Source of the DNA: an uncultured Pseudomonadota bacterium
Lineage (GTDB): Bacteria; Pseudomonadota; Alphaproteobacteria; RF32; CAG-239
Direction of reading: 5' to 3'
Assembly: GCA_949295935.1 (NCBI GenBank)
Contig: CASFMW010000008.1
Location: 1 to 34,039, forward strand
Length of the DNA: 34,039 nucleotides
Shown here: positions 1 to 34,039 of the stretch, in pieces
How positions within the stretch are numbered: the stretch's first letter is position 1
Layout: each line of letters opens with the position of its first letter
Made by a program: the position numbers and the translations under genes
The notes under the pieces: model-generated
Told to the model about the DNA's origin: nothing
What the model saw: the letters and a program-made list of their open reading frames with translations, nothing else
Database searches by the model: none

Positions 1-1
1 G

Positions 2-769
2 TCTGGTTATGACTGGAACGCTTCTGCACAGACTTGTACCCAGCAATGCGCAAGCTCTTATCAATATACTTGTACTGGAACTAATCAAACAGGTGGCAGC
101 GGAACAGCTTGTGGTGGATTATATGAGGCTTGCTCTTGTTCTAGAGGTTATTTCTGGGACGGATCTGTTTGTGTAGAAGGGAACATGTGTATGAAAGGTA
201 CTCAACATGGTTATATCCTTAATAGCGACATGACAATAACGTATACTGCACAAAGCGGAAAAACACCTATCGGTGTAGTTGTCTGCTCTTATCCTGAAGG
301 TGGCGGACAGGCAATGGCACTAGAGTCGATAGGAGAGTATAAATGGGGAATATCGATAGGTTATGATATTCCAAATTTATCAAATAGTTTTGGAGACTTT
401 TTAGAAGCTGCACTAGATATAGCAAGTTGTGCTAATAGTGCAAAGATAATGGCAGCAGGAGATAAGAGTAAATATCCGGCAGCATGGGCAGCACATGAGT
501 ATAAAACAGAAGGCACGAGTGCGGGAGATTGGTGCTTACCGGCAGCAGGAATATTTACCTCATATTATAATAACCGAGATGCAATTAATTCAGGTTTTAC
601 AAAAGTTGGTGGAACACAATTTTTCCTCAACGCCTACGGCACCTACGCTTGGTCATCAACCGAAGACGATACCCAAGAGGCGTGGAGCTCAGGCTTTGGT
701 AACAATTTTAGTGTGATCTACACCTATAAGTATTATGGCCGCGAGGTCCGCCCCGTCCTTGAATTTTAG
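2..769 (+). CDS. Surface protein, C-terminal part (DUF1566/Lcl_C-like), 5' truncated
   Basis: The reading frame is open from the first complete codon at position 2 to TAG at 769, so this is the last 255 residues of a longer protein and not a gene starting at an internal ATG. The first about 60 residues are rich in Cys, Gly, Ser and Thr (for example CSCSRGYFWDGSVC), like small disulfide repeats of exported proteins. The C-terminal part has the DUF1566/C-type-lectin-like signature: WCLPAAG, then WSSTE, then a closing REVRPVLEF. Proteins of this class are usually secreted or surface-anchored and many bind ligands, but the ligand here is unknown. The last about 150 bases are visibly richer in G+C than the sequence before them, which suggests a recombined or cassette-like 3' end. 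The fold call is from motif recognition; the function is inferred. Confidence 0.7.
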   Translation, partial: SGYDWNASAQTCTQQCASSYQYTCTGTNQTGGSGTACGGLYEACSCSRGYFWDGSVCVEGNMCMKGTQHGYILNSDMTITYTAQSGKTPIGVVVCSYPEGGGQAMALESIGEYKWGISIGYDIPNLSNSFGDFLEAALDIASCANSAKIMAAGDKSKYPAAWAAHEYKTEGTSAGDWCLPAAGIFTSYYNNRDAINSGFTKVGGTQFFLNAYGTYAWSSTEDDTQEAWSSGFGNNFSVIYTYKYYGREVRPVLEF

Positions 770-788
770 TCCACCACCGTCCTTTCAC

Positions 789-820
789 AAAAAAAGCGGA
801 GCTTCGGCTCTGCTTTTTTT
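789..820 (+). terminator. Rho-independent terminator after surface protein gene
   Basis: A 7-bp stem, GCGGAGC pairing with GCTCTGC (one G-U pair), closes a TTCG tetraloop and is followed by seven T. Seven A precede the stem, so it could also work on the other strand. It lies 19 bases after the TAG of the surface protein gene and separates it from the flagellar cluster. Confidence 0.9.
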
Positions 821-920
821 AAGAAGCTTGGGGATATGTGAGTTTTTGCTGTTAACTTCTTGGAAAAAGTGTTTTAAGAAAAGAAAAAAGGGGAAAATTA
901 AATGAGAATTGGGGAAACTC

Positions 921-2543
921 GTGAATAATTTTGTTCAAAGCATAAAAAATATGTCACCGGGAAGATTAGCATCTTTGGCCGGCGTAATTTTGTTTTTAAT
1001 AAGCTTTTTTGTATATCTTGCCACGCGCTTAAACACAACGGAATACGCTGTTTTATATACGGACTTGGAACTAGAAGACGCCAAACAAATTGTTAATCGA
1101 CTAGAAACCTCAAATATCAAATATAAACTAGAAAAAAACGGCACTGAGATTCTCGTTCCCACCGATATGGTGAACAAAATGCGAGTCGATACCGCAGAAT
1201 TGGCGCTTGCCTCTAAGGGCTCAAACGTCGGTTACGAGATTTTTGACAATACCGATGCTCTTGGCTCAACTAACTTTGTTCAGAATGTAAATTTGATTCG
1301 CGCGCTTGAAGGTGAGTTAGCACGCACTGTCCGCAGTGTAGATAATATTAAGAGCGCCAGAGTCCACTTGGTTTTACCCAAAAGAGAAATGTTTTCTAAG
1401 GAAGAACAAGTCCCGACCGCTTCTGTTGTTGTCCGCACGGTTAACGGAACTTTGAGCCCGCAAAGCGTTTTGGCGATTCAAAAATTGATTGCCGCTTCTG
1501 TGCCCAAGCTGGATGTTAAAAACGTTGCGATTGTTGACAGCTCCGGAAATTTGCTGACAGAGGACAAAAATAAAGAACTGATGCAGCTAAATAGAAACGA
1601 AGAATTGCGTCAGGATTTGGAACGCAGCATGGCCGAACGTGTTCAAAAATTGCTGGAAAGAAGTGTCGGACAAGGCAATGTTCGCGCCCAAGTTTATTTG
1701 GAAATGGATTTTGATCAGGTTGTCACTAATGAAGAAATTTATGATCCGGACGGACAAGTTATTCGCTCTGAAGCCAGTACGACCAATAATTCTGCCACAA
1801 CCGAAAATAACGCACCAGTAACGGTTGCCCAAAATATTCCAAATGGGGATACTGTGGCACAGGGGGATGGTAGCTATACTCAAAGTTCCAATACCGAGTC
1901 GACGATTAATTATGAAATTTCAAAAATCGTCAGAAACAAGGTCAAAAACAATGGCGTAATTACGCGTATGACAACAGCTGTTGTTATTGACGGTATTTAT
2001 GAAAGGAACGAAGAAGGGGATATTGTATATCGTCCGCGTAGCGATGAAGAGATGAAAAAGTTTGAAGATCTGGTCAAGTCAGCTTTGGGCTATAACGCTG
2101 AACGAGGCGATATGGTAGAGGTTAGAAACCTTCAGTTTGTTAATGGCCAAATGATTAAGCCTGAAAAGAAGGTAGAAACGCTGATAATGGGCTTCACAAA
2201 GGATGAGATTATCCGTATATCAGAAGGCATAGGAGTTGCACTCGTTGCTATATTAGTTATATTATTAGTCATTCGACCACTGATAAATAATGCGTTTGAT
2301 ATGAATAATAATGATAGCGATACCCGTCTTTTGGGGCAAAATGCTGAAGAAGATAATCTGCTGTTGTCAAACTTTTTGGATGAAGACCATGAAGAAGTCG
2401 GCGACATGATCAATATGAGCAAAGTCAACGGCAGGGTTAAGGCATCTTCAGTCAAGAGAATTAATGACATTGTTGAGAAAAATCCTGATGCGGCTGTTAA
2501 TATTGTCCGCAGCTGGCTGTACCAAAACGAAAATAATGGATAA
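921..2543 (+). CDS. fliF: Flagellar MS-ring protein FliF
   Basis: FliF forms the MS ring in the inner membrane, the base on which the switch and export gate assemble. The protein is about 540 residues, normal for the family. A membrane segment near residues 15-35 (LAGVILFLISFFVYLA) and a second near 440-460 (VALVAILVILLVIRPLI) flank the periplasmic ring-building domains. These include the stretches LVLPKREMFSKEE and ASVVVRT typical of FliF. The C-terminal tail, which binds FliG, is present. I prefer GTG at 921 because GGGGAA lies 4 bases upstream; a TTG at 909 in the same frame is possible but poorly placed for a ribosome site. A tiny ORF of 8 codons starts at ATG 902 and overlaps this start. 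The gene heads a tight co-directional run with fliG. Confidence 0.95.
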   Translation: MNNFVQSIKNMSPGRLASLAGVILFLISFFVYLATRLNTTEYAVLYTDLELEDAKQIVNRLETSNIKYKLEKNGTEILVPTDMVNKMRVDTAELALASKGSNVGYEIFDNTDALGSTNFVQNVNLIRALEGELARTVRSVDNIKSARVHLVLPKREMFSKEEQVPTASVVVRTVNGTLSPQSVLAIQKLIAASVPKLDVKNVAIVDSSGNLLTEDKNKELMQLNRNEELRQDLERSMAERVQKLLERSVGQGNVRAQVYLEMDFDQVVTNEEIYDPDGQVIRSEASTTNNSATTENNAPVTVAQNIPNGDTVAQGDGSYTQSSNTESTINYEISKIVRNKVKNNGVITRMTTAVVIDGIYERNEEGDIVYRPRSDEEMKKFEDLVKSALGYNAERGDMVEVRNLQFVNGQMIKPEKKVETLIMGFTKDEIIRISEGIGVALVAILVILLVIRPLINNAFDMNNNDSDTRLLGQNAEEDNLLLSNFLDEDHEEVGDMINMSKVNGRVKASSVKRINDIVEKNPDAAVNIVRSWLYQNENNG

Positions 2544-2548
2544 CTAAA

Positions 2549-3571
2549 ATGAAGCAAAACGTAATAGATGATTATAATTTATTGTCCGGTCAGCAAAAAG
2601 CGGCCATTCTGATGATGTCTCTGGATGAAGAGAAATCAGCGGCTCTTTTTGCTTTAATGGATGATGAAGAAATCAAAGAATTGTCCGTTATCATGGCCAG
2701 CCTCGGAAAAGTAAATTCAAACGTCGTTGAGCAGTTGTTTGCTGAGTTTAGCGAGAAACTAAATTCTGCCGGCACTTTGATAGGAACCTATGAAACCACA
2801 GAAAGATTGCTGTCTAAATCAATGGATAAAGACCGCGTTGCCGCAATTATGGAAGAAATCAGAGGCCCTGCCGGTAGAACCATGTGGGATAAACTTGGTA
2901 ATGTAAACGAACATGTTTTAGCCAATTATTTGAAGAACGAATATCCGCAAACCATTGCCGTTATTTTATCAAAAATAAAACCCGAGCATGCAGCTAAGGT
3001 GATTGCGCTTCTGCCGGAAAACTTTGCAATGGAAATCATTATGCGTATGCTGCGTATGGATTCTGTTCAAAAAGAAGTCTTAGATGGGCTGGAAAAAACC
3101 TTGCGCAAAGAGTTTATGAGCAACTTGTCTAAGTCAACGCGCCGCGATTCTCATGAATTGATTGCCGACATCTTTAACTCTTTGGACAGAAACACGGAGG
3201 CACGTTTCATGGATGCCTTGGAAGACCGCAATCCAGAATCTGCAGACCGAGTAAAGTCTTTGATGTTTACGTTTGAAGATTTGGTCAGAGTCGATTCTCA
3301 GGGTATTCAAGTCTTGCTCCGCAATATTGATAAAGATAAGTTGGCAGTGGCATTAAAAGGTGCGTCTGAAACCATTAAAGAGCTCTTCTTTAATAATATG
3401 TCATCTCGTGCCGGAAAAATTATTAAAGAAGATATGGAAGCCATGGGGCCTGTCCGTTTAAGAGACGTCGAAGAAGCTCAGCTTTATGTTGTTAATGCAA
3501 CAAAAGAGCTGTCAAATTCGGGTGAAATTGTCATTAGTGAAGGCAAAGACAGCGACGAGCTGGTATATTAA
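2549..3571 (+). CDS. fliG: Flagellar motor switch protein FliG
   Basis: FliG is the C-ring protein that sits on FliF and contacts the stator to make torque. The 340-residue length fits the family. The N-terminal part begins with the FliF-binding region (SGQQKAAILMMSLDEE). The middle domain has the EYPQTIAVILS motif, close to the family EHPQTIA. The C-terminal torque domain follows the MFTFEDLVRVDSQGIQVLLR stretch, with the charged residues expected there. The gene starts 5 bases after the fliF stop, so it is probably co-transcribed and translated by coupling; only a weak GGAT precedes the ATG. No truncation or frameshift is seen. Confidence 0.97.
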   Translation: MKQNVIDDYNLLSGQQKAAILMMSLDEEKSAALFALMDDEEIKELSVIMASLGKVNSNVVEQLFAEFSEKLNSAGTLIGTYETTERLLSKSMDKDRVAAIMEEIRGPAGRTMWDKLGNVNEHVLANYLKNEYPQTIAVILSKIKPEHAAKVIALLPENFAMEIIMRMLRMDSVQKEVLDGLEKTLRKEFMSNLSKSTRRDSHELIADIFNSLDRNTEARFMDALEDRNPESADRVKSLMFTFEDLVRVDSQGIQVLLRNIDKDKLAVALKGASETIKELFFNNMSSRAGKIIKEDMEAMGPVRLRDVEEAQLYVVNATKELSNSGEIVISEGKDSDELVY

Positions 3572-3589
3572 GGAAAGAGCTGACAACCG

Positions 3590-4387
3590 ATGGCCGAATA
3601 CGAGAAGTTTATGTTTGATAATTTTGTTATTAAAGACGGAGACGACTTACCCGAGTTTCCCGAAAAACTTCCCGTGCCGACAACAGATACGGCTCTGAGC
3701 GTTCCCGAAGAGGCTGATAACACAGAGCCAGAGGTTGAGCCAGAAGAAACAGAGTCTGAGCCGAAGCCGGAAGTTGAAGAACAAACTGTTGAAGAAGAAC
3801 CAAAGGAAGAGGACACTTTTGTACCGGAGGTTATAACTTTTACGGAAGAAGAAGTTGAAGATAAAATAAAAGAGGCGGAAGAAACCGCTTATGAAAACGG
3901 CAGAAAAGCAGGATTGGCAGAGCAGGGGGCTGAGCAGAACCTTTTGCTGGAGCAAATTGATAAGTCTCTGCAAAACGCTATGGCTGAAGCTGAAAAAATA
4001 AAAGAAGAACTGAGTTCTCAGTTTAAGGGGTTGGCCGCGGTATTAATTGAAAAATTCATTCCGACTTTAGCCAAGGAGCAGGCTGAAGAACTGCTGAAAA
4101 AGTTTTTGGAAGAAAATTTTTCCAATTTCAAGAGCGAAGCAAAGTTGTCATTTTATTTTAATCCTGATATTATTATCAAAGCGCAAGAAATTGTTGCCAG
4201 ATTAGCACATAAAAGCGATTATGAAGGAAAGATAGCCTTACACAAAGATGCGAGTTTGGGACTGAGCGATTGTCGGGTAGAATGGGAAAACGGCGGTGTA
4301 GAAGTTAATATGAAGCAAATGCAAAAAGAGGCGGAAGCTTTGCTTGATGACCAAAACAATAAAACAAAAGAGGGAGAGCACTCATGA
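3590..4387 (+). CDS. fliH: Flagellar assembly protein FliH (FlbE-like)
   Basis: FliH regulates the export ATPase FliI and links it to FliN at the C ring. The 265-residue protein has a long Glu/Pro/Val-rich acidic segment at about residues 40-80. A predicted coiled coil follows at about 85-150 (EEVEDKIKEAEETAYENGRKAG and onward). The C-terminal domain is FliH/YscL-like, ending near DCRVEWENGGVEVN, which matches the family's conserved W.nGG ending. Position between fliG and fliN is the same as flbE in Caulobacter. The stop overlaps the fliN start by four bases. Sequence identity within this family is low, so the name rests partly on gene order. Confidence 0.85.
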   Translation: MAEYEKFMFDNFVIKDGDDLPEFPEKLPVPTTDTALSVPEEADNTEPEVEPEETESEPKPEVEEQTVEEEPKEEDTFVPEVITFTEEEVEDKIKEAEETAYENGRKAGLAEQGAEQNLLLEQIDKSLQNAMAEAEKIKEELSSQFKGLAAVLIEKFIPTLAKEQAEELLKKFLEENFSNFKSEAKLSFYFNPDIIIKAQEIVARLAHKSDYEGKIALHKDASLGLSDCRVEWENGGVEVNMKQMQKEAEALLDDQNNKTKEGEHS

Positions 4388-4740
4388 GTGAAAATTTAGA
4401 TTTGGACGAGATGAACGACAGCCAAATGACGGAGAACGATCCGGTATTAAAAAAAGAAAGTATGATTGATAATTTTGACATTCCGAGCTCTGCCGCAGAC
4501 TTAGAGCCTGTGTATGACATACCGGTAAAAGTATCTGCCATTTTGGGCAAGGCGCATATGACGGTCAGCCAGTTATTAAAGCTCAATAAAGGGGCAATAA
4601 TTGAGCTGGATAAAAAAGTCGGAGAAGCGATAGATATTTATGTCAACAATAATTTGGTTGCGCGCGGCGAAGTTGTGGTTGTTGACGACAAACTTGGAAT
4701 AACCATGACCGAGGTTGTGAAGTCTAATTTGAATAAATAG
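4384..4740 (+). CDS. fliN: Flagellar motor switch protein FliN
   Basis: FliN is the lower part of the C ring and docks FliH-FliI export complexes. The 118-residue protein has a variable acidic N-terminus of about 45 residues. A SpoA/surface-presentation domain follows: YDIPVKVSAILGKAHMTVSQ, LNKGAIIELDKKVGEAIDIYVNN, LVARGEVVVVDDKLGITMTEV. These are the classic FliN strands. ATGA overlap with fliH and a GAGGGAGAG ribosome site upstream indicate coupling. No fliM is present in this cluster, so it must be elsewhere. Confidence 0.95.
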   Translation: MSENLDLDEMNDSQMTENDPVLKKESMIDNFDIPSSAADLEPVYDIPVKVSAILGKAHMTVSQLLKLNKGAIIELDKKVGEAIDIYVNNNLVARGEVVVVDDKLGITMTEVVKSNLNK

Positions 4741-4756
4741 GTAAGGAAAGGAAAAA

Positions 4757-6079
4757 ATGCAGCTTCTGATAGTCGGAACATTAGAAGGACAGATTGGCGC
4801 CGCCAGTAAGATAGCTATGGCTCAAGGCGGACAGGTTTCGATTGCTGATGATATAGAACCGGCAATGGAGATTTTACGCTCGGGCAAATCCATTGAACTG
4901 GTAATGATTGATGTAAAGTTGGATATATATAAATTTATCCAATCACTGGAGAGTGAGCGGATAAATGTTTTGGTTGTCGCCTGCGGCGTTGCAAATGACC
5001 ATGTTTTAGCGGTTAAAGCAATCAAGGCCGGTGCGAAGGAATATATCCCTCTGCCGCCTGATGCCGAGCTGATAGGGGCTGTCTTGGCTGCTGCCACAAG
5101 AGAAAATCATGCCCTGATTTATGGCGATAAAAAGACCGAGGCCGTTCTTAAAATGGCCAAGCAAGTAGCTCCGTCAGAGGCTAATATTTTGCTGACAGGA
5201 GAGTCCGGTACCGGTAAAGAGATTTTTTCTCGCTTTATCCATGATAACTCAAAGCGGGCAAATAAAAAATTTGTAGCTGTGAACTGTGCAGCGATTCCCG
5301 AAACCTTGCTTGAATCTGAACTCTTTGGCTATGAAAAAGGCGCTTTTACCGGCGCAGTTGCTCGTAGAATAGGTAAGTTTGAAGAAGCCAGCGACGGCAC
5401 CTTGCTGCTTGATGAAATTTCTGAAATGGATATCAAGATTCAGTCAAAGTTGCTGCGTGCCATTCAGGAAAAAGAGATAGATAGAATTGGCGGCAAAGCC
5501 CCGATAAAAGTTAATACAAGAATAATCGCGACATCAAACCGCAACTTGTCAGAAGCAGTCAAGAACGGAACATTTCGTCAGGACTTGTATTATCGTCTGA
5601 ATGTTGTGAACATAAACATTCCGCCCTTGAGAGAAAGAGTGGACGATATCGTTGTTCTGGCAAAACATTTTGTAAAAAAATATTCAGAGTTAAATGATAT
5701 TAGCTTAAAGCCGCTGTCAAAAGAAGCGGAAGACAAACTGAAAAATTATCTTTGGCCGGGTAACGTCCGAGAGCTTGAAAACACGATCCATCGCGCGGTC
5801 TTGCTAAGTACGGAAGAAGAAATTGGCGCAGATGCCATTATTTTGAATGATGAGGACGCAATTATAAACAAGCCCGAAACCGGAGAAGAGATGAGAGGCG
5901 GAGAGTTTGTCGGCCGCACGGTTGCCAATATGGAGCGGACGCTGATAATTGATACCTTGAAGCACACAATGGGCAATCGCACAACAGCCGCAAATATTTT
6001 GGGCATATCCATCAGAACATTAAGGAACAAACTCAAACAATATGAGGAAGAGGGATATAATCTTCCATCGGGGCAGTAA
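4757..6079 (+). CDS. flbD: Flagellar sigma54-dependent regulator FlbD
   Basis: FlbD activates sigma54-dependent class III/IV flagellar genes. Residues 1-115 are a degenerate receiver. It keeps the phospho-acceptor-like Asp52 (VMIDVKLD) but lacks the acidic pair normally found after the first strand (LLIVGTLEGQ). This matches Caulobacter FlbD, including the AGAKEYIPLPPDAEL stretch. Residues 130-360 are the AAA+ domain, with Walker A GESGTGKE at 148-155 and the sigma54-contacting GAFTGA at 195-200. The C-terminus is a Fis-type helix-turn-helix (TTAANILGISIRTLRNKLKQY). In Caulobacter activity depends on FliX and not on a simple kinase; whether that holds here is inference. The gene starts 16 bases after fliN with AAGGAAAGG upstream. 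Confidence 0.96.
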   Translation: MQLLIVGTLEGQIGAASKIAMAQGGQVSIADDIEPAMEILRSGKSIELVMIDVKLDIYKFIQSLESERINVLVVACGVANDHVLAVKAIKAGAKEYIPLPPDAELIGAVLAAATRENHALIYGDKKTEAVLKMAKQVAPSEANILLTGESGTGKEIFSRFIHDNSKRANKKFVAVNCAAIPETLLESELFGYEKGAFTGAVARRIGKFEEASDGTLLLDEISEMDIKIQSKLLRAIQEKEIDRIGGKAPIKVNTRIIATSNRNLSEAVKNGTFRQDLYYRLNVVNINIPPLRERVDDIVVLAKHFVKKYSELNDISLKPLSKEAEDKLKNYLWPGNVRELENTIHRAVLLSTEEEIGADAIILNDEDAIINKPETGEEMRGGEFVGRTVANMERTLIIDTLKHTMGNRTTAANILGISIRTLRNKLKQYEEEGYNLPSGQ

Positions 6080-6085
6080 AAATAA

Positions 6086-8209
6086 ATGGCAAAAGAACCG
6101 CAAAAAAACACCTCAGGCTTTGGCAAAAAGCCTTTGAAAGAAATTTTGATAGCCTCCACACGCCGAGGAGACTTGTTCTTTGCTTTTACTATAATCTTGA
6201 TGTTGGTCATCTTGATTATGCCGATGCCTGCATGGCTGTTGGATATTGCGCTGGCTTTTTCCATCACGATTTCTTGTCTGGTGCTGATGACTGCCATCTT
6301 TATTGAAAAGCCAAACGAGTTTAATGCCTTTCCTTTGGTCTTGTTGATTACAACAATGTATCGGTTGTCGCTCAATCTGGCTTCAACACGCTTGATTCTG
6401 GCTGATGGTTACCAAGGACCTGACGCTGCCGGTGAGGTTATTAAGGCCTTTGGTGGCTTTATTATGGGCAATAACTTTATTATTGGTGTGATTGTATTTG
6501 CAATATTGGTTGTCGTTAATTTTGTAGTCATTACCAAGGGTTCCGGCCGTATTGCGGAAGTGGCCGCACGTTTTGCCTTGGATGCCATGCCCGGAAAACA
6601 AATGGCGATTGATGCGGATTTATCATCAGGTTTGATAACGGAAGACGAGGCCCGAGCCAGACGAGAAGACTTATCAAAAGAGAGTGCGTTTTACGGAGCC
6701 ATGGACGGTGCTTCAAAGTTTGTTCGCGGAGATGCGATTGCCGGATTAATTATCACCTTTATTAATGTGGTTGCCGGTATGATAATCGGTATGGTGCAAA
6801 ATCACATGTCCTTTGCACAAGCAGCTGAAACCTATACGCGCTTAACCGTAGGTGATGGCTTGGTTTCACAGGTTCCGGCCTTAATTATTTCTGTTGCTGC
6901 TGGTATTTTGGTGTCAAAAGCCGGTATGACCGATGCCACGGATAAAGTTTTGTTTGCGCAGGTTTCAAATTATCCAAAGGCACTGGGAATGAGTTCCTTC
7001 ATGGCCTTGTCTTTGGCCATGTTGCCGGGAACACCGGCTTTGCCGTTTATGTTATTGGCAGTATTGACCGGTGCAACGGCTTATTATTTGAACCGCCAGC
7101 AACAGGTCGCTCAAGCCAAATTGGCCGCAATTAAAGAGCAAGAGAAGAAACAAGGACCTTTGGCTAAGGCTGCAGATGAGCCGATAGCAAATGCCTTGAA
7201 GATTGATATGATAAGGTTGGAGATTGGCTATGGCTTGCTTCCGTTGGTAAATGAGCAGAACAACCGCAAGCTGACCGACCAGATAAAAGCCTTAAGAAGG
7301 TCTTTGGCGGTTGAGTTGGGCTTTGTCATGCCCTCAATCCGCATCCAAGATAATATGCAACTGCCGCCGAATGAATATAATATATATATTAAAGAGGTGA
7401 AGTCGGGTAAAGGCGAGTTGCGCCCGACCCAGTTGTTAGTTATGGATCCAAGGGGTGAACCGATATCTCTCCCCGGAGAAAACACGTTTGAGCCGACTTT
7501 TGGGTTAAAAGCGATGTGGATTAATCCGTCATATCGTGAAGAAGCAATGTTCAGAGGCTATACGGTAGTAGATCCGGCCACGGTTGTAACGACGCATATT
7601 ACCGAGCTGGTTAAAGATAATATGCCGGAATTGTTATCTTATGCCGAAACCCAGAAATTGCTTGATGAAATGGATAAAGAGCAGCAAAAACTGGTCAAAG
7701 AGCTTGTCCCGAGCAAAATTTCGGTTGGCGCAATTCAAAGAGTATTGCAAAATTTGTTACAAGAACGTGTATCAATCAGAGATTTGCCCACCATCTTGGA
7801 AGGTATATCGGAGGCAGTATCTTCAACCAGAAGCCTGATGATGATAACCGAGCATGTCAGAACACGTTTGGCACGACAAATTTCCAATGCCAATACCAAT
7901 GAAATGGGGATAATACCTTTGGTAACGCTGTCCCCGCAGTGGGAGCAAGCTTTTGCCGAAGCGATTATCGGAGAAGGGGATGACCGCCAGTTAGCGATGG
8001 CCCCGACTGCCTTACAGGGATTTATCAGCAAAGTCAGAACTGTGTTAGAAGATTTGGCCATAAAAGGTGAAACAGGGGTATTGCTAACCAGCCCGAATAT
8101 CAGACCGTTTGTTCGCTCGATTATTGAGCGTTTTCGCCCAATGACGGTGGTTATGTCACAAAACGAGATTTATCCTAAAGCCAAAATAAAAACAGTCGGC
8201 CAGATTTAG
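6086..8209 (+). CDS. flhA: Flagellar export gate protein FlhA
   Basis: FlhA is the large inner-membrane component of the flagellar type III export gate. The 707 residues match the family. About eight membrane segments fill residues 25-340. They enclose the conserved FHIPEP-family region: PFVLLITTMYRLSLNLASTR-like sequence, then ALDAMPGKQMAIDADLSSGLI and YGAMDGASKFVRGDAIAG. The C-terminal cytoplasmic domain (about 370-707) binds chaperone-substrate complexes and ends normally with the region after EIYPKAKIKTVGQI. It starts 6 bases after flbD; only a weak GGGGCAG is upstream. The order flbD-flhA-flhF is as in other Alphaproteobacteria. Confidence 0.97.
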   Translation: MAKEPQKNTSGFGKKPLKEILIASTRRGDLFFAFTIILMLVILIMPMPAWLLDIALAFSITISCLVLMTAIFIEKPNEFNAFPLVLLITTMYRLSLNLASTRLILADGYQGPDAAGEVIKAFGGFIMGNNFIIGVIVFAILVVVNFVVITKGSGRIAEVAARFALDAMPGKQMAIDADLSSGLITEDEARARREDLSKESAFYGAMDGASKFVRGDAIAGLIITFINVVAGMIIGMVQNHMSFAQAAETYTRLTVGDGLVSQVPALIISVAAGILVSKAGMTDATDKVLFAQVSNYPKALGMSSFMALSLAMLPGTPALPFMLLAVLTGATAYYLNRQQQVAQAKLAAIKEQEKKQGPLAKAADEPIANALKIDMIRLEIGYGLLPLVNEQNNRKLTDQIKALRRSLAVELGFVMPSIRIQDNMQLPPNEYNIYIKEVKSGKGELRPTQLLVMDPRGEPISLPGENTFEPTFGLKAMWINPSYREEAMFRGYTVVDPATVVTTHITELVKDNMPELLSYAETQKLLDEMDKEQQKLVKELVPSKISVGAIQRVLQNLLQERVSIRDLPTILEGISEAVSSTRSLMMITEHVRTRLARQISNANTNEMGIIPLVTLSPQWEQAFAEAIIGEGDDRQLAMAPTALQGFISKVRTVLEDLAIKGETGVLLTSPNIRPFVRSIIERFRPMTVVMSQNEIYPKAKIKTVGQI

Positions 8210-8225
8210 CGGGTAAGGACAAAAG

Positions 8226-9179
8226 ATGAGATTAAAAACTTATACAGCCGCGAACATGAACGAGGCTTTTGCTTTAGTAAAGCAAGAGCTGGGTAGTGAC
8301 GCTATAATTGTTAGTACGGAAAATACCGAGGACGGTGGCGTCAGAATAACCGCCGCGGAAGAAGAAAAAGACTTCAGCTTTAGTGAAAAAGAAGAAATTC
8401 ATCATGAGCCCAGACGCCGCGACTTTGATGACAGCCGCATAAGAGAAAGTCTGAAATATCATGGCGTTATAAAACAAACCAGAGAAAAAATATTAGCAAA
8501 CGTCAGACAAGAATATTCCACCAGCGGAGAAAAAGATGAAAAAGTTTTGCTTGAAAGATGTCTGGCAAAAATGTTTAGCTATTACAAAATGCTGGAAAGA
8601 AATCGACCATTTAAGCTGTTTATGGGCATAACCGGTAGCGGCAAGTCAACGGCAATCGCCAAAGTCGCCACACAGGCTAAATTCAAAAAAATCAGTAGCT
8701 GTATTGTTAGTACTGACAATGTCCGTGCCGGAGCCAATAATCAGTTAAAAGCTTTTGCCGAGATATTAGAAACACCATTTTACATGGCTAAGGATGCGCA
8801 AAGCTTGTATGAAAAGGCCGCTTCGGCAGCAGAGCGTTACGCGTTAGTTTTAATAGACACACCGGGGATAAATCCGTTTGAAGAAAAAGAAGTGGCGACG
8901 ATAAGGCCTTTGGTCGGGGCTTTAAAGGCCGATGTCATAATGACCATGGATGCCGGCCGCAATTCTTATGATTCAGTAGAAATAGCCGAGATATTTTCAC
9001 AGCTGGGGGCTAAGTATTTGCTGCCAACCCGCATGGATTTAACACGGAGAATAGGCGGTATTATATCAGTTGCCGATAGTACCGGCATGTCTTTAGGTGC
9101 CGCCGGTGTCAGTTCATCAATCGTACAGGGGATAGCCAAGATAGATGCAAAATCTCTGGCGCGTCTTCTTTTGTCATAG
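8226..9179 (+). CDS. flhF: Flagellar GTPase FlhF (SRP-type)
   Basis: FlhF is an SRP-family GTPase that sets the place, and sometimes the number, of flagella. The N-terminus (MRLKTYTAANMNEAFALVKQELGSDAIIVS in pieces) is the typical FlhF opening. The GTPase domain has G1 GITGSGKST at 134-142, the DTPG G3 motif (LIDTPGINPF) and a late G5-like region. At 317 residues it is shorter than many FlhF proteins because the linker between the N-terminal region and the N domain is brief. TAAGGA precedes the ATG. It is followed 13 bases later by flhG, its usual partner ATPase. Confidence 0.93.
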   Translation: MRLKTYTAANMNEAFALVKQELGSDAIIVSTENTEDGGVRITAAEEEKDFSFSEKEEIHHEPRRRDFDDSRIRESLKYHGVIKQTREKILANVRQEYSTSGEKDEKVLLERCLAKMFSYYKMLERNRPFKLFMGITGSGKSTAIAKVATQAKFKKISSCIVSTDNVRAGANNQLKAFAEILETPFYMAKDAQSLYEKAASAAERYALVLIDTPGINPFEEKEVATIRPLVGALKADVIMTMDAGRNSYDSVEIAEIFSQLGAKYLLPTRMDLTRRIGGIISVADSTGMSLGAAGVSSSIVQGIAKIDAKSLARLLLS

Positions 9180-9192
9180 GGGAATAAGGAAT

Positions 9193-9993
9193 ATGGAAAA
9201 CGATAAAACAGAAGAATTAAAAATTATGCCCCGCGGAATAACGGACGGAAAACAGGGAAACATGATAGCTGTTGCCTCTGGCAAGGGCGGTGTCGGCAAA
9301 ACCTGGTTTTCGATTACACTGGCTCAAACGCTGAGCGGCCTCAGACAAAAGGTGCTGCTTTTTGACGGAGATTTAGGGCTGGCCAATGTTGATATTCAGT
9401 TAGGGTTGATGACAAAACACGATTTAGGCAGCGTCGTAACCGGAGAAAAAACGCTGAATCAAGTTATTAGCCATAGCGACAAAGGACGCTTTGATATCAT
9501 TGCCGGACGTTCTGGCTCGGCAGGACTAGCCTCTATGCCTTTAGGGCGCTTGCAAATCTTGGGTGAAGATTTGAAACTTGTTGCGGAGAATTATGATAAA
9601 GTAATATTGGACATTGGCGCCGGAATAGAAAAACCGGTCAGAATAATGTCATCTTTAGCCGACAAGGTTATTGTAATTTGCACGGAAGAGCCTACTTCTT
9701 TGACAGATGCTTATGCATTTATTAAGTTAATGACCATGCAATATCCGGAAAGAAAGATATATATTGTTGTAAATCAGGCAAATTCTGAAAGAGAGGGCCG
9801 CAGAACTTATGAAACTTTGAGCAAGGCCTGCCAAAACTTCTTAAAGATAGAGCCACCGCTTTTAGGGGTGATAAGACGGGATACGCGCGTAAGAGATTCG
9901 ATTAGAAATCAAATTCCGCTTTTGAGCCGCTATCCAACCTCAGAAGCAGCTGAAGACGTTATTAATATCGCACGGAGATTATTGAAGGAATAA
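9193..9993 (+). CDS. flhG: MinD-like ATPase FlhG (FleN/YlxH)
   Basis: FlhG is a ParA/MinD-type ATPase that controls flagellar number together with FlhF. The deviant Walker A motif KGGVGKT lies at residues 31-37, and further family stretches follow (LLFDGDLGLANVDIQLG; VILDIGAGIEKPVRIM; VVNQANSEREGRRTYETL). I chose ATG 9193 because GGGGAATAAGGAAT precedes it; an in-frame ATG at 9145 lies inside flhF and has no good ribosome site. The protein is 266 residues, normal for FlhG. The motif D-x-G-A-G is present where MinD-like proteins sense nucleotide. The context next to flhF makes the role clear. Confidence 0.93.
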   Translation: MENDKTEELKIMPRGITDGKQGNMIAVASGKGGVGKTWFSITLAQTLSGLRQKVLLFDGDLGLANVDIQLGLMTKHDLGSVVTGEKTLNQVISHSDKGRFDIIAGRSGSAGLASMPLGRLQILGEDLKLVAENYDKVILDIGAGIEKPVRIMSSLADKVIVICTEEPTSLTDAYAFIKLMTMQYPERKIYIVVNQANSEREGRRTYETLSKACQNFLKIEPPLLGVIRRDTRVRDSIRNQIPLLSRYPTSEAAEDVINIARRLLKE

Positions 9994-10015
9994 TATAAAG
10001 ACAAGGAGAAGCAGT

Positions 10016-11707
10016 ATGAGTGCGCCCACAATACCGACGATAATAACCGGAGAAACACAGGCTCCGAGTGGAAATACCGCAACGGGAAACACGACCATAC
10101 ATATCTCTTTGGATAAATTGGGAAGCATTAGCCCAAATGATGTCTTAACCCTAGAATTTATTGAAAGCTTGTCCTCAGCAAGCACTGTCGTTTCTAAAGG
10201 CGAGAACAGTTTGCCTGAAATCATGATGCCGACCGAGAACAAGCAGCCGATAATAAAAGTTCAGTTAACATCGGGGCAAGTGATAGAAGTTGCCGCCGAT
10301 GAGATCAGCTTTGATAAACCTGTGAACATTGATAAAGGAACTTTGCTTCAAGCCAAGGTTTCTTCCATAAACGAGCAGGGCGTAACAATACGCTTACAGA
10401 ATACAAAAATAGAAGGTCGGATACTACCCGAAACGCAAGAAAACGCGGGGATAAAGAATATTATTTCAGAACAACTCACGCAGCAAGGAAAACCCGAGGC
10501 AGTTATAAAAAATGATGTTTTTCAAGGAATTAAAACAGAAATCTTACCTTTAAGATTAAGTCAGGCTATAGAGCAGATTGCTAAAGAAATCAACTTATCT
10601 CCCAAGCTGGTTAATGAGATAAAGACGGCGCTTAATGGGTTTGAAATAAGATTTGAGGCCCCGAAAAATATTAAAAATCCGGTTGTAAGAGATAATCCAC
10701 AACAAATCATGACAATGCCCAAAGGTGAAAACGCTATCAATGTTTTGTTCAGCAATATTAGGGAGATAGCATCACAAAATCAACCAATGTCTAAGACTAT
10801 AGAAACAATTGTCAATGCATTTAAAGTGCTGGAAGGAAAAACGCTGCCGGCACAAACACAAGACTATCCTCAGGGCACTGTCTTCAAAACCGCAATCGGT
10901 AACATATTTCCCGAAAAAGATATAAAATTGCCTCAAAACATAAAGTTAGAGCTGCCTATTAAAGAAATAAAAGAGGTTATTGAAAACAAATTAGATGAAC
11001 TATTGAGTGCTGATTTTTGGAAATTTTCCACGGTAGGAAAAAGTGAAACCAAAGCAGAACCCGAGGTTTTGAAAGATATTTTCAAATTGCTGAAAAATGA
11101 GAACTTAGACAGCAAAATTCCTCAGCCGGAAAGTAAAGACTTTTTTGCAAATATCAGAGGCTTTATCAAAGCCGTAAAAACTGCAGAAGTCAGCCAATGG
11201 CTGGGCAGAGAGACAACGCAAGAAATTTTGAATCTTCCGAAAGGGCAAGAAACCATAAGCGTTTTACAAAATTTTATAGATTCGTCACACCGAGAGATTG
11301 GCTTGTGGCGAATAGTAGAGATTCCGATTGTCAGCGGGGAAGCGATAGAACAAATTCGCCTTGCGGTTAAAAGACAGACCGAAGAAGATGAAGAAAACGA
11401 AGAAAGTCAAAAAGAAAGCCCCAAAAAAGGCGGTGCCAGATTCGTGGTTGAAAGCCGTTTCAGCCGTTTGGGTGGTTTTCAGTTTGATGGCTTGGCTGAT
11501 GAAAAAAAACGCCGCTTTGATTTAATAATTCGTACCGAAAAACTTTTAGAAGAAGATTTATGCAGCCAAATCATGCGGTTATATAAGACAACTTTGCATA
11601 AATTTGAATATTGGGGCACAATACAGATAAATCTTAAGGAAAATTTTATCAAACCGTGGGAGGATAATACCAAAGAAGAAAACAAAGGGCAAGGAATTTT
11701 GGTATGA
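10016..11707 (+). CDS. Hypothetical FliK-like flagellar protein
   Basis: I do not recognise this 563-residue protein with certainty. The first about 75 residues are rich in Thr, Ser and Pro. A beta-rich stretch follows (VQLTSGQVIEVAADEISF and LLQAKVSSINEQGVTIRLQN), then long helical or low-complexity linker sequence. A compact C-terminal domain at about 465-550 (SRLGGFQFDGL, then FDLIIRTEKLL, then FEYWGTIQINLKENF) resembles the layout of FliK/hook-length proteins: a disordered start and a C-terminal Flg_hook-like domain that would contact FlhB. The gene lies 22 bases after flhG with AAGGAG upstream, and overlaps the next gene by four bases. The FliK role is inferred from layout and position. 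It could instead be an unrelated flagellar accessory protein. Confidence 0.5.
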   Translation: MSAPTIPTIITGETQAPSGNTATGNTTIHISLDKLGSISPNDVLTLEFIESLSSASTVVSKGENSLPEIMMPTENKQPIIKVQLTSGQVIEVAADEISFDKPVNIDKGTLLQAKVSSINEQGVTIRLQNTKIEGRILPETQENAGIKNIISEQLTQQGKPEAVIKNDVFQGIKTEILPLRLSQAIEQIAKEINLSPKLVNEIKTALNGFEIRFEAPKNIKNPVVRDNPQQIMTMPKGENAINVLFSNIREIASQNQPMSKTIETIVNAFKVLEGKTLPAQTQDYPQGTVFKTAIGNIFPEKDIKLPQNIKLELPIKEIKEVIENKLDELLSADFWKFSTVGKSETKAEPEVLKDIFKLLKNENLDSKIPQPESKDFFANIRGFIKAVKTAEVSQWLGRETTQEILNLPKGQETISVLQNFIDSSHREIGLWRIVEIPIVSGEAIEQIRLAVKRQTEEDEENEESQKESPKKGGARFVVESRFSRLGGFQFDGLADEKKRRFDLIIRTEKLLEEDLCSQIMRLYKTTLHKFEYWGTIQINLKENFIKPWEDNTKEENKGQGILV

Positions 11708-12861
11708 GCGGAAGAGATTCGGCCAGTTACTACAAGGTTTTGAATTTAACAAGCAATGCCACCGCGGATAAGATAAAACAAAACTACCGTGAATTGGCAA
11801 AAAAATGGCATCCGGATTATAATAAGTCGGAAGAAGCAATGGAGATTTTTCAAAAAATTTCGGTTGCGCATGATATTTTAAGCGATGATAAAAAACGCCT
11901 GACTTATGATTTGGCCTGCATCGCGCATGGGCCAGAAAATTTTCCTGATATATTTTCGTTAAAGGTATATACCAACCAGCATGGACAAGAAGATGTCTCC
12001 GTCCGAGAAGTTGATATCGAAGAACAACAAGCTTGGATTATCGGAGATAAAAAAAAGAAAAAACGCTTGATTTGTTCTGAGAAAGAAGCCGAGAAAGAAT
12101 ACCTGAAAGCATCGGTAAAAAATTGGCTTTTAGGATGGTGGACGCTAAAAGGCTTTGTTGAAAATATAAGGATTATAAGGAGTAATATCAAAACAGTAGG
12201 CGGAAAAAAAGAGGAAAACCTTCAACTTTTGGTGCATAATGCCTTGGCTTATGAGCAAGAAGGAAAAGCGCAAAAAGCACGAACCTGCGCCTCTTTAGCC
12301 AAAGCTTACGCCGATGCTGATGATAAAAACTTGATAGATAAATTTATAAAACAGCTTCCGCAAACACAAGAAATAAGCGTTCGGCCATGGAATGAAAACA
12401 GATTAAAGCTGGTACAACTTGTGTTTCCGTTCATGATGCTGATTCTTATTACTGGCGGAATAATCATCAAACGCACAGATATTTTGGAAGGCTATTACCT
12501 GATGAAGGGCGATGAGATAGACTATTATCAGCAGGTAAGAATGCAGGGCGGCAGCAGTGTCGATGATATGGTGGTCGCAAAGATATTAAATATAAATTCA
12601 GACTTAGGCTCAACCAAAATGCTTTATCATATAAAGTCAGGCTATAGTGCAAATGTTATGTATGGTCCATCAGATGACTTTGATAAGATAATGATATTAG
12701 CCAATAAAGCAACAGTCAGAGTAACTGGCATAAGCCCGGATAATGCATGGTATCGCATTATGTTGGATAACGGCGATATGGGATTTATCCGCACGGAATT
12801 TCTTGAAAAAGGGATAGGCGCGGAGATACCCGAAGACAGCAAAATTTTCGAAAGAAAGTAA
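11704..12861 (+). CDS. J-domain membrane protein with C-terminal SH3-like domain
   Basis: Residues 6-75 are a J domain with the HPD triad at 36-38 (KKWHPDYNKS), which should stimulate a DnaK/Hsp70 ATPase. There is no Gly/Phe region or zinc-finger, so it is not a true DnaJ. A single membrane segment lies near 240-260 (LVFPFMMLILITGGIII). The last about 70 residues look like a bacterial SH3 domain (GYSANVMYGPSDDF, NAWYRIMLDNGDMGFIRTEFL), a fold often used to hold peptidoglycan or peptides. The expected topology is J domain in the cytoplasm and SH3 in the periplasm. The start overlaps the previous stop as ATGA, so it belongs to the flagellar transcription unit. A role in flagellum assembly is inference. 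Confidence 0.75.
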   Translation: MSGRDSASYYKVLNLTSNATADKIKQNYRELAKKWHPDYNKSEEAMEIFQKISVAHDILSDDKKRLTYDLACIAHGPENFPDIFSLKVYTNQHGQEDVSVREVDIEEQQAWIIGDKKKKKRLICSEKEAEKEYLKASVKNWLLGWWTLKGFVENIRIIRSNIKTVGGKKEENLQLLVHNALAYEQEGKAQKARTCASLAKAYADADDKNLIDKFIKQLPQTQEISVRPWNENRLKLVQLVFPFMMLILITGGIIIKRTDILEGYYLMKGDEIDYYQQVRMQGGSSVDDMVVAKILNINSDLGSTKMLYHIKSGYSANVMYGPSDDFDKIMILANKATVRVTGISPDNAWYRIMLDNGDMGFIRTEFLEKGIGAEIPEDSKIFERK

Positions 12862-12936
12862 ACCCGAGAAATATTGACATCAAAAAATAAGGGGAATAAA
12901 ATAAAATCCCCAACAACCAAAGAGAGGAGTAAAAAC

Positions 12937-13662
12937 ATGGCAAAACTAAAGTTCAAACCGGCGGCAGACAGAGAAGAATTGTTGGAAAAATATAGTAACA
13001 GTGCCTCTCTTGAAGTTGGTCCAAAGGCCTTGGAAACAACCACCAAAGAAGATGTTAAAAAGATATTAGAAGCCTTTGATAAAGGATATAAAGATTTGTT
13101 GAAAAAACAAGACAATCCAGGGCGCGTTGAATTTTGCTTAGAGGTCAATAAGCCGATAGGAACCGAAGCCGTCGTTGCCTATGACTATGTTCATCCTTCT
13201 TGCGTTTTTAGCGTAGTCAAACATAGCGGCACAAGATTTAAAGCAACAATCAGAATCGCATTAATTGATAAACAAGATTTACCGACAACAAATATTGTGC
13301 ATGGATTTTATGGCCCTTATGGGGATAGTGGAGAGGCCGGATTTTATGGTATGACCTATGGCGATCCTCGCATGCCTTTCCCAAGAGATTTGCATGGAGA
13401 TGAACCGGCCGCATTGAGAGCATTCAGCCGCAAGTGTGAAGTTTACTGGAAGGGCAGAGATGGCCAGAGTGGACATATATTCTTAGCAACGGCCGAAGAG
13501 CTGAATCGCTTGTTGAAAGAGATGAGAGAAAATAAGATTCCAGTAGCCGGACAAATGGCCAGATTGCGCTCATTTAGAATGTATGGCAAATCTCCGATGA
13601 GAAAAACTTATGTTTCAGGTCCGGCAGAAGCCGCAATAAATCTAGGAAAATTAGATCTTTAG
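12937..13662 (+). CDS. Hypothetical protein at end of flagellar cluster
   Basis: No family is recognised in these 241 residues. ATG 12937 is preceded by GAGAGGAG at a good distance; an in-frame non-ATG start 63 bases earlier has no ribosome site. The protein has no signal peptide or membrane segment. The first 80 residues are charged and helical (KEDVKKILEAFDKGYKDLLKK). The middle is Gly/Tyr/Pro rich (HGFYGPYGDSGEAGFYGMTYGDPRMPF), and the C-terminus is basic (RLRSFRMYGKSPMRKTYVSG). It is probably cytoplasmic. It lies 75 bases after the J-domain gene and before the tRNA, so it may be the last gene of the cluster or a separate unit. Confidence 0.6.
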   Translation: MAKLKFKPAADREELLEKYSNSASLEVGPKALETTTKEDVKKILEAFDKGYKDLLKKQDNPGRVEFCLEVNKPIGTEAVVAYDYVHPSCVFSVVKHSGTRFKATIRIALIDKQDLPTTNIVHGFYGPYGDSGEAGFYGMTYGDPRMPFPRDLHGDEPAALRAFSRKCEVYWKGRDGQSGHIFLATAEELNRLLKEMRENKIPVAGQMARLRSFRMYGKSPMRKTYVSGPAEAAINLGKLDL

Positions 13663-13715
13663 AGAGAGGGGGAATAAAAAAACAAAAAAAAATGAAAAAA
13701 AAATGAATTTTTTGC

Positions 13716-13744
13716 TTGACCAAACAAAAAAATCCATATATATA
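13716..13744 (+). promoter_or_regulatory. Sigma70 promoter of tRNA-Glu
   Basis: TTGACC at 13716-13721 and TATATA at 13739-13744 are 17 bases apart. Transcription would start near 13751, about 10 bases before the mature tRNA. It is one of the best sigma70-type matches in the window. Confidence 0.75.
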
Positions 13745-13760
13745 TGCAGATGTCCTAAGC

Positions 13761-13835
13761 GGTCCCATCGTCTAATGGTTAGGACATCACCCTTTCACGG
13801 TGGTAATATGGGTTCGAGTCCCGTTGGGATCACCA
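13761..13835 (+). tRNA. tRNA-Glu (anticodon TTC)
   Basis: The 75-base sequence folds as a full cloverleaf. The acceptor stem GGTCCCA pairs with TGGGATC (one G-U). The D arm contains TAATGGTTAGGA. The anticodon loop CTTTCAC (anticodon TTC) sits between TCACC and GGTGG, and the T arm contains GGTTCGAGTCC. Discriminator A and CCA are encoded. The gene is intact. It stands between the flagellar cluster and the prophage, so it may mark the host side of the insertion, although no repeated attachment core is visible. Confidence 0.97.
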
Positions 13836-13840
13836 ATTTG

Positions 13841-13870
13841 AAAAGAGGAAGTTTATACTTCCTCTTTTTT
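13841..13870 (+). terminator. Rho-independent terminator of tRNA-Glu
   Basis: AAGAGGAAG (13843-13851) and CTTCCTCTT (13858-13866) form a perfect 9-bp stem around a TTTATA loop, followed by a T run. It begins 6 bases after the CCA end of the tRNA. Confidence 0.92.
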
Positions 13871-14140
13871 CGTTTTAAATCCTTATCAACAAGCCCTTTA
13901 TTCCGCGCCGATTTGCCAAGCGCGCTGGTAACTGCGTTGGAAATCATCTTAAGAGATTTTCAGTCCTTTTGCAAAAAAAAATGCCCAAATCTATACTTTT
14001 GCCGGAAACCTCTCTATTTTTAGTTACCATTTGCCAGTTTATTGTAAAACAAAAGTTTTTTTGATTGGTTTGTATGTCCTGTTTCGCAACTCGATTACCT
14101 TACCGATTATCTCGCCCAAACTGTGGTTTACAAAAAAATA
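13871..14140. other. Gene-free stretch between tRNA-Glu and prophage early genes
   Basis: I see no convincing gene in these 270 bases. Open frames that cross the region run through the tRNA, lack ribosome sites and have no family resemblance. A short GC-richer patch (about 13896-13945) stands out from the AT-rich surroundings and could be a relic or the host-phage junction. Serine integrase attachment sites are usually beside the integrase gene, so this stretch is the natural place to look for attL, but no direct or inverted repeat identifies it. Confidence 0.5.
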
Positions 14141-14181
14141 AAAAAAGTGAGAACGATTTTTCTTAAATTTGACTTGTTCTT
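14141..14181 (+). repeat. 41-base regulatory repeat, copy A
   Basis: Six A followed by a 35-base segment beginning GTGAGAACGATTTTT and ending TTTGACTTGTTCTT. A second copy at 17036-17076 matches at 38 of 41 bases with no gaps. Each copy lies just upstream of the ribosome site of a small early phage gene. The ends AGAACGA and TTGTTCT are an imperfect inverted pair. It is probably a promoter or operator. Confidence 0.75.
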
Positions 14182-14199
14182 CTGCAAAAGGAGAACAAC

Positions 14200-14352
14200 A
14201 TGACCGATTTAGAAGATTTTATGATGCTGTTTGGACCTGAATTTAAGGCCTATTTGCAACACAAAAGTATAGATAATTTATTGCAGAAAGAACTGGATAA
14301 TAAGCAAAATCCAAGCATTCATTGTGAAACGAAAGGAGTTTCCGATGATTGA
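14200..14352 (+). CDS. Small phage protein of 50 residues
   Basis: A strong AAAAGGAG ribosome site lies 5 bases before ATG 14200. The product is 50 residues, acidic at the start (MTDLEDFMMLFGPEFKAYL), probably helical, with no recognised family. It lies directly downstream of repeat copy A and its 3' end overlaps the DUF2924 start by eight bases, so it is the first gene of the integrase unit. Reality is supported by the ribosome site and tight packing. Function is unknown; small proteins at this place are often regulators, but nothing in the sequence shows that. Confidence 0.6.
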   Translation: MTDLEDFMMLFGPEFKAYLQHKSIDNLLQKELDNKQNPSIHCETKGVSDD

Positions 14353-14755
14353 GGAAGATTTAGCCAAGCTTAACAACATGAATATTAACGAGTTAAAGAA
14401 GCTATTCTTACGCTATTTTAACGCACACCCAACCTTAAAGACCAAGGAGGCCTATATTCTCAAACTTTCTTATCGGATGCAGGAATTGGAGTTTGGCGGC
14501 TTGTCTTCGGCCAGTCGTTCCTTCTTGAGCAAAATCTCAGCCAAGGCACCAAATGTCAAAAAAGTCGCAATCGCACCGATAGGAACCAAAATCATCAAAC
14601 AGTACAAAGGCCGCGATTATGTCATCCGCGTACTTGAAAACGGCTATGAACTAGACGGACAAAGATTTAAGAGCTTATCCGGCATGGCCAAGAAAATTAC
14701 CGGTATGAAAATATCCGGCAGTGCATTCTTTGGATTTAACTTGCGAGGCAAATAA
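14345..14755 (+). CDS. DUF2924 protein, integrase partner
   Basis: DUF2924 proteins are found almost always beside serine integrases in alphaproteobacterial prophages. The 136 residues show the family's two parts. One is a helical N-terminus (MNINELKKLFLRYFNAHP, then LKLSYRMQELEFGG). The other is a small beta domain with GTKIIKQYKGRDYVIRVLENGYELDG, then YRSLS-like FKSLSGMAKKITGMKISG and a final FFGF. ATG 14345 is chosen over an in-frame GTG at 14324 because AAAGGAG precedes it. The stop overlaps the integrase ATG (TAATG). The biochemical role is not established; a helper or directionality role in recombination is a reasonable inference. Confidence 0.85.
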   Translation: MIEEDLAKLNNMNINELKKLFLRYFNAHPTLKTKEAYILKLSYRMQELEFGGLSSASRSFLSKISAKAPNVKKVAIAPIGTKIIKQYKGRDYVIRVLENGYELDGQRFKSLSGMAKKITGMKISGSAFFGFNLRGK

Positions 14756-16461
14756 TGGAAGAGCAGAAAAAAGTCAGATGTGCAATTTATACCCGAAAAT
14801 CAACCGACGAAGGGTTGGATAAGGAATTTAATACCCTTGAGGCTCAACGAGAGGCCGGAGCCAACTACATTTTGAGCCAAAAGCATCAAGGGTGGGTATT
14901 GTTAGATGAACGCTATGATGACGGGGGTTTTAGCGGTGGTAATATCAATCGTCCGGCTCTAAAGAGGTTAATTAATGATGTCGAGGCCGGTAAAATTGAT
15001 ATGATCGTGGTTTATAAAATCGACCGTCTCACACGTTCATTGGCTGATTTTTCTAAGTTGATTGAGGTGTTGGACAAGCACAAATGCTCTTTTGTTTCGG
15101 TAACGCAAAATTTTAATACTTATGATTCTATGGGCCGACTAACCTTAAATGTATTATTATCTTTTGCCCAGTTTGAAAGAGAAGTTGGTGCCGAACGTAT
15201 TCGCGATAAGGTTGCTGCCTCTCGTAAAAAAGGAATGTGGATGGGCGGAAAAGTTCCCTTTGGTTATATGCTCATAAACAAACATCTTGAAATTAACCCA
15301 ACTGAGGCAGAGATTGTCCGCCTGATTTTTAATAAATATATCGCTTGCAAATCTGAACGTGATGTTTGCACCTTCTTAAAAGCCGGAGGATATTGCATAA
15401 ATGCCCGCAAACAAAAGAATGGGACAGAACTTCCGGCTAAAGAATTTACCGTTTCAAAAATTGATTATATGCTCCGCAATCCGATTTATATCGGCAAAGT
15501 TGTCCATAAAGGCACTGTTTATGATGGTCAGCAAGAAGCGATTATCTCTAAAGAACTATGGGAACGTGTTGAAAATACAAGGCTTGGCAATCGCCATGGC
15601 AAACTAAAACCTTCTCGCGTGGTGCGAAATGCTTTACTCAAAGGAATGTTGGATTGTGGTTGTGGCTGTAATTCCTCTATGATACCGACCAGAACCCGAA
15701 AAAAGAACCGCACCTATGAGTATTATGTCTCCTTAAAGGCGGTCAAAGAAGGCTATCAACATTGTGAATTAGGTAGCATTCCGGTCGGAGAACTTGACAA
15801 GTTTGTGTTAAGCAAAATTCAAAATATCTTAAAATCACCACTGTTATTAAATGAACTGCTTAAATATCTCAAACCGGATATGCCGGAAATCGGTATGAAT
15901 GAGTTGCTGCAAAAAACAAAAGCTCCGGAAGACTTCTTTACTTATTTATCGCAAGAGAGCCTTCGCCAGATCCTCGAACGGCTTATTTCACGCGTTATCA
16001 TTTATAAGGACAAACTGGTTATCCGTTTGCTGCCTCTCGGGGCTCTGCTGCTTGAAAAATCTCAAACGGCGGATTTACAAGCATCTGAAGAACATTCTGG
16101 TTTGGCGGAGTTGGTTTATCACATCAGCTTTTCAAGAAAACGCGGGCATATTAAGGTTATCCCGGCTGAAGAAAGCCAAACAGCGGTGGATGAAACACTC
16201 TTAAACGCGCTGGTCAAAGCTCATAATTGGCGCGATAAACTCGAAAACAGCGACATGTCGCTACGAGAATTAGCCCGCAAAGAAAAAGTGGCCCATGTTT
16301 ATATCAGTAAAATGATGAAGTTAACTTATCTGGCGCCCGATATTATTGATGCTATTATTGTTGGCACGCAGCCACAAAGCCTGAAAATAAGCGATTTATT
16401 AAAATCTCCAATTCCGGCCTCGTGGTCAGAGCAGCGTACTAAATATGGGTTTAGCTCTTAA
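14755..16461 (+). CDS. Large serine integrase (site-specific recombinase)
   Basis: This enzyme integrates and excises the phage by cutting attP and attB through a phosphoserine link. The resolvase domain begins with YTRKSTDEG, with the catalytic Ser16, followed by YDDGGFSGGNINRPAL, VYKIDRLTRSLADF and the helix around SFAQFEREVGAERIRDK. The recombinase domain starts near GKVPFGYML and LEINPTEAEIVRLIFNKYI. A zinc-ribbon-like region follows (LKGMLDCGCGCNSSM and a later HCE). Its Cys set is unusual, with three alternating Cys and no clear fourth in the usual YYxC position. The last about 100 residues carry an extra helix-turn-helix-like part (SLRELARKEKVAHVYISKMMKL). Length (568) is normal for the class. 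Confidence 0.93.
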   Translation: MEEQKKVRCAIYTRKSTDEGLDKEFNTLEAQREAGANYILSQKHQGWVLLDERYDDGGFSGGNINRPALKRLINDVEAGKIDMIVVYKIDRLTRSLADFSKLIEVLDKHKCSFVSVTQNFNTYDSMGRLTLNVLLSFAQFEREVGAERIRDKVAASRKKGMWMGGKVPFGYMLINKHLEINPTEAEIVRLIFNKYIACKSERDVCTFLKAGGYCINARKQKNGTELPAKEFTVSKIDYMLRNPIYIGKVVHKGTVYDGQQEAIISKELWERVENTRLGNRHGKLKPSRVVRNALLKGMLDCGCGCNSSMIPTRTRKKNRTYEYYVSLKAVKEGYQHCELGSIPVGELDKFVLSKIQNILKSPLLLNELLKYLKPDMPEIGMNELLQKTKAPEDFFTYLSQESLRQILERLISRVIIYKDKLVIRLLPLGALLLEKSQTADLQASEEHSGLAELVYHISFSRKRGHIKVIPAEESQTAVDETLLNALVKAHNWRDKLENSDMSLRELARKEKVAHVYISKMMKLTYLAPDIIDAIIVGTQPQSLKISDLLKSPIPASWSEQRTKYGFSS

Positions 16462-16518
16462 TAAATCCACAACCTATATTAGAAAAAGTTTGGCCCAATA
16501 GAACTATCATTTGAAAAT

Positions 16519-16549
16519 GTAAGCCTTTCTAACATTTTGAAAGGTTTAC
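16519..16549 (+). promoter_or_regulatory. Hairpin covering the ribosome site of the sigma-like gene
   Basis: GTAAGCCTTTC (16519-16529) and GAAAGGTTTAC (16539-16549) form an 11-bp stem with one G-U pair and a 9-base loop. The only Shine-Dalgarno candidate for ATG 16554, GAAAGG, lies in the 3' arm, paired with CCTTTC. The stem ends four bases before the start codon. It could hold translation off, or act as a DNA operator. Confidence 0.6.
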
Positions 16550-16553
16550 ATAA

Positions 16554-17045
16554 ATGTGTGACAAACTTTTTGATGGCATACCAGACTATGTCCGTATTAC
16601 CATTTTTTCTTGTGTAAGAAAATTATCCATCTTTGCAAGTTTTAATAATCACGAAGATGTTCAAGATTTGGTTCAAGAATTGCTTTTGTTTTACATAGAG
16701 CATTTCCACCAACGAGAGATTCCTAGTGATGCTTATGTTGTTGCTTCCTTGCAAAACTATGCCAAAAAACTGTTAAAGACCAAGATGCGTGAGCCTTTTG
16801 GTCTTTTTGTTTATCTGGACGATGAAGAGGAATACATTTCTATTAGTTCTGAAGACAACTACGAACAAAGCGAGGTTAAAGCGCTGGTAAAGAAAGCCGA
16901 GCAAAAACTTAGCCCGCGCGAAATATTGGTTTTGGATATGATATTAGAGGACAAAACATTAGAGGAGATTACGCATAAAATCCATATTTCCAAAAATACA
17001 ATCTATAAAATTTTTGAGAAATTGAAAAAAAGTTTAAAAAAGTGA
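16554..17045 (+). CDS. Phage sigma-70-family-like factor (ECF size)
   Basis: The 163-residue protein looks like a minimal sigma factor. A region 2-like helix pair is at 33-75 (HEDVQDLVQELLLFYIEHF, then YVVASLQNYAKKLLKTK). A region 4-like helix-turn-helix closes it (LSPREILVLDMILEDKTLEEITHKIHISKNTIYKIFEKLKKSLKK, about 119-163). No anti-sigma gene is next to it. Its job is probably to turn on a phage promoter set, and the 41-base repeats are the obvious candidates. It is preceded by the hairpin noted above. Repeat copy B starts inside its last codons. It could instead be a DNA-binding regulator that kept the sigma fold. Confidence 0.75.
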   Translation: MCDKLFDGIPDYVRITIFSCVRKLSIFASFNNHEDVQDLVQELLLFYIEHFHQREIPSDAYVVASLQNYAKKLLKTKMREPFGLFVYLDDEEEYISISSEDNYEQSEVKALVKKAEQKLSPREILVLDMILEDKTLEEITHKIHISKNTIYKIFEKLKKSLKK

Positions 17046-17076
17046 GAACGATTTTTTTCAATTTTGACTTGTTCTT
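17036..17076 (+). repeat. 41-base regulatory repeat, copy B
   Basis: Same 41 bases as at 14141-14181 with three substitutions and no gaps. It begins over the final codons of the sigma-like gene and ends 29 bases before the next ATG at 17106. The position right behind the sigma-like gene suggests feedback or a relay in early transcription. Confidence 0.75.
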
Positions 17077-17105
17077 TGCGTAAGACAATTTTAACGGAGG
17101 TTTTT

Positions 17106-17303
17106 ATGCAATACACAAAGAACAAACCTATCTTTGAGACAATCCGACGAGTGCCGGTTTTAGCCCTTTTAGAGTTGGAAGAAAAACAACTCAACTGTTT
17201 GGAAAAAGAAATCAACCGCGAAGTTCAAAGGGCAAAGTTGGCATTGAAATGGGTTCAAGGCATACAGCGCGTCAAGAAAAGTTTAGGAGGTCAAAATGGA
17301 TAA
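17106..17303 (+). CDS. Small basic phage protein of 65 residues
   Basis: ATG 17106 follows ACGGAGG at 5 bases; an in-frame start at 17064 would run through repeat B and lacks a ribosome site. The product is helical with a heptad-like stretch (VLALLELEEKQLNCLEKEINREVQRAKLALKWVQGIQRVKKSL) and a net positive charge. No family is recognised. It overlaps the next gene by eight bases, so it heads the replication-type gene group downstream of repeat B. Confidence 0.65.
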   Translation: MQYTKNKPIFETIRRVPVLALLELEEKQLNCLEKEINREVQRAKLALKWVQGIQRVKKSLGGQNG

Positions 17304-17955
17304 AAAGAAAAGTTTTATCGTGTTTGCGCCGGAGTTTTTGGCCTTGTCCAATCATCTTAACTTAAAACAGCGCGGAGAGTTAATGACTGCCCTGTGTGAA
17401 ATGGTTTTGTATGGTGAACCCATGAAACCCGTATCTCAAGAAATCAGCAAAGCCTACGATTTTATGGCCGAGAGCATTAAAGACAATTTTTCAAAATATG
17501 ATGCGGTTTGTGAAAAACGGCGAGCAATAGCAACCAAAGCCGCCAGCAAACGCAGAGCAAATGCCGAGCAAAAGCAAGATGAAAAATCGGCAAATGCCAA
17601 GCTTAATGAGGATGAAGATGATAATGAAAATAAAAATGAAGATGATTTAAACCAAAAAATAAAGAAGGAAATAAAAGAAAAAACTAACAAAAAAGAAAGT
17701 TCATATCTTGCCGATGTTCCGAGTTTGGAAGATGTGAAGATTTATTGTGCCGTTCGTGGCTTAAAAAACATCAACCCGCAAGAATTTTACGATTATTACA
17801 CAGCAAAGCAGTGGAAAACCGGAAATAAACCGATAACCGACTGGCAAGCCAAAGTTATTAAATGGGCTAAGGGCGATGCAGGATTGAACTCATTTTCACC
17901 CATTGGCGATTGTTTCCGTCTGCCGAAATTAGCTCGGCAAGGAGGTGTTCAATGA
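17296..17955 (+). CDS. DUF6291-like phage replication-module protein
   Basis: The N-terminus (KKSFIVFAPEFLALSNHLNLKQRGELMTALCEMVLYGE, then AYDFMAESIKDNFSKYDAVCEKRR) matches the DUF6291 pattern seen in phage proteins placed where replication-initiation proteins usually are. A Lys/Glu/Asn-rich linker covers about residues 75-135. The C-terminal part (VPSLEDVKIYCAVRGLKNINPQEFYDYYTAKQWKTGNKPITDWQAKVIKWA) resembles the tail of DnaD-like or replisome-organiser proteins. AGGAGGT precedes the start. The replication role is inferred from domain layout and place, not from a catalytic motif. Stop and next start overlap as ATGA. Confidence 0.7.
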   Translation: MDKKKSFIVFAPEFLALSNHLNLKQRGELMTALCEMVLYGEPMKPVSQEISKAYDFMAESIKDNFSKYDAVCEKRRAIATKAASKRRANAEQKQDEKSANAKLNEDEDDNENKNEDDLNQKIKKEIKEKTNKKESSYLADVPSLEDVKIYCAVRGLKNINPQEFYDYYTAKQWKTGNKPITDWQAKVIKWAKGDAGLNSFSPIGDCFRLPKLARQGGVQ

Positions 17956-18320
17956 CAAATTTAACCCTTGATGACATCAAAATGCGAATTGAATCCGCGG
18001 TTTATGTAATGAAACTCCTGCCGCCGGTAAAAGTTCAAGGCTACCACTCCACTATGCCGGATATTATCTATACACCGCAAGAAATCGCCTTTATGGATAG
18101 AAAACCGATAAAAATACGTCCGACAACGGAACAAATTACCCAAATGGACGAGGTCTTGGAATGGTTGGAAGTGTTGGAACCTTGGGAAAGAAAGCTAGTG
18201 TGGAAACGCGGTGCTAGAATCCCTTGGAAAGTTTTGAGCTATGAGTTCGGTCTCCACCGCAGCAACCTCAGCCGCCACTACGAAAAAGCTCTGGTGAAAA
18301 TTTTGGTGAAAATTGCCTAA
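17952..18320 (+). CDS. DUF6362-like phage protein with helix-turn-helix end
   Basis: The 122-residue protein has the sequence layout of DUF6362, common in alphaproteobacterial phages: an N-terminal helix (ESAVYVMKLLPPVKVQGYHSTMPD), then ITQMDEVLEWLEVLEPWERKLVWKRG. It closes with a helix-turn-helix like end (RIPWKVLSYEFGLHRSNLSRHYEKALVKI). A DNA-binding role is likely. In related phages such genes lie near late-gene regulators, but that function is inference. ATG 17952 is chosen since GGAGGTG lies 5 bases upstream and the ATGA overlap is tight; an in-frame upstream start lies inside the previous gene. It is the last gene before the AT-rich cargo trio. Confidence 0.75.
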   Translation: MTNLTLDDIKMRIESAVYVMKLLPPVKVQGYHSTMPDIIYTPQEIAFMDRKPIKIRPTTEQITQMDEVLEWLEVLEPWERKLVWKRGARIPWKVLSYEFGLHRSNLSRHYEKALVKILVKIA

Positions 18321-18372
18321 ATACAAGATTCTTGATTCTTTTTTTCAAGGGGGGGTGCTTTTTTATTTTTTA

Positions 18373-18400
18373 TTACCTAGATAAATATTAGCTGTATATT
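18373..18400 (+). promoter_or_regulatory. Weak promoter candidate for the membrane/TIR/E2-like trio
   Basis: TTACCT (18373-18378) and TATATT (18395-18400) are 16 bases apart in the AT-rich gap before the first cargo gene. A run of seven G lies just upstream at about 18350. The match is moderate and AT-rich DNA gives many such hits. Confidence 0.3.
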
Positions 18401-18426
18401 TTTTAGTTAGTAAAGACTGTTTAGTG

Positions 18427-18861
18427 ATGGATAATGATAAAATTAAATATTTAGAGATGATTGAAGGGATTATTTCCCGTCTTGCTTCACATTCTTTTTC
18501 AATTAAGAATTGGTTTATAATTTCTTTAGGAGGGCTTCTCCTTTTTTGCTTGAACCATTCTGGCAACAAAGGTCTTGGGGTAGCATTCGTTGTAACGATT
18601 GCTTTTTATCTAATTGATGCATATTATTTGTTTTTAGAGCGCTGTTTTCGAAAAAAATATAACCAAGCATTATCTGGAGAATGTAATTTATTTGACCTAG
18701 ATATTAGAGCTATAAAAAATGAGATATCTATGTGGTCGGCAATGAAATCGTTGTCACTACTTTTATATTTTGTTACATTTATCCTATTGTTCTTATTAGG
18801 AATTATTGCTAACTATACAGCGCTTAAAACTTCATTGTGTTCTAACATTTGTACTATTTAA
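18427..18861 (+). CDS. Small membrane protein of a TIR/E2-like cassette
   Basis: The 144-residue protein has three probable membrane segments: about 27-42 (WFIISLGGLLLFCL), 50-72 (GVAFVVTIAFYLIDAYYLF) and 105-127 (SLSLLLYFVTFILLFLLGIIA). The opening (IEGIISRLASHSFSIKNW) and the LIDAYYLFLERCFRKKY stretch after the second segment resemble a widespread unnamed family of small bacterial membrane proteins often seen next to TIR proteins. I know the pattern but not a family name. A membrane effector or anchor role is inferred. GTG 18424 is also possible; ATG 18427 is preferred but has only a poor ribosome site. The gene is AT-rich relative to phage neighbours and lies 11 bases before the TIR gene. 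Confidence 0.7.
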   Translation: MDNDKIKYLEMIEGIISRLASHSFSIKNWFIISLGGLLLFCLNHSGNKGLGVAFVVTIAFYLIDAYYLFLERCFRKKYNQALSGECNLFDLDIRAIKNEISMWSAMKSLSLLLYFVTFILLFLLGIIANYTALKTSLCSNICTI

Positions 18862-18872
18862 AGGACTATATC

Positions 18873-19553
18873 GTGACTACTTATTTTAATGTAAAAGATT
18901 TTACAGATATTCAACTTAGTAAGAATTTTGCAGAAGATCGGAATTGTCAGGTTTGCAATGCTTCGGTTCATGGTAAGCAGAGCAATTATGATGTGTTTAT
19001 ATCTCATAGTTCAAAAGATAAAGTTTTAATACAAAAACTTCGAATTTATTTAGAAGATCATTTTGGCTTGTCAGCCTATATTGACTGGGATGAGGATTGT
19101 GGAATGTCTCGAGATCAAGTTGCAGATAGGGTAAAAGATGCTATGTTTCGGTCTAAAACTTTTTTGATTGTAAAAACTGACAATTCGGATAAGTCATCTT
19201 GGGTTTCTTGGGAAACAGGATGTTTTGAGATAATGTGTTCTTCTCCCGATAAAGATAATTTTGAAAAAATTGGAGTTTTACTTATTGAAGATGAGAGTAA
19301 AAAGTTTACAAAAGAAACTTTTGAACATCAAGAGTATCTTAAACGATACGAAATTATTGGAAAAGATGAATTGCAGGCTTTTGTTGAAGGCGGAAGACAA
19401 AAAATTTTAGAAAATAGAGCTCTAGAAAGTAAGATTGTTGAATTTGATAAAAGTTTTAGAGATCGTTCGTTAAAAGTTGACCATTCTACAGCAACATTGA
19501 AAAGTGTTGCTGTAGGTTCTGGTACCACGACATCTTTTTATGGAGATGAATAG
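18873..19553 (+). CDS. TIR-domain protein
   Basis: The TIR domain spans about residues 38-160. It opens with NYDVFISHSSKDK, has a strand and loop at AYIDWDEDCGM, and contains SSWVSWETG. In this last motif Glu114 is four residues after Trp110, the arrangement of the catalytic Glu in NAD+-cleaving TIR enzymes. A short N-terminal part of about 37 residues holds a CxxC (CQVC). The C-terminal about 60 residues are charged and helical, ending in a Ser/Thr/Gly tail. GTG 18873 with AAAGGA upstream is the likely start; an upstream in-frame ATG at 18849 overlaps the previous gene. NADase activity is inferred from the kept Glu. Such domains are used in antiphage defence such as Thoeris, but no Thoeris partner is here. 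Confidence 0.88.
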   Translation: MTTYFNVKDFTDIQLSKNFAEDRNCQVCNASVHGKQSNYDVFISHSSKDKVLIQKLRIYLEDHFGLSAYIDWDEDCGMSRDQVADRVKDAMFRSKTFLIVKTDNSDKSSWVSWETGCFEIMCSSPDKDNFEKIGVLLIEDESKKFTKETFEHQEYLKRYEIIGKDELQAFVEGGRQKILENRALESKIVEFDKSFRDRSLKVDHSTATLKSVAVGSGTTTSFYGDE

Positions 19554-19555
19554 TT

Positions 19556-20050
19556 TTGTATTATCCTAAAATTGATTATTTTCAAAAATCTTTTAAGGAT
19601 TTATGGAGTATAAAAGGCTCACGTTGCCGTTGGGGAAAACGTGGGCATTTTATTATTTGCGAAGTTACAGTATTATCGAATTTTCAAGAAAAGCCATATA
19701 CACTTTGTATTAATTATGAAAAAAATTGGTCACCTCGTGTGTGGATAGTAGAACCTAATTTTTTATCTGGTACATATCCTCATACTTATGCTCATCAGTC
19801 AAATTCACTATGTTTATATAGTGATCAACTTTGGCAATGGCGTTCTGGATATAATATTGTTGATACAATAGTTTGTTGGGCATTAGCTTGGATTAGTTAT
19901 TATGAATATTATGCTCTGTTTAATAAATGGGTAGGACCAGAGGCTCCACATGATGTACACCTTTCTAATGAACATATCAAAAATAAACTTCGAAAAAAAA
20001 AGAAGCTTCAAAAACCTATATATTTAAAAGATTATCCTATTCGTTATTAG
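19556..20050 (+). CDS. Prokaryotic ubiquitin-E2-like protein
   Basis: The 164-residue protein is Trp- and Tyr-rich. Its core resembles prokaryotic E2 (ubiquitin-conjugating-enzyme-like) proteins: RVWIVEPNF, then YPHTYAHQSNSLCLY, then QWRSGYNIVDTIVCWALAWISYYEYY and WVGPEAPH. In that family a His-rich strand precedes LCLY, and Cys86 here would be the catalytic cysteine. E2-like proteins of this shape occur in short type II CBASS operons and other conflict systems. No E1, JAB peptidase, ubiquitin-like protein or CD-NTase is in this window. The TTG start, with GGAG ten bases upstream, follows the TIR stop by two bases. The C-terminus is very basic (IKNKLRKKKKLQK). The family call is from motif recognition and needs a profile search. 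Confidence 0.65.
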   Translation: MYYPKIDYFQKSFKDLWSIKGSRCRWGKRGHFIICEVTVLSNFQEKPYTLCINYEKNWSPRVWIVEPNFLSGTYPHTYAHQSNSLCLYSDQLWQWRSGYNIVDTIVCWALAWISYYEYYALFNKWVGPEAPHDVHLSNEHIKNKLRKKKKLQKPIYLKDYPIRY

Positions 20051-20062
20051 CTTATCATCTAG

Positions 20063-20072
20063 TGTCGCGACA
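20063..20072. repeat. Perfect 10-base palindrome after the cargo trio
   Basis: TGTCGCGACA, 13 bases after the E2-like stop, is a GC-rich perfect palindrome in an AT-rich gap. It may be a protein-binding site or part of a cassette edge; one copy is seen. Confidence 0.35.
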
Positions 20073-20124
20073 AAAACAGACAAGACAAAAACTGAAAAAT
20101 AGTTTATAAAAAAGAGCTATAATC

Positions 20125-20159
20125 GGGAACGAGTTGTGTTTAAGGCTTGTTCCCTTTTT
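20125..20159 (+). terminator. Rho-independent terminator 1 before metK
   Basis: GGGAACGAG (20125-20133) pairs with CTTGTTCCC (20146-20154) with one G-U pair and a 12-base loop, followed by five T. It lies after the cargo trio and is the first of two stacked hairpins. Confidence 0.75.
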
Positions 20160-20165
20160 GTTTGT

Positions 20166-20197
20166 GCCTGCAGATTAAATTCTGCAGGCTTTTTTTT
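20166..20197 (+). terminator. Rho-independent terminator 2 directly before metK
   Basis: GCCTGCAGA and TCTGCAGGC form a perfect 9-bp stem around TTAAAT, then eight T. The T run ends three bases before the AAGGA ribosome site of metK, so it would stop or attenuate transcription into metK. Confidence 0.85.
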
Positions 20198-20211
20198 ATG
20201 AAGGAAAAACT

Positions 20212-21237
20212 ATGAAAAAGACGGCTGAGTTTGTTTCTCTCGGGCATCCGGATAAAACAGCAGATTATATTTCATCATACATTTTGGATCGCCTGCTGGC
20301 TCAAGATAAGAATGTCCGCTATGCGGTGGAGGTTTTGCTTAAAGACAATACTGTAGTTTTAGGAGGAGAAGTCTCCGGAAATGTCGATTTGTCAGAAGTT
20401 AAAGAGTTTGTCAAAGATGCTTTGCGAGATATTGGTTATGATGAGAACTATGCAGCGCGCTGGGGAAAATATGCGATTGATGTCCGTAAAGTTGAAATTA
20501 TTAACCTTATTGGGCAACAATCAGCAGACATAAAACAAGGTATTGAACAGAACGGCTGGGGTGATCAAGGTATATTTGTTGGTTATGCTTGCCAAGGGGA
20601 AGATTTTATCAGTCGTGAGATGTTTTTAGCTCGCAAGTTAAATAGAGCTTTGTATCAAAAATCTCGTCAAAGTAAAAATCTTGGGATTGATATAAAAACT
20701 CAGATAACCTTGGATGCCTGTGGTAACGTGGAAACAGCTATTGCTGCTGTTCCAATGTTAGAATATGAAGATCTGACGGATTTTATTATTGAAACGCTAA
20801 ATGAAAAGCCAAAAAATATCATTATTAACGGCACCGGAATTTATCAATATCATTCCTCAATAGCAGATTGTGGTGTTACCGGCCGAAAACTTGCTTGCGA
20901 TTTTTATGGCGTAACTTGCCCGGTTGGCGGAGGTAGCCCTTGGGCCAAAGATGCCAGTAAAGCTGATGTTAGCTTAAATCTTTATGCCCGCAAGCTAGCC
21001 TTGAGATATTTGGAAGATAATGATGAATGCTTTGTTTATTTGGCGTCTTGTATTGGAAAGTCAGAACTTCCAAGTGCTGAAGTTAAAACCATCAAGGAAG
21101 GTAAAATCCAAACCACAACGCTTTCAATCACTCAAACCCCATCCGAAATTATATCAGAATTAGGCCTAAATCAACCGATCTTTGCAAAATTATGTAGAAA
21201 TGGTCTCGTATATCGAACGGGTCCTTCCTGTGATTAA
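20212..21237 (+). CDS. metK: Phage-encoded S-adenosylmethionine synthetase
   Basis: MetK joins methionine and ATP to make S-adenosylmethionine. Family landmarks are present: SLGHPDKTADYISSYILD with His12 and the ATP-binding residues, LGGEVS, GDQGIFVGYA at 117-126, and INGTGIYQYHSSIADCGVTGRK. The glycine-rich P-loop-like GGGSPWAKD with ASKADVS is also there. At 341 residues it is about 40 shorter than bacterial housekeeping MetK, mainly in the middle and C-terminal parts, and GGGAFSGKD of the classic enzyme reads GGGSPWAKD. It lies behind two terminators and about 200 bases before a DNA methyltransferase. A phage copy feeding that methyltransferase, or overcoming a host SAM-destroying defence, is inference. 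AAGGAAAAACT precedes the ATG. Confidence 0.88.
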   Translation: MKKTAEFVSLGHPDKTADYISSYILDRLLAQDKNVRYAVEVLLKDNTVVLGGEVSGNVDLSEVKEFVKDALRDIGYDENYAARWGKYAIDVRKVEIINLIGQQSADIKQGIEQNGWGDQGIFVGYACQGEDFISREMFLARKLNRALYQKSRQSKNLGIDIKTQITLDACGNVETAIAAVPMLEYEDLTDFIIETLNEKPKNIIINGTGIYQYHSSIADCGVTGRKLACDFYGVTCPVGGGSPWAKDASKADVSLNLYARKLALRYLEDNDECFVYLASCIGKSELPSAEVKTIKEGKIQTTTLSITQTPSEIISELGLNQPIFAKLCRNGLVYRTGPSCD

Positions 21238-21293
21238 AGCTTATGCGGGGGCGCAAGCCGCGGCATTTTTCTAGCGAAACAAGAATTTTTTGG

Positions 21294-21405
21294 CTGGTCA
21301 CTGGTCACCCATAAATCACAAAATATCAATAAGTTATAAAATCTGGCTGGTCATTTTGACTGGTCACCCTTCGGTCGCTTCGGTTACTGGTCAGTTGACT
21401 GGTCA
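21294..21405 (+). repeat. Cluster of six CTGGTCA repeats
   Basis: CTGGTCA occurs at 21294, 21301, 21347, 21360, 21387 and 21399, all in the same orientation, within 112 bases of the gap between metK and the methyltransferase gene. Two copies are extended to TGACTGGTCA, with inverted arms TGAC and GTCA. The 206-base gap holds no gene. An iteron-like origin or an array of operator sites would look like this. Confidence 0.65.
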
Positions 21406-21443
21406 CTTGAAGCGATTTTTTTATCTGTCTCGTGGAGAAAATC

Positions 21444-22688
21444 ATGGAGTTTTTAGAGAATTATCCTACCGATAAGCTCATTCCTTATGCACGCAATTCT
21501 CGCACGCATAATGATGAGCAAATCGCTCAAATTGTCGCCAGCATCAAGGAATTTGGTTTCACAAATCCGATTTTAATCGGAGGTGATGATGTTATTATTG
21601 CCGGACATGGCCGACTTTTGGCCGCGCAGCGTATGGGGTTAAAAGAAGTTCCGGTTATTCGTCTGCCTCATTTAAGTGAAACCCAAAGGAAAGCCTTAGT
21701 TATCGCCGATAATAAAATTGCGCTTAATGCCGGTTGGGATGAGGAAATGCTAGCTCTGGAAATGAAAGAACTCTCTGAGCTTGATTTTGATTTAGATATT
21801 TTAGGATTTTCAGAAGAAGAACTCAAAGAATTAGATACATTCGGCGTGCCTGATCCAGAACCGCAAACAGAGGAAGATGAAATTCCCGAACTTCCAACAG
21901 AAGCCATAACAAAGCCAGGAGATATCTGGATTTTAGGAAATCATAGATTGCTTTGCGGAGATACAACGCTGATAGATGATGTTCAGAAACTTATGCAAAA
22001 TGACGTCGCAGATATGATTTTTACCGATCCGCCGTATAATGTGAATTATGGTTCCACCATGAAAGACAGCATCCGTTATCATGCCGGCTCATTAGGTGGT
22101 CGTAAGATAATGAACGATAATTTAGGAGACGGATTTGCCCAATTTCTGACCGACGCCTTATCTAATCTGATGATGTATTGTCAAGGAGCTGCCTATGTTT
22201 GCATGAGTTCAAGCGAGCTACATACTCTTTACAATTCATTTATCAATGCCGGAGGTAAGTGGTCAACCTTTATTATCTGGGCAAAAAACACTTTTACCTT
22301 AGGCCGAGCAGATTATCAACGGCAGTATGAGCCAATTTTATATGGTTGGCGGGCCGATAATAAGCATTATTGGTGCGGAGATCGCAATCAATCAGACGTT
22401 TGGGAATACAATAAACCGGTCAAGAATGATTTGCACCCGACAATGAAACCGGTTGAGCTTGTGGAAAGAGCCATAAACAACAGCTCAAAACCAGGAGATG
22501 TGGTTTTAGACGGCTTTGGCGGTTCCGGCTCAACCCTTATCGCAGCCGAAAAGACCGGTCGAAAGGCTAGACTTATAGAGCTTGATCCCAAGTTTTGTGA
22601 TGTGATTGTAAAGCGTTGGGAAGAATATAGCGGAAATAAAGCTCAATTACTTGAAAATCAATCAGAATTAACTGGACTTCCAGCCTAA
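21444..22688 (+). CDS. ParB-N/DNA methyltransferase fusion
   Basis: Residues 5-95 are a ParB/sulfiredoxin-like domain (LIPYARNSRTHNDEQIAQI, GGDDVIIAGHGRLLAAQRMG). Residues about 155-405 are an N6-adenine or N4-cytosine methyltransferase. The catalytic motif DPPY is at 195-198 (IFTDPPYNVNY) and the SAM-binding motif is near 350-370 (VLDGFGGSGSTLIAAEKTGR). Such fusions are common in phages and modify phage DNA at a short site; the site cannot be read from sequence. No matching restriction enzyme is adjacent. ATG 21444 is chosen because GTGGAG lies just upstream; an in-frame GTG at 21432 is the alternative. SAM would be supplied by host or phage MetK. Confidence 0.93.
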   Translation: MEFLENYPTDKLIPYARNSRTHNDEQIAQIVASIKEFGFTNPILIGGDDVIIAGHGRLLAAQRMGLKEVPVIRLPHLSETQRKALVIADNKIALNAGWDEEMLALEMKELSELDFDLDILGFSEEELKELDTFGVPDPEPQTEEDEIPELPTEAITKPGDIWILGNHRLLCGDTTLIDDVQKLMQNDVADMIFTDPPYNVNYGSTMKDSIRYHAGSLGGRKIMNDNLGDGFAQFLTDALSNLMMYCQGAAYVCMSSSELHTLYNSFINAGGKWSTFIIWAKNTFTLGRADYQRQYEPILYGWRADNKHYWCGDRNQSDVWEYNKPVKNDLHPTMKPVELVERAINNSSKPGDVVLDGFGGSGSTLIAAEKTGRKARLIELDPKFCDVIVKRWEEYSGNKAQLLENQSELTGLPA

Positions 22689-22696
22689 GAAGAGCG

Positions 22697-22716
22697 TTCA
22701 TTGAATAAACAATGAA
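22697..22716 (+). promoter_or_regulatory. Inverted repeat before small phage gene
   Basis: TTCATTG and CAATGAA form a perfect 7-bp inverted repeat with a 6-base spacer, ending just before the AAAGGAG ribosome site of the gene at 22733. No T run follows, so an operator or mRNA hairpin is more likely than a terminator. Confidence 0.4.
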
Positions 22717-22732
22717 GCGAAAGGAGAGAAAA

Positions 22733-22936
22733 ATGTCTGATATAAAATATCCCGAAATTACGGTTCAACTCGTTGGCCAAGATGGAAATGCTTTTAATTT
22801 ACTGGGACTTTGTTTACGAGCCATGAGACAAGCAAAACTATCCAAAGAAGAACAAGATGCTTTTTATAAAGAAGCAACAAGTAGTGATTATAACCATCTG
22901 TTAGCAACATGTTCGGAATGGTTTAATATTGAATAA
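22733..22936 (+). CDS. Small conserved phage protein of 67 residues
   Basis: AAAGGAG precedes ATG 22733. The sequence (YPEITVQLVGQDGNAFNLLGLCLRAMRQAKLSKEEQDAFYKEATSSDYNHLLATC) follows a pattern I recognise from small hypothetical proteins in many phages and mobile elements: a beta strand, GNAF, a helix with RAM/RALR, then the EATSGDYDHLL-type ending and a W. No function is established. It is compact, soluble and about the usual length. It lies 44 bases after the methyltransferase gene. Confidence 0.75.
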   Translation: MSDIKYPEITVQLVGQDGNAFNLLGLCLRAMRQAKLSKEEQDAFYKEATSSDYNHLLATCSEWFNIE

Positions 22937-23024
22937 TTATTGATTTTCAATGCGTTATTTACTGGACTTGTGTGTCAATAAGAGCGTTACTGTAGTTATA
23001 GAGAAAAAGATAAGGAGATTCAAG

Positions 23025-23315
23025 ATGTTAAGACATAACGATGTTTTTATAATCGACATACAAGAGCAAGGTATTGAGGCAAAAGACAAAGATATTTTAC
23101 TAGAGAGTTTTGAGGGATTGATGTGTAATACCAGCTCTTTGGTTAAAAAAGCCGAATACGATGTTGATGAATTTGCTTGGGCCGGACAGCATACCAAAGG
23201 TTATAGCCTCATTATGGAACGCCTGCTTAAAGAAAAGAGACTAGAACAATGGCGAGCAACCTTTATCAAAGATGGCACAGTTAAAATGATAGCTCTCGGC
23301 CAAGTAGAGTGTTAA
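23025..23315 (+). CDS. Hypothetical phage protein of 96 residues
   Basis: ATG 23025 follows AAGGAG; an in-frame start at 22950 has no ribosome site. The product is soluble with no membrane segment (NDVFIIDIQEQGIEAKDKDILLESFEGL, then DVDEFAWAGQHTKGYSLIMERLLKEKR). No family is recognised. It lies 88 bases after the previous gene and 85 bases before the DUF262 gene, which looks separately expressed. Confidence 0.6.
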   Translation: MLRHNDVFIIDIQEQGIEAKDKDILLESFEGLMCNTSSLVKKAEYDVDEFAWAGQHTKGYSLIMERLLKEKRLEQWRATFIKDGTVKMIALGQVEC

Positions 23316-23360
23316 TAAAATAAAAATAATTATACAATATAAGTATCATTAGTTTAATTT

Positions 23361-23372
23361 CATTATATAATG
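23361..23372 (+). promoter_or_regulatory. Palindrome with -10 box before DUF262-HNH gene
   Basis: CATTATATAATG is a perfect 12-base palindrome containing TATAAT at 23366-23371, 29 bases before ATG 23401. No good -35 is seen at the usual distance. The overlap would allow repression by a bound dimer, but AT-rich DNA makes such palindromes less rare. Confidence 0.4.
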
Positions 23373-23400
23373 TTACTTACAACAGAAAAGGAAGAAACAA

Positions 23401-24720
23401 ATGGCAGAAGAGTTAGATGAGATTTATTTTGATGATACAGAGAATGAAGAAGCAACCGAAACTTTTCTGTCAAGTAACATTAACACAAATATAGCAGATC
23501 CCGATTTTTTTACATTAGTTAGAAGAATTAACAATGGTACTATAAATTTGCAGCCAGATTTTCAAAGAGGATATGTTTGGGATAATCATAAAGCTAGTAA
23601 ATTAATAGAGTCTATTCTTTTAGGTATACCATTGCCTACAATCTATTTGGCGGAAGAAGCTAATGGAAAAGAAGTAGTTATTGATGGGCAACAGCGTCTT
23701 ACAGCCGTAAAACTGTTTATGGAAAATGAATTTAAATTGATTGGTATTCAATCATTTCCGGAATTAAATAAAAAATTATTTAAAGAATTACCCGATGATA
23801 AAAAGAAAACCATTGAGAATGGCTCTATTCGTACAATTACATTTAAAAAAGATAGTGATGAAGATTTAAAGTTTGCTATTTTTGAAAGATTAAATACAGG
23901 TTCTGTTCCATTAAATGACATGGAGTTAAGAAACTGTATATATCGAGGTAATTATATAGAACTTTTAAAGAAAATGGCTGAAAATACGACTTTTAGAAAG
24001 TTAATAGGTATTAAAACAGCAGATAAAAGAATGAAAGATGTGGAACTAGTATTAAGATTTTCAGCCTTATATCATGCCACTTACTTAAACTATGAAGCTC
24101 CCATTAAAACATTTTTAAACAAGGATGCTAAAAAATATCAAAAAATATCAAAAGAGGATGCTGCAAAATTATTAAGTGCTTTTCATAATTCATTAAAAAT
24201 CATAGATTCTTTGTTCGCAGATAAAGCTTTCAAACGTTACTATGCAGGTACAGATGCTAATAATTCCGGGTATTGGGAAAATAAAAAATTTAACGTATCT
24301 TTATATGATGCCCTCATGTTTGCCTTTAGAGATAAAGATGTAAATATGGTTATGAATACAAAGGATTTAATAAGAGAGGCCATTATAGGTCTCATGACTT
24401 CGGATGAGAAATTTATTGAATCTATATCCAGAAGTACAAGTTCAAAAGACATGTTGCAATATCGTTGCGAAGTTGTTGAAAGACTTATTAAAGATGTTTT
24501 GAATACAACATCAAAGCAACCCCGTTGCTTTACATTAGAATTTAAACAACATCTATTCGACAATAATCCTACATGCGAAATTTGTGGCAATAGAATTGAA
24601 CATATTGATGATGCAGCGGTGGACCATATAGAACAATATTGGCAAGGAGGAAAAACGATTCCAGAAAATGCACGATTAACACATCGATATTGTAATAATG
24701 CACGAAAAAGAAAAGAATAA
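23401..24720 (+). CDS. DUF262-HNH nuclease-like protein (GmrSD-type)
   Basis: Residues 30-300 are a DUF262/GmrS-like domain. The landmark DFQRGYVWDNHKASKLIESILLGIPLP is near 54-80. The ParB-like nucleotide-site motif VIDGQQRLTA is near 93-102, followed by FERLNTGSVPLND. The last about 45 residues are an HNH nuclease module with a CxxC (CEICGNRI), a DHIEQYW segment and a closing HRYCNNARKR. DUF262 proteins with HNH modules act in type IV-like restriction (GmrSD) and similar phage defence, often NTP-dependent. The gene is AT-rich, has AAGGAAG upstream, its own promoter-like palindrome and a strong terminator after it, so it looks like a separately controlled cargo gene inserted before the packaging genes. 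The target is unknown. Confidence 0.87.
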   Translation: MAEELDEIYFDDTENEEATETFLSSNINTNIADPDFFTLVRRINNGTINLQPDFQRGYVWDNHKASKLIESILLGIPLPTIYLAEEANGKEVVIDGQQRLTAVKLFMENEFKLIGIQSFPELNKKLFKELPDDKKKTIENGSIRTITFKKDSDEDLKFAIFERLNTGSVPLNDMELRNCIYRGNYIELLKKMAENTTFRKLIGIKTADKRMKDVELVLRFSALYHATYLNYEAPIKTFLNKDAKKYQKISKEDAAKLLSAFHNSLKIIDSLFADKAFKRYYAGTDANNSGYWENKKFNVSLYDALMFAFRDKDVNMVMNTKDLIREAIIGLMTSDEKFIESISRSTSSKDMLQYRCEVVERLIKDVLNTTSKQPRCFTLEFKQHLFDNNPTCEICGNRIEHIDDAAVDHIEQYWQGGKTIPENARLTHRYCNNARKRKE

Positions 24721-24727
24721 TCTAAAA

Positions 24728-24757
24728 AGGCTCAGAATTATCTGAGCCTCTTTCTTT
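24728..24757 (+). terminator. Rho-independent terminator after DUF262-HNH gene
   Basis: AGGCTCAGA and TCTGAGCCT form a perfect 9-bp stem with an ATTA loop, starting 8 bases after the stop and followed by CTTTCTTT. It isolates the nuclease gene from the head module. Confidence 0.82.
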
Positions 24758-24770
24758 GCAGGAATAAAAC

Positions 24771-25280
24771 ATGGGGCAGAAAGTATCAATGCGTGAATAT
24801 GCCAAGATTCGCGGTGTTCACCTTAATGCGGTGCAAACGGCGGTAAAGAGCGGACGCATTCATAAAACGACAGACGGCAAGATAGATGTTGAAAAAGCCA
24901 ATCAAGAATGGTTGCAAAATACTGATCCAAGCAAATCTCGGCATCCGGAAAGTTTTTTTGAACATGGAAATGAGAATACTAAGGTTAGTCCTTCAAGCTT
25001 CCAACAAGCCAAAACTGCAGATGTTTACTATCGTGCCATGATTGCTAAGGCCAAACTTAAAAAAATGACAGGAGAAACGATTGACCGTAAAAAAGCCGGA
25101 ATGCATGCTTTTAACCTCGGACGGTCTTTGCGTGATTTGTTTGTTTCTTTTCCAACCCGTTACGGAGCTCTTATTGCCGCCGATTTAGAAACTGATGAAC
25201 ACAAAACTGTGGTGGTATTAGATGAGTATGTCCGAAAACTCTTATCCGAAAGCAAAGAACTTATTGAACGAGAGCTTTGA
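24771..25280 (+). CDS. Phage terminase small subunit (Nu1-like)
   Basis: The small terminase subunit recognises phage DNA for packaging. The N-terminus is a winged or excisionase-like helix-turn-helix (VSMREYAKIRGVHLNAVQTAVKSGRI) followed by HKTTDGKIDVEKANQEWLQN, as in Nu1-type subunits. The middle (SFQQAKTADVYYRAMIAKAKLKKMTGETIDRKKAG) is the region seen in many lambda-type small subunits, and the C-terminus is helical and joins the large subunit. The 169 residues fit. GCAGGA precedes the ATG. The 3' end overlaps the large-subunit gene by 59 bases. Confidence 0.85.
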   Translation: MGQKVSMREYAKIRGVHLNAVQTAVKSGRIHKTTDGKIDVEKANQEWLQNTDPSKSRHPESFFEHGNENTKVSPSSFQQAKTADVYYRAMIAKAKLKKMTGETIDRKKAGMHAFNLGRSLRDLFVSFPTRYGALIAADLETDEHKTVVVLDEYVRKLLSESKELIEREL

Positions 25281-27165
25281 TGTTGAAGCTTTTATAGAAG
25301 AAGAGTTTTTCAAAGGCATAGAGCCGGATTCTTATATGTCGGTTTCGGAATGGGCAGATAAATACCGAATGTTATCGTCAAAATCTGCTTCTGAGCCGGG
25401 ACGTTGGCGAACTTCACGCACGCCTTATTTAAAAGAGATTATGGATTGTTTATCTCCTAAAAGCCCGGTACAAAAGGTTGTTTTTATGAAGGGCGCACAA
25501 ATTGGCGGAACAGAGTGCGGCAACAACTGGCTTGGATATATTATGCACAAAGCACCCGGACCGATAATGGCTGTTTCTCCAACTGTGGAAATGGCCAAAC
25601 GTAACTCTCGCCAAAGAATAGACCCATTGATTGAAGATTGTCCGGCTCTTAGAAATCTGGTGAGTTCGCCTCGTTCACGAGACAAGGGTAATACGATGCT
25701 TTCCAAAGATTTTCAAGGCGGCGTATTGGTTATGACTGGAGCTAACTCTGCCGTTGGTTTGCGTTCTATGCCGGCGCGTTATCTATTTATGGACGAAGTC
25801 GATGGTTATCCTCAAGACATTGACGGTGAAGGCGATCCGATTTTGTTGGCAGAGCGCAGAACCGCAACCTTTAACAAAAGAAAAAAGATTTTTTTAGTCT
25901 CAACACCGACAATTAAGGGCTTGTCTAATATAGAGCGAGAGTTTGAAAACTCGGACAAACGTTACTTTTTTGTGCCTTGTCCGTTTTGCGGAGAGTTTCA
26001 AAAATTAGAGTGGGCGCAAATTCGTGCAGAGAACGGCAAAGCGGAATATGAATGCTGCCATTGCCATAAATTGATTGGCGAACATTATAAAACGCAAATG
26101 CTGGCACAAGGACAATGGCGAGCAACAGCAAAATTTGACGGAATAACTGCAGGTTTTCATTTATCTTCGCTTTATTCTCCGGTGGGGTGGCTTTCTTGGC
26201 AAGAATGTGTAGATGTTTATGAGAAAACAAAGAAAAATCCTAGTCTCATCCAAGGTTTCCAAAATACCATTTTAGGTGAAACCTACGAGCAAGAAAGCGA
26301 AGCCCCAGAATGGCAACGACTTTATGAAACCAGAGAAACTTATCCGATTGGCACGATTCCTTACGGGGGATTGTTCTTAACGGCTGGTGTTGATATTCAA
26401 AAGGACCGTATAGAATGTGAAGTGGTTGCTTGGGGAAGGCAAAAACAAAGCTGGTCGGTAGAATATTTTGTTTTGGACGGAGATACGGCACATCCGGAAG
26501 TCTGGCATAAACTTGAGCAAGTCCTGATGAAAGATTATCCTCATGCAAGTGGTATTAGCATGCCTATTCGGGTTATGTGTGTGGATTCCGGTTATGCAAC
26601 CCAAGATGTCTATGGTTTTGTCAGCAAGTTTAGTCAGGCAGTTTGGGGCGGTAGTGGAGCCAGAGCCAGTCAACCGCATACAGTGGTTGCAATCAAAGGA
26701 CAAAGCCGAGATACAGCCATGATTCTTTCAACTTCAAAGGCTGATACAAAAAAGAGAGGCTTAAAAGTTTGGAATGTTTCCGGTCCGGTGATTAAAACGG
26801 AGCTTTATCGTTGGCTGAAAACTGAGCGCGTTGGCGAAGATGCCTCACAGTTTGGCCAATGTCATTTTCCGCAATATGGAGAGGAATATTTCAAACAATT
26901 AACGGCAGAAAGGCAAATCGTAAAAATAAGTAATGGCTATCCAAAGCCTGTTTGGGAAAAAGATCCAACCAGACGAAATGAGGCATTGGACTGCCGAGTT
27001 TATGCCCGAGCCGGAGCCGCAATTTATGGGCTTGATCGCATGAGTGAAAAGGCATGGCAAGAATTAGAGGCATTAATTCCTGCAAAACCTGAAGCTAAGC
27101 CCAAAAGAAAACCGGCAAGATTTATTCAAATGAAAGCAACAAAGGTAGATAACCCATGGCTATAG
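25222..27165 (+). CDS. Phage terminase large subunit (GpA family)
   Basis: This ATPase-nuclease drives DNA into the prohead and cuts it. The opening PDSYMSVSEWADKYRMLSS and the EPGRWRTSRTPYLKEIMD stretch are classic GpA. A Walker A-like FMKGAQIGGTE lies at 88-98, Walker B YLFMDEVDG with Asp191 and Glu192 at 187-194, and a four-Cys knuckle at about 250-280 (CPFCGEF and CCHCHKL). The nuclease part begins at AGVDIQKDRIECEVVAWG with its metal-binding Asp, and ends with RNEALDCRVYARAGAA. At 647 residues it has full length. ATG 25222 gives a 59-base overlap with the small subunit; a later non-ATG start is possible but no better placed. Confidence 0.96.
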   Translation: MSMSENSYPKAKNLLNESFDVEAFIEEEFFKGIEPDSYMSVSEWADKYRMLSSKSASEPGRWRTSRTPYLKEIMDCLSPKSPVQKVVFMKGAQIGGTECGNNWLGYIMHKAPGPIMAVSPTVEMAKRNSRQRIDPLIEDCPALRNLVSSPRSRDKGNTMLSKDFQGGVLVMTGANSAVGLRSMPARYLFMDEVDGYPQDIDGEGDPILLAERRTATFNKRKKIFLVSTPTIKGLSNIEREFENSDKRYFFVPCPFCGEFQKLEWAQIRAENGKAEYECCHCHKLIGEHYKTQMLAQGQWRATAKFDGITAGFHLSSLYSPVGWLSWQECVDVYEKTKKNPSLIQGFQNTILGETYEQESEAPEWQRLYETRETYPIGTIPYGGLFLTAGVDIQKDRIECEVVAWGRQKQSWSVEYFVLDGDTAHPEVWHKLEQVLMKDYPHASGISMPIRVMCVDSGYATQDVYGFVSKFSQAVWGGSGARASQPHTVVAIKGQSRDTAMILSTSKADTKKRGLKVWNVSGPVIKTELYRWLKTERVGEDASQFGQCHFPQYGEEYFKQLTAERQIVKISNGYPKPVWEKDPTRRNEALDCRVYARAGAAIYGLDRMSEKAWQELEALIPAKPEAKPKRKPARFIQMKATKVDNPWL

Positions 27166-27392
27166 ATAAAGAAACGTTAAAAATCAGATTGGTCGAAGCC
27201 GAAGAAGCTTATCATAAACTTATGATTGGTGTTAAAGAGGTTTCGGTTAATGTCGGAAATTTTGGCTCTGTTAGCTACAATCAAACCAATAGAGCCGAAT
27301 TGGCCGCTTACATATCGAACCTCAAATCCCAGTTAGCTATAGCCGAAGGGAAGCCATTCGGCAAAAGAAGAATTATGAAAGTAGCATTTTAA
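27156..27392 (+). CDS. gpW-like head-tail joining protein
   Basis: gpW-type proteins fill the portal exit after packaging. The 78-residue product has the family pattern: a helix with EAEEAYHKLMIG, a hairpin VSVNVGNFGSVSYNQTNRAEL, a helix AAYISNLKSQL, and a basic tail. It overlaps the end of the terminase gene by ten bases and its stop overlaps the portal start (TAATG). This is the lambda order A-W-B. Confidence 0.85.
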   Translation: MAIDKETLKIRLVEAEEAYHKLMIGVKEVSVNVGNFGSVSYNQTNRAELAAYISNLKSQLAIAEGKPFGKRRIMKVAF

Positions 27393-28858
27393 TGTCAGAA
27401 ACATCACACAAAGCAGCATCACATACTTTGCGAGAGATTGCCTCATGGCAACCGGGACGAGGTTCGGCAGATAGCGATTTGTTGCCGGAACTCTCAACCA
27501 TGGTGGCTCGTTCACGTGATTTATCAAGAAATCATGGAATTGCCGCCGGCGCCATGCAAACCTTAACCGATAATATTGTTGGTACGGGTTTTCGCTTATC
27601 GGTCAAGCCCGACTATAAAGCACTCGGTAAAAGCAAAGAGTGGGAGGAAGAATGGCAAGTAAAAGTCGAAGGATTATGGCGCTCTTGGGCCGAAAGTTTT
27701 AATTGTGATGCCGGCAGAAACCTTAATTTTCATAGCTTGACCACGCAAATATTCAAATCTTGTCTTATCAATGGAGAGGCTTTAGCCTTGGCCTTGTGGT
27801 TGCCGGACAGAGATTTTGCAACTACCTTGCAGTTGATAGAACCTGATAGATTATCTAATCCGCAGAATGGTTGTGATAGTAAAAATATGCGCGGTGGTAT
27901 TGAGATTGATAAGTTTGGTGCACCGATTGCCTACCATATCCAAACCGAACATCCTGGAGATTATTGGAGTAAAACGCCAATCTGGCAGAGGATTCCTGCC
28001 TTTACGAGTTTTGGCCGCCGGCGCGTTTTACATGTTCATGATATTAACCGCATTGGGCAAACGCGAGGCAAACCGATTTTAGCCTCGATTATGCCCATGT
28101 TCAAAATGCTTGACCATTATGAGCGTTCAGAACTGCAAGCAGCGATTGTTAATGCCATGATTGCCGCTTTTATTGAAACCCCAATGGGCGGTGAAGAGCT
28201 AAACGAGTTGTTTGGCGGTTCAACAGATGATTACCTAAATGCTAAAAAAGATTGGCAAGTTAAGCTGGAGGGCGGTTCTATTATCCCGATATTTCCGGGA
28301 GATAAGGTTGCACCATTCACTCCGTCTCGCCCAAATTCGGCTTATGGGGCATTTGTTGAAAATCTGCTTCGTCATATCGGCACCGGTTTGAATATTCCGT
28401 ATGAGTTGCTCCTAAAAGACTTTTCCAAAACCAATTATTCTTCCGCTCGTTCGGCTTTGCTTGAGGCTTGGCGTTATTTTAACGGCAGAAGACAGTGGCT
28501 TGCTGACTATTGGGCAACACCGGTTTATGAACTTTGGTTGGAAGAGGTAGTTAATAAAGGCTTGATAGATGCGCCGGACTTTTATCAAAATCGCTATGCT
28601 TACAGTCGTTGCAAGTGGATTGGCCCGGGGCGTGGTTGGGTTGATCCGGTAAAAGAAGCCCAAGCCTGCCAAATTCGTATGGAAATCGGCTTGTCTACTC
28701 TGGAAGCTGAATGCGCAAGTCAAGGTTTGGATTGGGAAGAAGTTTTGGAACAACGAGCCCGAGAAAAGAATAAAATTAAGAAAATGGGCTTGGATGAAGT
28801 CAAAATTAACGGAAAAACTGTAATTTTGGAGGAAGATAAAGAAGTATCTGGTAAATAA
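27392..28858 (+). CDS. Phage portal protein (lambda GpB family)
   Basis: The portal forms the dodecameric ring through which DNA enters and leaves the head. The N-terminal part (MVARSRDLSRNHGIAAGAMQTLTDNIVGTG) is diagnostic for the lambda B family. So are the middle (LQLIEPDRLSNPQNG, VLHVHDINRIGQTRGKPILA) and the GTGLNIPYELLLKDFSKTNYSSARSALLEAWR stretch. The 488-residue length is normal. The C-terminal Glu/Lys-rich tail is typical of connector-binding ends. The gene is followed by an opposite-strand Fic gene, where lambda would have the protease gene. Confidence 0.96.
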   Translation: MSETSHKAASHTLREIASWQPGRGSADSDLLPELSTMVARSRDLSRNHGIAAGAMQTLTDNIVGTGFRLSVKPDYKALGKSKEWEEEWQVKVEGLWRSWAESFNCDAGRNLNFHSLTTQIFKSCLINGEALALALWLPDRDFATTLQLIEPDRLSNPQNGCDSKNMRGGIEIDKFGAPIAYHIQTEHPGDYWSKTPIWQRIPAFTSFGRRRVLHVHDINRIGQTRGKPILASIMPMFKMLDHYERSELQAAIVNAMIAAFIETPMGGEELNELFGGSTDDYLNAKKDWQVKLEGGSIIPIFPGDKVAPFTPSRPNSAYGAFVENLLRHIGTGLNIPYELLLKDFSKTNYSSARSALLEAWRYFNGRRQWLADYWATPVYELWLEEVVNKGLIDAPDFYQNRYAYSRCKWIGPGRGWVDPVKEAQACQIRMEIGLSTLEAECASQGLDWEEVLEQRAREKNKIKKMGLDEVKINGKTVILEEDKEVSGK

Positions 28859-28888
28859 AATATCCTTATCTGGTAATATCTGGTAATT

Positions 28889-30046
28889 TTATAATGGCTC
28901 CACATTCGAAGATAATAGATCTGTATATTTTTGATATGTATATATTTGGCCCCATTTTTTTTCGGAATTATTTACCAAAATCCCCAAGTCAATTAAATGA
29001 TTTAAGGATTTTATGACAGTTGGTTTTGTACTTCCTATCATTTTTATGATTTCAGAAACGGTAAGCATGGGTTTCTTTTGAAATGCTGAAAATACTTTTA
29101 AAGCAGATTCAGATGCTCGACCGAGAGTTTTTATCTGTTCAATATCTGCTGAAAAGATGTTTTGAATATTTATAAGTGTTTTTTTGGCATCATTTGCTGT
29201 TTCAATAACACCTTCTAAAAAGAATTTAATCCAATTCTCCCAGTCTCCGTCTTTACGAACAGCATTGAGAGTATCATAATACATGGTTCTATTCTTTTTG
29301 AAGAATAAACTCAGGTATAAGAAAGGAGAATCTAGAACACCTTTTATGCATAAGAAAAATGTAATTAAAAGACGACCGAGTCTTCCATTTCCATCAAGAA
29401 ATGGGTGTATCGTTTCAAACTGTACATGGATAAGAGCAGCCTTGATTAAATTTGGAATATTATCTTCGCTATTCATAAAAATTTCTAAATTTCCCAGAAC
29501 AGACATGAGTTTTTCTGGTGGAACTGGAACAAATCGAGCATTGCCAGGTCTTGTTCCGCCAATCCAATTTTGGGATGAACGAAACTCTCCAGGAAGTTTT
29601 GTTTTCCCTCTTGAGTTAGTAAGAAGTATTTTATGAATTTCACGAATGAGACGTAAAGATAAAGGAAAGCCGTCCTTAATTCGTTGCAACCCATGATTTA
29701 AAGCCGCTACATATGAAGACACTTCAGATGCATCTGCAATGGGAATACCTTGCGTCTGCTCTGATTCATATCTTAAAAGATCATCCAATGTTGATTGAGT
29801 TCCTTCAATTTGTGATGATAATACAGCTTCTTTACGTACATACATATAATTTAGAATGGAAGAATCTATTGTTGTTTCTACAACACCATTTAGTTCTCCG
29901 ATGGATTGATTAGCTTTTTCTAATAAAACAGATACTTCTGATAAATCAATATCAGGTTTCGGTGGTAATGGATTAGGAACAAAGGCTTGATATGTTTCAG
30001 ATGTTACTGAGCATTTTACTAAAGTTCCTTGAATATCACGTTTCAT
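28889..30046 (-). CDS. Fic-domain protein with self-inhibitory N-terminal motif
   Basis: Fic enzymes usually transfer AMP from ATP to hydroxyl groups of target proteins. The full active-site motif HPFLDGNGRLGR lies at residues 214-225. The inhibitory motif SSQIEG (Ser77 to Gly82, S-x-x-x-E-G) sits N-terminal to it, as in self-inhibited class II Fic proteins. The N-terminal Fic_N region (about 30-100) includes VSVLLEKANQSIGELNG. The last about 60 residues look like a winged helix (LTVSEIIKMIGSTKPTVIKSLNHLIDLGIL), which may bind its own operator. The gene reads against the phage late genes, between portal and protease. AAAGGAG precedes the ATG, with TATAAT at 30064-30069. It is AT-rich and looks acquired. 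Confidence 0.93.
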   Translation of the reverse strand: MKRDIQGTLVKCSVTSETYQAFVPNPLPPKPDIDLSEVSVLLEKANQSIGELNGVVETTIDSSILNYMYVRKEAVLSSQIEGTQSTLDDLLRYESEQTQGIPIADASEVSSYVAALNHGLQRIKDGFPLSLRLIREIHKILLTNSRGKTKLPGEFRSSQNWIGGTRPGNARFVPVPPEKLMSVLGNLEIFMNSEDNIPNLIKAALIHVQFETIHPFLDGNGRLGRLLITFFLCIKGVLDSPFLYLSLFFKKNRTMYYDTLNAVRKDGDWENWIKFFLEGVIETANDAKKTLINIQNIFSADIEQIKTLGRASESALKVFSAFQKKPMLTVSEIIKMIGSTKPTVIKSLNHLIDLGILVNNSEKKWGQIYTYQKYTDLLSSNVEPL

Positions 30047-30063
30047 GGTATCTCCTTTGTTTT

Positions 30064-30162
30064 ATTATAAGAGTATCATAACCAAATAACCTTTACAAGT
30101 CAATATAAAAAGTAAAGGTTTGCAACTTATTCTTTACTTTTGAAAAAAGAAAGTAAAGGTTT
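30064..30162 (-). promoter_or_regulatory. Fic promoter with two dyads (ACCTTTAC/GTAAAGGT)
   Basis: The minus-strand -10 box TATAAT is at 30064-30069. AACCTTTAC (30088-30096) and GTAAAGGTT (30112-30120) are a perfect 9-bp inverted repeat with 15 bases between, overlapping the expected -35 region. A second perfect dyad, CTTTACTTT (30132-30140) with AAAGTAAAG (30150-30158), follows. GTAAAGGTTT recurs at 30112 and 30153, 41 bases apart. This looks like an autoregulated operator. Confidence 0.6.
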
Positions 30163-30186
30163 TTATTTTATGAGAAAGGAAACACT

Positions 30187-31296
30187 ATGAAACTATTCAA
30201 CAAAACAATCTGGGCGATAACCCCGGAGATGTTACAAACCATGATGAGCTTAGCCAAGGAGAACAATAAACCACCAGAAGCCATTGCCCGAGAAATGGGA
30301 AAAGAAATGAAAGATAGCAACGCCGCCTCAGTTCGAGACGGCGTTTGTGTTATTAGGCTCTGCGGACCATTGTTTCGCTATGCCAACCTCTTAACCAAGG
30401 TTTGTGGTGCTACATCTTATGAGCTTTTTGCTCAAGATTTTAACAAAGCCCTAAAAGATCCAACTATCAAAGCGATTGTCCTAGATATTGATAGTCCGGG
30501 AGGTGAAGTTAACGGATGCTCGGAGGTCGCAGACATTATTTACAAGGCACGCGGTCAAAAACCGATAATTGCTTATGCTTCGGGCGCTTGCTGTTCTGGA
30601 GCTTATTGGATAGCTTCAAGTTGTGACCGGATTTTGGTTGCAGATACGGCGATTTTAGGTTCAATCGGTGTTGTTTCGATTTTTGAAAAAGATGATGAAG
30701 ACCAAACCATTGAAATAGTGTCTTCGCAAAGTCCAAACAAAAGACCAAATATTCAAACCGAAGCAGGGCGCGTCAAAATACAAGCCCATGTAGATGCTTT
30801 GGCTGATGTTTTCATTACCAAAGTCGCACAAAACCGCAATATTTCACCGGAAGATGTGGTGCAAAATTTTGGCGGCGGGGATGTCTTTATCGGTCAAGAA
30901 GCTGTCCGCAAAGGTCTGGCGGACGGCTTGTCCTCTTTTGAGGAAATAATTTCAGACCTCAGCCATAAGGAGAAAACTTTAATGATTGAAAATCAAACTA
31001 ATTTTTCAGCCACTGAGATTAAACAGGCCGAAAGAGAGCGCATGAGCCAAGTCTTTGCCTCAGATACAAGCAAGGGCAAAGAAGCCACGGCACAAATGTT
31101 ACTCGCCAAAACAGATTTGGCAGCAGCTGATATTCTTATGATTTTGGATACAGTGACGACTGCCAAGCCAACAACTGATTTTGCCGCCGTAATGGCCAAG
31201 GTTAAAAATCCGGAAATTATGCCGGCAAACGATATGAGCGAAGAAACCCCCGATATGGTGGCCAAGAGAATTGCCGCCTATGCTAAAGGAGAATAA
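30187..31296 (+). CDS. Phage S49 head maturation protease with C-terminal scaffold
   Basis: Lambda C-type proteases process the prohead. Residues 50-250 are the S49/ClpP-like fold: LDIDSPGGEVNG near 100-110, the likely nucleophile Ser137 in ACCSGAYWIAS, then AILGSIGVVSIF. The region after residue 260 is a scaffold, rich in Ala and helices (EIKQAERERMSQVFASD). A second start for it lies inside the gene. The 369 residues fit lambda C plus Nu3. AAAGGAAAC precedes the ATG. It is separated from the portal by the Fic gene. Confidence 0.92.
   Translation: MKLFNKTIWAITPEMLQTMMSLAKENNKPPEAIAREMGKEMKDSNAASVRDGVCVIRLCGPLFRYANLLTKVCGATSYELFAQDFNKALKDPTIKAIVLDIDSPGGEVNGCSEVADIIYKARGQKPIIAYASGACCSGAYWIASSCDRILVADTAILGSIGVVSIFEKDDEDQTIEIVSSQSPNKRPNIQTEAGRVKIQAHVDALADVFITKVAQNRNISPEDVVQNFGGGDVFIGQEAVRKGLADGLSSFEEIISDLSHKEKTLMIENQTNFSATEIKQAERERMSQVFASDTSKGKEATAQMLLAKTDLAAADILMILDTVTTAKPTTDFAAVMAKVKNPEIMPANDMSEETPDMVAKRIAAYAKGE
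30982..31296 (+). CDS. Nested scaffold protein (Nu3-like), in-frame internal start
   Basis: AAGGAG lies 9 bases before ATG 30982, in frame with the protease at residue 266, just where the protease domain ends. The 104-residue product (MIENQTNFSATEIKQAER and on) is Ala/Glu-rich and helical, as expected for the separate scaffold that lambda makes as Nu3 from inside C. The internal ribosome site is the direct evidence; expression is inferred. Confidence 0.6.
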   Translation: MIENQTNFSATEIKQAERERMSQVFASDTSKGKEATAQMLLAKTDLAAADILMILDTVTTAKPTTDFAAVMAKVKNPEIMPANDMSEETPDMVAKRIAAYAKGE

Positions 31297-31297
31297 G

Positions 31298-31636
31298 ATG
31301 ACAGTCCAAGGATTTACAGATTTAGGTTCAACTTCGGTAGATAATCTTCTGGCCGGAGAATTTCCGCGTGTTTCAAAGCTGGTTACCGTTACTGGCGGAA
31401 AATATGAACGCGGCACAATTTTGAGTAAGAGCGAGAGCAATTATACCATATGCAGTGCAGATCCCGAAGCTGTTTTGGCAGAAACCGTAGATGCTTCATC
31501 TGAAGAAAAACAAGCTGTGGTTTATTTAACCGGTGAGTTTAATCTGGCGGCACTCAAAGCTGGTGTAGATGTTTCTACTTTGGTAGAAGCTTTGCGCGCT
31601 AAGTGTATTTTTGTAAAATCAAACCAAGCCTATTAA
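31298..31636 (+). CDS. Head decoration protein (gpD-like)
   Basis: gpD-type proteins bind as trimers on the expanded head and stabilise it. The 112 residues follow the pattern: DNLLAGEFPRVSKLVTVTGG, YERGTILSKS, PEAVLAETVDAS, and the closing VVYLTGEFNLAALKAG with CIFV. AAAGGAG precedes ATG 31298, two bases after the protease stop; an in-frame start at 31271 lies inside the protease gene. Confidence 0.9.
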   Translation: MTVQGFTDLGSTSVDNLLAGEFPRVSKLVTVTGGKYERGTILSKSESNYTICSADPEAVLAETVDASSEEKQAVVYLTGEFNLAALKAGVDVSTLVEALRAKCIFVKSNQAY

Positions 31637-31653
31637 GATTAGGAGTTAAAATT

Positions 31654-32682
31654 ATGGATATTTTTTCAACGCATGTGTTGGCCAAGGTAGTTGAAAACTT
31701 GCCGACACCGTCTTCTTTTTTGCTTGATACCTTCTTTCCAAACATTCAAACCTCGGAAAAAGAAGAAATCTTTTTTGATGTAACCGACAGCAAACCTCGG
31801 ATTACACCTTTTGTATCACCGCTTTTGCCGGGAAAAGTGGTTAACGGAAATGGTTATCAGACAAAATCATTCAAACCGGCTTATGTCAAAGATAAACGCC
31901 GCTTTGATGCCAATATTCCTTTCAAACGCATAGCCGGAGAAACAATCGGCGGCAATTTGAGTAATGCTCAAAGATATGAAAGAGCTCTGGCGACAACCTT
32001 GCAAGACCAGTTGGACAATTTAACGCGCCGCGAAGAAGTTATGGCCGCCGAAATTTTGCGTACCGGAAAAACCATTGTTTCCGGAGAAGGATATCCGTCC
32101 ACAACGGTAGATTTTGGACGAGATGCCGCCTTAACCAAAGCATTAGTCAGCGAAAACACTTGGTCAGGTGCCGGTTCTAAACCTCTTGATAATCTGGAAG
32201 ATTGGGCTGCAGAGATTCAAAATAAAGCCGGCGTTGTGGCCAAAACAGTAGTTATGGATCCAGATGCTTGGAAAATCTTTCGTTCTAATGCCTCGGTTGA
32301 GAAATATCTGGACTATCGCCGCGGCACAACAAACAGTATTAACAAGGATCCAATCGTACGCGGCAAGGAGAGTAAAGCTCGCTATGTTGGATCAATCGGA
32401 GATTTTGACCTTTGGGTGTATAATGACAGCTATATTAATGATTCCGGCACTTTGACTAACCTTTTACCATCAAAAACCGTTATTTTAGGTTCTAAAGACG
32501 GATTGGAAGGAACACGTTGTTATGGTGCAATCCATGATGAAAAAGCCAACTGGACGGCCAGCCGCTATTTCACTAAATCTTGGATAGAAGAAGACCCGAG
32601 TGTGCGCTGGTTGTTGTTGCAATCAGCACCTTTGGTCGTGCCGTATCGTCCAAATGCCGTTTTGTGTGCAACCATTGGCTAA
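31654..32682 (+). CDS. Major capsid protein (gpE-like)
   Basis: This is the HK97-fold shell protein of lambda-type phages. The 342 residues match the family: a short N-terminus (MDIFSTHVLAKVVENL, then PSSFLLDTFFPN), SKPRITPFVSPLLPGKVVNGNGYQ, IPFKRIAGETIGGN, and a C-terminal RWLLLQSAPLVVPYRPNA. ATG 31654 is chosen with AGGAG upstream; an in-frame ATG at 31603 lies inside the decoration gene. Gene order D-E is as in lambda. Confidence 0.95.
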   Translation: MDIFSTHVLAKVVENLPTPSSFLLDTFFPNIQTSEKEEIFFDVTDSKPRITPFVSPLLPGKVVNGNGYQTKSFKPAYVKDKRRFDANIPFKRIAGETIGGNLSNAQRYERALATTLQDQLDNLTRREEVMAAEILRTGKTIVSGEGYPSTTVDFGRDAALTKALVSENTWSGAGSKPLDNLEDWAAEIQNKAGVVAKTVVMDPDAWKIFRSNASVEKYLDYRRGTTNSINKDPIVRGKESKARYVGSIGDFDLWVYNDSYINDSGTLTNLLPSKTVILGSKDGLEGTRCYGAIHDEKANWTASRYFTKSWIEEDPSVRWLLLQSAPLVVPYRPNAVLCATIG

Positions 32683-32693
32683 GAGGAGGAAGT

Positions 32694-32948
32694 ATGATCA
32701 AAATACGTGCTTTAATAACTCTGGTGGTTGGAAAAGGTCAAGAATTGCCACCGGGTGGACTTTATGATTTGAGTGATGACGAGGCTAAGCGTTTAGCCTC
32801 GTTAAATTTTGCAGAAATCTTAGGTAAAAATCAAAATCAGAATAATAATGCCAAAGCCAAAACAGGAGCAGACAATGCAAAACCCAATGAAAATGGCAGT
32901 GGACAGCCTGTTCAATCGACTGGGACAACGGGCCAAGTATCAAAATAA
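32694..32948 (+). CDS. Small head-tail region protein of 84 residues
   Basis: AGGAGGA lies 3 bases before ATG 32694. The first 45 residues (IKIRALITLVVGKGQELPPGGLYDLSDDEAKRLASLNFAEIL) are a pattern seen in small phage proteins between capsid and connector genes, and the rest is a low-complexity Asn/Gly/Thr-rich tail. It takes the place of lambda FI. Role is inferred from position only. The 3' end overlaps the next gene by 74 bases. Confidence 0.7.
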   Translation: MIKIRALITLVVGKGQELPPGGLYDLSDDEAKRLASLNFAEILGKNQNQNNNAKAKTGADNAKPNENGSGQPVQSTGTTGQVSK

Positions 32949-33168
32949 AGATGTCTTAATTTTGGTTTTTGCGGCAGATAATGTGGGCGAAGTCGGATTT
33001 ATGAATACGATTTCGCCCACAATAATTATCAAAGTCAGAGTGGAAGATGCCTCAAATCTGGCTATGGGTGATAGTTTTGAGACTGAAAATGCTTGCTATC
33101 ATTTGATTGCCGAACCTAAAAAAGAACAGCATTTGTTGGTTTGGAAGGCAGAAGTATCATGCGATTAA
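32875..33168 (+). CDS. Putative head completion/head-tail connector protein
   Basis: The 97-residue protein starts at ATG 32875 with CAGGAG upstream; in-frame ATGs at 32848 and 32887 are alternatives. It is beta-rich in its second half (DVLILVFAADNVGEVGF, then IIIKVRVEDASNLAMGDSF, FETENACYHLIAEPKK, LLVWKAEV), like small lambda FII-type connectors. The sequence is not diagnostic and the role comes from position. It overlaps both neighbours, which suggests coupled translation. Confidence 0.55.
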   Translation: MQNPMKMAVDSLFNRLGQRAKYQNKDVLILVFAADNVGEVGFMNTISPTIIIKVRVEDASNLAMGDSFETENACYHLIAEPKKEQHLLVWKAEVSCD

Positions 33169-33701
33169 AGGCGGCTCTGCAAGGAAGTTTGTCAGAATAT
33201 CTGCAACATGAATACCAACAAGGAGCCGAAGCTGTTACGATTGGTATTAAAACCGCTACTAACGGCTTAAAGATGTCCATGCGCGGACAAGTTCGTTCTG
33301 CAGGTTTGGGTTCAAGATTAGCAAATACCTGGCGCGGAGATGTTTACCCTCAAACTAAAAAGAGCATTTCCGCAGCCGGTGTTATCTATACCAAAGCGCA
33401 AAAGATCATGTCAGGCTTTGAATATCAAAGCACAATCCGCAGTTCTCAAGGTTTTTGGCTGGCAATTCCGACGCCGGCAGTGAAAAAACGAATCTCCGGC
33501 AAAAGAATAACACCGGCGTTGTATGAGCGCTCAAAAGGTATTCGCTTACGTTTTGTTTATCGTTCGCACGGAGCCTCTTTGTTGGTACACGAACAAAAAC
33601 GCAAGACAATAATTGCTTTCTGGCTAGTGCCACAAGTAAAAATGCCCAAATTGATTAACTTTGCAACTTTAATTTTACAGAATTGGAAAGATGATGAGTG
33701 A
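33159..33701 (+). CDS. DUF6441 phage protein (tail-joining region)
   Basis: The 180 residues match DUF6441: MSMRGQVRSAGLGSRLANTWRGDVYPQ, AGVIYTKAQKIMSGFEYQSTIRSSQGFWLAIPTP, and RLRFVYRSHGASLLV near the end. DUF6441 proteins sit between connector and tail-tube genes in alphaproteobacterial phages and probably act in head-tail joining, like HK97 gp10. ATG 33159 lies inside the end of the previous gene. It is the last recognisable phage gene; no tail tube or tape-measure gene follows. Confidence 0.85.
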   Translation: MRLKAALQGSLSEYLQHEYQQGAEAVTIGIKTATNGLKMSMRGQVRSAGLGSRLANTWRGDVYPQTKKSISAAGVIYTKAQKIMSGFEYQSTIRSSQGFWLAIPTPAVKKRISGKRITPALYERSKGIRLRFVYRSHGASLLVHEQKRKTIIAFWLVPQVKMPKLINFATLILQNWKDDE

Positions 33702-33764
33702 TTATGCAGGTACTGGAACAAAAAACTGTAATGTGCTATTTAGCAATATATTAAATATTTTCAT
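33702..33764 (-). CDS. Short minus-strand ORF, likely the start of a truncated gene
   Basis: AAAGGAGG lies 5 bases before this ATG on the minus strand, one of the best ribosome sites in the window. The ORF has only 20 codons (MKIFNILLNSTLQFFVPVPA) before TAA, and the stop abuts the DUF6441 gene end. The first about 10 residues would fit the start of a signal peptide. It most likely is the beginning of a gene cut off by recombination, but a leader peptide is possible. Confidence 0.35.
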   Translation of the reverse strand: MKIFNILLNSTLQFFVPVPA

Positions 33765-33769
33765 CGTAA

Positions 33770-33895
33770 CCTCCTTTATTAAAATTTTGCCTAAAAACAA
33801 TAAAATATTTTGGAAGAGGTCGCTTAATAATTTAATTATATTTCCAATAACCCAGTCCCTACACAGGTCTAATACCTGCATAAGCACTCGTTTCT
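33770..33895 (-). promoter_or_regulatory. Structured 5' leader on the minus strand
   Basis: Between the promoter and the ribosome site lie about 120 bases of leader. CAGGT and ACCTG enclose a 5-base loop. GAG-GCTTA near the 5' end can pair with TAAGC-CTC further on, and TTGGAA with TTCCAA. GACCTC can also pair with GAGGTT at the ribosome site. No known riboswitch class is recognised. Confidence 0.35.
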
Positions 33896-33924
33896 TTTAT
33901 AATAGATAAAATACAGAAAGTCAA
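33896..33924 (-). promoter_or_regulatory. Minus-strand sigma70 promoter
   Basis: Read on the minus strand, TTGACT (33924-33919) and TATAAA (33901-33896) are exactly 17 bases apart. It reads away from the IS-like end, into the leader and toward the phage head genes. Confidence 0.65.
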
Positions 33925-33940
33925 TATTCATGAGCAAACG

Positions 33941-34039
33941 TGTCATAGCAAAGTTAAAATGTTACAGATTCGCCAAAGTTAAAATGTTACATTAGAGTAT
34001 TCTCCAGAAAAGGAGAAGCAGATGAAAACAGGAATAACA
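33941..34039 (+). mobile_element. Left end of a probable IS21-family element (partial)
   Basis: TGTCAT at 33941 is followed by two copies of CAAAGTTAAAATGTTACA (33949-33966 and 33974-33991), 25 bases apart. IS21-family ends begin with TG and carry such repeated inner sites that bind the transposase. A gene with a good ribosome site starts 30 bases later. The rest is outside the window. Confidence 0.6.
34022..34039 (+). CDS. Start of probable IstA-type transposase (partial)
   Basis: Only six codons (MKTGIT) are visible. AAAGGAG lies 6 bases before the ATG. The position right behind the repeated IS21-like end suggests istA, but the residues alone say nothing. Confidence 0.4.

Follow-up and report, generated by a model that had tools for sequence, protein, structure and literature searches.

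A SoFic-Type Fic Gene and Its Operator-Like Array as Cargo between the Head Genes of a Prophage

The Fic Gene and Its Surroundings

The window, i.e., the whole stretch of 34,039 nucleotides analyzed here, contains a prophage and belongs to a genome of 1.54 Mb. The genes for head formation lie on the + strand in the order terminase, gpW, portal, protease, gpD, and capsid, where gpW and gpD are names we presume from gene position. The earlier note had reported a Fic gene on the opposite strand between portal and protease, and the gene lies there, flanked by the two + strand genes. The features of the locus are as follows:

27392-28858, + strand: portal protein gene, left border of the cargo slot (family matches)
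28845-28854, 28867-28876, and 28877-28886, + strand: three TATCTGGTAA units, proposed remnant of a former Fic2 operator
28889-30046, - strand: SoFic-type class II Fic gene, 385 aa (ORF list, Pfam, PADLOC, PDB matches, structure alignment)
28931-29071, - strand: C-terminal winged-helix domain, about residues 326-372, proposed operator-binding part (Pfam, AF2 model, structure alignment)
29372-29407, - strand: Fic catalytic motif HPFLDGNGRLGR, residues 214-225 (alignment of 32 homologues)
29801-29818, - strand: N-terminal inhibitory motif SSQIEG, residues 77-82 (alignment; class II description from PMC12249575)
30075-30080, - strand: -10 hexamer TATGAT of the fic promoter (promoter scan)
30088-30120, no strand: operator dyad 1, AACCTTTAC-N15-GTAAAGGTT, a perfect 9-bp inverted repeat spanning the -35
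30098-30103, - strand: -35 hexamer TTGACT of the fic promoter (promoter scan; same place in relatives)
about 30131-30159, no strand: operator dyad 2, CTTTACTTT-N9-AAAGTAAAG at 30132-30158, 41 bp from dyad 1, with half-sites likewise 22 bp apart
30187-31296, + strand: head maturation protease (S49) gene, right border of the cargo slot (family matches)

Pfam matched Fic_N and Fic domains in the 385-aa protein, together with an ArsR-like HTH slightly below threshold (21.1 bits, cut-off 22), and the PADLOC SoFic model PDLC03963 matched it over its whole length (residues 18-379, 5.8e-119). SoFic chains in the PDB were also matched by the sequence. The AlphaFold2 model, built from 32 sequences (mean pLDDT 89.9), aligned with the SoFic crystal structure 3zcn over 353 residues (model residues 8-381; Z 41.1, rmsd 2.4 A), with the C-terminal domain covered, in agreement with the winged-helix-like part described previously. 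Identity to SO_4266 of Shewanella oneidensis was about 25%. The class II inhibitory helix, located N-terminal to the Fic domain, has the consensus [S/T]xxxE[G/N], which SSQIEG satisfies. Likewise, HPFLDGNGRLGR satisfies the catalytic consensus HPFx[D/E]GN[G/K]R (PMC7479194). Both motifs, which the earlier note had called full, are intact, with almost every residue invariant or near-invariant across the 32 aligned homologues. A toxin or defence role in the lysogen, as proposed from the first reading, is suggested by membership of the SoFic family (PADLOC, structure) and by papers on relatives. A search of a viral fold library gave weak matches, with Fic proteins among the top ones, and tblastn against phage records returned 62 records, all below 60% identity, the top being Brochothrix phage BL3 (33%). 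A second, distant Fic gene (26%) was observed in the same genome (L002, G000:C17:25097-25984).

Several other genes of the prophage were annotated. Three consecutive PADLOC matches at 18424-20050, namely a small protein (PDC-M50A, 1.9e-27), a ThsB-like TIR protein (5.2e-26), and an E2-like protein (5.5e-23), suggest a compact defence operon that shares the prophage with SoFic. An S-adenosylmethionine synthetase-like protein (phrog_1569) is encoded at 20212-21237, followed by a gene that appears ParB/methylase-like by eye, with no family match. A protein with GmrSD_N and HNH domains (23401-24720; PADLOC NsnA, 3.5e-95) is encoded directly before the terminase genes, and a tRNA-Glu, a DUF2924 protein, and a large recombinase/integrase at 13761-16461 likely mark the left prophage end.

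Putative Promoter and Operator Dyads of the Fic Gene

A promoter-like site, TTGACT-17-TATGAT, with 10 of 12 consensus matches and in the same place in relatives, precedes the Fic gene on its strand. The order along that strand is dyad 2, dyad 1 (which contains the -35 TTGACT), the -10, and the start codon. The perfect 9-bp inverted repeat over the putative promoter and the second dyad 41 bases further, as described in the earlier note, were confirmed. In both dyads, half-sites of the form YYTTWAC and GTWAARR are placed 22 bp apart, and the offset from dyad to dyad is 41 bp. With up to three mismatches allowed, the dyad pattern occurred twice in the window against 0.09 expected, and in none of 100 shuffles. 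YYTTWAC-N15-GTWAARR was found at three places in the 1.54-Mb genome (control, 0): the two dyads and one site of different sequence on another contig.

As inverted repeats in an intergenic region, the dyads could also be RNA elements or transcription terminators, a reading we consider very improbable. In relatives the repeats overlap the -35 and extend upstream of it; they are A+T-rich and absent from the terminator-like matches. A scan that detects simple intrinsic terminators found no terminator-like site after fic.

Conservation of the Putative Operator among SoFic Homologues

Homologues with 59-100% identity were found in Alphaproteobacteria, Spirochaetota, Verrucomicrobiota, Synergistota, Planctomycetota, Elusimicrobiota, and one Rickettsiales bin. 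Many of these relatives are metagenome bins, so the phylum labels may be wrong; on the Fic protein tree the Spirochaetota need at least three changes, some of which could be explained by bin errors. The upstream DNA of the homologues is mostly dissimilar, yet it repeatedly contains the dyad array, and in most homologues the -35 keeps its position. The spacing was counted in 30 of 44 loci (the window and 43 others), excluding L039, for which the match does not cover the N-terminus, and 13 loci at or below 46% identity. In 27 of these 30 close loci, which are kin and hence do not represent 30 independent events, one or more half-site pairs with 22-bp spacing (46 in all) were present within 300 bp upstream. 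The background of 0.006 pairs per 300 bp gives about 0.2 loci expected among 30, and spacings of 17-20 and 24-26 yielded no pair in the same loci. The Treponema loci L018 and L019 carry three dyad units each. Loci L015, L023, and L025 had no 22-bp pair within the 300 bp upstream, and no dyad array was seen within 150 bp in L016.

The promoters of more divergent relatives differ. Among 29 further alphaproteobacterial homologues (44-77% identity) and 8 more distant ones, many carry other inverted repeats, of which the following SoFic-subfamily dyads are examples:

L107: TATCTTTTCTT/AAGAAAAGATA
L113: TCCTTTAATAA/TTATTAAAGGA
L036: TTATTCTAATA/TATTAGAATAA
L032: TTTAACTAAAA/TTTTAGTTAAA

Of 67 fic promoters, 50 showed an excess of inverted repeats, defined as at most 2 of 40 shuffles reaching the observed number (the window itself, 2 of 40); among 140 other upstream regions, a random sample of 256 from the fetched loci, 24 did. 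The other 17 fic promoters had no clear excess.

The gene neighborhoods were compared in 27 of the 43 homologous loci. Fic was the sole gene family common to more than three loci (24 of 27), while every other family was limited to at most three, these being phage loci. With no other gene widely common, the Fic gene and its operator seem to move as one unit, without a partner. A downstream antitoxin similar to AS1 was also sought among 77 small ORFs located within 400 bp of fic in 25 loci, and none was found. Downstream small ORFs were common to at most five phage loci (the window, L003, and L005-L007), where this stretch is mostly portal gene, and none was common with chromosomal loci. In the window, 30 bp separate fic from the portal stop; a 61-aa antisense ORF (28720-28905) considered as a partner lies mostly inside the portal gene and was rejected.

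The possible self-repression raised in the earlier note gains strong support from comparison: across phyla the gene is accompanied by its operator, and subfamilies have operators of different sequence. Such a pattern would be expected if the C-terminal winged helix of Fic itself bound there, as experiments have demonstrated for the Fic protein CccR. The covariation of operator and protein adds a weaker signal. In a matrix test with 62 proteins, operator similarity correlated with HTH distance after correction for the catalytic core (partial rho -0.15; 4 of 999 permutations), and with core distance after correction for the HTH (partial rho -0.18). These correlations fit coevolution of operator and protein; with the HTH no better than the core, this partial Mantel-type comparison does not single out the HTH as the operator reader, and it was discarded as proof of coevolution.

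A host or phage regulator other than Fic, switching fic upon stress or during the lytic cycle, might bind the dyads instead. Dyads at a -35 would suit any dimeric repressor, and the partial correlations do not point to the HTH of Fic in particular. Nevertheless, the same array follows fic across several phyla with no other gene widely common, and a common host regulator would have other targets, whereas the pattern in this genome is confined to fic and one site of another sequence. We regard such a regulator as quite unlikely, and binding by Fic itself as the preferred reading.

A Variable Slot between Portal and Protease

Phage morons are accessory genes in prophages, and the Fic gene had initially been described as moron-like cargo. 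SoFic was found in 15 of 152 family genomes (E up to 1e-60), and the portal gene at 24 places in 21 of the 152. Portal and protease are adjacent at 16 of these 24 places. The slot between them holds SoFic at five (L062, L063, L068, L070, and L073) and Fic2, a different Fic described below, at two (L064 and L079); at the remaining one (L072/L094) other small genes are followed by the contig end. The slot could be measured in 48 of 60 viral contigs, being closed (134 bp or less) in 43 and open in the following five:

L151: Fic2
L155 (contig that also gave L046): SoFic
L189: SMR-type transporter
L194: 254-aa protein
L204: 173-aa protein

Of two further viral contigs, one (L198) breaks off within SoFic and the other (L160) encodes a DUF4143 ATPase. 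The portal-Fic-protease order thus exists elsewhere, in family genomes as well as in viral contigs (L151 and L155). In all slots observed SoFic is antisense and Fic2 sense, although this regularity may reflect few events.

The insertion point was fixed by an empty and occupied pair, L093 and L005, whose left-hand alignment extends to AGGAGAAAACCATGAAA and whose right-hand alignment begins at AGGAAAAACCATGAAA. The start region of the protease is duplicated on both sides of the cargo in this pair, so that the protease keeps its ribosome site. Outside phages, the SoFic gene sits among unrelated chromosomal genes. The description as moron-like cargo is borne out by the closed junctions, this pair, and the chromosomal copies, and the presence or absence of the gene at one site in related phages supports its status as phage cargo. 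That the gene is a fixed structural component is contradicted by close phage relatives with no Fic gene, and this reading was rejected.

Other toxin or toxin-antitoxin genes were observed between head genes of related phages, at gpW-portal or beyond: RelE with an HTH (L091, 7751-8399), a ParDE-like pair (L169, 1585-2135), ParE alone (L092, 2766-3056), and Fic2 (L088, 5643-6701). Antisense ORFs of 93-99 aa lie between gpW and portal in L090 (6844-7140), L093 (5960-6241), and L095 (6306-6605); those of L090 and L093 had no Pfam match. In L086 (693-1837) the head protease is split into two ORFs, possibly by a sequence frameshift or because the gene is broken.

SoFic could alternatively serve mainly in growth control or the stress response of the cell, having been picked up by phages by chance and providing neither defence nor a benefit to the lysogen. 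Most homologues examined outside phages are located among unrelated genes, and Fic proteins of other species are reported to act on topoisomerases or FtsZ. An accessory toxin or defence gene better explains the patchy distribution (15 of 152 family genomes), the occurrence in cargo slots of phages, and the match to the PADLOC SoFic model, and we consider the growth-control role unlikely.

Fic2 and a Possible Operator Fossil

Loci L086 and L087 are close relatives of the window, with portal genes 97-98% identical and visible protease 88-99% identical, and their slot holds a 352-aa Fic protein (Fic2) with 23-25% identity to the window Fic. Fic2 relatives occur in 23 of the 152 family genomes. 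The Fic2 promoter in L086 is TTGACTTATCTGGTAATATCTGGTAATATCTGGTAAAG. Promoters were compared in 14 of 24 Fic2 loci (L128-L140 and L151; L141-L150, mostly with 57% identity or less or partial, were excluded) and contain 53 TNNGGKAA units, many of them 10-11 bp apart, against a background of 0.054 per 120 bp. At least three units are present in 12 of the 14; L137 and L140 have none of this form, although L140 has degenerate copies. The tandem unit varies with the protein, occurring as TATCTGGTAAT, TATTAGGTAAT, and TATTCGGTAAT.

In the window, the first of the three TATCTGGTAA units lies within the end of the portal gene and the array adjoins the SoFic stop codon. The alignment with L086 runs gapless from the portal through the second unit, and no other occurrence of the tandem pair was found in the genome with up to three mismatches. 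Of 211 loci, 19 (nine distinct places) contain the TATCTGGTAA unit, either in a Fic2 promoter or in a slot occupied by other cargo, and the exact unit was found at no closed portal-protease junction. The simplest account suggested by these repeats is that Fic2 held the slot first and was replaced by SoFic, leaving the upstream part of the Fic2 operator behind. The SoFic slots of L005, L006, and L007, which have degenerate sequence in place of an exact TATCTGGTAA unit, count against this account.

The repeats might also belong to the phage slot itself, as an element for recombination or regulation, since TATCTGGTAA lies beside three kinds of cargo there (SoFic, Fic2, and the DUF4143 ATPase). 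Against this, related tandem units precede Fic2 at loci with no nearby portal match (L130, L132-L136, L138, and L139), degenerate ones precede Fic2 in another slot of another phage (L088/L140), the units change with Fic2 to TATTAGGTAAT or TATTCGGTAAT, and closed junctions lack the exact unit. We therefore give the slot element little credence and prefer the operator remnant.

Proposed Mechanism

Taken together, the locus is probably a one-gene, self-regulated SoFic cassette carried as phage cargo in the head operon. The gene would be transcribed against the head genes from a sigma-70-type promoter, most likely in the lysogen. The protein would dimerise through its N-terminal part, and the SSQIEG helix would block the ATP site and keep it mostly inactive. 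The C-terminal winged helices could bind the two dyads, with their 22-bp half-site spacing and 41-bp repeat, cover the -35, and hold expression low. If inhibition were lost, AMPylation of host targets might stop growth or block a rival phage. Because SoFic would carry both operator and repressor, we propose that it needs no antitoxin and can spread among phages and chromosomes across phyla; here it may have taken over the slot held earlier by a Fic2 cassette. Judging from orientation, and as speculation, late head transcription running antisense across fic might silence it.

A broader reading is possible, although we hold it tentatively and at somewhat less than even chances. Fic toxins with a C-terminal winged helix would generally be antitoxin-free, self-repressing cassettes in which protein and operator evolve and move together, and phage head-gene slots (gpW-portal and portal-protease) would be exchange sites where an occupant is replaced and its operator is left as a fossil. 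Antisense late transcription would then silence fic in lytic growth, so that the cassette would be on in the lysogen and off on induction.

Comparison with Known Systems

The window protein resembles known SoFic proteins (PADLOC SoFic; SO_4266, 3zcn/3eqx; EcSofic-AS1 of E. coli, PMC12249575) in its whole-length fold, its Fic_N, Fic, and C-terminal domains, and its catalytic and class II inhibitory motifs, but differs in its low identity to SO_4266 (about 25%) and its location in a phage head operon. EcSofic was reported as a dimeric toxin, incompletely held by auto-inhibition, with the downstream antitoxin AS1 in one strain (PMC12249575). In contrast, the window-type loci have no AS1-like small gene in common downstream, and possess a conserved operator array, a feature that the available part of that report does not describe for EcSofic.

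CccR of Yersinia pseudotuberculosis, a T6SS effector, also combines Fic with a C-terminal HTH and represses its own promoter through one 46-nt site, AGATAATCAT-N26-ATGATAATCT, with palindromes near the -35 and -10 (PMC9755527). Autorepression by a Fic toxin is thus already known; the window SoFic shares the domain combination and the palindromes at its own promoter, and probably the autorepression, here in a group with no visible antitoxin. The DNA-binding helices of CccR are about 70 A apart (PMC9755527), and the 22-bp half-site spacing corresponds to about 75 A. Unlike the single CccR site, the SoFic group has two or three dyads with this spacing, repeated every 41 bp. CbFic2 of Coxiella burnetii (PMC10628234, 8cil), a class II Fic with a C-terminal wHTH and a dimer in the crystal, has the same build as the window SoFic. 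It bound random DNA, which stimulated its activity, with no specific operator reported in the portion of the article available, and this may count against the reading of a specific operator by the window protein; according to the same portion, DNA binding of SoFic had not been shown at that time.

The locus further resembles phage morons and the P2-like defence hotspots (PMC9122126) in having an accessory defence or toxin gene in a variable prophage slot, but differs in its position within the head operon, where portal and protease flank the slot, in the antisense orientation of the gene, and in apparent traces of a previous Fic. No publication describing an operator array of a prophage SoFic was returned by a search of titles and abstract openings in the open PubMed Central literature. 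Novelty apparently lies in the portable operator, the exchange of slot occupants, and the proposed fossil. Auto-inhibition alone is leaky in SoFic-type defence toxins (PMC12249575). If the proposed mechanism is true, a conserved, portable operator read by the toxin itself would account for how antitoxin-free SoFic proteins stay harmless and explain their entry into new phyla with no partner. From the proposed fossil of the Fic2 operator, it seems that cargo slots of prophages can preserve a record of earlier occupants.
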